Origin: Natronorubrum tibetense GA33
Lineage (GTDB): Archaea; Halobacteriota; Halobacteria; Halobacteriales; Natrialbaceae
Reading direction: 5' to 3'
Assembly: GCF_000383975.1 (NCBI RefSeq)
Contig: NZ_KB913017.1
Location: 2,283,527-2,347,526 of the forward strand
DNA: 64,000 nucleotides
In this document: piece after piece, positions 1 through 64,000 of the stretch
Numbering within the stretch: position 1 is the stretch's first letter
Layout of the letters: the number at the start of each line of letters is the position of its first letter
Made by a program: the position numbers and the translations under genes
The notes under the pieces: model-generated
What the model saw: the letters and a program-made list of their open reading frames with translations, nothing else
Databases searched by the model: none
What the model was told of the DNA's origin: nothing

Positions 1-496
1 GGACATCCTGATGTACCGGTCGAACGTCCCCAAACTGAGCGAGTTTACGCTCTCGCGTGTCGACGATACGTTCGCACAGCGCGCGCTGGACGCCGACGGC
101 GGCTTCCTCGTCGCCGGCGAGAACTACGGCCAGGGCTCCTCGCGAGAACACGCCGCCCTCTGTCCGATGTATCTGGGTATCGAGGGCGTCCTCGCACAGA
201 GCTTCGCCCGGATCCACCGCGCGAACCTCTTCAACTTCGGGATCATCCCGCTGACGATCGACGAGGACACCTACGAGAACATCGATCAGGGCGACGAAAT
301 CGAGATCGTCGACGATGTCTACGAGGCCGTCACCAGTGGACAAGAAGAGTTCACGGTCCGCGTCGGCGACGACGAGTACACCGCAACGCTCGACGCCTCC
401 GAACGCGAGCGCGCAATCCTCGCTGCCGGTGGCAAACTCGCCTGGACGAAAGAGCAGGCCGAAGGCGGCAGCGGCGCGGCACCCGCTGACGACTGA
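1..496 (+). CDS. acn: Aconitate hydratase, C-terminal part (5' end outside window)
   Basis: This is the swivel (domain 4) part of aconitase, the TCA-cycle enzyme that isomerises citrate to isocitrate in the cytoplasm. The reading frame is open to the left edge of the window, so the [4Fe-4S]-binding domains lie upstream and the first visible Met is internal. The stretch GENYGQGSSREHAA, followed by ARIHRANLFNFGIIPL, is the aconitase-swivel signature. The Ser-Ser-Arg there contributes to substrate binding in the family. The tail is acidic and ends in a Gly/Ala/Asp-rich linker-like sequence, typical of haloarchaeal proteins. A T-rich stretch follows the stop codon. Confidence 0.93.
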   Translation, partial: DILMYRSNVPKLSEFTLSRVDDTFAQRALDADGGFLVAGENYGQGSSREHAALCPMYLGIEGVLAQSFARIHRANLFNFGIIPLTIDEDTYENIDQGDEIEIVDDVYEAVTSGQEEFTVRVGDDEYTATLDASERERAILAAGGKLAWTKEQAEGGSGAAPADD

Positions 497-518
497 TCGA
501 GACCCGACGCTTCGGTAC

Positions 519-537
519 GCCGGTTTTCGTTTTTTCG
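519..537 (+). terminator. T-rich terminator after aconitase
   Basis: Two T runs (TTTT and TTTTTT) lie about 25-40 bases after the aconitase stop codon. Oligo-T tracts of this sort terminate transcription in haloarchaea. No strong hairpin is visible. Confidence 0.5.
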
Positions 538-665
538 CCGTGTTGAAGCCGTCGTTGCAACTGCATCCGAGACGAGCAATTGCACGGTCCGTGCGTTTCT
601 CGGGTACGGGTTTCCTGCGGCAAGTGACACGAGTATATTACCCATGGCATTCCTACAGTTCTGAT

Positions 666-1727
666 ATGGAAGATACGTCACGTGACTTCCTCGTCGAATT
701 GCTCGAGACGCCCTCGCCGTCGGGCTACGAAACTCGCGGCCAGCGCATCTGGCTGGACTACGTCGAACAGTTTGCTGACGACGTACGAACGGATGCCTAC
801 GGGAACGCCATCGCCGTCCACAAGGGCGATCCCGACGCTCCTGAGGTAGTCCTCACCGGCCACGCCGACGAGATCGGATTTATCGTCAAGGCGATCGACG
901 ACGACGGCTTCGTCAGACCGGGCCGCATCGGCGGCAGCGACCCGTCGGTCTCGCAGGGCCAGCACGTGACGATCCACGCCGCGGACGGCCCCGTCGAGGG
1001 CGTGATCGGACAGAATGCGATCCACCTCCGGGAGGAGAACGGCGACGAGCCCGAGATCTCGGATCTCTGGATCGATATCGGGGCCGAAGACGAGGAGGCG
1101 GCAAGCGAGCGCCTCGAGATCGGCGATCCGATCACGTTCTCGTCGACGGTTTCCTGGCTCTCGGAGACGCGCCTCGCCGCCCGCGGGCTCGACAACCGCG
1201 TCGGGACGTGGGCGGCCGCCGAAGGATTTCGGACGGCCGTCGAAGCGGGTACCGAGGCGACGGTTTACGCCGTCTCGACCGTCCAGGAGGAAGTCGGCGT
1301 CAAGGGAGCACAGATGGTCGGCTTCGACTTGGAGCCCGACGCCGTCGTCGTGGTCGACGTCGGTCACGCGGTCGACTACCCCTCGGCACCGAGCGAGAAG
1401 ACGAGTCAGATGGAACTCGGCGCGGGGCCGGCGCTGGGCCGCGGGAGTACGAACCACCCAGTGCTCTTCGAGGCGCTGCGGTCGGTCGCCGAAGACCGCG
1501 AAATTGACGTGCAGGTCGAAGCGCTCGGGCTCGGAACGGGCACCGACGCCGACGGCTTCTTTACCGCGGCCGGCGGGATTCCCTCGCAAGTCGTCAGCGT
1601 TCCCAACCGGTACATGCACACCCCCGTCGAGGTGATCGATACCGACGACCTCGAGGAGATCGCGACATTGCTCGGCGCGTTCGCGAGCGATGCCGAGGAG
1701 TTCGCCCCGTTCGCCGTCGATATCTGA
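666..1727 (+). CDS. M42 family metallopeptidase (glutamyl aminopeptidase/endoglucanase-like)
   Basis: This is a 353-residue cytoplasmic aminopeptidase of the M42 (TET-type) family, which removes N-terminal residues from peptides. The expected dinuclear metal-site segments appear in order: LTGHADEIGF (His, Asp), GLDNRVG (bridging Asp), STVQEEVGVKG (Glu-Glu base and ligand), VVVDVGH (Asp) and YMHTPVEVI (C-terminal His). The ATG at 666 was chosen because the family begins close to the FLVELLETPSPSGYE segment. The upstream in-frame extension overlaps the aconitase gene in another frame and lacks family character. Length is normal. M42 enzymes usually form dodecamers that work downstream of the proteasome; this genome also carries PAN in the window. 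Confidence 0.92.
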   Translation: MEDTSRDFLVELLETPSPSGYETRGQRIWLDYVEQFADDVRTDAYGNAIAVHKGDPDAPEVVLTGHADEIGFIVKAIDDDGFVRPGRIGGSDPSVSQGQHVTIHAADGPVEGVIGQNAIHLREENGDEPEISDLWIDIGAEDEEAASERLEIGDPITFSSTVSWLSETRLAARGLDNRVGTWAAAEGFRTAVEAGTEATVYAVSTVQEEVGVKGAQMVGFDLEPDAVVVVDVGHAVDYPSAPSEKTSQMELGAGPALGRGSTNHPVLFEALRSVAEDREIDVQVEALGLGTGTDADGFFTAAGGIPSQVVSVPNRYMHTPVEVIDTDDLEEIATLLGAFASDAEEFAPFAVDI

Positions 1728-1856
1728 CCGGCTTCGGTTCGTCCCTCGATAGGAGATGGCGAGCGTCGCGAACGCGCGCTGCGAGATCGGCGCTCTCGAA
1801 CCGGCCTCGTCGGCGAACCGGTACCGACATCCGATCGGAGCCGATAGCTCGAGCGA

Positions 1857-2780
1857 ATGCCGACCCCTGGACACGAAAACGAGGGCTACCGACGACTGTT
1901 CGATCGCGACGGCCTGACCTTCGGCGCGGGCTTTCCGCTCACGGGGGCGAACCGCTCGACGCCGAACGTCGCCGAGGAGATTCGGCTCGCGAAACACGCC
2001 GAGGCAGTCGGTTTCGACGGCCTCTGGGCGCGGGATGTCCCGACCTACTGGCCGAAGTTCGGCGATGCGGGCCAGACGTTCGACACCTGGCCGTGGCTTT
2101 CCCACGTCGCGGCACACACCGATGATATCGCACTCGGCACCTCGAGTGTCGTCCTCACGCTTCGCCACCCCATCCACGTGGCGAAAGCCGCGGCTACTAT
2201 CGACCGACTGTCCGATGGCCGACTCGTCCTCGGCGTCGCCTCCGGCGACCGCGATCCCGAATACTCCGCCTTCGACGTCGACCGCGAGGAGCGCGGCCGG
2301 GCGTTTCGCGAGCGGTACGAGGCGATCCGAACCGTCTGGCGCGAGGAGTTCCCGACTATCGAGGGCGAGTGGGGGCGACTTGAGGGTGATCTCGATGTTG
2401 TCCCGAAGCCTACGACGGAGACGATTCCGCTGTTGCCGACGGGCAACTCCCGGCAGTCTGACGAGTGGATCGCCGAGCACGGCGACGGCTGGCTGTTCTA
2501 TCATCTCCCAGAACGCACTCTCGAGAGCTATCTCGCGGACTGGCGCGAGTTGGCGGGCGAGAAACCGTTCTCGATCGCCGTCCGGGTCGAACTGGCCGAC
2601 GACCCGGCGGCCGAGCCCGAACCGTTACACCTGGGCTTTCACGCAGGGATCGAGTGGTTTCGGGACTACTTCCGACGGCTCGAGGACTACGGCCTCGACC
2701 ACGCGATTATCGGGATCCAGAACGAGGATCGGGAGGCGGCGCTGGCGACGTTCGCCGACGAGATCATCGACGAACTGTAG
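1857..2780 (+). CDS. LLM-class flavin-dependent oxidoreductase
   Basis: This 307-residue protein has a luciferase-like TIM barrel. The segment LTFGAGFPLTG starts the first strand. EIRLAKHAEAVGFDGLWARDV and ALGTSSVVLTLRHP are typical of F420- or FMN-dependent luciferase-like monooxygenases. Downstream, TIDRLSDGRLVLGVASGDRDPEYSAF matches the flavin-binding part. Overall it resembles the BA3436-type luciferase-like oxidoreductase subfamily (TIGR03571-like). The substrate cannot be told from sequence. The gene is probably monocistronic, with a T6 tract directly after the stop and a convergent gene beyond it. Confidence 0.85.
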   Translation: MPTPGHENEGYRRLFDRDGLTFGAGFPLTGANRSTPNVAEEIRLAKHAEAVGFDGLWARDVPTYWPKFGDAGQTFDTWPWLSHVAAHTDDIALGTSSVVLTLRHPIHVAKAAATIDRLSDGRLVLGVASGDRDPEYSAFDVDREERGRAFRERYEAIRTVWREEFPTIEGEWGRLEGDLDVVPKPTTETIPLLPTGNSRQSDEWIAEHGDGWLFYHLPERTLESYLADWRELAGEKPFSIAVRVELADDPAAEPEPLHLGFHAGIEWFRDYFRRLEDYGLDHAIIGIQNEDREAALATFADEIIDEL

Positions 2781-2782
2781 CG

Positions 2783-2793
2783 CACTTTTTTAC
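2783..2793 (+). terminator. T-tract between convergent genes
   Basis: A run of seven T residues follows the stop codon of the flavin oxidoreductase and sits in the 22-bp gap before the convergent exported-protein gene. It is likely a haloarchaeal oligo-T terminator for the plus strand. Confidence 0.5.
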
Positions 2794-2802
2794 GCCTCGA
2801 CT

Positions 2803-3747
2803 TCAGGAACCGTTCCAGACGCCCTCGACGCGGCCGCTGTACCCGCCACCGACCAGCTCGAGTGTCACCCCGCTCCGTGTCCCTGGCTCCCCGTCCGGCG
2901 GTTGGTTCGCCGACGTCTCCGATTCGGATTCCGATTCCGGCGGGCCAAACCGGATCTCGACCGACGCGTCGTCGGTCTCGAGTGGCTTCGCGAGCGCGAC
3001 GTCGATCCGCTCCGCCGTTCGGCGTTCAATCTCGGCCTCGCGTTCGGTTCCGTCGACCGCGACCGTCGACGACGGGGACTTCGCGTCGGCGAACCGGCTC
3101 GCGGACCCCGACTCGAAGTCGGTGTAGTCGAACCGAAGCGCCTCGAGGGCGACGCCGCCGGTGTCGAGACCCGAGAGAGTCCAACGGTGTTCGACGCTGT
3201 CGGCATCGACTCGACGCAGTGCCAGCGTGGCGTCCTCGACGACGAAGCCGGGGCGCTCGAGGGTGAGTTCCGGCTCGGTTTCGCTCAGTTCGTCGCCGTC
3301 GACGGTGACCGCGATCGGTTCCGTGATCGTCCGCTCGGTCGCCCGTCTCGCGGCGTCCGGCATCAGTTCGACGACGACGTTCGCGAGTCTGGCCCCGGAC
3401 TCGAGCCGGTCGCTCGAGCCGTCTCCGACGACGAGTCGGCCGTCGTCGGTCGTGGTGGCGTCCGCCGCGGTCAGTCGAAACGCGTCGGCTGCGAGCGTGA
3501 CGGAGACGGGTTCGGAACGCCCGTTGACGATGTCGAACGTGACGGGCGGCCGCTGGGCGTCGCCGTCGAAGGGGTCGCCGTGGACCTCGAGACCGTCGTC
3601 GGTCAGTTCGAGGACCGCGCTCTCGCCGTCGACGGTGGACTCGTCGGAGCCGTCGCTGGACCAGTAGGAGGCCGCGAGCGTGCCCGCGGCGAGCACGCCG
3701 GCGGAGCCGCCGATGGTCGCCACTATCGTCCGCCGTGTTCGGTTCAT
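2803..3747 (-). CDS. Exported haloarchaeal protein with N-terminal membrane anchor
   Basis: This is a 314-residue protein of unknown function. The N-terminus MNRTRRTIVATIGGSAGVLAAGTLA is a short basic segment plus one hydrophobic helix, so the protein is secreted or membrane-anchored. The rest is acidic and beta-rich, with Ig-like strand patterns such as PPVTFDIVNGRSEPVSVTL. It suggests an extracellular beta-sandwich that appears to contain more than one such repeat. I prefer Met at 3747 over the Met four codons upstream (3759), because signal anchors usually begin near the Arg pair. No known enzymatic motif is visible. The gene is convergent with the LLM oxidoreductase, and 3760-3950 upstream holds no gene that I can support. 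Confidence 0.7.
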   Translation of the reverse strand: MNRTRRTIVATIGGSAGVLAAGTLAASYWSSDGSDESTVDGESAVLELTDDGLEVHGDPFDGDAQRPPVTFDIVNGRSEPVSVTLAADAFRLTAADATTTDDGRLVVGDGSSDRLESGARLANVVVELMPDAARRATERTITEPIAVTVDGDELSETEPELTLERPGFVVEDATLALRRVDADSVEHRWTLSGLDTGGVALEALRFDYTDFESGSASRFADAKSPSSTVAVDGTEREAEIERRTAERIDVALAKPLETDDASVEIRFGPPESESESETSANQPPDGEPGTRSGVTLELVGGGYSGRVEGVWNGS

Positions 3748-3950
3748 TGTCACTCCCACGGGCCGGTATCGGTCGCTGACGGGCCACGCTGGTTCGCTGT
3801 CGGGTGAACGACGCCCCCGGTCGTCGCTGCTTCCAATTCCCCCATTCGATCATCTATCGCTATTCATCTCAGATAATTGTACCGAACTCCCTCTCACGCT
3901 GCGCTTTTCGACAGAAGATACTGGTGCTCTCGCTTCAGTAGCGTCAGTCG

Positions 3951-4352
3951 TCAGTTCTCGTCCTCCGCCCGGTCTCGAAGCTGTCGCTTCTGGCGGCGTT
4001 CGGTCACGTGGTCGAGTCCGTCGGCCAGTTCGTCCCTGACCTCGCTCTCGAAGTCGTCGACCTCCTCGAGGAACTCGGTCGAGAACTCCTCGACGAGTTC
4101 GAACGTCCACTGGTCGCTGATCGCGCCCGCGGGGAGGTGGTTGTCGCGAAGGTCGTCCGCCCACTCCTTGTGGCCGGCCTCGCGGAGGGCGTCTTCGGCG
4201 TCGCTCATCCGATCCATCGCGTGGCCGAGGTTGTGGTGGAACTCGAGGAGGGTGCCGTACGCCCGGTGGATATGCTCGATTCCCAGTTGCAGTTCGTGGA
4301 GGGCCTGTTCCTCGGCGTCGGTCAACTCGAGGTCGTCGGGATCGGTCGTCAT
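3951..4352 (-). CDS. Conserved haloarchaeal helical protein
   Basis: This 133-residue protein is predicted to be cytoplasmic and nearly all alpha-helical, with a high Glu/Asp and Leu content. The segment ALHELQLGIEHIHRAYGTLL is followed by EFHHNLGHAMDRM and a Glu-rich helix, ending in an Arg-rich stretch RRQKRQLRDR. Three His residues cluster in the N-terminal helices, which could hint at metal binding, but no signature is complete. The gene diverges from the Mrr-type nuclease with a 125-bp gap. I do not recognise a function. Confidence 0.7.
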   Translation of the reverse strand: MTTDPDDLELTDAEEQALHELQLGIEHIHRAYGTLLEFHHNLGHAMDRMSDAEDALREAGHKEWADDLRDNHLPAGAISDQWTFELVEEFSTEFLEEVDDFESEVRDELADGLDHVTERRQKRQLRDRAEDEN

Positions 4353-4477
4353 AGGCGTGGGACCACGGACGGCATCAAAGACGTTTCAGGGTCGGCAACG
4401 GCTGCCGACTCTCGGCCCAGTTTGTCGGGTTCGATAGTCGACCCGAAACGCTATGGTTCCCTGACTGTCTAGGTTCC

Positions 4478-5848
4478 GTGAACGCGATGGCGATACTCGA
4501 CGACCTCTCGGGCTACGAGTTCGAGGACCTGATGGAGGACGTGTTCCGCCACTTAGGCTACGAAAACGTCCGCCAATCGAGGCGGACGGCCGACGAGGGA
4601 CGGGACATTCTGATGGAAGAGGTCGTCGACGGGAGTCGGCGCGCGGTCGTCGTCGAATGCAAACACACGGAAACCGTCAGCCGTCCAGTCATCCAGAAGC
4701 TCCACTCGGCGGTCGCGACCTACGACTACGACGGACCCGTCCGGGGGATGGTGGTGACGAGCGGTCGCTTCACCGACCCCGCTCGAGAGTACGCCCGGGA
4801 CCTCGGCGCCAGACGGGACGGCGGCGTGGAACTCCTCGACGGCGCGGACCTCCGGGAGATCGGCGAGGAGATCGGCATGGACCTCTATAACGGCCGGATC
4901 GAGATCCTCTGCGAGGAGGTGCTCCGGCCGACCAACCCGACCTGTGGGCGGGACGCACCGGTCTTCGAAGCCGCCCGCGAGATCGAGAACCTCGAGCCCG
5001 CGACGATCCCGACCCCCGAGACGACCGTCTCGCTCGAGCCGATGGTGACCATCCACACGAGAACGAACGCGACGTTCGAGACGTCCGTCGGCGTCATCCA
5101 CCAGGTCGAGGAATCGAACGACCTCGTGATCCGCGCCGAGGGCGACACCCCCCGGATCGAGACCGGCGACGTCAAGGAGCTGGTCGCGAACCCGTCGGCC
5201 CCTCGTATCGACCTCGAGGATCGAAATCTCGAGGCCACCTTCGACGCCGTCGAACGGCGGCGATTCGGTCGGACCGAGACCACCTACAAGCAGTGGGCGA
5301 TCGATCGGCTCCAGCAGGTCCACACCACGACGGTGCAGTACACCGGCGGCAACAACGTCGACTACGAGAAGACCTGTACGCCGCGACCGTCCGATATCTC
5401 GATCTGGTCGATCGATCCGGTCTACGTTCCCCACGTTCGCTCGTGCGTCTCGCTGGGCGAGTACGAGTACGGGTACGCCTACTACGCCGCGGGGCCCTCG
5501 AGGGCGACCACGACGAACGAGTTTCGACAGTGTGTCCACTGCGGTGCCGACGGCGCGAACGAGACCTACACCTACTGTTCCAACTGCGGGAGCATCAACT
5601 GCGACGACCACCTCGAGACGGAGCGACTCGTGGGCGAGCCGGTCTGTACCGGCTGCGCCGTGACCGAGCAGTTCGCGTTCGACACCAAGTACTTCTACGA
5701 TCGGGAGAACCTCGAGGCCTTCCGCGAGGAGTACGCCGAGATGCCCATCCACGAGAAGGCCAAGGAGAACGTGAGACTGGCTGCGGGCACCGTACTCTGT
5801 CTGCTGTTCGCGGCGTTCCTGGTCGTGCTGTCGCTCGGTCTCGTGTAG
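4478..5848 (+). CDS. Mrr-type restriction endonuclease-like protein with zinc-ribbon and C-terminal membrane helix
   Basis: The N-terminal ~120 residues form an Mrr_cat-type PD-(D/E)xK nuclease domain: EFEDLMEDVFRHLGYENV, then DEGRDILM (Asp43) and VVVECKH (Glu60, Lys62). This fold cleaves DNA in defence or repair systems. The middle, about residues 140-330, is a mixed region with no clear match. From about residue 349, CVHCGADG..YCSNCGSINC and a further VCTGC form a zinc-ribbon or treble-clef cluster. The last ~25 residues are a single hydrophobic helix, suggesting anchoring to the membrane. A second Met at 4487 is an alternative start. No methylase or specificity gene is adjacent, so this is a solitary nuclease. 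Confidence 0.8.
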   Translation: MNAMAILDDLSGYEFEDLMEDVFRHLGYENVRQSRRTADEGRDILMEEVVDGSRRAVVVECKHTETVSRPVIQKLHSAVATYDYDGPVRGMVVTSGRFTDPAREYARDLGARRDGGVELLDGADLREIGEEIGMDLYNGRIEILCEEVLRPTNPTCGRDAPVFEAAREIENLEPATIPTPETTVSLEPMVTIHTRTNATFETSVGVIHQVEESNDLVIRAEGDTPRIETGDVKELVANPSAPRIDLEDRNLEATFDAVERRRFGRTETTYKQWAIDRLQQVHTTTVQYTGGNNVDYEKTCTPRPSDISIWSIDPVYVPHVRSCVSLGEYEYGYAYYAAGPSRATTTNEFRQCVHCGADGANETYTYCSNCGSINCDDHLETERLVGEPVCTGCAVTEQFAFDTKYFYDRENLEAFREEYAEMPIHEKAKENVRLAAGTVLCLLFAAFLVVLSLGLV

Positions 5849-5904
5849 CGTCTTCGGGCTGGTCGAACCGTCTCCTCGGATAGGTACCTCTTCACTGTGA
5901 ACCG

Positions 5905-6030
5905 ACCGTACCACGTGCGGTGGCGCACGCTGGGCCGTGGTGAGCCGAGGGCGAACCACGGCACAGAACCGTGCGAGGGATGAGCGAGTGAACGAAGTGA
6001 ACGAGTGAATCGGTTGGGGAGGGCGTGGCA
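5905..6030. repeat. Palindromic intergenic element with GAGTGAAC-type short repeats
   Basis: The gap between the nuclease and flavodoxin genes holds nested inverted repeats. The outer arms are CGCACG (5924-5929) and CGTGCG (5970-5975). The inner arms are GCCGTGGT (5934-5941) and ACCACGGC (5955-5962). A second possible stem is CGTGCG/CGCACG at 5914-5929. It is followed by three near-copies of GAGTGAAC (5984-6009) and a G-rich tail. Similar composite elements are scattered in haloarchaeal chromosomes as I recall them, so this is probably a dispersed repeat, though a structured RNA cannot be excluded. Confidence 0.5.
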
Positions 6031-6100
6031 CTCATCGCAGCCAGCGGCAGCAGAACGCTCGACTCGTCAGACTTGTCGGGAAGAGAGGCCAGTACAGTAG

Positions 6101-6640
6101 TCAGCGGAGCTGAGATGAGAACTCGAGTGCGAACGCTTCAACTTCGTCCCAGTCCGTGTACTCGTAGTCCCGCGACGTGTCGGTATCGCCGCTCGCCTTC
6201 CGTGCAATCCGGCGCATCACGAACCGTTTCACCAGGCCGTACTCGCTGTACTTGATCGCCCCCGCTACGGTGAGCGTCGCGTCCGGCTCCCAGCCCGTTT
6301 CCTCGAGAAACCCCTCGAGCAACTCCCGCGCAGGCTCGCGCTCGGCCGGATCCGCGTGCGCCGCCGTTAGACTCACCGAGAAAAAGGCCGACGGCTGTCG
6401 ATTCAGGCCCTCGAGATTCTCGCGGACGAACTCGGTGACGTACCCCTGATGAGACCCCGCGTGGATCGACGCGCCGACGATCACGCCGTCGTATGCAGCC
6501 ACGTCGAGCCCCTCGGGGGGATGTTTCAGGTGGACCAGCACTGGCTCGTGGCCCTCGGACTCGAGGATGTCACCCACTCGTTCGGCGATCGTCGCCGTCT
6601 GGCCCTCGCTCGAGCCGAAGGCGACGAGGACGCGGGTCAT
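6101..6640 (-). CDS. Flavodoxin-domain protein (HemG/flavodoxin-like)
   Basis: This 179-residue protein starts with MTRVLVAFGSSEGQTATIAE, the classic flavodoxin FMN-phosphate loop (here S-S-E-G-Q-T-A). The stretch YDGVIVGASIHAGSHQGYVTEFV corresponds to the second FMN loop. The pattern resembles the HemG/menaquinone-dependent protoporphyrinogen IX dehydrogenase branch, with FFSVSLTAAH and a C-terminal Arg-rich helix. Cytoplasmic electron transfer or haem synthesis is the inferred role. The start at 6640 directly precedes the FMN loop. The longer upstream frame runs through unrelated DNA. Confidence 0.85.
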   Translation of the reverse strand: MTRVLVAFGSSEGQTATIAERVGDILESEGHEPVLVHLKHPPEGLDVAAYDGVIVGASIHAGSHQGYVTEFVRENLEGLNRQPSAFFSVSLTAAHADPAEREPARELLEGFLEETGWEPDATLTVAGAIKYSEYGLVKRFVMRRIARKASGDTDTSRDYEYTDWDEVEAFALEFSSQLR

Positions 6641-6812
6641 GGGGGGTCGCCTCGAGCGGCCGTGGAGTCGGCGTCTAAGGGGAACATCTCGGGTGCTCGT
6701 ACGACGATGGGGGTATTGAGCGTTGTACCTGAACTTGCTCCGCTCGAGTTGCTCACTTCGCGTGCGAACGGAACGTGGTCTTAGAAAATGGATATGTAGC
6801 GAATGTAGCTGC

Positions 6813-7139
6813 CTATTCGACGATGAATCCGCTCGCCAATTCCAGAACCTCCGAGCGAGACCGCGGCTGATCGAACGCCATTGGGAATCCGACCTCACCG
6901 TTGAGTTCACGGAGGAACGAGGCATGCCGCGCTTCGACGTTGTGAATGCTAAGCGCTGGCGGAACGAGATCAGCGTTCTCGATGAAGGGAGCAGCACCGG
7001 CGTGAGTCGTGATTTGCTCGGTCTGATCAGAGAGCATGCTGATGATGGGGTCGTGTTCCCACCGGAGCGCTGGGCGGCAACCTTCCGGCTGCACGCCCAG
7101 CTCATCCTCCGTGAACTGAGGAGATATCTCGCCTACTCG
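6813..7139 (-). pseudogene. 3' remnant of a ferritin-like domain gene
   Basis: The minus strand encodes a tail (AGAAPFIENADLVPPALSIH, then NVEARHASFLRELNGEVGFP, ending FIVE-stop) that looks like the C-terminus of haloarchaeal ferritin-like (Dps-related) surface proteins. The conserved Glu-x-x-His (EARH) metal-ligand pair is retained. Upstream, EISPQFTEDELG may be an earlier helix, but the intervening residues are scrambled and a stop codon lies at 7140-7142. The N-terminal half of the four-helix bundle is therefore missing. I call it a decayed gene fragment next to the halocin island. The homology assignment is from memory of the family. Confidence 0.45.
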
Positions 7140-7299
7140 CTACCGCCACTGCTACAGCGACTAATCGAAGACGCTCAGAAGATCCACAAGCAACGACCGA
7201 TCCTCCAAGCAACACGCGCTGCCACCTCCCAACCGGCTGTCGAGGCCTAGTTAAAGGCAAGCAATTCTACAGAATAAAGCATCCTATTCATAAATACAA

Positions 7300-7357
7300 A
7301 CGTGCGCAATACTTGCACCCGTTAAATTTATTATAGAACACAACAATATACAAATGC
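7300..7357 (+). promoter_or_regulatory. Promoter of the halocin-like gene
   Basis: The AT-rich stretch TTAAATTTATTATA (7322-7335) provides an archaeal TATA element about 25-30 bases before the ATG at 7358, consistent with a leaderless transcript. Just upstream lies an imperfect dyad, GTGCGCAA (7302-7309) and TTGCAC (7313-7318), in the BRE position where a regulator could act. Confidence 0.5.
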
Positions 7358-8335
7358 ATGTCAGATACAGAATGGAAGGACGACGTTGATTCCATCGTAG
7401 AAGACGGCAGTGGCTGCGTTGAGACGTGGGAAGCGCTCTCTGAGAAGCGATCATCAGACGAATCAGGGCGTCGGTCGTTTATGCAGCGTTTCGGAATCAC
7501 GGTTGGTGCCCTTTCACTCGGTTCAACGGCAGGGTTCACATCATCCGTGTCGGCTGAAAAAAGCGAGATTGACACAGTTGACCTCCCTAAATCCGAAGCG
7601 CGAGCATTGTTCGGCGAAGCGCGGCAGTACGATGGTTTTCGTGTTGCCTATCAGGAACTAGACGTTGACAGCATTGACCGAGCGTTCCAATATGAACAAA
7701 ATGGAACGGAAGGGAGAGGTCTGGTTCTCGGCAGCGAGTCGAATGACGCACCGGTCCTGTTCTTCTACGATGATGACGAGAAGGGGAAAACAGCGTTTGG
7801 GGGATCACAGATTGAGGACGACGGCCTCAGAATCGTCGATGGCGATGAAGCGATCCGCTACGATATTGGAACACACGACGTTTCAGAGGCGTTCACTCAA
7901 ATTGAATCGACAGCGGAATATACTGACGCGACGAGCGCTGCTAACGGATCCGTGTTCGAAGACGAGATGATATTCGCTCGCTCACTGAAAACTGACGAGT
8001 TTGCACTTCTCGCTCCGGTCGGTGAATCTGATGAGATCACAGATCGGATCGTCGTACAAGGATCCACTAATACGTGGGACCTCACCGCGGATGTCGCCAG
8101 TAATGGTGTGACGACGTTGGGCGATGGCCACGTGGTCTGTGATCCAACAGGAAACATCTGTACAGACTACTGTAAAATCCTCTGTGCCGCCGTCGGTGGT
8201 CTCTCAGGTGCTGCTTGCTTGACAAAATGCTCTGCAACAATCGCTGGCATTCCAATCGCACCAGCATGCGCTTCGGTCTGCGCTGCTGCTGTCGGAGGTA
8301 CCTGTTATCAGACCTGTGTCAACCAAGTTAATTAG
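7358..8335 (+). CDS. Halocin C8-like bacteriocin precursor (Tat-exported)
   Basis: This 325-residue preproprotein has a twin-arginine signal GRRSFMQRFGITVGALSLG (Arg38-Arg39) with likely cleavage after VSA near residue 66. A ~190-residue acidic pro-region follows. The C-terminal ~67 residues hold exactly ten cysteines (261, 268, 272, 276, 287, 291, 304, 308, 316, 320), mostly in C-x3-C pairs and separated by small hydrophobic stretches such as AAVGGLSGA and ATIAGIPIAPA. Halocin C8 is likewise carved from the C-terminus of a Tat-exported precursor, has ten cysteines and is hydrophobic. Its N-terminal part acts as the immunity protein HalI, so the pro-region here may do the same. The gene is visibly AT-richer than its neighbours and has its own TATA box. 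The family call rests on layout and Cys count, not on an alignment. Confidence 0.8.
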   Translation: MSDTEWKDDVDSIVEDGSGCVETWEALSEKRSSDESGRRSFMQRFGITVGALSLGSTAGFTSSVSAEKSEIDTVDLPKSEARALFGEARQYDGFRVAYQELDVDSIDRAFQYEQNGTEGRGLVLGSESNDAPVLFFYDDDEKGKTAFGGSQIEDDGLRIVDGDEAIRYDIGTHDVSEAFTQIESTAEYTDATSAANGSVFEDEMIFARSLKTDEFALLAPVGESDEITDRIVVQGSTNTWDLTADVASNGVTTLGDGHVVCDPTGNICTDYCKILCAAVGGLSGAACLTKCSATIAGIPIAPACASVCAAAVGGTCYQTCVNQVN

Positions 8336-8337
8336 TG

Positions 8338-8400
8338 ATGGTCACGAACAAACAGCCAGATAACTCAATGAAAGAAACACGTGTTATCCGGGGTGGCTAA
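8338..8400 (+). CDS. Tiny ORF coupled to the halocin locus
   Basis: A 20-codon ORF begins two bases after the halocin-like stop and ends with TAA immediately before the ATG of the next small gene. The peptide is polar and basic (MVTNKQPDN...KETRVIRGG). The back-to-back spacing suggests it is translated and acts mainly to couple ribosomes to the downstream membrane ORF. It may equally be a chance frame. Confidence 0.35.
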   Translation: MVTNKQPDNSMKETRVIRGG

Positions 8401-8565
8401 ATGCTCACCTCGGAACAGATTGGTGGATTAGCCGTAATGGCAACCGTCCTCGCTGTCACCGGATTCGTGGCAGTACCCGAACAGGCTTCGCCACTGATCA
8501 CTGCTGCCCTGGTCTGGCTGGTCGCCTTTGGTGCGGGTACTATCGGAGTATTCGCTCTGACTTGA
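8401..8565 (+). CDS. Small two-helix membrane protein downstream of the halocin-like gene
   Basis: This 54-residue ORF has two hydrophobic segments (roughly residues 9-25 and 32-53) separated by the short turn PEQAS. It begins directly at the base following the preceding TAA and shares the AT-richer composition of the halocin-like gene, so the three ORFs are likely cotranscribed. Small hydrophobic proteins next to bacteriocin genes often give immunity or assist export. That role is inferred from position only. Confidence 0.55.
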   Translation: MLTSEQIGGLAVMATVLAVTGFVAVPEQASPLITAALVWLVAFGAGTIGVFALT

Positions 8566-8709
8566 CACGGAGCGGTACCGTTGTGATGGCGGGACAGCCG
8601 TGTTCAAAGACGGGTTGAAAAAAGTGTGAGTACAGCGACCTCGTCGAAGCTGTATTCGACTCGTCGCTCAATGGACCGTCTCATCGGTCGGTGGATTGGT
8701 TATCCCCAA

Positions 8710-11424
8710 TCACTTCGCTGTGCCACTCGCCGTTTTCGTCGAACCCGCCGTAGACTGCTCCTCGAGCAGTCCTCGCGAGGAGTTCCCGACGATCAACGCT
8801 GCACTGAGAGCCAACGCGAGGGTCGTCACCACCGGGCTCAACAGCCCCGCCAGCGCGACGGGGATCACGATCGCGTTGTAGGCGAGCGCCAGCCCGAGAT
8901 TCTGCACCACGCGCCTGCGAGCGCCGCGGGCCAGCGCGAAGGCTCGTTCGACCGCGGCGAGGTCGTCCTCGACGATCGCGAGGTCGGCCGCGTCGGCGGC
9001 CAGCGCCGTCCCGCCGCCGAGCGAGAGCCCCAGATCCGCCGCGGCGAGTGCGGGCGCGTCGTTCGTCCCGTCGCCGACCATCGCGACGCAGCCGTCCTCG
9101 CACAGTCGCCGGACGGCGGCCGTCTTTCCTGCGGGCGGGACGCTCGAGAAGACGCGACTCACCCCGGGATGCGCTCGAAAGCGACCCGTCGCCGATTCGT
9201 CGTCGCCCGTAAGCACCACGACGTCGACGCCGCGGTCGGCGAGCGCGGTCACGACGTCCGTCCACCCCGCTCGCGGCTCGTCACCCACGACGACGAGTCC
9301 TTCCGCGCGTCCGTCCCGGCCGACGATTACAGGGAGGTGGCCGTCCGCTCGCACGTCGTCGATTCGGCTCTCGAGGCGGTCCTCGAACTCGAAGCCCGCA
9401 CCCCGAACGAAGTCGGGGTGACCGACGACCAGCTGCTGGCCGTCGACGACTCCCTCGACGCCGGTCGCGTGGCGTTGGAACTCCTGGACAGATTTCTCTT
9501 CCGGGCCGTCACCCGTCTCACTCGCTTCTTCGTCGGCGATTCCGCCGTCAGATCGCGCTCGCTCGTTCCCACCATCCGTTCGTACCCACTCGCCCCCGCC
9601 CTCGTCGACCCCGTCGCTGAAGGCGTCCGCGATGGCTGCCGCAGCCGGATGTGCCGCGCGTCGCTCGAGCGTCCCAGCAGCCCGAAACAGTTCGTCCGGC
9701 CCCTCGGCCTCGAGCACGGTCATCTCGCCGGTCGTGAGCGTTCCGGTCTTGTCGAAGACGACACAGTCGACCTCGCGCAGCCGTTCGAAGACGCTCTCGT
9801 CGAAGACGACGATGCCGGCCTCGAGGGCGTCGCGGATGCTCGAGGCGATCGAACACGGCGTCGCGAGCGCGAGCGCCCACGGACTCGCGACGACGATAGT
9901 GACGAGGACGGCCGACGCGACGGTGGGCGCACTCGAGCCCAGCAGGACGGCCGCGAGGCCCGCGACGACCGCAGCGACGACGACGAGCGGGAGAGCGAGC
10001 CCGGCGAGCCCGTCGGCCCGGCGCTGGACGCCGTGATCTGCGCTTTGAAGATTCCAGACGGTCCGAGTCAGCCGCTCGATGCTGCTCGCGGTCCGGTCGC
10101 CGACGTCGACGATTGCGGCGTCGCCCGTCACGACCGAGCCGCCGATCACCGCGTCGCCCGCGGTTTTCGAAACCGGGAGAGACTCACCGGTGACGACGGC
10201 TTCGTCGACGGTGCACTCGCCCTCCGCGACGCGGCCGTCGACCGGGATCCGCTCGCCAGCCCGGACGAGCAGGCGGTCGTCGGCCGCGATGTCCGCCACC
10301 GGAATCTCTCGCGTCGTTCCGTCGGACTCGAGGACGCGACCCGTGTCGACCTGCGAGACCGTGAGGTCGGTGAGCCGGTTCAGCGCCGCGCGCTTGACGG
10401 TTTCCTCGTAGAAGACGGCGGCCATCACCGTCGCAGCGACGAGAATCGTCAGGTCGTAGTAGACCTCGGGTCGCCCGACGAGAAAGGACAGCGTGCCGTA
10501 GCAGAAGGCCGACACGATCGTCAGCGCTGCGAGCAGCTGCGTACTCGGCCGCCGGAGTTTCAGGCTCACGTACGCCCCGCGAAGCAACGGCATTCCGGTC
10601 AGGTAGAGGACGGCGGCAGTCAGCACGAAGAAGAGGGGCAGGAACAGCATTCCGTCGAAACTCGCGAACGTCTCGCCGTACTGTGCGAACAGCCAGTACT
10701 CCGTGTACCGGGAGAGATAGACGGGGTAGAACACCGTCACGTACGGCACCAGCAGGAACGAGCCGAAGACGATCCCGACGATGTAGCGGATCTCGAGGAC
10801 GTCCTCCGAACGTCGCTTGCGCATCCCCCGCATCTCGCGCGATCGGCGGGTGGTGCTCGCGACGTCCTCCCGTCGCCCGGAAGACACGGAATCGCCGCCG
10901 TCCTCACCAGTGGCCTCCTCGCGGCGATACGCGGTGTAGCCCGTTCTGCTCAGCGCGTCCTCGAGTTCCGCCGCCGACACCCGTTCGGGATCGTGATCGA
11001 CCTGCACCGTCTCCGTGACGTAACTCGCCGCCGCGTCCGAGACGCCCCCGTACCCTTCGGCGATCGACTCGAGGTAGGACTCACAGAGCGTCGAGTGCAT
11101 GCCGTCGACCCGGAAAAACGTACGCGCGTGCTCGGCGGGAGTCGCCTCCGTGGACGCCGCCTCCGCGGTGTCACTCTCGCCCTCGGCTGACTCTCCCTCG
11201 GCGATGCGATCGTCGCCGTCGGGGCAGCCAAGTTCCGCGGCGACCTCGCGGCAGCCGCTCGAGCAGAACGACCTCTCGGGCTCCGACTCCGGACCGACAG
11301 CCGCCTCCGACGCCGACTCCAAATCCGCACCGACAGCCGCTTCCGACGCCGATTCGCCCACGGATTCGGAACACACCGTGTCACAGAGGCGACAGCGATC
11401 GCGCGTCGATCCCCGATCACTCAT
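8710..11424 (-). CDS. Heavy-metal translocating P-type ATPase (FixI/CcoI-like)
   Basis: This 904-residue P1B ATPase would move transition-metal ions (probably copper) across the membrane. The N-terminus has CRLCDTVC and, after an acidic insert, FCSSGCREV, the metal-binding layout seen at the front of FixI/CcoI ATPases. A heavy-metal-associated domain follows in which GMHSTLCE replaces the usual GMxCxxC. Then come the membrane helices and the intramembrane ion motif ATPCS (TPC instead of CPC). The catalytic motifs are DKTGTLTTG (phosphorylated Asp), AAHPAA (nucleotide-binding His-Pro) and GDGTNDAPALAAADLG. A repeated acidic ESASEAAVG linker sits near the N-terminus. The start at 11424 excludes an Arg-rich upstream extension. 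Confidence 0.9.
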   Translation of the reverse strand: MSDRGSTRDRCRLCDTVCSESVGESASEAAVGADLESASEAAVGPESEPERSFCSSGCREVAAELGCPDGDDRIAEGESAEGESDTAEAASTEATPAEHARTFFRVDGMHSTLCESYLESIAEGYGGVSDAAASYVTETVQVDHDPERVSAAELEDALSRTGYTAYRREEATGEDGGDSVSSGRREDVASTTRRSREMRGMRKRRSEDVLEIRYIVGIVFGSFLLVPYVTVFYPVYLSRYTEYWLFAQYGETFASFDGMLFLPLFFVLTAAVLYLTGMPLLRGAYVSLKLRRPSTQLLAALTIVSAFCYGTLSFLVGRPEVYYDLTILVAATVMAAVFYEETVKRAALNRLTDLTVSQVDTGRVLESDGTTREIPVADIAADDRLLVRAGERIPVDGRVAEGECTVDEAVVTGESLPVSKTAGDAVIGGSVVTGDAAIVDVGDRTASSIERLTRTVWNLQSADHGVQRRADGLAGLALPLVVVAAVVAGLAAVLLGSSAPTVASAVLVTIVVASPWALALATPCSIASSIRDALEAGIVVFDESVFERLREVDCVVFDKTGTLTTGEMTVLEAEGPDELFRAAGTLERRAAHPAAAAIADAFSDGVDEGGGEWVRTDGGNERARSDGGIADEEASETGDGPEEKSVQEFQRHATGVEGVVDGQQLVVGHPDFVRGAGFEFEDRLESRIDDVRADGHLPVIVGRDGRAEGLVVVGDEPRAGWTDVVTALADRGVDVVVLTGDDESATGRFRAHPGVSRVFSSVPPAGKTAAVRRLCEDGCVAMVGDGTNDAPALAAADLGLSLGGGTALAADAADLAIVEDDLAAVERAFALARGARRRVVQNLGLALAYNAIVIPVALAGLLSPVVTTLALALSAALIVGNSSRGLLEEQSTAGSTKTASGTAK

Positions 11425-11520
11425 CACACGAATGCTCCACCGCCGAGTACCATAACGGTGGTCTCGGGGTGGACGGTGACGAAGTCTCGAGGCGTCCCAC
11501 AACGATGGCCACGGCGCTCG

Positions 11521-13044
11521 TCACTCTCGCTCGAGCAGCGCCCCGCTCTCGCCGACCGCGATCCCTCTGGTGCCGTCGATCGAGACGCCCAGCAGCGGCC
11601 CGGATGCGTCGACGTCGAACCGTTCCCACTCGGCGGTTGCTCCGTCGCGTTCGGACACCGCATCGTCGGTGCAGACCGCGACGCGTTCATCGTGGCCAGC
11701 GATTCCCGTCGCTGCCCGGTCGGCGACGCGCTCGGGCGTCCACGTCGGGCCGTCGTAGCGGTGGACGACGCCGTCGTCCGCGGCTACCAGACACTCGCCT
11801 TTTCCCGTCGTTGCGATGTCAGTGAGCGTTCCGTCGGCTCCCTCGAGTCCTACCCGCTCGAACGACTCGCCGCCGTCGGTCGTCTCGAAGACGCCGTCAT
11901 TGGTGTCACAGCAGTAGCCGACGCCGTCTGCGAGCAGGGCGACGCCGCTCAGACTCGAGCCGCTGCCGGGTTTCTCGGGGCCGGTCCACTCGAGGGTGTC
12001 GCCGCGATACGCGCCCCGGAGGACGGCCCCGGAGCCGTTGATCAGGAGGACCGTCTCCGAACCCGCTCCGCCGGCGACGGCGACGCCCAGCCAGTTGTCG
12101 GTGATGTCCTCGGGTGCCGTGTAATCCACGTGCCGGCCGGTCTCGGCGTCGATTCGGCCGAGTGAGCCGCTGTCGCCCGCGACCCAGACCGCGCCGCCGT
12201 CGCTCGTTGCGTCGACGCCGCGGAGGTCGTTGCCGCCGGCGGCGGGGCCGTCCTCGAGGAGAACACGCCATCCGTTCTCGTCGCCCTCTTCGGCGCGTTC
12301 CTCGCCGTTTCCCTCACCGCTGGCGAGGACGATTCCGCCGTCACCGACCGCGTAGCCGCCGCTGGTCGAGACGCTCGCGTCGCGTAGCGTCGTCTCCGCG
12401 GGTGCGTCGACGGCGTGCCACCCGGACTGTGTCTCCGTCGACACGTCGGCTCCGTCGCTATTGCGATCATCACTCCTCGTCGCTTCGTCGGCTTCGCTTT
12501 GCACCGGTTCGGGGGCGTCACCGTCCGCGGTTTCGGCGTGCTCGAGGGTCGTTCCACCGCCCCTCTCATCGTCCATCCCTGCCGTGGAACGCCGCTCGGT
12601 TGCTGCGTTCGATTCCGTTTCGGCTGTCTCGCTCCCGGAGGCGTCCCCAGCGGCGTCCTGCGCGTTCGCGGCGGATGCGTCCGTCGTCGAAGTTTCTCGT
12701 GCGGGCGCTCGAGCGCCAGCGCGCTCCGATTTGCCCGGCTGTTCGCTCTCGACGGGCGTCCCGTTCCCACGCTCGTCGACGCTCGAGGAACTGCTCCCGT
12801 CGCTCGAGTCCGCGACCGTCGCCGAATCCTCCCGCGGGCGCGCCCGTCCGTGCCAAAGGTACAACACGACCGGCGGGACGAGATACGATGCGATCGCGAG
12901 CGCGGCGAACCAGTTGTGGACGATAGTTAGCGTCCCGAACGCGGTCAACCCGGCCGTCGCGACGGCGTGGATCCACGTCTTCGTGTAGTTGCGAAAGAAT
13001 CGGACGAAGCCGTTCGCGTCGGCGGATGCGTCGTGTGTGGTCAT
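11521..13044 (-). CDS. Membrane-anchored beta-propeller-like (photosystem-stability/YCF48-type) protein
   Basis: This is a 507-residue protein. Residues about 7-60 contain one or two hydrophobic helices (HAVATAGLTAFGTLTIV, then LAIASYLVPPVVLYLWHG). A long acidic, low-complexity linker to about residue 215 is rich in Glu, Ser, Ala and Asp. The C-terminal half carries repeated propeller blades with the consensus DGGA/V-W-V-A-G-D-x-G-x, for example TSDGGAVWVAGDSGSLG, TNDGVFETTDGGESFERVG and GTRGIAVGESGALLERE. Blade architecture and TTDGGESFE resemble YCF48/BNR-like sensors of exposed protein surfaces. I infer a membrane-attached scaffold and cannot name a partner. Confidence 0.75.
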   Translation of the reverse strand: MTTHDASADANGFVRFFRNYTKTWIHAVATAGLTAFGTLTIVHNWFAALAIASYLVPPVVLYLWHGRARPREDSATVADSSDGSSSSSVDERGNGTPVESEQPGKSERAGARAPARETSTTDASAANAQDAAGDASGSETAETESNAATERRSTAGMDDERGGGTTLEHAETADGDAPEPVQSEADEATRSDDRNSDGADVSTETQSGWHAVDAPAETTLRDASVSTSGGYAVGDGGIVLASGEGNGEERAEEGDENGWRVLLEDGPAAGGNDLRGVDATSDGGAVWVAGDSGSLGRIDAETGRHVDYTAPEDITDNWLGVAVAGGAGSETVLLINGSGAVLRGAYRGDTLEWTGPEKPGSGSSLSGVALLADGVGYCCDTNDGVFETTDGGESFERVGLEGADGTLTDIATTGKGECLVAADDGVVHRYDGPTWTPERVADRAATGIAGHDERVAVCTDDAVSERDGATAEWERFDVDASGPLLGVSIDGTRGIAVGESGALLERE

Positions 13045-13171
13045 CGAGTAGCGTGGCGGGTCCCTCGAGCGAACCGACTCCGAGACAGGAGCCGAAACTC
13101 GTGGCTCGAGTGTATCGGATCGCCGGGCAAAAACGCACTGCAGGCAGACCCACTCCGCCGAACGGGCCGCG

Positions 13172-13465
13172 TTAGCGCTGGGGTCGCCGCGCCGTGCCGA
13201 CGGAGACGGTGAGCACGCCGTTGTTGTAGACGGCCTCGCGCTCGTCGGTGAACGCGTCCAGTCGATCCGGCGGTGAGACGGCCCGATCGAAGGTGGTGTC
13301 TTCGTGTTCGATTCGGAGGCAGATTCGTCTCGAGCTGGCGGTGACCGTGATATCGTCGATGGCGGCGGGGAGCGCGTCGACGACGACGGTCAGCCGACCG
13401 GCCGATCGGTCGTGGACCGCTCGCGTCGGAAACGACTGGGTCGTGGTGTGCGTGGAGGGGGACAC
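13172..13465 (-). CDS. Small Hsp20-like (DUF7127-type) protein
   Basis: The frame ending at 13172 encodes an ~97-residue protein beginning with GTG at 13465. RLTVVVDALPAAIDDITVTA, then RICLRIEH and VYNNGVLTVSVGTA, form the beta-strand pattern of an alpha-crystallin/Hsp20 fold. NNGVLTVSV is equivalent to the NGVLTI strand before the C-terminal extension. Haloarchaea carry many such mini-Hsp20 proteins. The start codon is uncertain because no ATG is close. It lies between the propeller gene and a sulfatase-like gene on the same strand. Confidence 0.6.
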   Translation of the reverse strand: MSPSTHTTTQSFPTRAVHDRSAGRLTVVVDALPAAIDDITVTASSRRICLRIEHEDTTFDRAVSPPDRLDAFTDEREAVYNNGVLTVSVGTARRPQR

Positions 13466-13545
13466 GGAGCCACGTACCGAAGGCAGACAGAAGTCGATCC
13501 GCGTGCACAGCTGTCGGTTTGATAGGTGGCCGTTTCCACCGCCGC

Positions 13546-15057
13546 TCAGAGATACCCTAGATCCGCCAGTCGCTCTTTGGTCCCCTCGCGCATCTCGACC
13601 GCTCCCGTCGCGTCGGCGTCCTCGAGCGGCTCGAACTGCTCTTCGAGCCGTCGCTGGAGCGTCCGGACCTGCTCGGGCTCCTCGGCTGCGATATCGTCGC
13701 GCTCGTTCGGATCGACCGTGACGTCGTGCAGGCGCTCGAAGCCGTCGTCGCCGCGAACGTACTTGTACTCCCGCGTCCGAACCGCGCGAAGCCGACGGTC
13801 GTACTCGCGGACGCGATCCGGAATGTCGCCGAAGCGGGCCTCGAGCCGTTCGATCGAGGGCTGCGGGGCGACGTACTCGGCGAAGACGGCGTCCCGCGGC
13901 GGCGCTGTCGAATCGGGGTGGAGCGAGCGACTCGAGCCCTGCTCGAGCAGTTCGGGATCGTCGATGCCGACGGTCTCGAGCAGCGTGGCGGGGAGGTCGA
14001 GCAACTGGACGAGGTCGTCGCGCTCGCCGCCGTCGGTGAACGGGCCGCCGTGGCAGACGAGGGGGACGTTGATCAGGGTGTCGTAGAGGTTGTACTGGTG
14101 GCCGAAGAAGCCGTGCTCGCCGATGTGCTCGCCGTGGTCGCCACAGACGACGAAGAGGGTGTCCTCCCACTCGCCGCTCTCCTCGAGCGCGGTCCGCAGT
14201 TCGCCGAGTTGGTCGTCGACGTAGGCGAGTTCGGCCCGGTAGAGCCCGCGAAGGAGGGCGAAGTCGCGGTCGGTGAGCTCGTAGTCCTCACAGTCGAACG
14301 CGCGGGGGTCCTGTCGGATCGCGGCCGCCTCCTCGTAGCTCGCGCCCTCGGGCAGGAACCGCTCGGCGTACTCCTGCGGCGGGTCGTACTCGACGTGGGG
14401 TTCGATGAAGTTACAGAACAGGAAGAACGGATCGTCGGCGTCGCGCTCGGCGAGCCAGTTCGCGACCCAGGTCGTCGATCGGTCGGAGCCGTCGTCGCCG
14501 GCCGGCTGGAGCAGTTCGCTGTAGAGGATGTTCGCGGCGTTGACCACCGGGTTGCCGTCGAAGAGCCGATTTCGGGTCGCGTCGAGTTTTTCGCGGAGGT
14601 CCTCGCCGCGGACGACGGCCCCCATGTCCGCGTCGGACTGGATGTACTGCCAACCCTTTCGGAGTTCGTCGAAGCCGCGGTCGAAGCCGAACTCCTCGGT
14701 GATCCAGGTGTTGTTCGAAACGCCGATCGTCTCGTACCCTGAATCGGCGAAGGACTCGGCGAGGGTGCGCAATTCCTCGTCGAGGTAGGTGTGATCGCCG
14801 TGGGTCCCGTGTTCGGAGGAGTAGGTACCGGTAAACATCGACGCGTGGGAGGGGAGCGTCCACGGCGCCGTCGCGAAGGCGTTGGTGAACGAGGTTCCCT
14901 CGTTCGCGAGTCGGTTCAACGTCGGGCTCGTCTTCGGCCCGCTGCTCTTCGCTCGAGCGGTGTCGAGAACGACGAGAACGACGTTCCGCACGGTGGAATG
15001 TGACTCCGAGTCACGCTCGTTACTCGAGGCTGCGTCGGATTCGGTGGCGTCCGCCAT
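13546..15057 (-). CDS. Sulfatase/alkaline-phosphatase superfamily hydrolase with Thr nucleophile
   Basis: This 503-residue protein begins RNVVLVVLDTARAKSSG with the metal-binding Asp. The nucleophile loop reads APWTLPSHASMFTG, where true sulfatases have Cys/Ser-x-Pro-x-Arg. The aligned position is Thr67, as in phosphoethanolamine and phosphoglycerol transferases. VVCGDHGEHIGEHGFFGHQ supplies the second metal pair (Asp, His), and REYKYVRG is the usual C-terminal strand. It may act on phospho- or sulfo-esters of surface glycans or lipids. No signal peptide is visible. The Met at 15057 was chosen over one 12 codons upstream because the family starts nearby. It diverges from the second sulfatase gene. 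Confidence 0.85.
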   Translation of the reverse strand: MADATESDAASSNERDSESHSTVRNVVLVVLDTARAKSSGPKTSPTLNRLANEGTSFTNAFATAPWTLPSHASMFTGTYSSEHGTHGDHTYLDEELRTLAESFADSGYETIGVSNNTWITEEFGFDRGFDELRKGWQYIQSDADMGAVVRGEDLREKLDATRNRLFDGNPVVNAANILYSELLQPAGDDGSDRSTTWVANWLAERDADDPFFLFCNFIEPHVEYDPPQEYAERFLPEGASYEEAAAIRQDPRAFDCEDYELTDRDFALLRGLYRAELAYVDDQLGELRTALEESGEWEDTLFVVCGDHGEHIGEHGFFGHQYNLYDTLINVPLVCHGGPFTDGGERDDLVQLLDLPATLLETVGIDDPELLEQGSSRSLHPDSTAPPRDAVFAEYVAPQPSIERLEARFGDIPDRVREYDRRLRAVRTREYKYVRGDDGFERLHDVTVDPNERDDIAAEEPEQVRTLQRRLEEQFEPLEDADATGAVEMREGTKERLADLGYL

Positions 15058-15222
15058 GGTTGGTACACTTGCGCCCCTCGCAGGGAAGGCCACCGCCCCG
15101 GAGTATGCAGGTGGTTCACCGTATTGGAATGTGTTCGAAACACCGATACTCGCCGTCGGGAAGCAATTTCGTGGGCATAGCAGTCCGAACGCTTACTCCC
15201 GTTCTTCCCGTACCCCACGATC

Positions 15223-16605
15223 ATGACGTCGCCCAACATCGTACTGGTCCACTGCCACGATCTGGGGAAGTACGTGGGCTGTTACGGCGCAGCCGTCGAC
15301 ACGCCGAATATCGACGCGCTCGCCGACGACGGCGTCCGGTTCGATCGACACTTCGTGACGGCTCCACAGTGTTCGCCCAGTCGTTCGAGTCTCATGACCG
15401 GTCGTCACCCCCACCAGAACGGGATGCTCGGGCTGGCGCACGGAAACTGGGAGCTCGGTCCCGACGAACGGCTCCTCCCCGACCTCCTCGCTGAGGCTGG
15501 GTACGAAACCCATCTCTTCGGCCTCCAACACGTCACCGAGTATCCCGATCGACTCGGCTACGATCGAATCCACAGCGACGAGCCGTTGACGACGGACGCC
15601 CCGCCCTCGGTCCACGAGACGGCCCGCGCTCGAGACGTCGCCGATGACGTAGCCGGGCTGCTCGAGTCGGGCGACCACGACGACCCCTTCTTCGCCTCCG
15701 TCGGCTTCTTCGAACTCCACCGCGTCGAGGAGAACGGCGGCTTCGGCTTCGAGGGCGACCGCTACGAGACGCCCGATCCCGATGCGGTCGAGCCGCTCGC
15801 GTTCCTCCCCGACCGACCCGGAATCCGGTTGGATATCGCCGAGATGCAGGGAATGCTCGGCGCGATCGACGACGGCGTGGGGACGATCCTCGAGAGCATC
15901 GACGAGGCGGGCCTCGCGGAGGACACCCTCGTCGTCTTTACGACCGAACACGGACTGGCGATGCCGCGCGCGAAGGGGACCTGTTTCGACGCCGGCATCG
16001 AGGGCGTCCTCTTGATGCGCCAGCCCGACGTCCTCGAGTCGGGACGGGTCGTCGACGACCTCGTGAGCAACGTCGACGTCTTCGCGACGCTGCTCGAACT
16101 CGCCGACGCCGACGGCGGTGTCGACGCGGACCGACTCGCCGGCCGGAGCTTCGTGCCGCTACTGCGCGACGGCGAAAACGGCTACGAGCCGCGCGATCGG
16201 GTCTTCGCCGGCATGACCTGGCACGACCGCTACAACCCGATTCGGGCGATCCGCACGGAGCGCTGGAAGTACATTCGGAACTTCTGGCACCTGCCCGCGA
16301 TCTACATGACGACGGATATCTACGCCAGCGAGGCCGGACGCGAAGTCCAGGAGGCGTACTACGGCGAACAGCGAGCCTACGAGGAACTGTACGATTTAGA
16401 GGCCGACCCGCTCGAGCAGGAGAACCTCGCGGACGACGAACCCGACGACCCGGCTGTCGAGGCCGTTCGCGACCGGCTTCGCGGCGAGTTGCTCGACTGG
16501 ATGGACGCGACGGTCGATCCACTGCTCGAGGGACCGGTCCTCCCCAACGACTGGGAGACGGTTCACCCGCGGCTGGACGACCACCGTGAGGATACGTGGA
16601 ACTGA
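15223..16605 (+). CDS. Sulfatase (formylglycine type)
   Basis: This 460-residue sulfatase resembles N-sulfoglucosamine sulfohydrolases. The N-terminus has SPNIVLVHCHDLGKYVGCYG with a partial metal site. APQCSPSRSSLMTGRHPHQNGM contains the Cys50-x-Pro-x-Arg signature whose Cys is oxidised to formylglycine by a maturase. VVFTTEHGLAMPRAKGT carries the His for substrate binding. AIRTERWKYIRNFW and ENLADDEPDD fit the C-terminal subdomain. It should hydrolyse sulfate esters or sulfamates, possibly from sulfated archaeal glycans. It is 165 bp divergent from a Thr-type paralogue, so a shared regulatory region is likely. Confidence 0.9.
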   Translation: MTSPNIVLVHCHDLGKYVGCYGAAVDTPNIDALADDGVRFDRHFVTAPQCSPSRSSLMTGRHPHQNGMLGLAHGNWELGPDERLLPDLLAEAGYETHLFGLQHVTEYPDRLGYDRIHSDEPLTTDAPPSVHETARARDVADDVAGLLESGDHDDPFFASVGFFELHRVEENGGFGFEGDRYETPDPDAVEPLAFLPDRPGIRLDIAEMQGMLGAIDDGVGTILESIDEAGLAEDTLVVFTTEHGLAMPRAKGTCFDAGIEGVLLMRQPDVLESGRVVDDLVSNVDVFATLLELADADGGVDADRLAGRSFVPLLRDGENGYEPRDRVFAGMTWHDRYNPIRAIRTERWKYIRNFWHLPAIYMTTDIYASEAGREVQEAYYGEQRAYEELYDLEADPLEQENLADDEPDDPAVEAVRDRLRGELLDWMDATVDPLLEGPVLPNDWETVHPRLDDHREDTWN

Positions 16606-16671
16606 TCGTCGACGGCCCGACACTGTGCCGCCGACCGGATTAAGACACCCGCGAACGAAGCCACGACACGA

Positions 16672-17631
16672 ATGACCGACGTCGTGAGCCTGGGCAGCGC
16701 CAACGTCGATCGGATCCGGTATCTGCCGACCGACCGAATCCGCGACCTCGAGAGCCGATACGACTGGTTTCCGGCGGCTGGAGAGACCGTTCGGATCGAC
16801 GAGAGTCCGTCGTTGCTGTCCCTCGAGGCCGAACGCTACGAGAACGTCGTCGGCGGCAAGGGCGCGAACCAGGCGGTCGCGGCGGCTCGCGCCGGGGCAG
16901 AGACCGCGTTCCTCGGCTGCGTCGGATCCGACGAGGCCGAATTCGGCGTACTCGAGACGCTCGCCGACCGCGGCGTCGATGTCGATCACGTGCGAGTCGC
17001 CGCCGATCTCGAAACCGGGAAAGCGTACGTGTTCGTCGACGACGCCGGTGAGTCGTGGATCGCGATCGTCGGCGGGGCGAACGACGCGGTAGACGGGGCA
17101 TACGTCGACCGCCACTACGACCGGATCCGGACGGCGGACGCGCTCCTCCTGCAGAACGAGATTCCCGTCGCCACGATGGAGCGGCTGCTCGAGCGTCTGG
17201 AAAACGAAACTGCCCGTCCGGCGGTGATCTTCAACCCGGCTCCGTCCGACGGGGCCGGCCCGCTCTGCTCCCGTTCGACGGTCGATATCGTCGTTGTCAA
17301 CGAAACTGAACACGCGGCGCTCGAGGCTCACCTCGCGAGTTTCGACGGGACAGTCGTCCGAACGCAGGGAGCTGACGACGTCGTCGCGACCGGTGGCGTC
17401 GACCACCGCGTCACGCCGCCGTCCGTCGAGTCGGTCGATACGACCGGTGCGGGCGACGCCTTCTGCGGGTACCTCGCTGCGCTGTCGGGCGAGGGTGTGG
17501 GACTCGAGCGAGCGCTCGAGACTGCGACCGTGGCCGGCTCGCTGGCGACGGAGACCGAAGGCGTCCAGAACGGGATTCCCGACCTCGAGGCGGTCGAGCG
17601 GCTGTTCGAAAGCGAGATCGGGCACGACTGA
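16672..17631 (+). CDS. PfkB-family carbohydrate kinase (ribokinase-like)
   Basis: This 319-residue sugar kinase has VVSLGSANVDRIRYLP at the start, GGKGANQAVAAARAG (PfkB signature 1) and DTTGAGDAFCGYLAAL (signature 2), with the catalytic Asp262. It phosphorylates a sugar or nucleoside hydroxyl using ATP. The ribokinase-type NQAVAA and a convergent nucleoside hydrolase gene immediately beyond suggest ribose or nucleoside salvage. It lies 66 bp after the sulfatase gene on the same strand, so it could be cotranscribed with it. Confidence 0.88.
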   Translation: MTDVVSLGSANVDRIRYLPTDRIRDLESRYDWFPAAGETVRIDESPSLLSLEAERYENVVGGKGANQAVAAARAGAETAFLGCVGSDEAEFGVLETLADRGVDVDHVRVAADLETGKAYVFVDDAGESWIAIVGGANDAVDGAYVDRHYDRIRTADALLLQNEIPVATMERLLERLENETARPAVIFNPAPSDGAGPLCSRSTVDIVVVNETEHAALEAHLASFDGTVVRTQGADDVVATGGVDHRVTPPSVESVDTTGAGDAFCGYLAALSGEGVGLERALETATVAGSLATETEGVQNGIPDLEAVERLFESEIGHD

Positions 17632-17787
17632 TCTCGAAACCGGGGACGATCGACAGCATCGATTCGTACGAGCGCCGACAACCTACCGGATCCAACTCCG
17701 AACGGGTCGTCGAACGAGACGACGGATCTTCGAAGCCGCAGTGAACGGCTGTCCACAGGGAAACGGCTTCGATAGCGTCCCGGCTTC

Positions 17788-18759
17788 TTACGCGACGGAG
17801 TCTTCGTCCGCGTCCGCTCCGGCGCGCTCGAGATGTCGTTCGAGCGACGCACTCACGATTTCCCGAAACCGCTCGTAGTCGGCCTCGAGGGCGACTGAAC
17901 CGTTCGGCTGCTCACCCCTCACACCGTTCCTATCGCAGACCAGCGCTCCGCGGGCGATGTCGGAATCGATTCCGACCTCCATCGGATATCGCTCGGTCTC
18001 CAGTACGCCGTCGTCGACGAGGCCCGCGATCACGAGCGCGTCGTGAATCGCGGCCGATTCGATCCCGTACTGCTCGAGTTGCTCGTCGCCGTAGTAGGTG
18101 AGCCACTCGCTGACGGCCCGTCCCAGCAGATCGTCTCGCGGGAGCGATTCGACCGCCGCGGGCGGAACCGCGGCCTTCGCCGTGACGTCGAGGCCAACGA
18201 GCGTGGGCGAGCAATCCCGTACGACCCGGTGGGCCGCGTGGGGATCGGTGTGGAAGTTGGCCTCGGCCAGCGGCGTCACGTTGCCCGAACTGAATGCGGC
18301 CCCGCCCATAACGACGAGTTCGTCGAGCAGGTCGGGCAGGTCGGGTTCCATCGCGTGTGCGAGCGCAACGTTCGTCAGCGGTCCGATCGCCGCGAGCGTT
18401 AATTCGCCCTCGTGGGCTCGAGCCTGCTCGACGATGAACTTCGCGGCGTGTTCGTCGACGGGCCGGCTTGCAGCCGTCGGCGTCGGCACGTCGCCACGGA
18501 TACCGCCCTCGCCGTGGATGTGCTCGGACGTCCGGAGCGGGACGGCCAGCGGCCGATCCGCTCCTCTCGCGATGGGCACGTCCGTCCGCTCGACGAGTTC
18601 GAGGATCGAACGAGCGTTCTCGGTCGTCTCCGAAACCGGCGCGTTGCCGTGGACGGTGGTCAGCCCGACGACCTCGAGGTCGGACCGCTCGAGGGCGGTC
18701 AGAATGGCCACGGCGTCGTCGCAGCCGGGATCCGTATCGATCAGCACGGGGCGACTCAT
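17788..18759 (-). CDS. Inosine/uridine-preferring nucleoside hydrolase
   Basis: This 323-residue enzyme of the IunH family cleaves the N-glycosidic bond of ribonucleosides. VLIDTDPGCDDAVAILTAL is the Ca2+-binding signature (DTDxGxDDAxA). GLTTVHGNAPVSETTENA, PLAVPLRTSEHIHGEGG and LAAIGPLTNVALA all match the family, and AAIHDALVIAG supplies the late Asp. The start at 18759 sits five residues before the metal motif; an Arg-rich upstream extension was rejected. It is convergent with the PfkB kinase across 156 bp, so the released ribose and the sugar kinase may form one salvage route. Confidence 0.92.
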   Translation of the reverse strand: MSRPVLIDTDPGCDDAVAILTALERSDLEVVGLTTVHGNAPVSETTENARSILELVERTDVPIARGADRPLAVPLRTSEHIHGEGGIRGDVPTPTAASRPVDEHAAKFIVEQARAHEGELTLAAIGPLTNVALAHAMEPDLPDLLDELVVMGGAAFSSGNVTPLAEANFHTDPHAAHRVVRDCSPTLVGLDVTAKAAVPPAAVESLPRDDLLGRAVSEWLTYYGDEQLEQYGIESAAIHDALVIAGLVDDGVLETERYPMEVGIDSDIARGALVCDRNGVRGEQPNGSVALEADYERFREIVSASLERHLERAGADADEDSVA

Positions 18760-18823
18760 ACGCGAACCGTCGGGCCCCATCCGTGATAAATCGCCGGGCG
18801 TTCGCGGCGGCCGGTCCCGTCGG

Positions 18824-20146
18824 TCACTCGAGCGCGTCTTCGGCACCCGTGAGCAGGGCAACCGCGTTCGGCGTCCGTTCGACCATCCCCTTCCCGAGCA
18901 GGTAGCGAGCGTAGCCGTTGGCTCGGCCCCATTCCCGGTCCTCGTCGTCATCGCGACTGCGCCGTTCTATCCCCGAGTCGCCAGCCGAGACCCACCCTTG
19001 AGCCTCCGCGAGGAAGTATTCGGTCGACGGACCTGGGGACGACGCGAGCGCGTCCTCAAGCAGATCGACGGCGTCTCGCTTCGCGGCGTCGATCGACTCC
19101 GCGTCGAGTTCGGCCGCCTCGCCGTCCTCGAGGCGGTCGCGTTCCACGCGCGCCGTCTCGAACAGGAGCCACGTCTTCGCGAGTTCGACGGCGCCGTACA
19201 CCTCGAAGCCGCGGTCGGCGTACCGGACGCCGGTACCGCTGCGGTCTGATCGCGAGTAGAGCGCGCTGTGAACGGAGCGGCGTTCCCCGTCGAACTCGTC
19301 GATCCGGTCGAACCATCGCGCTCGATCGTCGCGCAGGTCGTCGACGCGCTCGCCGAGGACCTGCCGACTCTCGGAGATCGTCTCGTGAACCGAGTCGCCG
19401 CCGTCGCGCTCGCGAAGCGCCTCGCGGTACGCCGCCGCCTCGGCGAGTCGAAGTTCGCTTCGCCGAACGCTGGCGTAGTTGTCGGCGATCTCTTCGGCGT
19501 CGTCCGGTTGCCTCCAGCGTTCGACGTCGTCGTCGTCCGCACGCCACCGCAGCCCCTGACCCGCCTGATTGAGACAGTACTCGATCCGGTGTCCATACGC
19601 GAGGAACGTCTCCGGATCGCCGGTCTCGTAGGAAAATCGATCGATCGCTGCGTCCACCTCGTCGAGTAACACGGTCGCCTTTTCGCTCGGATCTCGATCG
19701 AAGTCGGCGTTCGTGGCCCGCGCGTACGCGAACCCGGCGGCGGCCTTCGAGAGGTGGTACCCCGCGGCCTCGACGGTGTCGACGACCGGCGGTTCCGTCG
19801 GGAGATCGTCGGCAAACTCGGCCGCTCGCTCGAGGTCGGTGCGGTATGTTCGGTGCCGAGACTCAGACTGTCGATCGCTCGGTTCGTCCAGTCGATTCCA
19901 CGCCTCGAGACCGTCAGTCGCGTAACTGATAATCTCCTCCGCGGTCGTTCGAAGGTGCGCGTCGGTCGTCTCGACCGCGGTCTCGACCTCGGGAATCGAT
20001 CGTCGCCGCGTTCGCGCGTAGACGACGCGGTCGGGAAGCACGCCGATGACGCTCGAGCACCCGGCGAGAAGAGAGACGCCGATGCCGGTCGTGCCGGCCA
20101 AGAACTGCCGTCTGGAGGCACCCGGGCGGTGTTTCATATGGGTCAT
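18824..20146 (-). CDS. Tat-exported lipoprotein, helical
   Basis: This 440-residue protein has ASRRQFLAGTTGIGVSLLAGCSS, a twin-arginine signal with a lipobox (LAGC), so the mature chain should be lipid-anchored on the outside of the membrane. The remainder is mainly alpha-helical and charged, with TPR-like amphipathic stretches and heavy Arg/Asp/Glu use. No catalytic motif is evident. Met at 20137 is an alternative start three codons in. A long upstream open frame reaching 21196 lies opposite truA and was rejected as a shadow. Confidence 0.72.
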   Translation of the reverse strand: MTHMKHRPGASRRQFLAGTTGIGVSLLAGCSSVIGVLPDRVVYARTRRRSIPEVETAVETTDAHLRTTAEEIISYATDGLEAWNRLDEPSDRQSESRHRTYRTDLERAAEFADDLPTEPPVVDTVEAAGYHLSKAAAGFAYARATNADFDRDPSEKATVLLDEVDAAIDRFSYETGDPETFLAYGHRIEYCLNQAGQGLRWRADDDDVERWRQPDDAEEIADNYASVRRSELRLAEAAAYREALRERDGGDSVHETISESRQVLGERVDDLRDDRARWFDRIDEFDGERRSVHSALYSRSDRSGTGVRYADRGFEVYGAVELAKTWLLFETARVERDRLEDGEAAELDAESIDAAKRDAVDLLEDALASSPGPSTEYFLAEAQGWVSAGDSGIERRSRDDDEDREWGRANGYARYLLGKGMVERTPNAVALLTGAEDALE

Positions 20147-20254
20147 AGATAACAAATAGGTGAAAACATTTCGGTTCGAACTATTTCTGACAGAGACAAT
20201 CCCGCGATCACTCGAGCGATCAGTATAACACGCTGGCGCGGTTCGATCGAACCG

Positions 20255-21118
20255 ATGCCGACGCGCGCCTTCCGGGTCGCCTACGACGGCACCGGCTACT
20301 ACGGCTTTCAGCGCCAGCCCGACGTTCTCACCGTAGAGGACGCGATATTCGATGCCCTGCGCGGCCTCGAGGTCCTCGCCCCCGACGCCGACAAACCCGA
20401 CGGCTACGCCGCGGCAGGTCGGACCGATGCCGGCGTCTCTGCGCTCGCCCAGACGGTGGCCCTCGAGGTCCCGGAGTGGCTCACGCCGCGGGCGTTCAAC
20501 GCCGAACTCCCCGCCGATATTCGGGCGTGGGCGGCCGCCGACGCGGCCGACGATTTCCACGCAACCCATCATGCGGCCGGTCGGACGTACACGTATCATC
20601 TGTACGCGCCGCCGGAGCCGGCTGCTCCTGTCGGTTCGATCGACACCTCGAACGCGACCGAACGCGCCGTCGACGACGGCCGGTTCCGAGCCGCCTGCGA
20701 GGCACTTTCGGGCAGTCACGATTACCACAACCTTACGCCGGACGACCACAACACCGAGCGCGCGCCGATGCTCGAGGCGACCCGCGACGGCGACTATCTC
20801 GTCGTGACGGTCGCCGCGAGCGGCTTCGCCCGCGAACTCGTCCGACGACTCGTCTCGCTGGCTCGAGACGTCGGTACCGGGGCGGAACCACTGGCGAAGA
20901 TCGATCGGACCCTCGATCCCGACCCGCTGCCGGGTCACGAGGGCATCGCACCCGCGCCCCCCGAACCGCTCGTGTTGGCCGCGGTCGACTACCCTGACCT
21001 CGAGTTCGCGGTAGACGAGGACGCGGCCGCGAGCGCTCGAGCGATCTTCGAGCGGCGGCGGATCGACCGCCGGACGGGTGCGCGCGTGGCGGGTCAGATC
21101 GCCGACGGCGTCCGGTGA
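20255..21118 (+). CDS. truA: tRNA pseudouridine(38-40) synthase
   Basis: This 287-residue protein converts uridines in the tRNA anticodon stem-loop to pseudouridine. FRVAYDGTGYYGFQRQP opens the fold, and the catalytic loop AAAGRTDAGVSALAQTV contains Asp58. FHATHHAAGRTYTYHLY is the family's second motif, and FARELVRRLVSLARDVG corresponds to the RNA-binding helix. Length is normal for archaeal TruA. It diverges from the Tat-lipoprotein gene. Confidence 0.95.
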   Translation: MPTRAFRVAYDGTGYYGFQRQPDVLTVEDAIFDALRGLEVLAPDADKPDGYAAAGRTDAGVSALAQTVALEVPEWLTPRAFNAELPADIRAWAAADAADDFHATHHAAGRTYTYHLYAPPEPAAPVGSIDTSNATERAVDDGRFRAACEALSGSHDYHNLTPDDHNTERAPMLEATRDGDYLVVTVAASGFARELVRRLVSLARDVGTGAEPLAKIDRTLDPDPLPGHEGIAPAPPEPLVLAAVDYPDLEFAVDEDAAASARAIFERRRIDRRTGARVAGQIADGVR

Positions 21119-21183
21119 GCCGGCGACCGACGGCATCCAGTCCGTTGACGAGCCTTTTTGTGCTGGGACAGACACCTCGGAGC

Positions 21184-21426
21184 ATGGAACTCTCACCGGA
21201 GGAGTACGGCGCGTACTGGCGGGCGTCGCTGCACGTTTCCGCGGGCATCATCATCGTCTATCTGGGCTATCAGGTCGCCTCGCCGCTGTTCGCCTACTCC
21301 AACGTCGGCGCGGTCGGTATCGGGATCTTTCTGTTCGTCGCGCTCGTCGTCGCCGGCTGCTTCATCGCGATGCTCGGCGTCGCTCGGACCGTTCGGACCG
21401 CCGTCGACGCCGAGATGCGGGGGTAA
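21184..21426 (+). CDS. Small two-helix membrane protein
   Basis: This 80-residue protein begins MELSPEEYGAYWRASLHVSA and has two transmembrane helices (about residues 18-38 and 42-66). It lies between truA and the NifU-C gene with short gaps, all on the plus strand. An in-frame GTG at 21115 would add residues overlapping the truA end; the ATG at 21184 is preferred because the sequence is then entirely membrane-like. It is a haloarchaeal protein of unknown function. Confidence 0.65.
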   Translation: MELSPEEYGAYWRASLHVSAGIIIVYLGYQVASPLFAYSNVGAVGIGIFLFVALVVAGCFIAMLGVARTVRTAVDAEMRG

Positions 21427-21488
21427 CACGGGACGATCGACTCGAGCCGGTGAACAGAGATTTATCCGTCCGGGCCCTCGTCTCAGAC

Positions 21489-21803
21489 ATGAGTGAGTCC
21501 GCCCAGTCCCCCGAAGACGAGGTTCGAGAAGCGGTGTCGCTGTTCCTCCAGCGAAACTTTCCCCAGATTCAGGCCCACGGCGGCGACTCCTCGATCACCG
21601 AGGTCAATCTCGAGGAGGGCCACGTGGAGATCAACCTAAGCGGGGCCTGCAGCGGCTGCGGCGTCAGCCCGATGACGACGCAGGCGATCCAGCGACGGCT
21701 CCCGAGCGAGATCGATACGATCGACTACGTCTCGGTGACTACCGGCTTCGACGGGCTGAGTGAGGGAACGTCTCGGGACATTTCGGACGACGTGCCGTTC
21801 TGA
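21489..21803 (+). CDS. NifU C-terminal domain Fe-S scaffold protein
   Basis: This 104-residue protein contains the NifU-C (Nfu) domain. VSLFLQRNFPQIQAHGGDSSI and LSGACSGCGVSPMTTQ carry the CxxC pair that binds a transferable [4Fe-4S] cluster between subunits of a dimer. It acts in cytoplasmic Fe-S cluster delivery. The ATG at 21489 precedes the conserved Glu-rich first helix. Its C-terminal tail is short and acidic. Confidence 0.92.
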   Translation: MSESAQSPEDEVREAVSLFLQRNFPQIQAHGGDSSITEVNLEEGHVEINLSGACSGCGVSPMTTQAIQRRLPSEIDTIDYVSVTTGFDGLSEGTSRDISDDVPF

Positions 21804-21821
21804 ATTACACGGCCAGTCCGG

Positions 21822-23279
21822 TCAATCCCAGCCGTCCGGCCAGACCTCCGCGGCCCGCATTCCCGGCTCGTACTCCTGTTCTCGAAGCTGTTCGCGTAAC
21901 TCGTCGGACTCGATCCGCGGCACGTCCGTCCGCGTCAGCTCGCGAACCAACAGCGCCGTCAGCATGGCGTGTTCGCGGAGGTTCCGCGGATCGACCTTGT
22001 CCCGCGTGTCGGCAGTCGTGTGCCCCCAGCCGCGGCCTCGTTCGGAGCCCTCCGGCGGCTCGCTGTGAAGTTGGAGCGTCGGCACTCCGGCCCGAAGGAA
22101 CGGCCAGTGATCGCTAAAGGGATGCGGATCGGTCTCGTGAACAACTGGCTGTCCCGCCGCGCTCGTCACCTCGTCGGCCAGTTCCGCGAGCGACTCGGAG
22201 CCGTGCGAGAGCGCTTTGAGATTCCGAAATCGGCCCGCGCCGTCGACGTTGACCACCGCGCGGATCGACTCGAGATCGACCGCGTCGGCCATCGCTTCGG
22301 CACCCAGCAGTCCGATCTCCTCGCAGCCGACGCCGGCCACTCGCACCCGGCACTCGAGGTCATCCTCGGTCGCCGACAGGGTCGACGTCGCGGCGGCGAC
22401 GGTCGAGATACCGCAGCCGTTGTCCAGCGCGCCCTCGGTGATGTCGTGGGCGTCGTAGTGGGCGACGACGAGCACTTCCTCGTCCGTGTCGGGGCCAAGC
22501 GTCCCGTGTACGTTCTGACTCGAGCCGTCCTGCGTCGAGGCATCGACGCGAAGCCGCCCTCGAGCCCCGCGCTTGGCGTACTCCGTGAGCCAGTCGTGGG
22601 TCTCGGCGCTGACGCCGACACCCGGCACGGCGGCCTCGGCGTCGAACTTCAGTGCCCCCGTCGGCGGCAGTTGGCCGGGAACGTGGTTGGCGAAGACGAA
22701 CGCCTTCGCACCCGCGGCGACCGCGTGGCCGAACTTCTCCATCCGGTGGACGAACCGCTGGCCCGACGGCGTCGTCGTACTCGCGACGGCGATCGCTCCC
22801 TTGAGGTCGACCTCCTCGAGTTCCGTCGGCGTCCCGTAGCCGACGTCGACCAGCGGTCCCTCGACGTCGCCCGCCGGCGCGTACGGCAGCGCGATCGCCT
22901 CGAACATACGGTCGACGCCCGTCGAGCCCGATTCGGGGTCGCCCCGTTCTCTTTCCGCCTCGCGCTCTTCGCTCCCGCTCCCGCGAGTCGTCGTCTCGCT
23001 TCCCAGCACGGCGAACTCGGTGGAGCCTCGCTCCCAGTACTGCATCGAAAATTCCTGGAACTCGACATCCTCGAGGCCGGCGTCGGTCAGCTCCTCGCGC
23101 ACGATTTCGGCGGCGCGGCGTTCGCCCGGCGAGCCGCCCATCCGGTGGGGGAGCTCGGTCAGTCGCGTCAGCAGTTCCCAGCCCCGGTCGTCGCTCCAGG
23201 CGCGACCGAGCGCAGTCTCGAGTCGCTCGTCGTCGATGACCTCGTCGTCCATACCCCGTTGTTCGCGCTCGAGTGGCAT
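21822..23279 (-). CDS. M28 family zinc aminopeptidase
   Basis: This 485-residue peptidase has an inserted PA-like domain around residues 130-230. VVAHYDAHDITEGALDNGCG gives the first His and bridging Asp, VGCEEIGLLGAEA the Glu-Glu pair, VVNVDGAG the next Asp, and GWGHTTADTRDKVD the final His ligand. Typical substrates are short peptides. There is no signal sequence, so it is probably cytoplasmic. A Met at 23252 is an equally plausible start. It diverges from pepF, placing two peptidases around one promoter region. Confidence 0.9.
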   Translation of the reverse strand: MPLEREQRGMDDEVIDDERLETALGRAWSDDRGWELLTRLTELPHRMGGSPGERRAAEIVREELTDAGLEDVEFQEFSMQYWERGSTEFAVLGSETTTRGSGSEEREAERERGDPESGSTGVDRMFEAIALPYAPAGDVEGPLVDVGYGTPTELEEVDLKGAIAVASTTTPSGQRFVHRMEKFGHAVAAGAKAFVFANHVPGQLPPTGALKFDAEAAVPGVGVSAETHDWLTEYAKRGARGRLRVDASTQDGSSQNVHGTLGPDTDEEVLVVAHYDAHDITEGALDNGCGISTVAAATSTLSATEDDLECRVRVAGVGCEEIGLLGAEAMADAVDLESIRAVVNVDGAGRFRNLKALSHGSESLAELADEVTSAAGQPVVHETDPHPFSDHWPFLRAGVPTLQLHSEPPEGSERGRGWGHTTADTRDKVDPRNLREHAMLTALLVRELTRTDVPRIESDELREQLREQEYEPGMRAAEVWPDGWD

Positions 23280-23385
23280 ATTTTGCCGGTCGGATTCGGC
23301 CGGGGTGGGTGCCCGACGGTTCGGAGTGTGGGGGTGTTGTTCGCCCTTCGATACCCTTTACCACCTACGTTCCGAAACGCGTGCT

Positions 23386-25206
23386 ATGAGTTCCGTTCCC
23401 GAACGCTCCGAGGTCGACGAGGACTATACCTGGAACCTCGAGAGCATCTACGCGTCCGACGACGACTGGGAGAGCGCCTACGAGGCGGTCGCCGAGCGCG
23501 TCGACGAACTCGCCGCCTACGAGGGACAGGTTACCGACGACGCCGACACGCTCCTCGAGACGCTCGAGTTACGCGACGAGGTCATGCGCGAGGTGTCGAT
23601 GGTCGCCTCCTATGCCCGAATGCGCCGCGACGAGGATACGACGAACCAGGAGTATCAGGCGCTGACGGCGCGGGCACAGTCGCTTGCCTCCGACGCCCAC
23701 TCTGCGGCCTCGTTCATCGATCCCGAACTGCAGGAGCTGACCCGCGAGGAGTTCGACGCGATGGTCGACGCGGAGTCGGATCTCGAGACGTACGATCACT
23801 ACGTCGACGACGTGCTGCGGATGAAACCGCACACGCGTTCGGCCGAAGTCGAGGAGTTGCTCGCCGAACTGGGCGAGGTCACGGGTGCGACGGGCGAGGT
23901 GTACAACATGCTCGCGAACGCGGACATGTCGTTTCCCACCGTGGAGGACGCTGACGGAGAAGCCGTCGAGGTCACCCAGAGCAACTTCGTCAACCTGCTC
24001 AAACGCCCGGATCGGGAGTTCCGCCGGACGGTCCACGAGGAGTACTACGACGAGTGGGAAACGCTCCGAAACACGGTCGCTTCGGCCTACAAGAACAGCG
24101 TCAAGGCCGACGTCAAGACGGCCCAGGCGCGCAACTACGACACGGCTCGCGAGGCTGCCCTCGACGGTCCCAACGTTCCCGTCGATGTCTACGACACGCT
24201 CGTCGACAGCGTCCACGAGAACATCGACAAGCTCCACCACCACGCCGAACTCAAGCGACAGGCCCTCGAGGTCGACGACCTCCAGATGTGGGACGTTTAC
24301 ATGCCTCTGACCGGCGACGAGGGGCCCGACGTCGAGTACGATCAAGCCGCCGAATGGGTCGTCGAATCCCTCGCGCCGCTGGGTGAGGACTACCAGTCCC
24401 GCGTCGCGGAAGGTCTCGACTCGCGCTGGGTCGACGTCTACGAGAACGAGGGCAAGCAGTCCGGTGCCTACTCGGGCGGCACGTACGACACCCAGCCGTT
24501 CATCCTGATGAACTACCAGGACGACATCTCCTCGATGTACACGCTGGCCCACGAACTCGGCCACTCGATGCACTCCGAACTGACGAAAGACGAACAGCCC
24601 TTCGTCTACTCGAACTACGAAATTTTCGTGGCCGAGGTCGCGAGTACGGTCAACGAGGCCCTGCTGACGAACCACTTGCTCGAGACCGTCGACGACCCCG
24701 AGTTCCGCAAGCACGTCTTGAACGAATTCCTGGAACGCGTGCGCTCGACGCTCTACCGACAGACGCTCTTTGCGGAGTTCGAACACGAGGCTCACCGACT
24801 CGAGGAGGAGAGCGAACCGTTGACGGCGGACCGACTGGACGAGCTCTACCGCGGACTCAAAGAAGAGTACTACGAGCCGGCGGTCGTCGACGACCGCATC
24901 GCCCGCGAGTGGATGCGTATCCCGCACTTCTACCGCGCCTTTTATGTCTACCAGTACGCGACCGGGATTTCGGCCGCGCTGGCCATCGTCGACGACGTCC
25001 TCCCGAACGGTGCGGGCGGCGACCCGAACCGCGACGCGGCCGAGGACTACCTCGAGTTCCTCCGACGGGGCTCCCGGGAGTACCCGCTCGAACTCCTCCG
25101 GATCGCCGGCGTCGACATGAGCACGTCCGAGCCGATCGATCGCGCGCTCGAGAGCTACGGCCAGCGACTCGAGGAGATGGACGCGCTGCTCGACGAGGCG
25201 AACTGA
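23386..25206 (+). CDS. pepF: Oligoendopeptidase F (M3 family)
   Basis: This 606-residue cytoplasmic metallopeptidase cleaves medium-length peptides. The start at 23386 gives MSSVPERSEVDEDYTWNLES, which matches the conserved N-terminus of PepF. TLAHELGHSMHSE holds the HExxH zinc site with the following Glu further on (FVAEVASTVNEALL). The size matches the family. Upstream reading frame beyond 23386 belongs to the M28 intergenic region. Confidence 0.94.
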   Translation: MSSVPERSEVDEDYTWNLESIYASDDDWESAYEAVAERVDELAAYEGQVTDDADTLLETLELRDEVMREVSMVASYARMRRDEDTTNQEYQALTARAQSLASDAHSAASFIDPELQELTREEFDAMVDAESDLETYDHYVDDVLRMKPHTRSAEVEELLAELGEVTGATGEVYNMLANADMSFPTVEDADGEAVEVTQSNFVNLLKRPDREFRRTVHEEYYDEWETLRNTVASAYKNSVKADVKTAQARNYDTAREAALDGPNVPVDVYDTLVDSVHENIDKLHHHAELKRQALEVDDLQMWDVYMPLTGDEGPDVEYDQAAEWVVESLAPLGEDYQSRVAEGLDSRWVDVYENEGKQSGAYSGGTYDTQPFILMNYQDDISSMYTLAHELGHSMHSELTKDEQPFVYSNYEIFVAEVASTVNEALLTNHLLETVDDPEFRKHVLNEFLERVRSTLYRQTLFAEFEHEAHRLEEESEPLTADRLDELYRGLKEEYYEPAVVDDRIAREWMRIPHFYRAFYVYQYATGISAALAIVDDVLPNGAGGDPNRDAAEDYLEFLRRGSREYPLELLRIAGVDMSTSEPIDRALESYGQRLEEMDALLDEAN

Positions 25207-25252
25207 CGACGTAATAGTTATGTTTTAGTCATTTTGTGGACTACAGCTCTGT

Positions 25253-25639
25253 GTGCCCATCTCGAACCGTCTCCGCGCTTCGGTACCCTCACTCGAGTGG
25301 TCTCCGATCTCTCTCCTGTTTGCCGCTCTCGTGGCCGTTCAGCTGACGGTCCTCTACGGAACCATCGGCGGCGACCCGAGCGACGTTGCCCTCTCGGTAG
25401 CCGCGGTGTACGTCGCGGGGATGCTTCTCGTCGGGTTGCTCGCGGGCGTTGCCCGGTCGAACTCGTTTCTGTTCACGTTGTTTGCGGGCTGGTCGGTCTT
25501 CGCGTGGCTCGCGTACGCGTTCGATCCGTCCGTTACCGTCGGGGCACTAATCGGAACCGTCACCGTCGGCTGCAGCTTCTACTATGCGATCAAGTACCGG
25601 TACGACGGCGATTTTTCGCTTCTCGAGGCCGTTCGTTGA
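25253..25639 (+). CDS. Four-helix membrane protein, unknown
   Basis: This 128-residue protein, beginning with GTG, has four predicted transmembrane stretches: LLFAALVAVQLTVLYG, VALSVAAVYVAGMLLVGLLAG, FLFTLFAGWSVFAWLAYAF and VGALIGTVTVGCSFYYAIK. It lies 46 bp after pepF on the same strand, so cotranscription is possible. No family is recognised. The 190-bp stretch after it (25640-25831) shows only promoter-like sequence for pan. Confidence 0.6.
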   Translation: MPISNRLRASVPSLEWSPISLLFAALVAVQLTVLYGTIGGDPSDVALSVAAVYVAGMLLVGLLAGVARSNSFLFTLFAGWSVFAWLAYAFDPSVTVGALIGTVTVGCSFYYAIKYRYDGDFSLLEAVR

Positions 25640-25831
25640 TGGCGGTGTGACTTATCCGGTCCACTCTCCTGTTGCAGACTTTTTGGTCCGAGGCGCGATT
25701 GCTGCCCGAAATCGCTCGCTTCCATCGTTTCGACTGGTTCGTGGCGATACGTCCTCGGTTGTCGGCTACCAGAAATCCAACCGGGACCCAAAGGCACATT
25801 TATGATCGGGGACTTACCAGCGTACGTCAGG

Positions 25832-27064
25832 ATGTCTCGAAGCCCGTCTATCCCAGACCGACCTCACCGCGATATCGATCCCGATCTCCCCGACGATGAG
25901 CGGCTCGAGGCGCTCCGCGGGCACTTTGCGGATCTCGCGGAGGTAAACGAACAGCTCACTGAGCAGCTCGAGGAGGCCGAACAGCGTCGCCAAGACCTGC
26001 GCGACCGCGTCGAGCGCGTCGAGCGCGAGAACGAGACGCTCAAAAGCTCCTCGCTGTACATCGCCACCGTCGAGGACGTCCTCGAGAACGACGAAGTGAT
26101 CGTCAAACAGCACGGAAACAACCAGGAGGTGCTCACGGACGTCTCCCCGCGGATCGTCGAGGAAGTCGATCCCGGCGACCGCGTCGCGGTCAACGACTCC
26201 TTTGCGATCCAGACGGTGCTCAACGCCGAGACCGACGCGCGCGCCCAGTCGATGGAGATCACCGAAAAGCCGGAAGTTACCTACGCCGACATCGGCGGGA
26301 TCGACGAACAGGTTCTCGAGGTTCGCGAGGCCGTCGAGCAGCCGTTGGCCGAACCCGAACTGTTCCACGAGGTCGGCATCGAGCCGCCGAGCGGCGTCCT
26401 GCTCTACGGCCCGCCCGGGACCGGCAAGACGATGCTCGCCAAGGCCGTCGCCAACGAGACCGACGCCACCTTCATCAAGATGGCTGGCTCGGAACTCGTC
26501 CGCAAGTTCATCGGCGAGGGCTCCCGTCTCGTCCGAGACCTCTTCGAGATGGCCCGCGAGCGCGAACCGGCAATAATCTTCATCGACGAGATCGACGCCA
26601 TCGCGACGACTCGCACCGAATCCAAGACCTCCGGCGACGCCGAGGTCCAGCGAACGATGATGCAACTGCTCTCCGAGATGGACGGCTTCGAGGCCCGCGG
26701 CGAGATCCGCATCATCGCCGCGACCAACCGCTTCGACATGCTCGACCGCGCCATCCTCCGGCCCGGCCGATTCGACCGCCTCATCGAAGTGCCCGAGGCC
26801 GACCGCGACGGCCGCGAGCAGATCCTCGAGATCCACACCCGGAACATGAACGTCGCCGACGGGGTCGACTTCGGCGACTTGGCCGACGACACCGACGGCT
26901 ACTCCGGTGCCGAAATCGAGAGTCTCACAACCGAAGCCGGCATGTTCGCGATCCGCAACGACCGCGAGCAGGTCACCCACCAGGACTTCGTCGAGGCCCT
27001 CGAGAAAATCGAGAAAGACGACTCGAGCGAGGTTATCTCCTCGGCGGGCTACTTCTACCAGTAA
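25832..27064 (+). CDS. pan: Proteasome-activating nucleotidase PAN
   Basis: This 410-residue AAA+ ATPase unfolds proteins for the archaeal 20S proteasome. Residues ~20-72 are the N-terminal coiled coil, followed by the OB domain. The Walker A motif LYGPPGTGKTM lies at ~193-200, Walker B is IIFIDEIDAI, and the arginine-finger region is RPGRFDRL. The chain ends SAGYFYQ, so the last three residues fit the hydrophobic-Tyr-X motif that opens the proteasome gate. The start at 25832 was preferred to 25802 because the family begins near MSRSPSIP. It shares the chromosomal area with several peptidases. Confidence 0.96.
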   Translation: MSRSPSIPDRPHRDIDPDLPDDERLEALRGHFADLAEVNEQLTEQLEEAEQRRQDLRDRVERVERENETLKSSSLYIATVEDVLENDEVIVKQHGNNQEVLTDVSPRIVEEVDPGDRVAVNDSFAIQTVLNAETDARAQSMEITEKPEVTYADIGGIDEQVLEVREAVEQPLAEPELFHEVGIEPPSGVLLYGPPGTGKTMLAKAVANETDATFIKMAGSELVRKFIGEGSRLVRDLFEMAREREPAIIFIDEIDAIATTRTESKTSGDAEVQRTMMQLLSEMDGFEARGEIRIIAATNRFDMLDRAILRPGRFDRLIEVPEADRDGREQILEIHTRNMNVADGVDFGDLADDTDGYSGAEIESLTTEAGMFAIRNDREQVTHQDFVEALEKIEKDDSSEVISSAGYFYQ

Positions 27065-27145
27065 CAGTTGTTGGCAATGTGATCTACTTTATACAGTCTG
27101 ACCGACCGGGACACTGCTGAATCCTTGCCGGTCATTGTTCGTTTG

Positions 27146-28080
27146 TCAGTACTCCGACTTCCGGTTTTCTATCCGTTTCTTGATGTTAGTTTCATCTGGA
27201 GTGACTGGCTTCACTCGAAGCTCTCCGAAACCGTACTTCGAGTGGTTCCCGACCCGAGTGAGTCCTGACATCGCAGTCTCCACCGGACGGGTGCCGTCGT
27301 AGCCGACGACCACGCCGTGATCGACGGTCTCCAACTCGTACACGTCGCCGCCCTCGATGACCTTCTCCAGGCGGTGGCGTAACTGCGCATCATCGTCTAC
27401 GCTCCACCACCACGGGATGTCCACGTTGTTCGCCTTCGGGTACTCCGACCGGAGCACGAACGGCGTCACTAGTTCGAGGATGAACGCCTCGCCGTCTTCG
27501 AGACGCGAGTAGTCCAGTGCCTCCAGGTCAACGACCTGCGTGTCTTTCAGCGTGGTCGTCCCGTAGCCATAGTTGCGTTTGCCTCCGAACTGGAGGCCAT
27601 CGAGCACGTCCTCACCGAGGGGTAGATGTCCAGGTCATCGGCGTGCAAGTAGGCGTTCACGTACCAACGCGTGGTCTGTTGCTGTTTCCGCGCGCCGTCG
27701 GGCCGGCCCATGATCGTCTCGTGAGCCAGCGCGGGCATCCCGCTCTGGAACCGGATGCCGTGAGCGTTCAGCCCGTCGCGGGGTCGGGTATCGAGCAGCC
27801 ACGGGTGGTCGGGGTGCCGGAAGAGGAACAGGTCGTCGTAGCTTTCCACGTCAGGGAGCGACGACCCCATGTACGGGCGAATCCCGCTCTGCGAGTGCTC
27901 CTCGGGAAATGTCCCGAACTGGCCGGGGACGAACATCCCGTGGCTGGCGTTGATGTGCTGGTGGACGTCGTGCTCCAGCTGCATCCCGAGCGCGTGATAG
28001 ATCGCGTTCCCGCTCACGTAGTACGGGTGCCCGAGGTAGTCCATGTCGAGTTCCCAATGAACCTGTTGGATGCGGGTCAC
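27146..28080 (-). pseudogene. RAMP-like protein, one-base frameshift
   Basis: Two overlapping frames join into one ~311-residue protein if one base is added to a G4 run at 27619-27622. Before it comes DDLDIYP; after it, LGEDVLDGLQFGGKRNYGYG. The N-terminal half starts with GTG at 28080 and has HPYYVSGNAIYHALGMQ, similar to RAMP insertion points. Two glycine-rich loops, GGKRNYGYG and GNHSKYGFGEL, resemble the G-loops of CRISPR RAMP proteins (Cas5/Cas6/Cas7 type). No CRISPR array or cas1/cas2 is in the window. The start overlaps the upstream gene's stop by 4 bp (GTGA), so the two form an operon. The shift may be a sequencing artefact or a true inactivation. Confidence 0.55.
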
Positions 28081-28502
28081 GCGTTCTTCCTCCGAGTTTC
28101 GAGATCCTCGATGTACTGGAGCGCGGTGCTCCAACTCCAGATCCGCCGGAGGTTCGCATCGAGCACCATGTCGTGCTTGTCGTGGTTGACGTCGAGCGGG
28201 TGCGCGGTGAGACGCTTCCACGCCGACGCCCACGACCGCCACGGACGGCTTCCAAGGCGCGCCCACGGGTTCCCGCCCGCGCTCTCGTCGATTCGAAGCG
28301 CGAAGCGATCGCCCGCGTAGACCGTGCGGTGGGGCACGATCTCCCCGGCGTCCACGACCAGGAGGAGATCGGCGAACTCGTGACCGGCGTGGTAGTTGTC
28401 CAAGAGCGCCGCCACGAGCAGTGTGTGATACTTCAGGCTCGTGTACGGGTAGTAGAGTACCGACAGGTCGGACAGTGGCTCGAGGCCCACCCGTTCGTTC
28501 AC
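28077..28502 (-). CDS. Unknown partner protein of the RAMP-like cassette
   Basis: This 141-residue protein has a GTG start at 28502. LSVLYYPYTSLKYHTLLVAALLDNYH opens with a helical segment, and FADLLLVVDAGEIVPHRTVYAG resembles a beta-hairpin. The C-terminal part is Trp- and Arg-rich (RPWRSWASAWKRL), perhaps nucleic-acid-binding. Its stop overlaps the GTG of the RAMP-like gene by four bases. I know no family for it. It diverges from the flanking genes and abuts a truncated membrane gene on the other strand, so the pair looks inserted. Confidence 0.55.
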   Translation of the reverse strand: MNERVGLEPLSDLSVLYYPYTSLKYHTLLVAALLDNYHAGHEFADLLLVVDAGEIVPHRTVYAGDRFALRIDESAGGNPWARLGSRPWRSWASAWKRLTAHPLDVNHDKHDMVLDANLRRIWSWSTALQYIEDLETRRKNA

Positions 28503-28655
28503 GGTCTCGTTCTCGCGGTTGTCATTGGCTCGAGTTGGGCCGTCAGCTCGATCCTGATCGCCGGTCAGTCACCCCCGGAAGCGGCTCGGTACGGGCTCGC
28601 CGCCGGAATAGCCGCGTTCGTCGTCGCGGGTAGCGCCGCACTCGTTCGCCGGTAG
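28490..28655 (+). pseudogene. 3' fragment of a membrane-protein gene
   Basis: From about 28490 to the stop at 28655 the plus strand encodes HGLVLAVVIGSSWAVSSILI, then a polar loop AGQSPPEAARYG and AAGIAAFVVAGSAALVRR-stop. These are two convincing transmembrane helices. No ATG, GTG or TTG start precedes the first helix before the frame enters the antisense of the cassette gene. The 5' part of the original gene is therefore missing, most simply because the two-gene cassette replaced it. Confidence 0.45.
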
Positions 28656-28748
28656 ATTTCAGCGAGGAGAGTCGCGAGACGACGCGCCGCTCGGCGGGTT
28701 CGGCCTCGGAACCGCAACGCCTTACGCCCTCGGTCCCCGAACGCGAGT

Positions 28749-29228
28749 ATGAGCACGATTCGAGTCGTCTGGGGGACCGCATCCGGTCCCACGGCGATGT
28801 CGTCCTACGACGCCGCGCTCGCGGACGCCGGCGTCGAGAACTACAACCTCGTCTCGGTCTCCTCCGTGATCCCGGCGGATACCGACGTCGAAGCCGTCGG
28901 CACGGCCCCCGATCTCGGACCCGTCGGCGAGCGGCTGACCGTCGTCGAGGCTCGAGCCACCGTCGCCGGCCCCGGCCGAGCCAGCGCGGCGCTCGCGTGG
29001 TCCCAGTCAGTCGACGACGGGCCGGGGCTGTTCTACGAGACGTCCGGTGAGACGGACCGTGAGGATGTCGAACGACGCGTTCGCGAGGGGCTGGACGCGG
29101 GACAGGAGCTTCGAGACTGGGAGTTCACCGAACCGAGCGTCGCCGTCGAGAGCACGCGGGCCGAGTCGGGACGGCACACGACGGCGCTCGTCCTCGCCGT
29201 CTACGGCAAGAGCGAGCCGATCTGTTGA
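28749..29228 (+). CDS. Pyruvoyl-dependent arginine decarboxylase family protein
   Basis: This 159-residue protein resembles PvlArgDC, which makes agmatine from arginine for polyamine and archaeosine/agmatidine synthesis. NYNLVSVSSVIPADT holds the Ser-Ser (38-39) self-cleavage site that yields the pyruvoyl group. ASAALAWSQS and LFYETSGETDREDVERRV fit the beta subunit, with the catalytic Glu in the latter. The cytosolic proenzyme length agrees with other archaea. Start MSTIRVVWGTASG is at the usual position. Confidence 0.9.
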   Translation: MSTIRVVWGTASGPTAMSSYDAALADAGVENYNLVSVSSVIPADTDVEAVGTAPDLGPVGERLTVVEARATVAGPGRASAALAWSQSVDDGPGLFYETSGETDREDVERRVREGLDAGQELRDWEFTEPSVAVESTRAESGRHTTALVLAVYGKSEPIC

Positions 29229-29367
29229 ACGATACCGACGATCGATGCCACCGAACGGGACCGTTGACCGCCCCCGAGTCATCCATCGGGTGTAAACAGC
29301 CCGCTTTGATTGTCCGAAGGCGAATCCTTTTCACCTGCCAGCGCATTGTGACCGGCACACACATCTT

Positions 29368-29766
29368 ATGAACGGAAATACGCCGTACGCAGGGCTGCCG
29401 GGAGAGACGGGTGCTGGTCAGCGCGCCGCGGCGGACGTTCCGGACCTCTCGAGGGATCAAAAACGACTGCTTCACCGCGATGTCTCGCGGATCGCCGCCC
29501 GAACCCGCGAGTTCCTTCCCAGCGAGTACGTCGTCGACTCCGACGTCTCGAGCGGGATGACCGGTCCTCAGGTCACCGTTGCCGTCCGTCCACCGGTGGG
29601 TCACGCGGTCAGTGCCGGATTTACGCCGGACCTCGAGGATCTCGCGGCCGGTGAGGATGTCATCACGGCTGACGAGCGGAGCGAGGTGGCCCGGGGGCTG
29701 GCCGCCAGCGCGGCACTGCAGGTCAAACAGGCGGTCAGCAACAACGTGACGCCGACCGGGAAGTAG
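29368..29766 (+). CDS. DUF5811-type haloarchaeal protein
   Basis: This 132-residue cytoplasmic protein starts MNGNTPYAGLPGETGAGQRA and contains PDLSRDQKRLLHRDVSRIAART. It agrees with the haloarchaeal DUF5811 family as I remember it. The VTVAVRPPVGHAVSAGFTP segment is a beta-strand pair. Function is unknown. It follows the arginine decarboxylase by 139 bp on the same strand. An AT-rich region begins right after its stop. Confidence 0.7.
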   Translation: MNGNTPYAGLPGETGAGQRAAADVPDLSRDQKRLLHRDVSRIAARTREFLPSEYVVDSDVSSGMTGPQVTVAVRPPVGHAVSAGFTPDLEDLAAGEDVITADERSEVARGLAASAALQVKQAVSNNVTPTGK

Positions 29767-29895
29767 TTGCGGTTCTGTTGGGTTTCGAGTACGTTCGCTC
29801 GCTGAGCGAATTTATCACCGGTACCCTGAGGATTCAGCGTCGAATCCATCGAGACTCATCGTAATATATTTACAAATTCGAACTAATAGAAAGGC

Positions 29896-30363
29896 GTGAA
29901 AGTTCCTGCCATCCAATCCAGTATTAGCCGAGTCACCACAGCAAAGAGGTGGAATCGGCCGTGGTTGTATTATATTGGGGGGCTGTTCGCGCTATTCAAT
30001 GCGTACTTCCACGCCAGAATTCTCGGCGACGCTATCTTCGGAGACGTTTCCGTTCATGGCGTACCGATAGACGTAGCGAGTGGGGGTACGTTCGTACTAC
30101 TCGTTGGTATCCTGTTCACCGCAGTTGTCCTCGTTGATTACCGCTGGAGTAACCGGTTTCCAGACCTCGATTTGCGTGGTGCATTTGGGGCGATAGCAGT
30201 AACAACGTTCTTGCTGGCTGCTTTCGGATGGCTCGTAGCTATCCTTTTGATAGAGGCATCGGTCGGATTTCCTCAGGATGGAATCGTAGGTGTGTTAGCC
30301 AACAGTGTTTCGTTTAATCTAGTTCTCCTCGGTGCGAGCACGGTTCTTTTGCGGCATAGCTGA
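29896..30363 (+). CDS. Membrane protein in an AT-rich island
   Basis: This 155-residue protein, with a GTG start, carries four predicted membrane helices (residues ~25-42, 63-82, 96-116 and 129-150). The DNA uses noticeably more A/T at third positions than the flanking genes, and the surrounding intergenic DNA (29767-29895 and 30364-30560) is likewise AT-rich. This suggests recent acquisition. No recognised domain is present. The upstream AATATATTTACAAATT stretch around 29863-29880 can serve as TATA element. Confidence 0.6.
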   Translation: MKVPAIQSSISRVTTAKRWNRPWLYYIGGLFALFNAYFHARILGDAIFGDVSVHGVPIDVASGGTFVLLVGILFTAVVLVDYRWSNRFPDLDLRGAFGAIAVTTFLLAAFGWLVAILLIEASVGFPQDGIVGVLANSVSFNLVLLGASTVLLRHS

Positions 30364-30560
30364 CTCGAATCTCACTCTGGTGCGCTTGGATCGAAGCTGG
30401 CGACCCCAGAGTAGTTAGTTCATATCCCCCGTATTCACGGGAATTCCCGATAACTTACCATGAGGCCGGAGTTGGTGCGGTATGTACGTACCCTCTACTG
30501 AACGAATACTCCGCGACCATCTTCCAGAGACGGATTCGACGACCGTGCGTAGCGATGGAA

Positions 30561-30950
30561 TCAGTACAATAACTGCTCGAGTTGATGCCGTCGCCGTTCG
30601 AGATCGATCTTCGGCTCGAGTTCGGGATCGTCGACGAGCCGATCGAGCACCAGCAGCGGGTCCGTTCCCGCGCGTTCGACGGCCTCGAGTAGCTCCTCGA
30701 TCGCCGCCCGGTTCGTCGCGAGCGACGAGCACAGACCCAGCGCGAGCGCGAGCGGAATCGCCGCCTCGCCGCTCGGGAAGGCGTTGCTCACGCTGGTGAA
30801 ATCGGGCTCCTCGAGCACCTCGTCCGCCGGTTCGACGGTGAGACAACGCGTACAGCACGTTGCGGCCGACGCCTGCGCCGGCGCGTACTCGCGATACTGC
30901 TCGGGAACCGAAAACGAGACCGTCGGCGAATCACAGATAGAACAGGCCAT
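30561..30950 (-). CDS. DUF6276-type zinc-finger-like protein
   Basis: This 129-residue haloarchaeal protein has an N-terminal CSICDSP and a CCTRCL pair around residues 32-36, consistent with a four-Cys zinc ribbon. The second half is helical: FPSGEAAIPLALALGLCSSL resembles the DUF6276 family. It lies 21 bp downstream of atpD on the same strand, so it is probably cotranscribed with it. The role is unknown. Confidence 0.65.
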   Translation of the reverse strand: MACSICDSPTVSFSVPEQYREYAPAQASAATCCTRCLTVEPADEVLEEPDFTSVSNAFPSGEAAIPLALALGLCSSLATNRAAIEELLEAVERAGTDPLLVLDRLVDDPELEPKIDLERRRHQLEQLLY

Positions 30951-30971
30951 GAGAGAGATCGTCGGAACCGA

Positions 30972-31712
30972 TCAGTCGCCGCCCGGCACACCGCCCGCAG
31001 TCGACTGCTCCATGTCGGGTTCGGTCTCGTCTTCGGTGTCGGAGGCCGCTTCGTCCTCCGCTTCGGCCTCTCGCTCTGCTTTCTCCTCGGCTTCTTTCTT
31101 CTCTTTGATTTTCTTCAGGCGGAAGGTCTCTTCGCGTTCTTGCTCCTCGAGTTTCTGTTCGATGTATTCCTGGTTGTCATAGAGGTCGGGCAGGAGTTTG
31201 AACTCGAGGGCGTTGACGCGCCGTTTGGTCGTCTCGATCTCCCGGAGCATCTTCTTCATCGCCGTCTCGACCTCGGCGGCGAGGATGATGCTCTCGAGGA
31301 GGTCCTCGTAGGCCTCGGCGGCCTCGTCGATGCGGGCGGAGGTTCCCATGATCCCGTAGCCGCGCTGGTCGAGGCTCTTCGAGACGCGGGAGGACTCGAT
31401 TTGGGGAACGACGACGCCCATGATGTTTTTCGACTCGGTGGTGATCTCGGGGTGTTCCTGCAGCGCAGCGGCGGCCCCGCGGACCGCGACGTCGCCCTCC
31501 ATGGCCCGAGCCATGTTGATTTTCTTCTGGGCGTCCTCGTAGTCCTGCGCGAGGTCGCCGCGGACATCCTGGGCCTTATCCAGGATATCCATGAACTCCA
31601 TGATCAGCCCGTCCCGTTTCTTCTCGAGTGTCCCGTGCCCCCGCTCGGAGAGTTCGATGCGATCCTCGATCTCCATCAGGTTCTTGCGGGTGGGCTTGAC
31701 GTCCTTGGCCAT
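30972..31712 (-). CDS. atpD: A-type ATP synthase subunit D
   Basis: This 246-residue protein is the central-shaft subunit of the A1 motor. [20 protein letters not shown] starts the antiparallel coiled coil that fits inside the A3B3 ring, and [20 protein letters not shown] is the conserved return helix. The C-terminus from ~residue 205 is an acidic Glu/Asp tail, a haloarchaeal extension. It is separated from the other atp genes by about 2.9 kb carrying an acyl-CoA ligase and a lipoprotein on the same strand. Confidence 0.95.
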
Positions 31713-31821
31713 CTTGTGGGGGGATTGCGCCCCCAGTCGGATAACTGTTTACAGTTTCCCTGGCCGCTGCGGCCGTGGGACGGCACTCGAGGACGTGAAA
31801 TCGCTTCGATCGGAGTTCTGC

Positions 31822-33435
31822 TTACCCCTGTCCGACCATTCGATCTTCGTCCTCCCACTCCTCCTGACGGAGTTCGTACTTCTGGATCTTGCCGGTCGCG
31901 GTTGTCGGCAGCTCCTCGACGAACTCGATCTCCCGCACCACCTTGTACCCCGCGAGGTTGTCCCGCGTAAAGTCGACGAGGTCGTCGACAGTCACGCCCG
32001 GGTCGTCCGGATCGCCGCTCTCGGGCACGACGAACGCCTTCGGTGTCTCACCCCACTGGTCGCTGGGGGCCGGGATGACCGCCACGTCGGATATTTCGGG
32101 GTGGTCGAACAGCGTGTCCTCGAGTTCGATGCTCGAGATGTTCTCGCCGCCGGAGATGATGATGTCTTTCTTGCGGTCCTGGATCGAGATCATCCCGTTT
32201 TCGTCGACGGTCGCGAGGTCGCCCATGTGGTAGTAGCCCTCGACGCGATCGGTAAAGGCCTCCTCGGTCTCCTCGGGCTTGTTCCAGTACTTCTCCATGA
32301 CCTGATTGCCTCTGACGACGATCTCACCGATCGAGGCGTCGTCGCGGGCCACGTCGGTACCGTCCTCGTCGACGACGCGGATTTCCGTGCCGAGGAAGCC
32401 GATTCCCTGCCGTTTCTTGATCGCGAACCGATCACCGCTGTCGTCGTCGAACGTCCGTCGAGCGTCGGAGGTCGTGATCAGCGGTCCGGTCTCGGTCGCG
32501 CCGTAGACGTGTTTCAGGTACCAGCCGAACTCGTCCTCGACGGTGCGGATGGTTGCCTCCGGCGGCGCTGATCCGGCGGTCGCGATTCGGATGTCGTTCT
32601 CGCCCGTCGTTGTGGGGTCGTTTTCCTCGTAGTAGTCACTCAGCATGTTCAGCACCGTCGGCGCACAACACATGTAGGAGATGTCCTCCTTTCGGACCGA
32701 CTCGAAGATGTCCCCGGCGTCGACGCCGCGGGTACAGACGTGTTTCGCGCCCATGCCGGTGATCGCGTAGATGTGGCCCCAACCGTTGACGTGGAACATC
32801 GGCAACGTCCAGAGGTAGCTGTCGTCGTCGCGAATCTCCTGGTGGATGCTGATCAGGTACGCGTGGAGCGTCTCCGCGCGGTGGGTCCGACAGACGCCTT
32901 TCGGGTCGCCAGTGGTCCCGGAGGTGTAGTTGATGGTGATGATCTCGTCCTCGTGCATCTCGGGGCGGTCGTACTCGGTGCCCGCCGCCTCGAGGACATC
33001 GTCGAACTCCTCCCATTCACCGTCGACACTTTCAGCGTCGTTCGTAATGAACGTCTCCGCCGGCACCTCCTCCCGGATCGGCTCGATCTTATCCGCGAAG
33101 TCGTAATCCGCGTAGACCGCGTCGACCTCCGCGTCCTCGAGCATGTAGGAGAAATCGTCCGGCGTCAGCCGGTAGTTCAGCGGCATATGGATCGCCCCGG
33201 TCTGCATCGTCCCGTAGGCCGCCTCGAGGTGGTAGTGCGTGTTTGGATCCAGGACGGCGACGCGATCGCCCTTCTCGATGCCGCGTTCCTGTAACGCCGC
33301 CGAGAACCGGTCGGCGCGCTCCCCCAGTTCGCCGTAGGTGAACCGTTCACCCGTCGTGGCGACGACCGCTTCGTCGTCGCCGTAGTGGGTCCGCGCCCGG
33401 TCGAGAAAGTCCGTCGTAAGCAATGGCTTGTGCAT
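31822..33435 (-). CDS. Acyl-CoA synthetase (AMP-forming)
   Basis: This 537-residue ANL-superfamily ligase activates a carboxylic acid via acyl-AMP to acyl-CoA. Family motifs are INYTSGTTGDPKGV (P-loop A3), YGATETGPL (A5), YHMGDLATVDENG (A7), DRKKDIIISGGENISS (A8) and TATGKIQKYELR (A10, catalytic Lys). It resembles medium/long-chain fatty acyl-CoA ligases of the FadD3/AlkK type. The substrate cannot be fixed from sequence. It sits between atpD and a lipoprotein gene, all minus strand. Confidence 0.9.
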   Translation of the reverse strand: MHKPLLTTDFLDRARTHYGDDEAVVATTGERFTYGELGERADRFSAALQERGIEKGDRVAVLDPNTHYHLEAAYGTMQTGAIHMPLNYRLTPDDFSYMLEDAEVDAVYADYDFADKIEPIREEVPAETFITNDAESVDGEWEEFDDVLEAAGTEYDRPEMHEDEIITINYTSGTTGDPKGVCRTHRAETLHAYLISIHQEIRDDDSYLWTLPMFHVNGWGHIYAITGMGAKHVCTRGVDAGDIFESVRKEDISYMCCAPTVLNMLSDYYEENDPTTTGENDIRIATAGSAPPEATIRTVEDEFGWYLKHVYGATETGPLITTSDARRTFDDDSGDRFAIKKRQGIGFLGTEIRVVDEDGTDVARDDASIGEIVVRGNQVMEKYWNKPEETEEAFTDRVEGYYHMGDLATVDENGMISIQDRKKDIIISGGENISSIELEDTLFDHPEISDVAVIPAPSDQWGETPKAFVVPESGDPDDPGVTVDDLVDFTRDNLAGYKVVREIEFVEELPTTATGKIQKYELRQEEWEDEDRMVGQG

Positions 33436-33573
33436 TTATATCACACCACTTGACCCTTCACCGACGAACCCTACAGAAGTTTCGGTCGCTCGACGTTCGG
33501 CGAGCGTCTCGAGCATGCGACGTATCGCAGATATCGAATGGGCGGAGACGGCCTAATTCCTCCAGACTCGAGG

Positions 33574-34512
33574 TCAGTTTCTGACGATACGAATTTCCGG
33601 GTTCGGCTGCTCGTCGATATAGTAGCTGTCGGACGGCGGGAGCACGTCCAGTTCGACCGTCCCGATATCCTGCTCGTCGCGAAGCGATTGCCGGCCGTCG
33701 AAATTCAACACCGCCTGGTGGTCCTCGAGGTCGTCGTAGGTACCTTCGAGGTCGTCGGGAACGGCACCCGTCTCGGCGTCGAGAACGCCCTCGAGTTGTG
33801 CCGATCCGCCGGTAGCGATCACCGTCGCGCCCGGCACGATCTCCCCGTTCTCGTCGACGACCGAGACGACGACTTCCGCGTCTTCCCCGCTCGCGTCCGC
33901 GTCTACGAGCTGATCATCCTCGGCGATTTTGACCGTTACCTCGGTGTCTGAGACGGATACATCGACGACGCCGGCGTACCACGTCCCCTCGATCTCGAGG
34001 GCAAGGACGTCTATCAACTCCGATACTGCCTCCTCATCGGCCTCGAGGTCGAGTTCGTAGGTGAGCCACTCGCCGTCCGTCACTTCGGCGTCCAGTTCGC
34101 CGTCGGCCGCCTCGATCACGTCGTGGTCGTCGGCCGACTCTGCACAGTTCGCGGCCGTGAGATCGTAGTCCTCGACGGCGTCCGCGAACCGATCCTCGAG
34201 ATACTCGACGAAGTACTCCCGGTCGTGCTCCGCGAGATGCTCGTGGGGGTAGTACTCGCTGGCCGCCTCGAACTCTCCGTCGAAGGTCGTCTCGAGGAAC
34301 CCGGTGCCAGCTTCGCAGGCGGTCGCGTACGTTTCGTCGCCGTTGGAGGGATCGTCGTTGCCGTTTTCGGGACCGCTTCCGGCGTCGGATGGAGCCTCGT
34401 CATCGTCGCTCGACTCGCTACCGAACTCGTCGAGACAGCCGGCGACGCCGACCGTTAGACTGCCAGCTGCCGCTGTGGAGAGCAACCGTCGCCGCGAAAT
34501 ACGATCGTCCAT
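33574..34512 (-). CDS. Tat-exported lipoprotein with acidic linker
   Basis: This 312-residue protein has MDDRISRRRLLSTAAAGSLTVGVAGCLDE, a twin-arginine lipobox signal (VAGC). An Asp/Ser/Gly/Asn-rich linker follows to ~residue 60. The folded part has an ~100-residue alpha/beta region of NTF2-like or DUF3887-like pattern (FLETTFDGEFEAASEYYPHE), then Ig/carboxypeptidase-regulatory-like beta strands (VSVVDENGEIVPGATVIATGG). It is likely anchored outside the membrane. Its role, and any relation to the flanking ATP synthase genes, are unknown. Confidence 0.7.
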   Translation of the reverse strand: MDDRISRRRLLSTAAAGSLTVGVAGCLDEFGSESSDDDEAPSDAGSGPENGNDDPSNGDETYATACEAGTGFLETTFDGEFEAASEYYPHEHLAEHDREYFVEYLEDRFADAVEDYDLTAANCAESADDHDVIEAADGELDAEVTDGEWLTYELDLEADEEAVSELIDVLALEIEGTWYAGVVDVSVSDTEVTVKIAEDDQLVDADASGEDAEVVVSVVDENGEIVPGATVIATGGSAQLEGVLDAETGAVPDDLEGTYDDLEDHQAVLNFDGRQSLRDEQDIGTVELDVLPPSDSYYIDEQPNPEIRIVRN

Positions 34513-34653
34513 ACAAATTCATGTTTGCTGGAAAGAAATAACTATTGTCATTAAATCCAGGCCGTCAGCTTCCAGCTTCCCCCCGAGCCGGCCGACCGAC
34601 TACCGGGATGAGTGAATCGAGAGAAACGGAACGACAAAACGAAACCGCGTCGA

Positions 34654-36072
34654 TCAGTCGGCCGAGACTTCGGCGGCTTCCGTCTCGTCTTCGCGGTAGT
34701 GCTCTGCGATGAGGTCCTCGTCGATCCGGTTGAGGGACTCTTTCGGGAGTTCCGACAGGAGATCCCAGCCGAGTTCGATCGTATCGTCGATCGAGCGGTT
34801 GTTGTCGTACCCCTGCTGGATGAACTCCTCCTCGAACCGGTCGGCGAAGTCGAGGTACTTGTTGTCCAGTTCGGAGAGCGCTTCGCGACCGACAATGTTC
34901 ACGAGGTCGCGCAGGTCCTCACCCTCGGCGTACGCGGCGTACATCTGGTCGGAGACGTCAGCGTGATCTTCACGGGTGAGTCCCTCGCCGATACCGTCGT
35001 CCATCAGCCGCGAGAGCGATGGCAGGACGTTGATCGGCGGCTCGATCCCCTGGCTGTTCAGGTCCCGATCCATCACGATCTGGCCTTCCGTAATGTAGCC
35101 GGTCAGGTCCGGAATCGGGTGGGTGTCGTCGTCGCCGGGCATCGTCAGGATCGGAATCTGCGTCACCGACCCCTCCTTGCCTTCGATTCGACCGGCGCGC
35201 TCGTAGAGCTGTGCCAGGTCGGTGTACATGTATCCGGGGTAACCACGCCGACCCGGAACCTCCTCACGTGCCGCACCGATCTCACGAAGCGCCTCGCAGT
35301 AGTTCGTGATGTCGGTGAGGATGACGAGCACGTGGTAGCCTTTCTCGAAGGCGAGGTACTCCGCCGTCGTCAGGGCGAGTCGCGGCGTGACCGTCCGCTC
35401 GACTGCGGGGTCGTCCGCGAGGTTCATGAAGACGACCGAACGCTCGAGCGCGCCGGTGCGCTCGAAGTCGTCCATGAACTCGTTTGCTTCCTCGGCGGTA
35501 ATTCCCATCGCACCGAAGATGACTGCGAACTCCGACCCCTCGTCGTCGTCGCCTTCCTCTTCCTCGGGCACCGACGCCTGACGGGCGATCTGGAGCGCGA
35601 GGTCGTTGTGGGGGAGTCCGGATCCGGAGAAGATCGGGAGCTTCTGGCCACGAACGAGCGTGTTCATGCCGTCGATGCCGGAGACGCCGGTCTGGATGAA
35701 CTCCTCGGGATACTCTCGGGAGTACGGGTTGATTGCCTTGCCGACGATGTCAATGCGCTCGTCGGGGACGATTTCCGGGCCGCCGTCGATCGGGTTGCCG
35801 GAGCCGTCGAGCACCCGTCCGAGGAGATCCTCGGTGACGGGCATCTTCATCGTCTCGCCCAGGAACCGAACGGAGGCGTTGCGGTCGATACCGCCCGTCC
35901 CCTCGAACACCTGGATCGAGACGACGCCTTCGCTCGATTCCAGCACCTGTCCGCGCAGCGTTCGTCCGTCGTCGGTTTCGATCTCGACGATCTCGTCGTA
36001 GCCGACCGGTTCGTCGACCTCGGCGAACACCAGCGGGCCGCTGATCTCCGTGATTGTTTGGTACTCTTTCAT
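34654..36072 (-). CDS. atpB: A-type ATP synthase subunit B
   Basis: This 472-residue non-catalytic nucleotide-binding subunit starts [16 protein letters not shown], the standard N-terminus. It has [20 protein letters not shown] in place of a Walker A motif, as expected for B subunits, and [23 protein letters not shown]. It alternates with A in the A3B3 hexamer. Only two bases separate its ATG from the atpA stop codon, which indicates translational coupling. The last ~25 residues are acidic. Confidence 0.97.
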
Positions 36073-36074
36073 CG

Positions 36075-37838
36075 TTAGTACTGGCTTCTGATCTGCGATT
36101 CGATCTCTGATTCGAGTTCGTCGATGTACTCGTTCCACTCCTCCGCCGTCGCCATCCGGTTGAGCCGTGGGAGGGCGTCGGCGTCCTGAATCTCCTCGGC
36201 TGGAACGCCAGCGTCGAGCGCCTCGAAGGCCTCGTCGTTGAACGTCCGGATCGCCTGGAGCATCCGGTAGGTCTTTTTCGGGTCGCAGTAGGTGTCGACG
36301 TCATGGAACGCGTTCTGCTGGAGCCAGGCTTCACGCAGGTAGCGTGCGACCTCGAGGGTCAGCTGCTGGTCTTCCGGCAGGGCGTCCTTGCCGACGAGTT
36401 GGACGATCTCCTGCAGTTCGGCCTCCTCGTCGAGCACGTCGACCGCCCACTGGCGGACCTCCGGCCAGTCCTCCGCGACGTTGTCGCGGAACCAGGGGTC
36501 GAGTTGCTGTCGATACAGCGAGTACGACTCGTTCCAGTTGATAGAGGGGAAGTGCCGACGCTCCGCGAGGTCGGCGTCCAGCGCCCAGAACGTCTTGACG
36601 ATACGCAGGGTGTTCTGCGTGACGGGTTCCGAGAAGTCGCCGCCGGGCGGCGAGACGGCTCCGATCGCCGTCACCGAACCCTCGTCGCCGTTGAGCAGCT
36701 GGAACTTGCCGGCGCGCTCGTAGAACTCCGAGAGCGAGGCGGCCAGATATGCGGGATACCCCTCTTCGCCGGGCATCTCCTCGAGTCGGCTCGAGATCTC
36801 GCGCATGGCCTCTGCCCACCGGGAGGTGGAGTCGGCCATCAGCGCGACGTCGTAGCCCATGTCGCGGAAGTACTCCGCGATGGTGATCCCCGTGTAGATA
36901 CAGGACTCGCGGGCTGCGACCGGCATGTTGGACGTGTTCGCGATGAGACACGTTCGGGACATGAGCGGCTTGCCTGTCTGCGGGTCTTCCAATTCAGGGA
37001 AGTCCTCGATAACCTCGGTCATCTCGTTGCCGCGCTCGCCACAACCGACGTAGACGACGATATCCGCGTCGGCCCACTTGGCGAGTTGGTGCTGGGTGAC
37101 CGTCTTCCCGGAGCCGAAGGGACCGGGAATCGCAGCCGTCCCACCTTTCGCGATCGGGAAGAGGCCGTCGAGAATTCGCTGCCCCGAAACGAGGGGGATC
37201 GTCGGCGTCTCCTTCGTCTCTGCCGGACGGGCCTCACGAACGGGCCACTCCTGGTGCATCGTGATCTCCTCGCCGGAGTCGAGTTCGACGACGGGTTCGT
37301 CGACCGTGAACTCGCCGCTCTCGGTCGACGTCACCTCGCCACCCTCGTAGTCCGGCGGGACCATCACGCGGTGCGTGATGCTCTCGGTCTCGGGCACTTC
37401 ACCGACGACGTCGCCGGCTTCGACCGTGTCGCCGACCTCGACGGTCGGGGTAAACTCCCACTCCGTCTCGAAGTCGATTCCGGGAGCGTCGACCCCGCGG
37501 TCCAAGAACGCCGTCCCCATCTTCTCCTCGAGAACGTCGAGCGGGCGCTGGACACCGTCGTAGATGGCGTCCAGCACACCTGGTCCGAGGTCGACGGAGA
37601 GGGGTTCGCCCGTGTTCTCGACGGGTTCGCCCGGGCCGACGCCGGAGGTTTCTTCGTACACCTGAATCGTGGTCAGGTTCCCTTCGATCTCGATGACCTC
37701 GCCCATCAGCCCTTCGTCACCGACGTAGACGACGTCGTTCATCCGGGCGTCGAGGTCCGCGGCGGTCACGACTGGACCGCTCACGCTTTCGATTACACCG
37801 TCTTCGTCGACGGTCTGGGTGTCTTCTGCCTGGCTCAT
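36075..37838 (-). CDS. atpA: A-type ATP synthase catalytic subunit A
   Basis: This 587-residue subunit hydrolyses or makes [16 protein letters not shown] is the catalytic P-loop (about residues 235-243), [16 protein letters not shown] contains the DELSD-like motif, and the ~90-residue non-homologous insert typical of A/V-type A subunits lies before the P-loop ([17 protein letters not shown]). No intein is present. It is located in the middle of the minus-strand operon with very short gaps on both sides. Confidence 0.97.
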
Positions 37839-37844
37839 AGTTTA

Positions 37845-38171
37845 TTATTCGTCTTCGTCCATCAGGTCGATACCGATCGCACGCTTGATCTGGTCGCGCA
37901 GTCCGCCGCCACCGGTTCCGCTCCCGATCGTGACGACGACCGGCTCGACGCTCGTCTCGACGTTCTGGCGGACGTTCCGCGAGAGGAACTCCAGATCGTC
38001 GTCGTGCATGACGACGATTCCGATGCCGTCGTCGTCGAGGACATCCGTAACGGCGTCGTCGAGTTCAGTCTCCTTCTCGTCGTCCGGGACGTTCTCGAAT
38101 CGACGGACTCCCGCGAGGCGGAAGCCGGTCGTGAACTCCGGACTGCCGACGACTGCGATTTCCTGACTCAT
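37845..38171 (-). CDS. atpF: A-type ATP synthase subunit F
   Basis: This 108-residue central-stalk subunit has an N-terminal Rossmann-like fold: IAVVGSPEFTTGFRLAG and GIGIVVMHDDDLEFLS. The C-terminal helix LRDQIKRAIGIDLM is retained. Its start overlaps the atpC stop by four bases and six bases separate it from atpA. Confidence 0.95.
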   Translation of the reverse strand: MSQEIAVVGSPEFTTGFRLAGVRRFENVPDDEKETELDDAVTDVLDDDGIGIVVMHDDDLEFLSRNVRQNVETSVEPVVVTIGSGTGGGGLRDQIKRAIGIDLMDEDE

Positions 38172-39235
38172 AGGATCACCAGCTCCTCTTCGATCTCGCT
38201 TTCCTCGAGTCCAACCTCGCGACCGCGAGCGATCGCACGGATGTTCTCGACCTCGCGTTCCTTGGCGAGGATGTACGACAGCACGGCCGAGATCGAGGCC
38301 GGGTAGATGCTCGAGAGCGTATCCGCGTACTCGAGCAGCGCAGCGTCTAGTGCGTGCTCGAACTGGATAAGGCTGTCAGCGTCCCGCAGCCGATCCATCG
38401 CTCCGGAGAGTCGCTTGCCGTAGCGTTTGTTCTCGCCGATGTGATCGACGAGCGCGTCGTAATCGTTGACGAGTTGATTCAGCTCCGACTCGTCGAACAG
38501 CACGCCGCCTTCGATGTAGTAGGACGCGGGATCGAGGTCGGCGCCGCTGCGAGCGAGTCGCAGGGCGTTCCGGGCGTTCCGGAAGTCGATCTCGGCCTGC
38601 AGGAACTCGACGTACTTCGCCTCCGGCCCCTCCTGGGGCTCGGCAATCGGTCCGCGGGAGAGATCGTCGAGCAGGTGCTCGTAGAACTCCCGGTCGAGTG
38701 CGTTCTCGAGGGGAACGAGCGCGCCGGTCTCTTCGAACTCCTCGTACGCTTCCGTGAGGGGCTCGTAGTAGACCGTCCGGTTGAGGACTTCGATCGCGTC
38801 CTCGATCTCGTCGACCTCGAGCAGACGATCAATCGTCGCCTCATCGAGTTCGCCGGCCATGATCAGGTCCGTCCGGATCTCCTCGGGATCGGTTTCGGTG
38901 TAGATCCCGCGGATGATCGTCTTCAGGTTCCAGACGTCGAACTTCCGGAGGTAGCGGGCGATGAGGTCGTACAGTCGACCGTCCGACCAATCGAGCAAGT
39001 CCTGGAAGTGTTTCGCGAGATTCCGGTTCAGCGCGTACTCGATCAGGTCGACACCCGAGAAGCGTGCGCCGAGTTCGTTGATCTCGCGTTCGTACTCCGA
39101 TTCTTCCATGAACCGTGCGATCCCGCTCGGCCCCATCCGGATCAGCTTCCGATAGTCTTCGTCCGCGAACAGCGAGGCTCGGCGTGACCGAACGCGAGCG
39201 TTCACGTACTCCGGATTCGAGGCACCTACGCTCAT
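38168..39235 (-). CDS. atpC: A-type ATP synthase subunit C (d-like)
   Basis: This 355-residue helical cone subunit connects the rotor shaft D/F to the c-ring. It starts NPEYVNARVRSRRASLF and has repeated helical domains such as FQDLLDWSDGRLYDLIARYL with FDVWNLKTIIRGI, typical of the V_ATP_synt C/AC39 family. Both ends overlap neighbours by four bases (atpE, atpF). Confidence 0.95.
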   Translation of the reverse strand: MSVGASNPEYVNARVRSRRASLFADEDYRKLIRMGPSGIARFMEESEYEREINELGARFSGVDLIEYALNRNLAKHFQDLLDWSDGRLYDLIARYLRKFDVWNLKTIIRGIYTETDPEEIRTDLIMAGELDEATIDRLLEVDEIEDAIEVLNRTVYYEPLTEAYEEFEETGALVPLENALDREFYEHLLDDLSRGPIAEPQEGPEAKYVEFLQAEIDFRNARNALRLARSGADLDPASYYIEGGVLFDESELNQLVNDYDALVDHIGENKRYGKRLSGAMDRLRDADSLIQFEHALDAALLEYADTLSSIYPASISAVLSYILAKEREVENIRAIARGREVGLEESEIEEELVIL

Positions 39236-39813
39236 TGTTCGAAGAGTCTGTTGCTGATCTCCCGGAGGTTGTCTTCCCAGACGTCCTCGAGCAGCGAGTC
39301 GAACGTGTTGTTGACTCGGACTCGAGACTGGTCGCTTTCGACGACGACGCCGCCGAGGCAGTCGTACTCGCCGGCGTACTCGTAGCCATCGTAATCGTCG
39401 AGGATCGACGTGATCAGCTCCTCGTCGCTTTCGCGACCGTAGACGCTGACGTCGTCGCCCTCGTCGAACTCGTCGCTCGCCGTCTCGAGGAGGGTTCGCG
39501 TCAGCTCCTCGCGAGTGTCTCCTTCGAGAGCCGCGAGTTCGTCTTCGACCTGCTCGCGAACGTCGCCGAGGACGTCACGGCGGGCCTCCAGGCGCTGCTG
39601 TTTCGCCTCCAGTTTCGCACTGGAGAGTCGCTGTTCGCGAAGCTGCTCGATCTCGCGCTCGACAGCCTGCTCTGCATCGCTGCGGATCTCCTCGGCGTCC
39701 TCCTCGGCGGCCGATTCGATCTCGTCGGCGCGCGCTTCGCCCTCCGCACGGATGTCCTCCGCACGCGCGTGGGCCTCTTCTCGAATGTCTTCTACGACTG
39801 TATCCAAACTCAT
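39232..39813 (-). CDS. atpE: A-type ATP synthase subunit E (peripheral stalk)
   Basis: This 193-residue protein has a long N-terminal amphipathic coiled coil rich in Glu/Arg/Ala (EARADEIESAAEEDAEEIRS) and a globular C-terminal domain with ECDC-like YDCLGGVVVESDQSRVRVNNTF. It pairs with AtpH as the stator stalk. Four-base overlap with atpC. Confidence 0.94.
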   Translation of the reverse strand: MSLDTVVEDIREEAHARAEDIRAEGEARADEIESAAEEDAEEIRSDAEQAVEREIEQLREQRLSSAKLEAKQQRLEARRDVLGDVREQVEDELAALEGDTREELTRTLLETASDEFDEGDDVSVYGRESDEELITSILDDYDGYEYAGEYDCLGGVVVESDQSRVRVNNTFDSLLEDVWEDNLREISNRLFEQ

Positions 39814-39835
39814 TGGTGAGAGAAGGGGGGTTGTT

Positions 39836-40099
39836 TTAGACGATGAAGACGACGACCAGTGCCAGGATCACGAGCGTCTCCGGAAGGACGGTCATGATCA
39901 GGCCTGGAACGAACATATCGTCGTCCTCGGCCATTGCGCCGACCGCAGCGGCGCCGATACCTCGTTCCGCATATCCGGCTGCGAGTGCCGCGAGACCGAC
40001 TGCCAGTGCCGCTGCACCTTCGTTCTCGAGGGTTGGGCCGCTCACTTCTTCTGCTTGCAGTGCAACATCCGCCAGTTCAGGTCCGAGTTCAAGTGCCAT
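39836..40099 (-). CDS. atpK: A-type ATP synthase c-ring subunit K
   Basis: This 87-residue two-helix proteolipid forms the ion-translocating rotor ring. A Gly/Ala-rich first helix (AAALAVGLAALAAGYAERG) is followed by IMTVLPETLVILALVVVF, where Glu74 is the carrier carboxylate. An N-terminal stretch of about 25 polar residues may be a processed leader. It lies five bases after atpI. The surrounding codon use is uniform with the operon. Confidence 0.95.
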   Translation of the reverse strand: MALELGPELADVALQAEEVSGPTLENEGAAALAVGLAALAAGYAERGIGAAAVGAMAEDDDMFVPGLIMTVLPETLVILALVVVFIV

Positions 40100-40104
40100 T
40101 GTAG

Positions 40105-42324
40105 TTAGTCCTCGCTGTTATTTCGATCGTGTCCGAACGGTTCGTAGTTCTTTCCACCGCCTTCATAAAACTTCCCAAAGAACTCGACGTACTCGAGCCT
40201 GATACCCTGTAATCCGGCACTTGTGATACCAAGTAGCAAGACCAGGATGTGTCCGAGTACCAGCACGAGAATGCCGAGTGCGAAGGCGGCGATCGCGACT
40301 GCTCCGTCGCCGATGTAGAACAGGCCATCAAACATGACCTGTCCGTCCTCGGGTCCGTAGCCGGTCCAGGGTGCCATGAAGGGGCGGCCCCCCTCAGGCG
40401 TCTGGACGGCTCCGAAGGTCAGCAGGTTGACGACGAACGCCATCCCACCCTTTGCGAGCAAGACGGCGGTCATTCGTGCGTAGGAGACGACGTGTGCGAA
40501 CGGCATGGCGAACTCGGCCAGTTCGACCGGGTCGCCGACTGCCAGGAGCACGACGCCGAGGATGACTGCCAGGAGCGGCAGCGTAATGTCGACGCCGCCG
40601 ATCGCGAACAGATCCATCATCGGGAAGCCGCTGAATCCGAACGCGAACGGCTCGCCGTCGAACGCGGTGTAGATGAAGTCGGGCTTGACGTCCGCTGCCT
40701 GCTCCGTGAACACCCACACCCAGAGTCCGTTGAGCATCAGGAGCCACGAGCCGCTGTGGGTAATCGCTCCCCAGAGACCGTGACCGTGCTGGATGTTCGC
40801 GACGAAGTCGAGGATCCAGCCGATGTTCAGGTGAAGCACTCCGAGTGCGACGGCGACGATCAGCCAGGCGTTGACGAACTCTGCCGTCGCTGGCGAGAGT
40901 CCCTTGTCTCCCATCGGCGCACCGCCGTCGCCGAAGATCATGTAGCCGAGTTCGTGGAGTCCGAAGAACTCCCCGAACAGGATCCCGAAGAAGATCGTGA
41001 ACGCGCCACACCACATGGCGACGCCCCCGAGACTCGTGATCCCCGGGCTATCGAAGCTCTGGTACATGTAGAATCCGGTCAGCACGTACAAGAGCCCGTA
41101 CCCGACGTCACTGATCATGAACCCGAAGAACAGTGGGAACGTCAGGAACAGGAAGATCGTGGGATCGAGTTCGTTGTACTTCGGTCGGTTGACCGCCTGT
41201 ACCAGCGTTTCGAACGGCTTGGCTGCCGACGGGTTCTTCTGGATCGTCGGCGGCTCATCACTCATCGTCACGGCCGAGCCACCGTCCGTCATGGCCTTCT
41301 GCTGCTGGCCGTCTTCTTCCGCAGCCGCATCTTCGTCGTCTTTCGCCGCCTGGGCACCCTGCTGGATATCCTCCGTGTGGGTTTTCCCGTGACGGTCGTA
41401 GCTCGCTCGCTCGAGCTCTTCGATCTCGACGCTCTCGCCGACGGCGTCGTTCAGCGACGCGACGAGATCGTCGTACTCGTCGCTCGGGATCCATCCCTCC
41501 GCGATGAACGCGCGGTCGGTCGTCGCGAACTGCAGCGGCGCGTCGGCCTGCTGGACCTCGACGGTCAGCTCCTCTTCTACACGCAAGAGGAAGCGAGCTT
41601 CGTTCGCCTTGATCTGCTCGAGTTCCGCGTCGATATCTTCGATCTCGTACTCGAGTTCGCGTTTGCGTTCCGACAGCTCGTCGACGTACGCACTCGGCGT
41701 CTGGTCGGTCTCCGGCACCGGGTGCCGGGTGAACTCGACGCCGACCAGGGCGTCGTCGATCGGACTCGAGCCAGTGTTTGCGGTGGGCGCGGCCACGATA
41801 GCCACGACATCGCCACCGGTGAACGTCTCGTAGGCTCGAATGTCGTCGGACGCGGCGACGGCGTCTTCGACCTGGGCGTGCTGCCCTTCGCCGACGACGA
41901 CGTCGACCGTGTCGTACCCCGACAGGAGGTCGAGGTCAATTCCGAGCTCCGCGAAGGGAGCGACGCGGCCGATCTTCTCCTCGACCTGTCGAAGCTCCTC
42001 ACGGATCTCGCTGCGCTGGTCGTCGAGCTCGTTGACCCGCGTTCGGATCTCCTCGACGCGCGACTCCCAGTTCTCCTCTAAGGTCCCCGGCTCGGCCTCG
42101 TCGGCCGACAGCTCCAGGGTACTCTCGAGGGCGCGGACGGTCACCAGCTTCTCGGAGGCGTCGTCGGCTCCTTCGATGGGGTTCCCGTTGTCGAACCCCT
42201 CCCAGGTGCCGTCGTAATCCGAGAGGTGAACCAGGTTCAGTCCGTGGATCGTCTCGATGACCGTGGGCATAACGCCCTTGGAGCCGGTCACCGAGACCTT
42301 GCTCATCCGTTCAGGTCTGAGCAT
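40105..42324 (-). CDS. atpI: A-type ATP synthase subunit I (a subunit)
   Basis: This 739-residue membrane subunit forms the half-channels beside the c-ring. The N-terminal ~350 residues are cytoplasmic with coiled coil (REELRQVEEKIG). After an acidic linker, eight or so membrane helices follow (FFGFMISDVGYGLLYVLTGF, HVVSYARMTAVLLAKGGMAF), the latter carrying the essential Arg region. The start MLRPERMSKVSVTG overlaps the atpH end by 14 bases. A Met six codons later would leave no overlap, but the earlier one matches the family. Confidence 0.95.
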   Translation of the reverse strand: MLRPERMSKVSVTGSKGVMPTVIETIHGLNLVHLSDYDGTWEGFDNGNPIEGADDASEKLVTVRALESTLELSADEAEPGTLEENWESRVEEIRTRVNELDDQRSEIREELRQVEEKIGRVAPFAELGIDLDLLSGYDTVDVVVGEGQHAQVEDAVAASDDIRAYETFTGGDVVAIVAAPTANTGSSPIDDALVGVEFTRHPVPETDQTPSAYVDELSERKRELEYEIEDIDAELEQIKANEARFLLRVEEELTVEVQQADAPLQFATTDRAFIAEGWIPSDEYDDLVASLNDAVGESVEIEELERASYDRHGKTHTEDIQQGAQAAKDDEDAAAEEDGQQQKAMTDGGSAVTMSDEPPTIQKNPSAAKPFETLVQAVNRPKYNELDPTIFLFLTFPLFFGFMISDVGYGLLYVLTGFYMYQSFDSPGITSLGGVAMWCGAFTIFFGILFGEFFGLHELGYMIFGDGGAPMGDKGLSPATAEFVNAWLIVAVALGVLHLNIGWILDFVANIQHGHGLWGAITHSGSWLLMLNGLWVWVFTEQAADVKPDFIYTAFDGEPFAFGFSGFPMMDLFAIGGVDITLPLLAVILGVVLLAVGDPVELAEFAMPFAHVVSYARMTAVLLAKGGMAFVVNLLTFGAVQTPEGGRPFMAPWTGYGPEDGQVMFDGLFYIGDGAVAIAAFALGILVLVLGHILVLLLGITSAGLQGIRLEYVEFFGKFYEGGGKNYEPFGHDRNNSED

Positions 42325-42643
42325 GGACGTCCTCCTGGAACAGTTCGACGACGTGGTTCGTCACTTCGTCGACCCGATCCTGGGCACGTTCGGCTAGCGC
42401 CGCACGCTCCTGTTCTCCGTCTTCGAGGACGCGTTCGCACTCCTCGTCGATCTCTTCGCGCGCCGCTTCTAGCTGGCGCTCCTTGAGATCCCGCGCTTCT
42501 TGTTCCGCTTCCGTGCGAATCTCCTCGGCACGTTTCCGGGCCTCGGCTATTCGCTCGTCGCGGTCGTTCTGTGCCAATGCGACGATCTCGTCGGCTTCCT
42601 CTTCCGCCGACTGTATTCGTTCGAGAACCTCTGGCCTCGGCAT
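42311..42643 (-). CDS. atpH: A-type ATP synthase subunit H (stator)
   Basis: This 110-residue, almost entirely coiled-coil protein (EARKRAEEIRTEAEQEARDL) pairs with subunit E in the peripheral stalk. It is the first gene of the minus-strand atp operon. A TATA-like stretch lies about 30 bases upstream (around 42671-42682 in the CCATATACGC of the minus strand). The divergent methyltransferase gene begins 158 bp away. Confidence 0.92.
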   Translation of the reverse strand: MPRPEVLERIQSAEEEADEIVALAQNDRDERIAEARKRAEEIRTEAEQEARDLKERQLEAAREEIDEECERVLEDGEQERAALAERAQDRVDEVTNHVVELFQEDVHAQT

Positions 42644-42801
42644 ACTCTAAGCGGGTGGACGTTTACAAGGGCGCGTATATGGTAGTTGCGAAAGTCATCC
42701 AGCAATTTTGCACACGGGAGTATCGATCTGTGCCGATCAATCACGTTTCGTGACCGACGGGAACAGCAGACATATCCCGATCCGGCTGAAACCCACTCAC
42801 A

Positions 42802-43425
42802 ATGGGAATCCTCGAGAACAAGGCCAGAGCCCGACTGTTCTACAAGTACCTCTCGAAAGTGTACGACCAGGTTAACCCCTTCATCTGGAACGAGGACATG
42901 CGCGCCGACGCCCTCGAACTGCTCAATCTCGACGAGGGGATGACCGTCCTCGACGTCGGTTGTGGCACCGGCTTCGCGACGGAGGGGCTGCTCGAACACG
43001 TCGACGAGGTGTACGCGCTCGATCAGAGCGAACACCAGCTCGAGCAGGCTTACGCGAAGTTTGGGAAACGCGCTCCGCCGGTTCACTTCCACCGCGGCGA
43101 CGCCGAACGGCTGCCGTTCGCGACGGACACGTTCGACGTCGTCTGGTCGTCCGGCTCGATCGAGTACTGGCCGAACCCGATCCTCGCGCTTCGGGAGTTC
43201 CGCCGCGTCCTGAAACCCGGCGGACAGGTGCTCGTCGTCGGGCCGAACTACCCCGACAGCTTCGTCGCGCAGAAACTCGCCGACTCCATCATGCTCTTTT
43301 ACGACGAGTACGAGGCCGACCGAATGTTCAAACGGGCCGGATTCGAGGACGTCAAACACCTGTTCCAGGGACCGTCCTACGATCCGGACGTCGCGATCAC
43401 GACGATCGGTCGCGCTCCCGAGTAA
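42802..43425 (+). CDS. SAM-dependent methyltransferase, VTE3/quinone type
   Basis: This 207-residue class I methyltransferase has MTVLDVGCGTGFATEGLL (SAM-binding motif I), HRGDAERLPFATDTFDVVW and REFRRVLKPGGQVLVVGP. The sequence VWSSGSIEYWPNP is close to SAGSIEYWPDP of plant MPBQ/MSBQ methyltransferase (VTE3), an enzyme of archaeal origin that methylates prenylquinols. This protein may therefore methylate the menaquinone ring. It diverges from the ATP synthase operon. Confidence 0.8.
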   Translation: MGILENKARARLFYKYLSKVYDQVNPFIWNEDMRADALELLNLDEGMTVLDVGCGTGFATEGLLEHVDEVYALDQSEHQLEQAYAKFGKRAPPVHFHRGDAERLPFATDTFDVVWSSGSIEYWPNPILALREFRRVLKPGGQVLVVGPNYPDSFVAQKLADSIMLFYDEYEADRMFKRAGFEDVKHLFQGPSYDPDVAITTIGRAPE

Positions 43426-43456
43426 TCGCTGACTATCGTTCTCCGCTACCGCTACG

Positions 43457-44020
43457 TTACGTCGCCGTCGTCTCGAGCGTCGCTATCCGAGTCCCGTTGA
43501 CAACGAGTGTGACGCCGACCGTATCGCCGGACTCGACCGTCGGATCGTTCGTCTCGGCGACCGTGACACTCGCACGCTCACCGGTCCGCCACTCGGAATC
43601 GCTCTCCGCGTTGAACGGCCCCGTCGGCGAGCCGTCGAATCCGTCCGCGCCGACGAACGGCACCGGCGGCTGGTCGGTCAGCTCTTCGCCGTCGACCGTA
43701 ATCCGAATCGACAGTTCCGCGACGTCGATTTCGTCGCCCTCGATGTGATCGATTGCAATCGTCGACTCTTCTCCGTCGACCGTCAGATCGAACGCCGCGG
43801 TCGGCCCGCCCGCCTCGAGCGACCACGTGCTGGCCCCGACTGCGACCATCGTCGCCAGCAGGACCGTTATCGCGAGCAACGCGAGCACGCCGACGAGTCG
43901 GCTGACGGCTCGTGTGCCGAAACCGAACGTCGTTCCGTCGGCGCTCCCCTTGCTGGCGCAGTCGCTCCTGTGATCGCAGTTTTGGTCGCAGGTTGACGGA
44001 TCGCTCGAGCGGAGTGACAC
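43457..44020 (-). CDS. Type IV pilin-like protein (DUF1628-like N-terminus)
   Basis: This 187-residue protein has a ~35-residue polar leader and then TRAVSRLVGVLALLAITVLLATMVAVGA, a long hydrophobic helix like the N domain of haloarchaeal pilins (consensus RAVSPVIGV), with Arg replacing the usual Pro. Two leader Cys-rich segments (CDQNCDHRSDC) are unusual for a pilin leader and could be cytoplasmic metal binding. The remainder is beta-rich and acidic. It is probably inserted in or assembled on the membrane. Start could be later. Confidence 0.65.
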   Translation of the reverse strand: MSLRSSDPSTCDQNCDHRSDCASKGSADGTTFGFGTRAVSRLVGVLALLAITVLLATMVAVGASTWSLEAGGPTAAFDLTVDGEESTIAIDHIEGDEIDVAELSIRITVDGEELTDQPPVPFVGADGFDGSPTGPFNAESDSEWRTGERASVTVAETNDPTVESGDTVGVTLVVNGTRIATLETTAT

Positions 44021-44070
44021 GCCCCATCGTGGCCGCTCGTTCCGATATAAAGGTACGGCCGAACCCGTTG

Positions 44071-45333
44071 TTACCTTCTATTCGCGGTCCTCGTGTCGAC
44101 GCTTCCCGAGTCCGTCTCGGCCGATACATCGTACTCGCCGAGTGGCGGCAGGAGCCACAGCGTGCCGTCGTCGTCGGTCTCGCCGAGTTCTACCCCGTTC
44201 ATCCAAACCGTCGCACTCTCGGGGTCGTCAGTGACCATATCGGCCACTCTCACTTCCACCGGCCCGTTGACGGGCGTTTCCGTAATCGTGAGATCGATAT
44301 CGTGGTCGATCCACGATCTGTTGTTGTCTTCGGGCAGCGACTCGAGGGCGAGTTCCTGTGACTCGCGGTAGACATCTCCCGTTCCGCCGTCGAGGTAGAC
44401 CTGGAGGTGGTTTCGGTCGTCCTCCATCTCGACGAAGTAGAGGTTCTGCTCGCCGTAGTCGTTGAAGCTCGACCAGCTCTGTTCACCGCCCGCCCACGGA
44501 TAGTGCTCCGTTGCGGCCTCCATCGTCTCGGAGTTCGAGTAGTCCTCGAACTGGTTTTCGGCGTCGGGGCCGGTGTCGCGGTTGTCGAACCGAACCGTCT
44601 CGAGGATGTACATGTCTCCCTCGATCATCGAGAGGCTGTAGCCGTCTTCCGACGTCTGAATTCGGACATCGGGCTGTTCGTCCCAGCCGGAGGACTGACT
44701 CGCCTGGTCGAGGTTCGCCCGGAGCGACGTTCGGTGGAGCTCGAGTGCCGCTTCGTCCGCGCGGACCTGCTGGTTCGACAGCGAATAGCCCGGAACGGCG
44801 TCCGTTCGGTCGTCTATCTCGTTCAGCGCGTGTAGCAGCGATTCTGCCTCGTTGTAGTTTCGCAACAGCGTCTGTAGCAGTTCGGTATCGGTGATCTCTC
44901 CGCCGGCGTGAGCTCTGACGGCCTCACGTTCGCGCTCCTCGAGATTTTCGGTTCGATCGGCGATCCGATTATTCGCCGTTCTGATCATATTCTCTCGCTC
45001 GTCGTTCGTGGCGGTATCGAACTCGCTGTCGACGATGGTGTACTGCTCCTGATCTACCCTGAGGTGATCGTCCACGGCGGCGAGTGTGAGTCCGAAATCG
45101 GTTCCGTACGTGGCTCGCTCTTCCCTGATTTCACCGGAAAGCTGGAGCCGGTTCGTCGTCTCTTCGGCTTCGACCGGCGACGATGACACTTGTTGGAGGG
45201 CCAACTGCTGGAGCTGCGAGTCGGGGGCATCGCGTGTCGCGTCGTCGGCTTCCGGTCCCGGCGCGATGACGGGCATCGCAAGAAGCGACGTGACGAGCAA
45301 CACCGCGAGGAGGGCGGGCATCGCACTGTTCAT
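44071..45333 (-). CDS. Secreted helical/beta protein (haloarchaeal DUF7094/7096-like)
   Basis: This 420-residue protein has an N-terminal Sec-type signal (MPALLAVLLVTSLLAMPVIAPG). A long helical region with repeated Glu/Arg/Asn (residues ~45-190) is followed by a beta-rich domain (DVYRESQELALESLP) and a C-terminal Ig/PEGA-like segment. Secreted proteins with this architecture are common in haloarchaea beside a DUF7345/HTH regulator. It diverges from such a gene across 161 bp. No enzymatic motif is seen. Confidence 0.65.
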   Translation of the reverse strand: MNSAMPALLAVLLVTSLLAMPVIAPGPEADDATRDAPDSQLQQLALQQVSSSPVEAEETTNRLQLSGEIREERATYGTDFGLTLAAVDDHLRVDQEQYTIVDSEFDTATNDERENMIRTANNRIADRTENLEEREREAVRAHAGGEITDTELLQTLLRNYNEAESLLHALNEIDDRTDAVPGYSLSNQQVRADEAALELHRTSLRANLDQASQSSGWDEQPDVRIQTSEDGYSLSMIEGDMYILETVRFDNRDTGPDAENQFEDYSNSETMEAATEHYPWAGGEQSWSSFNDYGEQNLYFVEMEDDRNHLQVYLDGGTGDVYRESQELALESLPEDNNRSWIDHDIDLTITETPVNGPVEVRVADMVTDDPESATVWMNGVELGETDDDGTLWLLPPLGEYDVSAETDSGSVDTRTANRR

Positions 45334-45445
45334 CGCCCCACCATACGGACTCCTGATACAAAAACTGGTCGCACCAGTGATGGAAGCGCTCAGCGGCTGA
45401 TTACAGCCCTCACACGCGAGTTTCCACCCGATAGTAATGCGTTAT

Positions 45446-45478
45446 TTTCCGATGGAAAGTGTTTTTTCCCCGGGGAAA
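45446..45478. promoter_or_regulatory. Tandem TTTCC-n-GGAAA palindromes before the HTH regulator
   Basis: TTTCC-GAT-GGAAA (45446-45458) is followed by a perfect 14-bp palindrome TTTCCCCGGGGAAA (45465-45478). Their centres are about 20 bp apart, near two DNA turns, placing two similar dimer sites on one face. The second ends 16 bp before the start codon at 45495 and therefore overlaps the region where the core promoter must lie. Likely a site for a dimeric or tetrameric regulator, perhaps the adjacent gene product. Confidence 0.6.
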
Positions 45479-45494
45479 CCACCGGTTGATACGC

Positions 45495-46880
45495 ATGCGG
45501 TTATCCCCCGCGATTACAATTGCCCTCACAGCCCTCCTCGTGATGTCCTCCGTGGGGGTGGTGGCCGCCGCCCCGTCGGCGTCCCCGCACGACCCCACAC
45601 CGACGGGTCACAACTCCCTCGAGTCGACGCCGCTCGATCTTTCCCCGTCTGTTTCGATGTCTGATACTTCGTCGTCGGTTTCGTCCGCTAATCTCGCCCC
45701 AGCAGTGGCCATCGAGGATCCACCTGCAGAGGCCGGTGCGAAACAGGTGCTCCGGATCGAGATCGACGAGACCGGCGACGCCCGCTGGTCGATCGAGAGC
45801 CGGTTTATCCTGACTGACGACGAGGATGTCGACGAATTCAACGACTACGTCGACGCCGTTCTGGCAGGCGAACGCGACCCCAACGTCGATCCCCGCGAAT
45901 TCGAACACCGCGCGAGCGAAGCCGCGGACCGAACCGACCGTGAGATGACGATTCGGGACGCCGGCTGGGACGACTCCCGCGTCGAGTCCATCGACGATGT
46001 CGACGATATGGACGGCGAAGCGATCGATCACGAGGACGGTGATGACGTTCGCGTCGGTACTATCACATACTCGCTCACCTGGACCAACTTCGCGACGGCC
46101 GAAAACGATCGCATCTACCTCGGGGATGCCTTCCAGACCGACGACGGCGTCTGGCTCTCGCTGAACAGCATACAGCGTCTCGTTATCGACTATCCGGACG
46201 CGTATGCACTCGATACCCCGACACAACTCGACTGGGACGGGCCCTACGAGTTCAACGACCACGAACTCGAGATCGTCTTCGTCCGCAGCGGCGGTCCCAC
46301 CACCCCTGCATCCTCCCTCGGAATCTCGAACTGGCTGATCGCCGGCGTCGTCGGCGTCGTCTTCGCCGTCGGGATCGGGAGCTACCTCTTCGCCCGCCGC
46401 GAACAGAACACTGATCTTCCGGCCCCGCTCGATCGCGTTTCGGAGCGGGTCGCCGAACTCGGCCTCCTCGGATTCATCGCTCGCTTGCGCTCGAGGGCTG
46501 TCACTCGAGACGGGGCTGGCGATCAGGACACGGCCGCGACTGACACCGACGGCGGGACCGCAGTTCAGTCCGCGGCTGACGATCCGGTTGACGCTGTCGG
46601 CGACCGGGACGCCGCCGGGACGCGACTCGAGTACGAAGAGACACCCGACGGCGAGATCGAGCTCGAACTGTTGAGCGACGAGGAACGCGTGCTTCGGATG
46701 CTCACGCGAAACGGCGGGCGGATGAAACAGGCCTCGATCGTCAAAGAGACCGGCTGGTCGAACGCCAAGGTCTCTCAACTCCTTTCGCAGATGGATGAGG
46801 ACGACGAGATCGAAAAGCTCCGAATCGGTCGGGAGAACCTCATCACACTTCCTGAAGTCGATCCGACAGAACTGGATTGA
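45495..46880 (+). CDS. Membrane-anchored HTH transcriptional regulator (DUF7345-like)
   Basis: This 461-residue protein has a signal sequence (MRLSPAITIALTALLVMSSVGVVAAA). An external domain follows, of the type KQVLRIEIDETGDARWSIES with DDEDVDEFNDYVDAVLAGE, then one transmembrane helix (WLIAGVVGVVFAVGIGSYLF, ~residue 285-305). A cytoplasmic linker leads to a winged-helix domain: LSDEERVLRMLTRNGGRMKQ and IVKETGWSNAKVSQLLSQMDEDD. This matches haloarchaeal one-protein sensor-regulators (DUF7345 plus DUF7343). ATG at 45495 was chosen over 45459 as the signal begins there. Two palindromes directly upstream may be its operator. Confidence 0.82.
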   Translation: MRLSPAITIALTALLVMSSVGVVAAAPSASPHDPTPTGHNSLESTPLDLSPSVSMSDTSSSVSSANLAPAVAIEDPPAEAGAKQVLRIEIDETGDARWSIESRFILTDDEDVDEFNDYVDAVLAGERDPNVDPREFEHRASEAADRTDREMTIRDAGWDDSRVESIDDVDDMDGEAIDHEDGDDVRVGTITYSLTWTNFATAENDRIYLGDAFQTDDGVWLSLNSIQRLVIDYPDAYALDTPTQLDWDGPYEFNDHELEIVFVRSGGPTTPASSLGISNWLIAGVVGVVFAVGIGSYLFARREQNTDLPAPLDRVSERVAELGLLGFIARLRSRAVTRDGAGDQDTAATDTDGGTAVQSAADDPVDAVGDRDAAGTRLEYEETPDGEIELELLSDEERVLRMLTRNGGRMKQASIVKETGWSNAKVSQLLSQMDEDDEIEKLRIGRENLITLPEVDPTELD

Positions 46881-47027
46881 CGACGACTGCTTTCTTTTCG
46901 GGTTCGCTCCGCTCTCTGCTCACGGACGCTTTGCGTCCGTTCGCACGGTTAGCGGGTCCGCTGGTCCCGCTCAACTCCAAAAACCTCCACGAAAAAGCCG
47001 CTCACTCGAGGCGCTCGTTCGCGGTAC

Positions 47028-48023
47028 TCACACCAACGGCGTCCGCTCGACAACCTGTCCATCGTACGTCGGATACTGCTCGACAATTTCGCCGTCCTCG
47101 AGATCTCCTTCGTCGATCATCTCCTCGAGGAGCCACCAGGCGATCTCGATGTGATCCGTCTTGACGGTGTAAAACTCCTCGGGAACGCCCAGGGCCTCGA
47201 AGCGCTCGGGTTCGGCTCGGGTCTTGCCGTAGACGAGCGTGCCGTCGTCAGTGATGTCGTCGAACTCTCGACGGATGTTTCGGGCCATGCGCTTCAGGCG
47301 GCGGCGGTGCTGGGCAGCGTCCTTGAAGACGGACGTACAGAAGTAGACCTTCTCGTGGTCGCCCATCACCTCGAGGATGTCTTCGCGGGAGCCCTCGACA
47401 GCACTCATGTGGTCTTCCTTAAGCTCGAAGCCTTCCTCCTGCATCCGGCGGTAGTTTCCGTCGCTCATCTCGAACTCGTTGACGTTACAGAAGTCGGCCG
47501 CGCCCTCATCGAGAAAGTCGAGGAACTCCGGTTCGGGTCGGATGCCGGGGATTTCAAAGGCCGGGGTGAGCCCCTCCTCGCGGGCGATGTAGAGGATCTC
47601 CTCCCACTCGGTGCCGTGCATCTCGCCCCACAGCTCCAGTGGCGGGTGGAACCGAATCTCGTCGAGTCCGGCTTCGGAGAGGCGACGCATATTCTCGCGG
47701 CCGCCCGGAATACCTGTATAGAGGTGGGTGTGGTGGTCCTCGCCGAACTCGTCTTTCAAGAGCTCGAGATAGTGACAGGTTCGATCGAGGGCCTCCTGGG
47801 GTTCGCCGCCGGTGATCGACGTGCCAAGCGCGTCCATCCGGTGGGCCTCCGTGAGGACGTCCTCGTCGCTCTCGACGAGTCGCTCGTTCGCGTAGACGTC
47901 GGTGACGTTCTTGCGGTTCTCGCCGAGCGGGCAGTAAAAGCAGTCACGCTGATCGCAGTAGCCGTAAACGAACAGCACCATCTTGCCGCCTTTCGCGCAC
48001 TGCTCACAGCCCTTCGAGATCAT
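47028..48023 (-). CDS. Radical SAM protein (COG2108-like)
   Basis: This 331-residue enzyme starts ISKGCEQCAKGGKMVLFVYGYCDQRDCFYC. The FeS motif reads C-x4-C-x2-C instead of C-x3-C-x2-C. GTSITGGEPQEALDRT is the GGE SAM motif, and YTGIPGGRENMRRLSEAGLDEIRFH is the following barrel strand. It resembles the uncharacterised COG2108 group related to pyruvate-formate-lyase activating enzyme. The substrate is unknown. The start at 48023 excludes an upstream Arg-rich extension. Confidence 0.8.
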   Translation of the reverse strand: MISKGCEQCAKGGKMVLFVYGYCDQRDCFYCPLGENRKNVTDVYANERLVESDEDVLTEAHRMDALGTSITGGEPQEALDRTCHYLELLKDEFGEDHHTHLYTGIPGGRENMRRLSEAGLDEIRFHPPLELWGEMHGTEWEEILYIAREEGLTPAFEIPGIRPEPEFLDFLDEGAADFCNVNEFEMSDGNYRRMQEEGFELKEDHMSAVEGSREDILEVMGDHEKVYFCTSVFKDAAQHRRRLKRMARNIRREFDDITDDGTLVYGKTRAEPERFEALGVPEEFYTVKTDHIEIAWWLLEEMIDEGDLEDGEIVEQYPTYDGQVVERTPLV

Positions 48024-48476
48024 TCGAGGAAACGTACTGGGCGCGTCCACAAAAGCCGTGCGAAACGAGCGCGCCGTGAGTCGGCTGGCCACCCCACCCT
48101 CGAGCGTCGGCCATCCGTCTCGGTCCCGCGATGGTCGCGTTCCGAGCGCTCTCTTGGCCGTATACTATTGTACCGTAGCCTCCCAACGGGGCTAACTGGT
48201 GTCTCCCGGGTCTGCGTCCTCTGTGTCGACGACGACCTGGGCGTCCGGTCATTGACGGCGACCGGGGCGGCGCGCTTCGAACTCTGGGAGTCTCTCTGCT
48301 CGAGGCCGCGTCCGCCGGGACGGGGCAAGGACTCGCCACATTCGAAACTGTTTTGACTCCGTCCCGATCGGCGTCTCGCTCCGAGCGCGGTCGTCGTTCG
48401 ACTCTCCCTCGAGCCGTCCTGTATATTCTGTCGTCCCCAGAAGATGGAAATACCCCGCGCCCGAACGTTCGTGCAG

Positions 48477-49601
48477 ATGCTGCTGGTCCTCTGTGTCGAC
48501 CTCGACGACGACCTCGGCCGGAAAACGGGCTTTTCGACGCCGGTCATCGGTCGCGATCCGGTCGAGGAGGCAGCCGTCGCTCTCGCGACCGCAGACCCGG
48601 AGGACTCCGACGTCAACGTCATCTTTCAAGGGATACACATCTACGACGACCTCGACGAGCGCGACGAGAGCGTCGAAGTCGCCGTCGTCACCGGCAACGA
48701 TGAGGGCGATGTCAAGGCCAACCGGGAGGTCGGCGACGAGGTCGATACGGTCCTCGCGAGCCTCTCGACCGCGGAGGACGTGACCGCGCTCGTGGTCACC
48801 GACGGCGCACAGGACGAGTCCGTCATCCCCATTATTCGGTCGCGGGTTCCGATCGACGGCGTTCGCCGCGTCGTCGTCCGACAGGCCCAGAACTTGGAGT
48901 CGATGTACTATACGATCAAACAGGTGCTGAACGACCCCGAGACGCGAGGGACGGTGTTGATTCCGCTGGGAATCCTCCTGCTCATCTATCCGCTCGCGCT
49001 GATCGGGAGCGTACTGGACATGCCGGGAATCGTACTCGGCACGACCTCTGCGCTCCTCGGGTTCTACCTCATTTCCCGCGGGCTCGGCCTCGGCGACCGA
49101 CTCGACGAGGCCGTCGAACGCGGCCGACGGTCGCTGTACGCCGGCCGCACGACCCTCCTCGCCTACGTCGTCGCCGCGGCCCTGTTCGTCCTCGGCGGCG
49201 TCAGCGGGATGGACACGTTAGAGGAGGTCCAACAGGCCACCGCGGACGATATCGGCGCTCCAGTCATGCTCGCCGCGTTCGCCTACGGTTCGATTCAGTG
49301 GATCGCCGCCGCCGGCCTCACCACCAGTCTCGGACAGATCACCGACGAGTACATCGCGGGTCGGCTCGAGTGGCGATACCTCAACGCCCCCTTCTACGTC
49401 CTCTCGATCGCCATCGTCCTGCACGCGGTGAGCGCGTACTTCCTGAACGAGGTCGAGATTAACTACCTTGCGACGGCGCTGACGGTCGGGACGTTGCTGG
49501 GCATTGTGAGCACCCTCACGTTTGCCGTCCTCGAGTCGCGGTTTTCGGACGAGGAAAGTGACCACGATACCGAGGGGACGAGACAGACGGATCGCGTGTA
49601 A
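48477..49601 (+). CDS. DUF373 family membrane protein
   Basis: This 374-residue protein has a cytoplasmic N-terminal domain (LVLCVDLDDDLGRKTG, SDVNVIFQGIHIYDDL) and, from ~residue 160, six or seven transmembrane helices (ETRGTVLIPLGILLLIYPLALIGSVL onward). This is the layout of archaeal DUF373. VDLDDDLG and DGAQDESVIPIIRSRVP are conserved. Function is unknown. The ATG at 48477 was chosen because the family starts with MxLVLCVD; ATG 48444 would add eleven non-conserved residues. The 420 bp before (48024-48443) hold no gene that I can support. It contains a diverged partial copy of the 5' end (see findings). Confidence 0.82.
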   Translation: MLLVLCVDLDDDLGRKTGFSTPVIGRDPVEEAAVALATADPEDSDVNVIFQGIHIYDDLDERDESVEVAVVTGNDEGDVKANREVGDEVDTVLASLSTAEDVTALVVTDGAQDESVIPIIRSRVPIDGVRRVVVRQAQNLESMYYTIKQVLNDPETRGTVLIPLGILLLIYPLALIGSVLDMPGIVLGTTSALLGFYLISRGLGLGDRLDEAVERGRRSLYAGRTTLLAYVVAAALFVLGGVSGMDTLEEVQQATADDIGAPVMLAAFAYGSIQWIAAAGLTTSLGQITDEYIAGRLEWRYLNAPFYVLSIAIVLHAVSAYFLNEVEINYLATALTVGTLLGIVSTLTFAVLESRFSDEESDHDTEGTRQTDRV

Positions 49602-49666
49602 GGATGCCACTCGCAAGCGGATGATAGTCGCCGACAAGGATCGTTACCGCACGGTCTCGCCGCGAG

Positions 49667-50509
49667 TTACCGTTCTCGCTCGACCACGAACTCCGCCAGC
49701 TCGAGCAGGTAGTCTCTGGCCGTCGGATCGGCGATTTCGACGCGGTCTAGGGCTTTGATCGCGCGGTCCGACTCGGCTCGAGCGCGGGCGTTGGCCTCCT
49801 CGGGGCTGAGATCGGTGACCTGCACGACTGATGGCCGCTCGAGGGCGGCGTCGTGGCCGGTCGGTTTCCCCAGCTCTTCGGGATCTGCGATCGCGTCCAG
49901 CACGTCGTCTCTGATCTGGAAGGCGACGCCGACGCGTTCGGCGTACTCGCCGAGCGCCTCGACGGTGACGGGATCCGAATCGGCCGCGATGGCCCCGAGT
50001 TCGGCGGCGGCGCGGAAGAGCGCGCCCGTCTTTCGCCGCGCCAGCGTCATGTACTCCTCTTCCGTCTCCGGCTCGGCCGACAGCTCCGTCGCCTCGCCGA
50101 CGCCGAGTTCGACCATCGCCTCGGCGACGACCTGCGTCGCCTTCGGATCCGCGGAGAAGAGGGCGAACGCCTCCCCGAGCAGGCCGTCGCTCGAGACGAT
50201 GGCGGGCCCGTAACCGAACTCGGCCCACGCGCTGGTTGTCCCGCGGCGCAGTTCGGACCGGTCGATAATGTCGTCGATGACGAGCGACGCGCTGTGGACG
50301 AGTTCGATCCCCACGCCGAAGTCCACGGCGTCCTCGGCCGACCCGCCGACGGTTTCACAAGCTAGCAGTGCGACCATCGGCCGGACGCGTTTGCCGCCCG
50401 AGAGCGCCGTGTGGCGGACCTCCTCTCTGAGCGAGTCCGGCTCGAGGGCGTCGACCACCTCGACGAGGCGCTCCTCGATCAGCGCCCGACGACGCTCCAG
50501 ACGTTCCAT
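49667..50509 (-). CDS. Short-chain polyprenyl diphosphate synthase (GGPP/FPP type)
   Basis: This 280-residue isoprenyl transferase makes C15-C20 diphosphates for archaeal ether lipids. LSGGKRVRPMVALLACE, HSASLVIDDIIDRSELRRG (first Asp-rich motif) and FQIRDDVLDAIADPEELGKP (second) are all present. It is shorter than typical GGPP synthases (~350 residues), so it may be a paralogue with altered role. It converges on the DUF373 gene with a 65-bp gap. Confidence 0.88.
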   Translation of the reverse strand: MERLERRRALIEERLVEVVDALEPDSLREEVRHTALSGGKRVRPMVALLACETVGGSAEDAVDFGVGIELVHSASLVIDDIIDRSELRRGTTSAWAEFGYGPAIVSSDGLLGEAFALFSADPKATQVVAEAMVELGVGEATELSAEPETEEEYMTLARRKTGALFRAAAELGAIAADSDPVTVEALGEYAERVGVAFQIRDDVLDAIADPEELGKPTGHDAALERPSVVQVTDLSPEEANARARAESDRAIKALDRVEIADPTARDYLLELAEFVVERER

Positions 50510-50558
50510 TGCCAGCGCTTAGGACGGGGGTACAAAGTAGGTGACGGATCAGCCGAAG

Positions 50559-51075
50559 TCAGGATCCGTCCACGCCATCGAACGAGAACGGCTGGTCCGC
50601 TTGTTCCGGCTCCGACGTGTTCGCTTCCGGCTCCGCTGTTGCAGAATCTTCGTCATCGGTCTGTTCGGCGTCCGTCTCGGTCAGGTTGCTATTAGTCTGT
50701 TCGGCGTCCGTCTCGAGAGCGTCATCCGCTTCGAAGCTCAGTTCGGTTCCCGTTTCGGGCTCCCCGTCGGCTTCGTCGGTCAGTTCGGGGCCCGCGTCGG
50801 TCGACCAGGACTGCGAGCTTCGGTCGGTATCGAAGCGGTCGAGCGCCTCGCTGAGGTGGGCCGCCTGTCCGGCCAGCGAGTTCGCGTTCTCGGACACCTT
50901 GGCGAGCGCCGACGTCTGCTCCTCCGCCGCGGCCGCGACGTGTTGGGCCTCCTGTACCGTCGTCTCGGAGATGTCGGTCGCGGCGGAAGCCATCGCGACG
51001 ACTTCCTGCGTCGAGGCGGCCTGCTCCTCGGATGCCGCGGAAATCTCCTGGACGCCGTCGTTGGCTCTCTGGTGG
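50559..51075 (-). pseudogene. 3' remnant of a halobacterial methyl-accepting transducer
   Basis: The minus strand encodes the C-terminal part of a chemotaxis transducer signalling domain (RANDGVQEISAASEEQAAST, then EVVAMASAATDISETTVQEA) plus an acidic tail. No start codon is found before the homology begins at about 51075, and the domain's hairpin tip is missing. The tail carries a duplicated ETDAEQT encoded by two 21-bp direct repeats (50659-50679 and 50695-50715) 36 bp apart. The 5' end is lost, so this is a fragment rather than a functional receptor. Confidence 0.65.
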
Positions 51076-51154
51076 CTTGCTCGAGTGCACAGCCCCCGGC
51101 GGGACGTGGACCAAAAATAGCCGCTCGCTCCTGTGGTCGCTCCGGTACTCTCGC

Positions 51155-52111
51155 TTACCCGCCGAACTCTTCGGTGAGCGCGGGGACGACGTCGAAGAGG
51201 TCGTCGTGGATCGCGTAGTCGGCGATGTCCATGATCGGCGCGTTGGGGTCCGTGTTGATCGCGACGATCGTATCGGCGCCTTTCATCCCGGCGACGTGCT
51301 GCACCGCACCCGAAATACCGATCGCGATGTAGACATCGGGCGTGACGACCTTCCCGGACTGGCCGACCTGTCGGTTCTTGGGCAGCCAGCCGTTGTCGAC
51401 GATCGGTCGCGACGAGGAGACTGTCGCGTCGAGCGCGTCGGCGAGTTCCTCGATGAGCGGGATGTTCTCTTCCTCTTCGATCCCGCGACCGACGCTGACG
51501 AGCACGTCGGCTTCGCTGATGTCGACATCTCCGCCGCCGACTTCCTCGAAGCCGTTGACGGTCGACCCGACGGAATCTTCGTCGATGTCGGCGTCGAAGG
51601 CCTCGAGCGAGGCGTCGCCGGTACCCTCAGCGGCGGGCCACTCGGCCCCCCGGATCGTCGCAACTGCGGGGCCCTCGAGTTCGTTGGTCGTCTCGACCTT
51701 GCCGCCGTACATCTCGCGGGTGGCGATCAGCGTCTCGCCGTCGGTCTCGAGGTCGATGGTGTCGGTGACGACGGGGAGATCGAGCGCGTTGGCGATGGCG
51801 GGTGCGTAGTCGAGTCCGTTGACGCTGTTGGGCGTCAGGACGTACTGGGGAGCCAGTTCGTCGTAAAGCTGGGTGATCGCCTGCGTGTAGACGTCGTGGT
51901 TGAACTCCTCACCGTGGGAGACGGTGTGGATGGCGTCGACGCCCTCGCGGTTGCATTTCTCCGCGAACTCGTCGACGGTGCCGCTGATAACGGCCAGGTG
52001 CAGGTCGCCACCGGTCTCGTCGGCCAGCTGGCGGCCAGCTGTGATGATCTCGTAGCTGACGTCGCGAAGCTCGCCGCGGCGGTGTTCCGTGACTGCGAGG
52101 ACGTCCGTCAT
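51155..52111 (-). CDS. etfA: Electron transfer flavoprotein alpha subunit
   Basis: This 318-residue FAD-binding subunit of ETF accepts electrons from acyl-CoA dehydrogenases. The C-terminal FAD domain has VVTPDVYIAIGISGAVQHVAGM and TIVAINTDPNAPIMDIADY. Its start overlaps the etfB stop by four bases (52108-52111), giving a coupled etfBA operon. Length is normal. Given the acyl-CoA ligase gene elsewhere in the window, fatty-acid oxidation is a plausible context. Confidence 0.95.
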   Translation of the reverse strand: MTDVLAVTEHRRGELRDVSYEIITAGRQLADETGGDLHLAVISGTVDEFAEKCNREGVDAIHTVSHGEEFNHDVYTQAITQLYDELAPQYVLTPNSVNGLDYAPAIANALDLPVVTDTIDLETDGETLIATREMYGGKVETTNELEGPAVATIRGAEWPAAEGTGDASLEAFDADIDEDSVGSTVNGFEEVGGGDVDISEADVLVSVGRGIEEEENIPLIEELADALDATVSSSRPIVDNGWLPKNRQVGQSGKVVTPDVYIAIGISGAVQHVAGMKGADTIVAINTDPNAPIMDIADYAIHDDLFDVVPALTEEFGG

Positions 52112-52899
52112 GGTGCCACCCCCTTGTCGCGAAGCATCTCACCTAACTCGGCGGCGGTCTCTTCGGAGCTTCCTTCCCAGATCGTCGCGTCGCTCTCGCT
52201 CTCGGGCTCGTACATGTCCGTGAGCGTGAGATCGCCTTCGATCTCGCCCTCGTCGACGCCGAGGTCGGCGAGTCCCCGGACATCGAGTTCCTTGCGCTGG
52301 GCCTGACGGATGCCGCGCAGGCTCGCGTAGCGGGGCTCGTTGATACCCGTCTGGATCGTCAACACGGCGGGGAGCTCGATATCGGTCAGCTCCTCGACGC
52401 CGCCCTCGAGTTCGCGTCGCACGGAGGCGACGCCACCGTCGAAGTCGTGCTCGAGGTGGTTGACGACGGCACCCCACTGGGCGCCGATCTGTTCGGCGAT
52501 AGAGACGCCGGTCGCGGCGAAGCTGTCGTCGCCGGCCTGGACGCCGGTGAGGACGAGGTCGGGATCCTCTTCCTCGACGACGGCGCTCAGGATCTGGGTC
52601 TTCGCGTTGACGTCGAGCAGGTCGATCCCTTCCAGCGAGTCGTCCCAGACGCGGACGGCGCGGTCGGCACCCTTCGCAAGCGCTTGACGGATTGTTTGTT
52701 CGCAGTCTTCCGGACCGATGGTAACCGTGACGACTTCGTCGGCGATGCCGGCCTCTTGGAGCTGGACGGCCTCTTCGACGGCGTAATCGTCCCACTCGTT
52801 GAGGTCGGCACCGAGGTACTGATCCGCGATCTCAGTACCCTCGATCTCGAACTCGTCTTCGACGGTCGCGACTTCTTTGACCGTAACGAGGATTTTCAT
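52108..52899 (-). CDS. etfB: Electron transfer flavoprotein beta subunit
   Basis: This 263-residue AMP-binding beta subunit starts MKILVTVKEVATVEDEFEIE (ATG at 52899). VVTVTIGPEDCEQTIRQALAKGADRAVRV and LVLTGVQAGDDSFAATG are the canonical motifs. It is the first gene of the etfBA operon. A TATA-like TTTAC is visible about 25-30 bases upstream on the minus strand (near 52924-52932). Confidence 0.95.
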   Translation of the reverse strand: MKILVTVKEVATVEDEFEIEGTEIADQYLGADLNEWDDYAVEEAVQLQEAGIADEVVTVTIGPEDCEQTIRQALAKGADRAVRVWDDSLEGIDLLDVNAKTQILSAVVEEEDPDLVLTGVQAGDDSFAATGVSIAEQIGAQWGAVVNHLEHDFDGGVASVRRELEGGVEELTDIELPAVLTIQTGINEPRYASLRGIRQAQRKELDVRGLADLGVDEGEIEGDLTLTDMYEPESESDATIWEGSSEETAAELGEMLRDKGVAP

Positions 52900-53125
52900 C
52901 ACCAAACACTGCAACGTCCGTACCGTAAATCTTTTCGAAACGCGCTTTCAGATGGGAGTCGTTCATTTTCCAGTCGTCGCCGATTTACCGGGTGCGTATT
53001 ACGCTCCTCGATGCACGTTCGGGAAGACGTTACCAGCGTTTTCTCTGGCTCGGTCTTCGATCGATGAGACGAATGCCGATCTACGAGACGGAAACGGTTT
53101 AACGACGCCACTGGTAGTACGCGCT

Positions 53126-53638
53126 ATGGCAGACTGTCCACTTGCCGACGACTGTCCGAGCTTCTCCGAGCGGATCTCGGGAATGGGGTGTAGCCACTAC
53201 GGTGATCGGGGTGGCAAGGAGTGGTGCAATCACTACGGCCAGCCGATCCAGGACTTGAAGACCCAGCCCGTCAAAGCGGGCGAGGAGGTCGTCGTCGACG
53301 TCGTCGACATGCACGAGAGCGGCGCCGGCGTCGGTCGAACCGAGGACGGGTTCATCGTCATGGTCGACGGCGTCCTGCCGGAGGCTCGCGCCCGCGTCGA
53401 AATCACGCGCGTCCACAGCAACCACGCCCGCGCGGAGGAGCTCGAACTCCTCCCGATGGACCCGGATGAAGCGGGTGAAGAGACCGGAGATACCGACGCG
53501 AGCGACGATTCCGACGACGAAGATGGCGATGACGATGGTGACGGAGACGCCTCGGCAGAGGCGGACGACAACTCGAGGGAGTCCGCGGCCGAGAAACGCG
53601 AACGTCTCGGCAGTCGCGAGAATTTCTGGGGCTCGTAA
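53126..53638 (+). CDS. TRAM-domain protein with Cys-cluster
   Basis: This 170-residue protein begins MADCPLADDCPSF and has Cys at 4, 10, 22 and 34, a possible metal-binding cluster. VKAGEEVVVDVVDMHESGAGVGR is the start of a TRAM domain, with EDGFIVMVDGVLPEARARVEIT completing the barrel. TRAM domains bind RNA in tRNA methylthiotransferases and related proteins. The last ~60 residues are a highly acidic low-complexity tail. The ATG at 53126 gives the natural start. Confidence 0.85.
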   Translation: MADCPLADDCPSFSERISGMGCSHYGDRGGKEWCNHYGQPIQDLKTQPVKAGEEVVVDVVDMHESGAGVGRTEDGFIVMVDGVLPEARARVEITRVHSNHARAEELELLPMDPDEAGEETGDTDASDDSDDEDGDDDGDGDASAEADDNSRESAAEKRERLGSRENFWGS

Positions 53639-53703
53639 GGCGCTTTGCGTTTCGATGAGTGGACAGTCATCGAGCAGTCGCCGTTTTCACAGATCGACAA
53701 GGC

Positions 53704-53740
53704 GGATGCCACGGGGCTTGACCCCGAGGCTGTTGACCGT
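53704..53740. repeat. Hairpin resembling an IS200/IS605 right-end remnant
   Basis: GCCACGGGGCTTGACCCCGAGGC contains a five-base stem (CGGGG/CCCCG, loop CTTGA). This GGATGCCACGGGGCTTGACC-like motif is reminiscent of the 3' ends of haloarchaeal IS200/IS605 (TnpB) elements as I remember them. No transposase frame is present, so at most a scar remains. Confidence 0.3.
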
Positions 53741-53794
53741 TCGTGAACCGCCGCGGTCACAACAGTTTTCTCATCACTCGTGCGATACAACCCC

Positions 53795-54793
53795 ATGGAT
53801 CGGATTTCGTTGTCGAATTCGGCGTTCGAAGGTGACAACAACGCGTACCTCTTCGCGGACGGGCGGGAGACGGTGCTGATCGATACCGGGGACTGGATGG
53901 AAACGACGCGCGAGCAACTCGAGGCCGCCTTCGACGAGCGCGGACTCGCGTTCGCCGACGTCGATCGGATCTTCCTCACCCACTGGCACGGCGACCACAC
54001 CGGGCTAGCGGGGCCGATTCAGGCCGAGAGCGGAGCCGAGGTATACGCCCACGAGGCTGACGCGGCGCTGATCGAGGGCGACGAGGACGCTTGGGAGGAG
54101 ATGCACGAGTTGCAGGAACAGTACTTCGACGACTGGCGGATGCCCGAGGAAAAACAGGCGGTCCTCCGCGAGCGGATGGCGTCCGCCGGCGGCACGAACG
54201 AGTCGCCGACCGTGACGACGTTCGAAGACGGCGATCGATTCTCGCTCGACGGCTACGACCACGACCTCGAGGCCGTCCACACCTCCGGGCACGCGGCGGG
54301 GCTCTCGATGTTCGAGACGACGCTCGAGGGCCGCCGTGAGGTCGTCTCCGGCGACGCGCTGTTGCCAGTGTACACGCCGAACGTCGGCGGCGCCGACGTC
54401 CGCGTCGACCGGCCGCTCGAGAAGTACCTCCGCGCGCTCCAGAAAATCGTCGACGCGGAGTACGACCGCGCGTGGCCGGGTCACCGCGATCCGATCGACG
54501 ACCCCGCGGGCCGGGCCCAGTACATCATCGACCACCACGAGGAACGCTCGTTTCGGGTGCTCGACGCGCTTGATCGCAAGGGCCCCTGCGATACGTGGAC
54601 CGTTAGCGCCGACCTGTTCGGCGAACTCGAGAGCATCCACATCCTCCACGGGCCCGGCGAGTCCTACGCCCACCTCGAGCATCTCGAGCGCGCGGGAACC
54701 GTCGTTCGCGAGGGCGCCGAGTACCGGTTGGCCGACGGCGTGAGCGAGGTACTCGCCGCGAAAGACGACGAGCGCTGGACCCTCGAGTACTGA
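53795..54793 (+). CDS. MBL-fold metallo-hydrolase
   Basis: This 332-residue beta-lactamase-fold enzyme has YLFADGRETVLIDTGDW and the zinc motif FLTHWHGDHTGLAGP (HxHxDH). AVHTSGHAAGLSMFE and VVSGDALLPVYTPN give further ligands. The C-terminal ~80 residues form a winged-helix-like region (HHEERSFRVLDALDRKGPC) typical of LACTB2-like MBL proteins. Possibly a hydroxyacylglutathione-hydrolase-like esterase or nuclease. Start at 53795 was chosen at the Met next to the conserved strand. Confidence 0.85.
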   Translation: MDRISLSNSAFEGDNNAYLFADGRETVLIDTGDWMETTREQLEAAFDERGLAFADVDRIFLTHWHGDHTGLAGPIQAESGAEVYAHEADAALIEGDEDAWEEMHELQEQYFDDWRMPEEKQAVLRERMASAGGTNESPTVTTFEDGDRFSLDGYDHDLEAVHTSGHAAGLSMFETTLEGRREVVSGDALLPVYTPNVGGADVRVDRPLEKYLRALQKIVDAEYDRAWPGHRDPIDDPAGRAQYIIDHHEERSFRVLDALDRKGPCDTWTVSADLFGELESIHILHGPGESYAHLEHLERAGTVVREGAEYRLADGVSEVLAAKDDERWTLEY

Positions 54794-54891
54794 CGGTCAC
54801 TTCTTTTCCCCCGTTTCCGGCCCGGCTTTGTCCCTCATCGTCTCGTTTCGTCTCCCCTCCTAGCCGTGCGATCTCGCTACTGCCCGGGTGT

Positions 54892-55038
54892 ATGAATATC
54901 ATACTAAGTATGGAAACACTGCTCAATTGTGAAATGATATGGCTAGGAAACGTCTATATGGGTTGGGAAACGGTGATCGAAGTGAATGAGTATCTCTTCG
55001 CTATTCCGATCGGGGTGCGGTCGTTGTTTCGTCCGTGA
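54892..55038 (+). CDS. Small ORF, doubtful
   Basis: The 326-bp gap 54794-55119 contains a 48-codon plus-strand ORF beginning MNIILSMETLLNCEMIWLG. Its DNA is AT-richer than the surroundings, and the peptide is mildly hydrophobic. No homologue or ribosome-binding site is obvious. The AT-rich segment may merely be promoter sequence of the following NadE-like gene. Confidence 0.15.
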   Translation: MNIILSMETLLNCEMIWLGNVYMGWETVIEVNEYLFAIPIGVRSLFRP

Positions 55039-55119
55039 CCCCTCCTCGAGTCAGTCGCAACGATCGATCGACGGGTACGAGATCGAGCAACCGCCGCGTA
55101 CACCGCGGACCGAGCAGCG

Positions 55120-55998
55120 ATGACTGACGACGCCGCTGCGGTCGGTCGCGCTCGAGATGACGAACTCCCGCGAGAGGACGACGGCCTCGCCACCGGTCCC
55201 GACGCGCTGGCGCGGCTGCAGGAGGTCGTCCCGGCGTTCATCGAAGCACAGGTCGACGAGGCGGGCGCCGACGGCGTTGTAATCGCCCTCGACGGCGAAC
55301 TCGTGTCGACGGTCACCGCCACGCTCGCCGTGGACGCGCTCGGTTCGGACCGCGTTACCGGGCTCGTCCTCCCGGCCTACATGAATCAGGAGGCGGCGGC
55401 GCGAGACGCGGAGGCCATCGCGTCCGTACTGGATATCGAGTACAGTCGCGTCCCGCTCCAGCCGTTGCTCGGCGCGTTTCAGGAGGTTGTCGGCATGACT
55501 GCTCAGCCGGCCGACGATCTCGTCGCGATGGAGAACGTCGCCGCCCGACTGCGGATGGCCTGTTCGTACTACGTCGCGAACACGACGAACGCGCTGGTCG
55601 TCGGGACGGCGACGCGAACCGACCGCTTTCTCGGGACGCTGACGAAACACGCCGATACCGGGGTCGACTGTCTCCCGCTGGGCGATCTGTACGCGACCGA
55701 GGTCCGAGCGCTCGCCGACGCGCTCGAGATTCCCACGGATCTCGTTGCACCGTCCGCGTCCCCTGGTGTTGGCGCAGGTCAGTCCGCGGGTGATGAACTC
55801 GAGATCGAGCCGAAAACCGTGGACCGCGTCCTCCGATTATCCGTCGACGAGGGAGTCGACGTCGCGGCCGTCGCCGAACGGGTCGGTGTCGACGCTGCGG
55901 CGGTCGAACGGATCGCGGACTGGTACGCCAGCATGCGGCACAAACGGCAACTCCCTCCGACGCCGGCGACTCGAGCGGGGTCCGAACGTCCGTTCTAG
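55120..55998 (+). CDS. NadE-like NAD+ synthase paralogue with degenerate ATP loop
   Basis: This 292-residue protein follows the NAD+ synthase fold: ENVAARLRMACSYYVANTTNALVVGTATRTDRFLGTLTKHADTG and DCLPLGDLYATEVRALAD are clear. The N-type ATP pyrophosphatase loop that should read SGGxDS is instead LDGELVS (57-63), so ATP binding or catalysis is probably lost or changed. The family's C-terminal KR...P motif survives (RHKRQLPPTPA). It may be a regulatory or repurposed paralogue. Confidence 0.75.
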   Translation: MTDDAAAVGRARDDELPREDDGLATGPDALARLQEVVPAFIEAQVDEAGADGVVIALDGELVSTVTATLAVDALGSDRVTGLVLPAYMNQEAAARDAEAIASVLDIEYSRVPLQPLLGAFQEVVGMTAQPADDLVAMENVAARLRMACSYYVANTTNALVVGTATRTDRFLGTLTKHADTGVDCLPLGDLYATEVRALADALEIPTDLVAPSASPGVGAGQSAGDELEIEPKTVDRVLRLSVDEGVDVAAVAERVGVDAAAVERIADWYASMRHKRQLPPTPATRAGSERPF

Positions 55999-56190
55999 CG
56001 ATCCCGAACAACTCGGCTGGCGCACGTCCCCGCAGGTGTCGGCGCCCTCGAAACCGTTACGACTGCTGGCAGTCGTGCAACTGGTGTTTGTGTTCGGCCG
56101 GTTCATCTGCCGTCGACTGGGTCGTCTCTCCCCTCTCAGCCGTCGAAAAATGACGTACTGTTAACCCGTTTCGCCTGTACCGTCTACTCG

Positions 56191-56742
56191 ATGTCCGATT
56201 CGATCTGCCGGCGCTTCGGTCCCGGCCGACTGCCGTACGCGTCCAGACGCGACGTCGGCGCCGGGATCGCGATGGCGGCCACGGGGGTGCTCGCGATCGC
56301 CATCTGGTTCGTCGCCACCGGCCTGTTGCTCGTGACCGACGCTGTTCCCGCACTCACCGGCGGGGGTGACCTCGAGTTCGCCGCCGCGTTCGGGCTCCTC
56401 TTCGCCCCGTTCGGCGTGGTGACGTCGTTCGTCGTCGGAACACTCTGCTGGCGCGCTGTTGACACGGATGCACCGGATCCGACTCTCGGCGCACTGCTCG
56501 GTGCGTGTACGGCGGCCACCGGGATGATCGGCGGCTCTCTCGGCATCTCGCTCGTGTTCACCGTCGCAACTCTCGTCTTCGGGTCGATGGCACTGGGACA
56601 ACTCCTCGTGTTCGCCGTCGTCGTCTCGGTCTCGGCGCTCCTGTTCAGCGCGGTCTTCACCGGTTGGCTGATCGTTCCGCTCGGGGCGTTCGGCGGCTGG
56701 TATCACGAACGCGCGCGGGCGACTGAGGTGGACGGGAGTTGA
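56191..56742 (+). CDS. Multi-spanning membrane protein, unknown
   Basis: This 183-residue protein has four to five transmembrane segments (AGIAMAATGVLAIAIWFVATGLLLV, FGLLFAPFGVVTSFVVG, ACTAATGMIGGSLGISLVFTVATLV, LLVFAVVVSVSALLFSAVF). No family is recognised. It follows the NadE-like gene and precedes the Tfx leader ORF, all on the plus strand. Confidence 0.6.
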   Translation: MSDSICRRFGPGRLPYASRRDVGAGIAMAATGVLAIAIWFVATGLLLVTDAVPALTGGGDLEFAAAFGLLFAPFGVVTSFVVGTLCWRAVDTDAPDPTLGALLGACTAATGMIGGSLGISLVFTVATLVFGSMALGQLLVFAVVVSVSALLFSAVFTGWLIVPLGAFGGWYHERARATEVDGS

Positions 56743-56791
56743 TCCGTCGGATCGGGAAAGCTTTGATCCCGCCGCCGGCTTAGTGTACAGT

Positions 56792-56857
56792 ATGAGTGCA
56801 CGGGAAACCGAACTCGGGGGCCCACGGTCGGTCGAGCGAACGCGGTGGTCGCCGTGA
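56792..56857 (+). CDS. Leader ORF overlapping tfx start
   Basis: A 21-codon ORF (MSARETELGG...) ends TGA at 56855-56857, overlapping the GTG at 56854 by four bases (GTGA). The overlap is the same as in coupled genes, so this could be a leader peptide that controls tfx translation. A small ORF of this size also arises by chance. Confidence 0.35.
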   Translation: MSARETELGGPRSVERTRWSP

Positions 56858-57312
56858 TCGACGAGGTCGAGGAGTTACTCGAGGAGATCGGGTTCGACGC
56901 CGAGACGAGCGTACTGACGCGCCGGCAGGCCCAGGTGCTTGCGCTTCGCGAGCGTGGCACCTCCCAGGCGGATATCGCCGACGCGCTCGGAACCTCGCGA
57001 GCGAACGTCTCCTCGATCGAGTCGAGCGGCCGCGAGAACCTCGAGAAGGCCCGCGAGACGGTCGCTTTCGCCGAGGCGTTGCGGGCACCGGTTCGCGTCC
57101 GCGTCCCGGAGGGAACCGACCTCTACGATGTGCCACAACTCGTCTACGAGGCCTGCGACGAGAAGGGCGTCAAGGTCGACCACACCGCGCCTGACCTGAT
57201 GAAGGTCGTCAGCGACGCCGCGGGCGCTGCGGTGTCGGGCCGCGAGATCTCGACGCCGCTGATCGTCGGTGTCACTGCCGAGGGGACGGTTCGCGTGCGC
57301 CACCAGCAGTGA
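56854..57312 (+). CDS. Tfx-type DNA-binding transcriptional regulator
   Basis: This ~152-residue protein (GTG at 56854; a GTG at 56845 is possible) has TSVLTRRQAQVLALRERGTS and ADIADALGTSRANVSSIESS, a Tfx-like helix-turn-helix. DLYDVPQLVYEACDEKGVKVD and APDLMKVVSDAAGAA are the conserved C-terminal domain. Tfx-type proteins bind promoters in methanogens and haloarchaea. Here it may respond to an unknown cofactor. The target is not known. Confidence 0.88.
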   Translation: MIDEVEELLEEIGFDAETSVLTRRQAQVLALRERGTSQADIADALGTSRANVSSIESSGRENLEKARETVAFAEALRAPVRVRVPEGTDLYDVPQLVYEACDEKGVKVDHTAPDLMKVVSDAAGAAVSGREISTPLIVGVTAEGTVRVRHQQ

Positions 57313-57401
57313 TCGGCGCGGGTCTCCGGCAGTAAGGTGGTGATCCTCGCGACTCGAGACGACCGCCAGAGCGAAAGGCGACGGCAGCATACGTGGGAGC
57401 G

Positions 57402-58028
57402 ATGACGATCGACCTGCCGACATCGCTGGCCGACTCGTGGCGAGCGCTGGGAACCCGGACTGGCGAATCGAGCGTGCTTCTCGCGTCGATTAGCGCCGAG
57501 ACGACGGTGTACGAACCGATCGACGCCGCCGACCGACTGGTAACGTTGGGCGCGAGCGAGATTCCTGTCCGCTCGCTGTTCACCGTCGACGTGACGTTCT
57601 CCCCGTCGCTCTCAGATCTCGGCATGGCTCCGAAATCGGCCTTCGAGAAGGCTGCGCCGAAGGCGAAGTCACAGTTCGTCACGACCCTCGAGGACGAGGG
57701 CCTGCACATCGACGGGACGCGAAACACCCTCGAGTTCGAGGCAACGAACGGGGCCGAGGGTGCCTGGTTCGTCCTCGACGCGGACTACCCCGTCTCCCCG
57801 GATCTGACGACAACCGACGACGAGTGGCTCGACGCGGAGGCCCACATCGCGGTCTGGCCGACCGAGGCGAGTTTCGGAATGGCAGGCGGCGTGCTTCCAC
57901 TCGAGGACGGAAGCGGCGTCGTCGATGGAAGGAATGGGGGCGAACTGCCGGCCGGGCTCGAGGTCGATCCGGAGGCCGACCGGGAGACGGTCGCAGCCCT
58001 GATTCGGACGCTCGAGCCAGACAGATAA
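57402..58028 (+). CDS. Conserved haloarchaeal protein, unknown
   Basis: This 208-residue soluble protein has no recognised motif. TIDLPTSLADSWRALGTRTG is followed by alternating beta strands (IPVRSLFTVDVTFSPSLSD) and a conserved KSQFVTTLEDEGLHIDGTR. A Met three codons upstream (57393) is an alternative start. It lies 89 bp after tfx in the same direction. Confidence 0.65.
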   Translation: MTIDLPTSLADSWRALGTRTGESSVLLASISAETTVYEPIDAADRLVTLGASEIPVRSLFTVDVTFSPSLSDLGMAPKSAFEKAAPKAKSQFVTTLEDEGLHIDGTRNTLEFEATNGAEGAWFVLDADYPVSPDLTTTDDEWLDAEAHIAVWPTEASFGMAGGVLPLEDGSGVVDGRNGGELPAGLEVDPEADRETVAALIRTLEPDR

Positions 58029-58179
58029 GGGGGCGACGGCCGCCGTAACCTTTCGTTTCCCGGCTCGCTGCAGGCGATTCGCCAATCGGTTCCTCAACTG
58101 TTAACGTGTTTGACGTTAGCATATTCAGAAAAGTAGTATTACCCGCTACGCTTATTGAGTGTGGCACACAGTGGCGAAC

Positions 58180-60198
58180 ATGGTCGACGAGTGGCGATCG
58201 ATCGAGACCGAACTCGAGGGGATTTCGGACGAGCGGAGCGAACTCGAGGATGCGTTCGCCCGCGTCTCCGACGCCCTCTACACGCTGGATGCCGACCTGC
58301 GGTATACCCTCGTCAACGACCGAGCCAGGTCTCTTTTCGATCCGTTCGCCGAGGACGCAGCCGACGAGTCCGCGAGCCCGAACGAGTCCGAAAACGCGGC
58401 GTCGGAATCCGTGACGGGCCGTCTCGAGTCGCTCTTCGGCGACGCACACGAACGCGCGTTCGAGCGCCAGCGTCAGCTCTCCGTCGAAGTGCATGACGAC
58501 GGCAGCGACCGCTGGTTCGAGGCGCGGTGTTATCCAGACACCTCCGGCGTGACCGTTCTCGTCGCCGACGCCACCGAGCGCAAGCGCCGTAAACGCGAAC
58601 TCGAGGAAGGCAACAGGCGGCTTCGATCGATCTTCGAGGACGCACACGACGCGATTCTCGTCGGCGACGAGAACGAGATCGTCGCCGCCAACCCGGCCGC
58701 GAGCGAGCTGTTGGGAGTCGACCGGTCGGAAATTTCCGGACGCTCGCTCAAGGAGTTTATTCACGACGACCACGACGTTCCTTCGGCCTGGGAAACGTTT
58801 CTCGAACGGGGACGGCTCCGCGGTTCGTTCTCGCTGGTTCGACCCGACGGGACGGAACGGATCGTCGAGTACAACGCCGTCGCCAACGTGTTGCCCGGCA
58901 CGCACCTCTCGATTCTCCGGGATGTTACCGAGGCCCGACAGCGCGAAGCGGAACTCGAGCGCCAGCGCGAGCGCCTGGCGGCGCTCGACCACGTCAACGG
59001 CGTCGTCCGCGAGATCAACGACGCCGTCGTCACCGGATCGACGCGGGCTCACCTCGAGCGCGTCACCTGCGAGTCGCTTGCCGACTCGCCGTCCTACGAG
59101 TTCGCGTTCATCGGGGACGTCGACGTCAAATCGGAGTCGATCAGTCACCGCGTTGAAGCGGGGATCGACGGCTACGTCGAGTCGATCCCACTCTCGACGG
59201 ATTCCGACGATCCGTCCGGCCGCGGCCCGGCCGGAAAAGCGATTCGAACCCGGACGATTCAGGTATCGAACGATGTCTTTGCGGATCCCGACTTCGAACC
59301 GTGGCGCGAGGACGCCCGGGAACACGGCTACGAGTCGGCTGCCGCGATCCCGATCACGTACGACAGCGCACTGTACGGTATCCTCGGAATCACCAGCGAG
59401 CGTCGAAACGCGTTCACCGACGAGGAGCGAGACGTCGTCGCCCAACTCGGCGAAATTCTGGGCCACGCCATCGCCGCCCTCGAGCGCAAACGGGTCCTGC
59501 TCGGCGACGATCTGATCGAACTCGAACTCGTCATCGACGATGCGGTCGCGATGTTCGACGGCCCCGACATGACCGGCCACTCGATCTGGTTCGACCGAGT
59601 CGTCCGGACCGGCGACGAGCAGTTCCTCGAGTACGGGAGGACGGCCGCCGAGACGTTTCCGCTGCTCGAGGAGATCGTCGAGTGCGTCCCCCACTGGGAC
59701 GAGGTGTCGGTGCTGCAGCGGTCGGCCGGCGACGTAAAATTCGAGTTGGCAATCACCTCGCCGCCGATGTTCGGGGTCATCGACGCCTACGGCGGCTACG
59801 TCGAGGCGGCGGCGATCCACGACGGCGAGTACACTACGACGGTCCACTTTCCAACCGGGACGGACGTTCGCGCTGTCATGGACGAACTGACGGAAGTCTA
59901 TCCCAGCATCCGAACCGTCGCTCGGCGTCAGATATCCCCCTCAAGCAAGTCACTGGAGCAACTCCAGGCGAAACTGGCCGAGGCGTTAACCGACCGCCAG
60001 CGGACCGCCCTCGAGATGGCCTACTACGGCGGTTACTTCGAGTGGCCCCGCGACAACTCGGGCGAGGAAATCGCCGAGTCAATGGACGTGACGGCTGCGA
60101 CGTTTCACGAGCACCTCCGGGCGGCCCAGCACAAACTCATTACGACGATCCTCGACGACGCGGAGACGGCGGGGGAGGACGCAACCGACGATCGCTGA
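58180..60198 (+). CDS. Bat-type regulator with PAS, PAS, GAF and HTH_10 domains
   Basis: This 672-residue protein resembles bacterio-opsin activator. Two PAS domains (residues ~10-150 and ~150-270) are followed by a GAF domain (~290-430). The bacterioopsin-regulator module is next, then a C-terminal HTH_10: LTDRQRTALEMAYYGGYFEW and SGEEIAESMDVTAATFHEHL. It should sense light, oxygen or redox through its PAS/GAF part and regulate transcription. ATG 58180 was chosen over GTG 58159. An inverted repeat TAACGT/ACGTTA (58102-58118) precedes it. Confidence 0.9.
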   Translation: MVDEWRSIETELEGISDERSELEDAFARVSDALYTLDADLRYTLVNDRARSLFDPFAEDAADESASPNESENAASESVTGRLESLFGDAHERAFERQRQLSVEVHDDGSDRWFEARCYPDTSGVTVLVADATERKRRKRELEEGNRRLRSIFEDAHDAILVGDENEIVAANPAASELLGVDRSEISGRSLKEFIHDDHDVPSAWETFLERGRLRGSFSLVRPDGTERIVEYNAVANVLPGTHLSILRDVTEARQREAELERQRERLAALDHVNGVVREINDAVVTGSTRAHLERVTCESLADSPSYEFAFIGDVDVKSESISHRVEAGIDGYVESIPLSTDSDDPSGRGPAGKAIRTRTIQVSNDVFADPDFEPWREDAREHGYESAAAIPITYDSALYGILGITSERRNAFTDEERDVVAQLGEILGHAIAALERKRVLLGDDLIELELVIDDAVAMFDGPDMTGHSIWFDRVVRTGDEQFLEYGRTAAETFPLLEEIVECVPHWDEVSVLQRSAGDVKFELAITSPPMFGVIDAYGGYVEAAAIHDGEYTTTVHFPTGTDVRAVMDELTEVYPSIRTVARRQISPSSKSLEQLQAKLAEALTDRQRTALEMAYYGGYFEWPRDNSGEEIAESMDVTAATFHEHLRAAQHKLITTILDDAETAGEDATDDR

Positions 60199-60269
60199 GC
60201 GTCGAGACCGTGGCACACGTCGGCCGCGACGTACTGGGATTGATTACGTCGCCGTCCCACGTCCCACAC

Positions 60270-61175
60270 ATGCAAACCCACATCGTCCCGGTCGGCTTCG
60301 ACTACGACCGGCTGATCGCGCCGCTAGTGCGCGATCAGATCGACGTCGACAGCGTCATTCTCCTCGAGGGTGCCGTCGGAAGCGAGGCCAACGTCGAGTA
60401 CTCCCGGCATCTCTCGGAAAAGCTCGAGACCGACTTCCGGAACCTCCTGGGGGCGAGCACGGAGCGGTTCGTCCTCGAGGATGTCTACGACTACGACGCG
60501 GCGTTCGAGCAGGCCTACGACCTCATCACGGCGGAACTCGACGCCGGCAACGAGGTCTGGGTGAACGTCGCCGCGATGCCCCGCACCGTGAGCTTCGCGT
60601 TCGCCAACGCCGCCCACTCGCTGATGGTCGAACGCGAGGAGGACCGCGAGGGGATCCACACCTACTATACGGCCCCCGAAAAGTACCTCGAGACCGAACT
60701 CGCCGAGGAACTCCGCGAGCAGATCAGTATCCTCGAGGATATCGGTACGCGGGAGGCGGAGATCGACGGCGACCGAATCGACTCCCGCCTCGAGAGCGCC
60801 CGGAACCTCCTCTCGGAGTTCGACGAGCGCGGGACGACCATCGGGGCAAAGGAGATCGACGGCAAGCACATCGTCGAGTTGCCGGTCGCCTCCTTTTCGA
60901 ACGTCAAACCGTTCGAGGAGCTCATTCTCTACAAACTCGGCGAGGACGGCGAGTTCGACTCGGTCTCCGAACTGGCCGAATCGCTCGCCCGCGAACTCAA
61001 CGAGGAGTACACCGACAGCTTCCGCTCGAAGGTCATCTACAACGTCGACCGGCTGGGTCCCGGCGGGAAGGGGTACATCGAGCGCGAGGAACACGGGAAA
61101 TCCTACCGTACCAGGCTTTCCAGGATCGGCGAACTGTGGGTGCGTGCACACTCCGATAGCGACCCCGACTCGTAG
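60270..61175 (+). CDS. CARF-like HFX_2341-type transcriptional regulator
   Basis: This 301-residue protein has an N-terminal Rossmann-type domain (THIVPVGFDYDRLIAPLVRD, DSVILLEGA) with ~30 residues resembling CARF/DUF6293, a helical linker and a C-terminal winged helix (LYKLGEDGEFDSVSELAES and SKVIYNVDRLGPGGKGYIER). CARF domains bind cyclic oligoadenylates or other nucleotides. Here no CRISPR locus is near, so the ligand is unknown. It lies 71 bp downstream of the bat-type gene. Confidence 0.72.
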   Translation: MQTHIVPVGFDYDRLIAPLVRDQIDVDSVILLEGAVGSEANVEYSRHLSEKLETDFRNLLGASTERFVLEDVYDYDAAFEQAYDLITAELDAGNEVWVNVAAMPRTVSFAFANAAHSLMVEREEDREGIHTYYTAPEKYLETELAEELREQISILEDIGTREAEIDGDRIDSRLESARNLLSEFDERGTTIGAKEIDGKHIVELPVASFSNVKPFEELILYKLGEDGEFDSVSELAESLARELNEEYTDSFRSKVIYNVDRLGPGGKGYIEREEHGKSYRTRLSRIGELWVRAHSDSDPDS

Positions 61176-61317
61176 CGCTCGGGATCCGGCGGCCTCCGCA
61201 GGTAGCTGACCCTCGCAGATTTCTATTCGGCGTTGCGGACGGGGTCAGCGAACCGGCCCGGCCACAACACCTCAAGTAGATCGGCGACGAAGGACGTGAT
61301 ACGGTACTATTCCACCG

Positions 61318-62079
61318 ATGACTGCAATCGATATCAACTGCGACATGGGCGAGAGCTTCGGCAACTGGACGATGGGACGCGACGGCGAGGTGATGCCGTA
61401 CATCACCTCTGCAAACATCGCCGGCGGCTACCACGCGGGCGACCCCCACGTCATGCGCGAGACCGTCGAACTCGCGGCGGAACACGACGTGGGAATCGGG
61501 ATCCACCCCGGCCTCCCGGACAAGATGGGCTTCGGCCGTCGAACGATGGACGCGACGCCCGAGGAGGTTCGCGACTACGTCGTCTACCAGTTGGGGGCGC
61601 TGCTAGCGTTCGCAAAGCGCCACGGCGCGAGCGTCCAGCACGTCAAACCCCACGGCGCGATGTACTCGATGCTCTCCGAGAGCGAAGCGCACTGTCGGGC
61701 CGTCATGGAGGGCATCCTCGAGGTCGATCCAGACCTCATCTACCTGGCAACCGATATGAACATCTACGAAGTCGCCCAGGAGTACGACGAACTAGACGCC
61801 GTCTTCGAGGGCTACGTCGACCTCGATTACAACCCCGACCGAACCCTGATCGTCGAGAAATCCGTCGAGCCGAAGGATCCAGAGCTGGTCGCGGATCGCG
61901 TCGTCTCTATCGCGAGCCGCGGCGAGGTCGAAGCCGTCGACGGCACCACGATCGACGTCCCCGCATCGTCGATCTGTATCCACGGCGACGGCCCGAACGC
62001 CGTCGAACTGCTCGAGTCGATCCACGAGCGACTCGAGGCGGAAGAAATCGAACTGGCTCGCCTCGACGAACTGGTGTAA
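61318..62079 (+). CDS. pxpA: 5-oxoprolinase subunit A (LamB/YcsF family)
   Basis: This 253-residue protein starts TAIDINCDMGESFGNWTMG, the PxpA signature. GGYHAGDPHVMRETVELA, GIHPGLPDKMGFGRRTM and HVKPHGAMYSML complete it. Together with PxpB/C it hydrolyses 5-oxoproline to glutamate using ATP. The biotin carboxylase and pxpC genes lie convergently after it. Confidence 0.93.
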   Translation: MTAIDINCDMGESFGNWTMGRDGEVMPYITSANIAGGYHAGDPHVMRETVELAAEHDVGIGIHPGLPDKMGFGRRTMDATPEEVRDYVVYQLGALLAFAKRHGASVQHVKPHGAMYSMLSESEAHCRAVMEGILEVDPDLIYLATDMNIYEVAQEYDELDAVFEGYVDLDYNPDRTLIVEKSVEPKDPELVADRVVSIASRGEVEAVDGTTIDVPASSICIHGDGPNAVELLESIHERLEAEEIELARLDELV

Positions 62080-62107
62080 ACCGGAGGCGTGGCGACGCCC
62101 CGGCGGG

Positions 62108-63460
62108 TCAGACCTCGTCCAGCCCCTCGAACTGCTCGTCGAGGTACTTCGTCGTGTGCTCGCTGTCGACGAACGCGTCGTCCTCGAGCACCGCGAGATG
62201 GAACGGAATCGTCGTCGCGATCCCCTCGACATCGGTCTCCTCGAGGACCCGTTTACTTCGTTCGAGGATCTCCGTTCGATCCTGTGCGGTGACGATGAAC
62301 TTCCCGACGAGCGAGTCGTAGAACGGGCTGATTCGATCGCCCTCGTTGACGCCGTCGTCGACGCGGACGCCCATCCCCGTCGGTGGCCGGTACGTCTCGA
62401 GGGTGCCCGGGGTTGGCGAAAAGTCGTTGTACGGATCCTCGGCGTTGATGCGGAACTCTATCGCCGCTCCACGGGTCTCAACCTCGTCCTGCTCGAACGA
62501 GAGTTCTTCGCCCGCGGCGACCCGGAACTGTTCTTTGACGATGTCGATGCCCGTCACGGCCTCGGTGACAGTGTGTTCGACCTGAATTCGGGCGTTGACC
62601 TCGAGGAAGTAGAACTCGCCGTCCTCGTAGAGAAACTCGACGGTTCCGGCGTTGCTGTAGCCGGCTTCGGCGACGCCGGACCGTGCGGCTTCACACAGTT
62701 CTTCCCGCGTCTCGTCGTCGAGCACCGGCGATGGCGTCTCCTCGATGAGTTTCTGCTGACGGCGCTGCACCGAGCAGTCCCGTTCGTAGAGGTGACGGAC
62801 GTTCCCGTGCTGGTCGCCGATGACCTGCACCTCGATGTGGCGTGGGTTCTCGAGGAAGCGCTCGACGTAAACCGCGTCGTTGTCGAAGTACGCCTCGCCC
62901 TCTCGTTTGGCGTTCGTGAACGCCTCCTCGGCTTCGCCGGGATTCTCGACGACTTTCAGCCCGCGACCGCCGCCGCCGCCGTCGGCCTTGATCGCGACGG
63001 GGTAGCCGTGCTCGTCGCCGAAGGCTTTCACTCGCGCGGGGTCGTCGATCGGCTCGTCGGTCCCGGGAACGATCGGGACGCCGGCCTCGTTCATGATGGC
63101 TCGAGCCTTCGTCTTCTCGCCGAAGTCGGCCATCGCGTCCGCCGGCGGCCCGATCCAGATGAACTCGGAGTCTTCGACGCGGCGGGCGAACGACTCGTTC
63201 TCCGCGAGGAAGCCGTAGCCGGGGTGAATCGCGTCGGCACCGGTCTCGGCCGCCGCCTCGAGCAGCGATTCCTGGTTGAGATAGCTCTTCCCGGCGACGG
63301 AGGAGCCGACGTGAGCGGCTTCGTCCGCGCGCCGGACGTGTTTGGCCGTCTCGTCGGCGTCGCTGTAGACGGCGACGGTGTCGATTCCGAGTTCGGTTGC
63401 CGCTTGCATTACGCGGACCGCGATTTCGCCTCGATTCGCAACGAGTACTTTGTTGATCAT
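62108..63460 (-). CDS. Biotin carboxylase (acetyl/propionyl-CoA carboxylase-like)
   Basis: This 450-residue ATP-grasp enzyme starts [30 protein letters not shown] is the Gly-rich ATP loop, [23 protein letters not shown] the active-site segment, and [18 protein letters not shown] the Arg-containing catalytic motif. It carboxylates biotin on a BCCP. No biotin carrier domain is fused. It lies 17 bp downstream of the pxpC gene, so it is cotranscribed with it. Its adjacency to pxpA/pxpC may mean a function in oxoproline or urea-amidolyase-like carboxylation. Confidence 0.93.
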
Positions 63461-63477
63461 CTATTGGTAACTCCGCA

Positions 63478-64000
63478 CTACAGCGACTCCTGAATGTCCG
63501 CAAGCAGTTCGTCTCGCTCGCGACGGATCTCGAGTGCCTCCTCCACGTCGACCGCGTTGAAGTCGACGGTGCTGTGCGTTCGACACTGCGAGAGCGCACC
63601 GCGGTCGGGGCTGACGATCGTTCCAACGGTGGTGTAGCCGCCGCCGGTGACGGCGTCTCGCATCAGGATGATCGGCTGGCCGGCCATCTGGATGGAGCCG
63701 ACGGGGTAGCCGAGGTCGACAACGTTGGTGACGTCCGTCCCGGCACCGAACGGTTGCTCGCGCTCCTCGAACATCTCCCTGATATCGGGGCCCTCGAAGC
63801 GGTAGCCGACGCGGTCGGCTTCGTCGGAGACCTTCCAGTCCGCGTCGAGGAAGCGCTGTCGGCCCTCGTCGGTGAGCCGATAGTCACAGAGTCCCATCAC
63901 GACGTTGATCTCGTTCGTCGAGTAGTCCGGTCGGTCCGCCTCGTCGATCGAGTTCCCGATCACGTCGTCAATGTCTGCCGAGGGCTCCCCGATCGGCAGT
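63478..64000 (-). CDS. pxpC: 5-oxoprolinase subunit C / carboxyltransferase family, partial
   Basis: The frame is open through the right edge of the window, so the N-terminus lies outside. IREMFEEREQPFGAGTDVTNV and GYPVGSIQMAGQPIILMRDAVTGGGY match the AHS2/KipA fold of PxpC. The protein partners PxpA and PxpB. About 172 residues are visible, including the complete C-terminus. It is followed by the biotin carboxylase gene at 17 bp. Confidence 0.88.
   Translation of the reverse strand, partial: LPIGEPSADIDDVIGNSIDEADRPDYSTNEINVVMGLCDYRLTDEGRQRFLDADWKVSDEADRVGYRFEGPDIREMFEEREQPFGAGTDVTNVVDLGYPVGSIQMAGQPIILMRDAVTGGGYTTVGTIVSPDRGALSQCRTHSTVDFNAVDVEEALEIRRERDELLADIQESL

Follow-up and report, generated by a model that had tools for sequence, protein, structure and literature searches.

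A Tat-signal precursor with the layout of halocin C8 and a separate cysteine-ladder core: a candidate microhalocin cassette in Natronorubrum tibetense

The window analysed here, a stretch of 64,000 nucleotides from Natronorubrum tibetense GA33, contains an open reading frame of 325 residues that spans exactly positions 7358-8335 of the plus strand and whose product is built from four consecutive parts, all coordinates being given on that strand. The N-terminal leader (residues 1-36; 7358-7465), which the original prediction did not set apart, contains the segment DGSGCVETWEALSEKR (residues 16-31; 7403-7450) and includes Cys20, an eleventh cysteine. The leader is followed by a twin-arginine signal peptide, recognized from the sequence in residues 37-66 (GRRSF...VSA, GRRSFMQRFGITVGALSLGSTAGFTSSVSA; 7466-7555) and likely cleaved after A66, and by an acidic pro-region (residues 67-257; 7556-8128) with 43 D and E against 14 K and R, that is, a net charge of -29. 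The C-terminal core peptide (residues 258-325; 8129-8332; about 6.6 kDa before disulfides, the exact N-terminus of its mature form being a prediction) is hydrophobic (GRAVY 0.85) and neutral in net charge; its ten cysteines, at residues 261, 268, 272, 276, 287, 291, 304, 308, 316 and 320, are spaced 6-3-3-10-3-12-3-7-3 and form a ladder of five C-x3-C steps. The Tat signal, the acidic pro-region and the ten-cysteine hydrophobic tail originally predicted are all present, the tail measuring 68 residues. Upstream, a putative TATA box, TTTATTATA (7327-7335, plus strand), lies about 27 nt 5' of the ATG, a pattern as in leaderless haloarchaeal transcripts, and its position is consistent with a leaderless archaeal transcript here. 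Downstream, 65 nt after the precursor gene, follows a membrane ORF of 54 residues with two hydrophobic segments (8401-8565, plus strand).

Pfam and NCBIfam models gave no match to the precursor protein. In searches of haloarchaeal genomes, relatives of the core tail were found in G060, G090 (two copies), G149, G365 and G403, of which the last three represent three further families of the order; with the window copy, the core is common to seven sequences from six genomes, and a weak match occurs in G386 (E 1e-4). The spacing C3C10C3C12C3C7C3C, which comprises eight cysteines in four C-x3-C steps, is kept in all seven, placing the gene beyond chance: the ORF at 7358-8335 is a real, conserved gene. 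The five steps of the original prediction can be counted in the window copy, and four of them are invariant; the homologue in G365 lacks the first two core cysteines. Intact full-length precursors are found in the window, in G149 and in G365, and their pro-regions are homologous (blastp of the window copy against the two relatives, E 9e-10 and 1e-9). The remaining copies are truncated or frameshifted: in G403 the precursor is divided between two frames, in one of the G090 copies the leader contains an in-frame stop and the frame also changes, and the G060 copy lacks its N-terminus. Neither plasmid and phage records (tblastn) nor the viral contigs searched contained a match to the precursor.

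The precursor gene and the small ORF lie within an insert of low GC content (53%; about 2 kb; 6776-8755) that is missing from the corresponding position in four syntenic congeners; G108, whose match is at about 85% on both sides, has just about 0.3 kb in place of the insert. GC content is 48-54% over the precursor gene against 62-72% in the flanks, and GC3 is 0.51 for this gene and 0.84 for the ATPase gene next to it. This drop and the missing counterparts point to a recent insertion of the cassette at this place, or to its repeated loss elsewhere. Bacteriocin genes are usually scattered in their distribution and subject to decay, and a core family that is patchy and often broken, within an insert missing from congeners, conforms to this. 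Also inside the insert is the remnant of a ferritin-like gene (6813-7037, minus strand), which matches Pfam Ferritin_2 at its C-terminal end only (E 5.7e-7). At 4487-5848 (plus strand), the window encodes a protein with an Mrr-type restriction endonuclease domain (Mrr_cat, E 6.9e-25) and a weak C-terminal match to DUF7577, conserved in syntenic relatives.

The closest parallel in layout is ProC8, the precursor of halocin C8 (TIGR04449, NF040679), a Tat-exported proprotein that also has an acidic pro-region and a C-terminal hydrophobic ten-cysteine peptide, and which after export is cut into HalI and a peptide of 76 residues (PMC11509114). The predicted halocin C8-like architecture is borne out by this common layout and by the leader type and gene order that the precursor shares with halocin C8-like loci: some members of the halocin C8 family have the leader, and a small membrane ORF downstream is common among them. 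The core itself is unlike that of halocin C8, with no detectable sequence relation and with a spacing, as anticipated, that differs from the 2-7-3-7-13-7-8-8-5 found there. TIGR04449 does not match the precursor protein, and in the source genome it finds another locus only (C1:490384-490590, E 2.9e-16). That locus encodes a genuine halocin C8-like precursor of 274 residues (L061:8770-9594; G000 C1, about 490 kb), and a 59-residue two-segment membrane ORF begins about 28 nt after it.

In a profile-profile comparison (hhalign) the two cores reach a probability of 4%, and the HMMs of either family score the other, in both directions, no better than shuffles; on these grounds direct homology of the cores was rejected. 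The TIGR04449 member L028 also has an internal C3C12C3C, and kinship through this element was rejected as well, because 627 of 1000 Cys-preserving shuffles score equally well; for L047, the best of six TIGR04449 members tested, the score is reached by 23 of 1000. Membership in the halocin C8 family, as first proposed, thus does not hold up against the HMM comparison that the proposal itself had named as its test, while the functional analogy survives it. The pro-regions can be aligned to C8-like ones over the first helix only, at a marginal hhalign probability of 29.6% (P 6e-4), so that they may be related, over one helix at most. The N-terminal helix-loop-helix of HalI reportedly confers immunity, and it might be argued that the precursor is a divergent true halocin C8 member whose core has drifted past sequence recognition and whose pro-region is its own immunity protein. 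The same layout and gene order, the leader in common with L028 together with its C3C12C3C, and the weak first-helix alignment would fit such a descent, but the missing TIGR04449 match, the core profile probability and scores at the level of Cys-preserving shuffles, L028 included, make it improbable. The core is best explained as a family separate from halocin C8 that is carried on a shared precursor framework. In G365 (C68, L054:5919-10880), a TIGR04449 gene and a member of the new family lie about 3 kb apart.

The framework is most evident in the leader, a segment of 36 residues before the Tat signal with the motif GxGCxExWExLSExR, which is also found in the true TIGR04449 precursor L028 and in several other Cys-rich precursors; classic halC8 lacks it. 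Its profile has matches in 365 of the 391 haloarchaeal genomes searched, and what it finds there is mostly a stand-alone protein about 37-55 residues long. Among 49 distinct motif-bearing ORFs in a scan of the fetched loci, 39 are short and ten are long; all ten long ones contain RR, and eight have 8-13 cysteines within their last 80 residues, the exceptions being G107, which looks truncated, and G189. The Cys-rich tails behind the leader represent seven types of spacing, one of them TIGR04449 (L028). On contig C2 of G147 (L101, L102), three leader-bearing Cys-rich precursors with different core types occur within about 40 kb, and a small membrane ORF lies downstream of each.

At the junction between pro-region and core, 14 of about 34 collected precursors, including the new-family members in G060 and G090, carry the VSTQ-type motif [VIFLM][ST][TVISA]Q within 25 residues before the core. 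This motif occurs 14 times in the 910 residues before the core against 3 times in the 5581 residues of remaining pro-region, a 29-fold enrichment per residue, for which the P value of 5e-10 is optimistic, as the pattern was defined after the sequences had been seen. The window copy has a degenerate junction, VTTLGDGH, that departs from VSTQG.

Of the 12 precursor loci that bear the leader or belong to the new family, 8 have a small ORF with at least two hydrophobic segments that starts no more than 100 nt downstream; for control genes the figure is 4 of 145 (Fisher P 3e-8, an approximate value because the loci are related). Such ORFs are also common after halocin C8-like genes, in a form of 54-70 or one of about 120-130 residues; classic halC8 loci have no such ORF within 250 nt, and according to Sun et al. 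(2005), as cited in PMC12893001, classic halocin C8 needs no separate immunity gene. The intact relatives in G149 and G365 have no small membrane ORF directly downstream, and what follows the G365 family member is instead an ORF resembling an ABC transporter ATPase, together with a membrane ORF. Within the new family, the small ORFs are on the whole more alike than those that follow other cores, with Z scores of 4.4-5.2 between the window and G060 and about 6.5 between G090 and G403, and of only 0.1-0.2 between the window and G403.

The ORF at 8401-8565 is probably the cognate immunity protein. As it is known by size, hydrophobicity and position alone, and as two intact relatives do without it, it could also be a helper in export, processing or anchoring, or the second peptide of a two-component bacteriocin; both roles are compatible with the precursor's being a microhalocin. 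We regard such a role as rather unlikely: the small ORF varies with the core family, as a cognate immunity protein would, though so would the partners of a two-component system. A broader objection is that the core might be a secreted Cys-rich peptide of non-antimicrobial function, one that serves in signalling, forms part of the envelope or binds metal, since one leader on several types of core would also be in keeping with a role in signalling or in the envelope. The link to small membrane ORFs, the patchy distribution, the frequent inactivation and the co-occurrence with halocin C8-like genes better fit a locus of antagonism, however, and leave this objection little weight.

For the core alone, AF2 predicts four short helices with one C-x3-C each (pLDDT 81, pTM 0.61), so that pairs of disulfides could hold neighbouring helices together. 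The full-length model (pLDDT 48) was discarded as unusable; at its low confidence it suggests one long helical hairpin instead. Sequence searches for a solved structure matching the core found none, and fold searches of the PDB and BFVD with the core model gave weak, unrelated matches and no meaningful one. The predicted arrangement recalls the plant α-hairpinins, helix-loop-helix peptides of the pattern C-x3-C-xn-C-x3-C in which two helices each carry a C-x3-C and are joined by Cys1-Cys4 and Cys2-Cys3 bonds (PMC7191063). The paired C-x3-C motifs characteristic of these peptides are invariant in all seven core sequences, and the AF2 model places each of them on a helix of its own; the core would thus hold a tandem of two such units, with n = 10 and n = 7. 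It differs from the plant peptides in being archaeal, predicted to be Tat-exported, a double unit, neutral and hydrophobic, and no sequence relation between them was found; the likeness is presumably convergent. In Haloferax mediterranei, the secreted precursor HFX_0892 (HmHapP) acquires antagonistic activity on proteolysis; its active part, unlike the core described here, is the N-terminus, with two α-helical motifs, and the report mentions no cysteine or disulfide (PMC12893001).

These observations are best accommodated by a horizontally acquired two-gene microhalocin cassette, consisting of a Tat-exported precursor, the probably membrane-active tail cleaved from it and the small ORF as its likely immunity partner, a reading to which we assign a probability of about two in three. 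In its favour count the ProC8-like layout, the leader shared with L028, the enrichment of small ORFs and their mutual likeness within the new family, the VSTQ-type junction, the neighbouring TIGR04449 gene in G365, the patchy occurrence on an insert and the four-helix model of the core; against it count the degenerate junction of the window copy, the lack of a small ORF in G149 and G365, the reported lack of need for a separate immunity gene in classic halocin C8, and the absence of a PDB fold match for the core. By analogy with the export and cleavage of ProC8, and with halocin C8, under whose action sensitive cells become round and lyse (PMC6759562), we infer the following course of events. 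The Tat pathway would export the precursor, in which the pro-region would probably render the peptide harmless until its release, and the C-terminal 68 residues would be freed by proteolysis at the junction to the acidic pro-region. The freed peptide would fold compactly into its four short helices, adjacent ones clamped by disulfide pairs like two tandem hairpins of the α-hairpinin type, and a fifth disulfide would lie at its N-terminal end. Neutral and hydrophobic, the peptide would most likely kill other haloarchaea via their membrane, and the 54-residue membrane protein would probably protect the producer. In our assessment, the precursor would work like one of the halocin C8 type, yet with a core from outside that family.

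A description of this core family was not found in the open literature searched, to which the primary work on halocin C8 contributes through references only. The genes of only a few archaeal antimicrobial peptides are known, and the precursor would add an undescribed core family to their number. Two features of the sequence, the leader and the small membrane ORF that immediately follows the gene, connect halocin C8-like precursors with other Cys-rich ones and serve as handles by which archaeal peptide antibiotics and candidate genes for immunity can be discovered systematically, with no need for similarity in the toxic part. The most interesting part is that one leader is common to several core types with small membrane partners. 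Tentatively, and at somewhat below even odds, this may reflect a combinatorial precursor platform of haloarchaea, in which a leader derived from a near-universal small protein, fused before the Tat signal, is put to use for several Cys-rich killing peptides that are unrelated to one another, every one of them paired with a small membrane protein for immunity. Our guess is that the leader acts as a cytosolic recognition tag; if the platform exists, this tag would be common to its precursors and would offer a handle for finding new archaeal antibiotics. The stand-alone leader protein belongs to no Pfam family, and its neighbours, which show no consistency among 27 loci, do not indicate its function. 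One such protein, of 48 residues (GAGCTEIWEHLAKQR), is encoded in the source genome at L067 (G000 C1, about 2037121-2037228).
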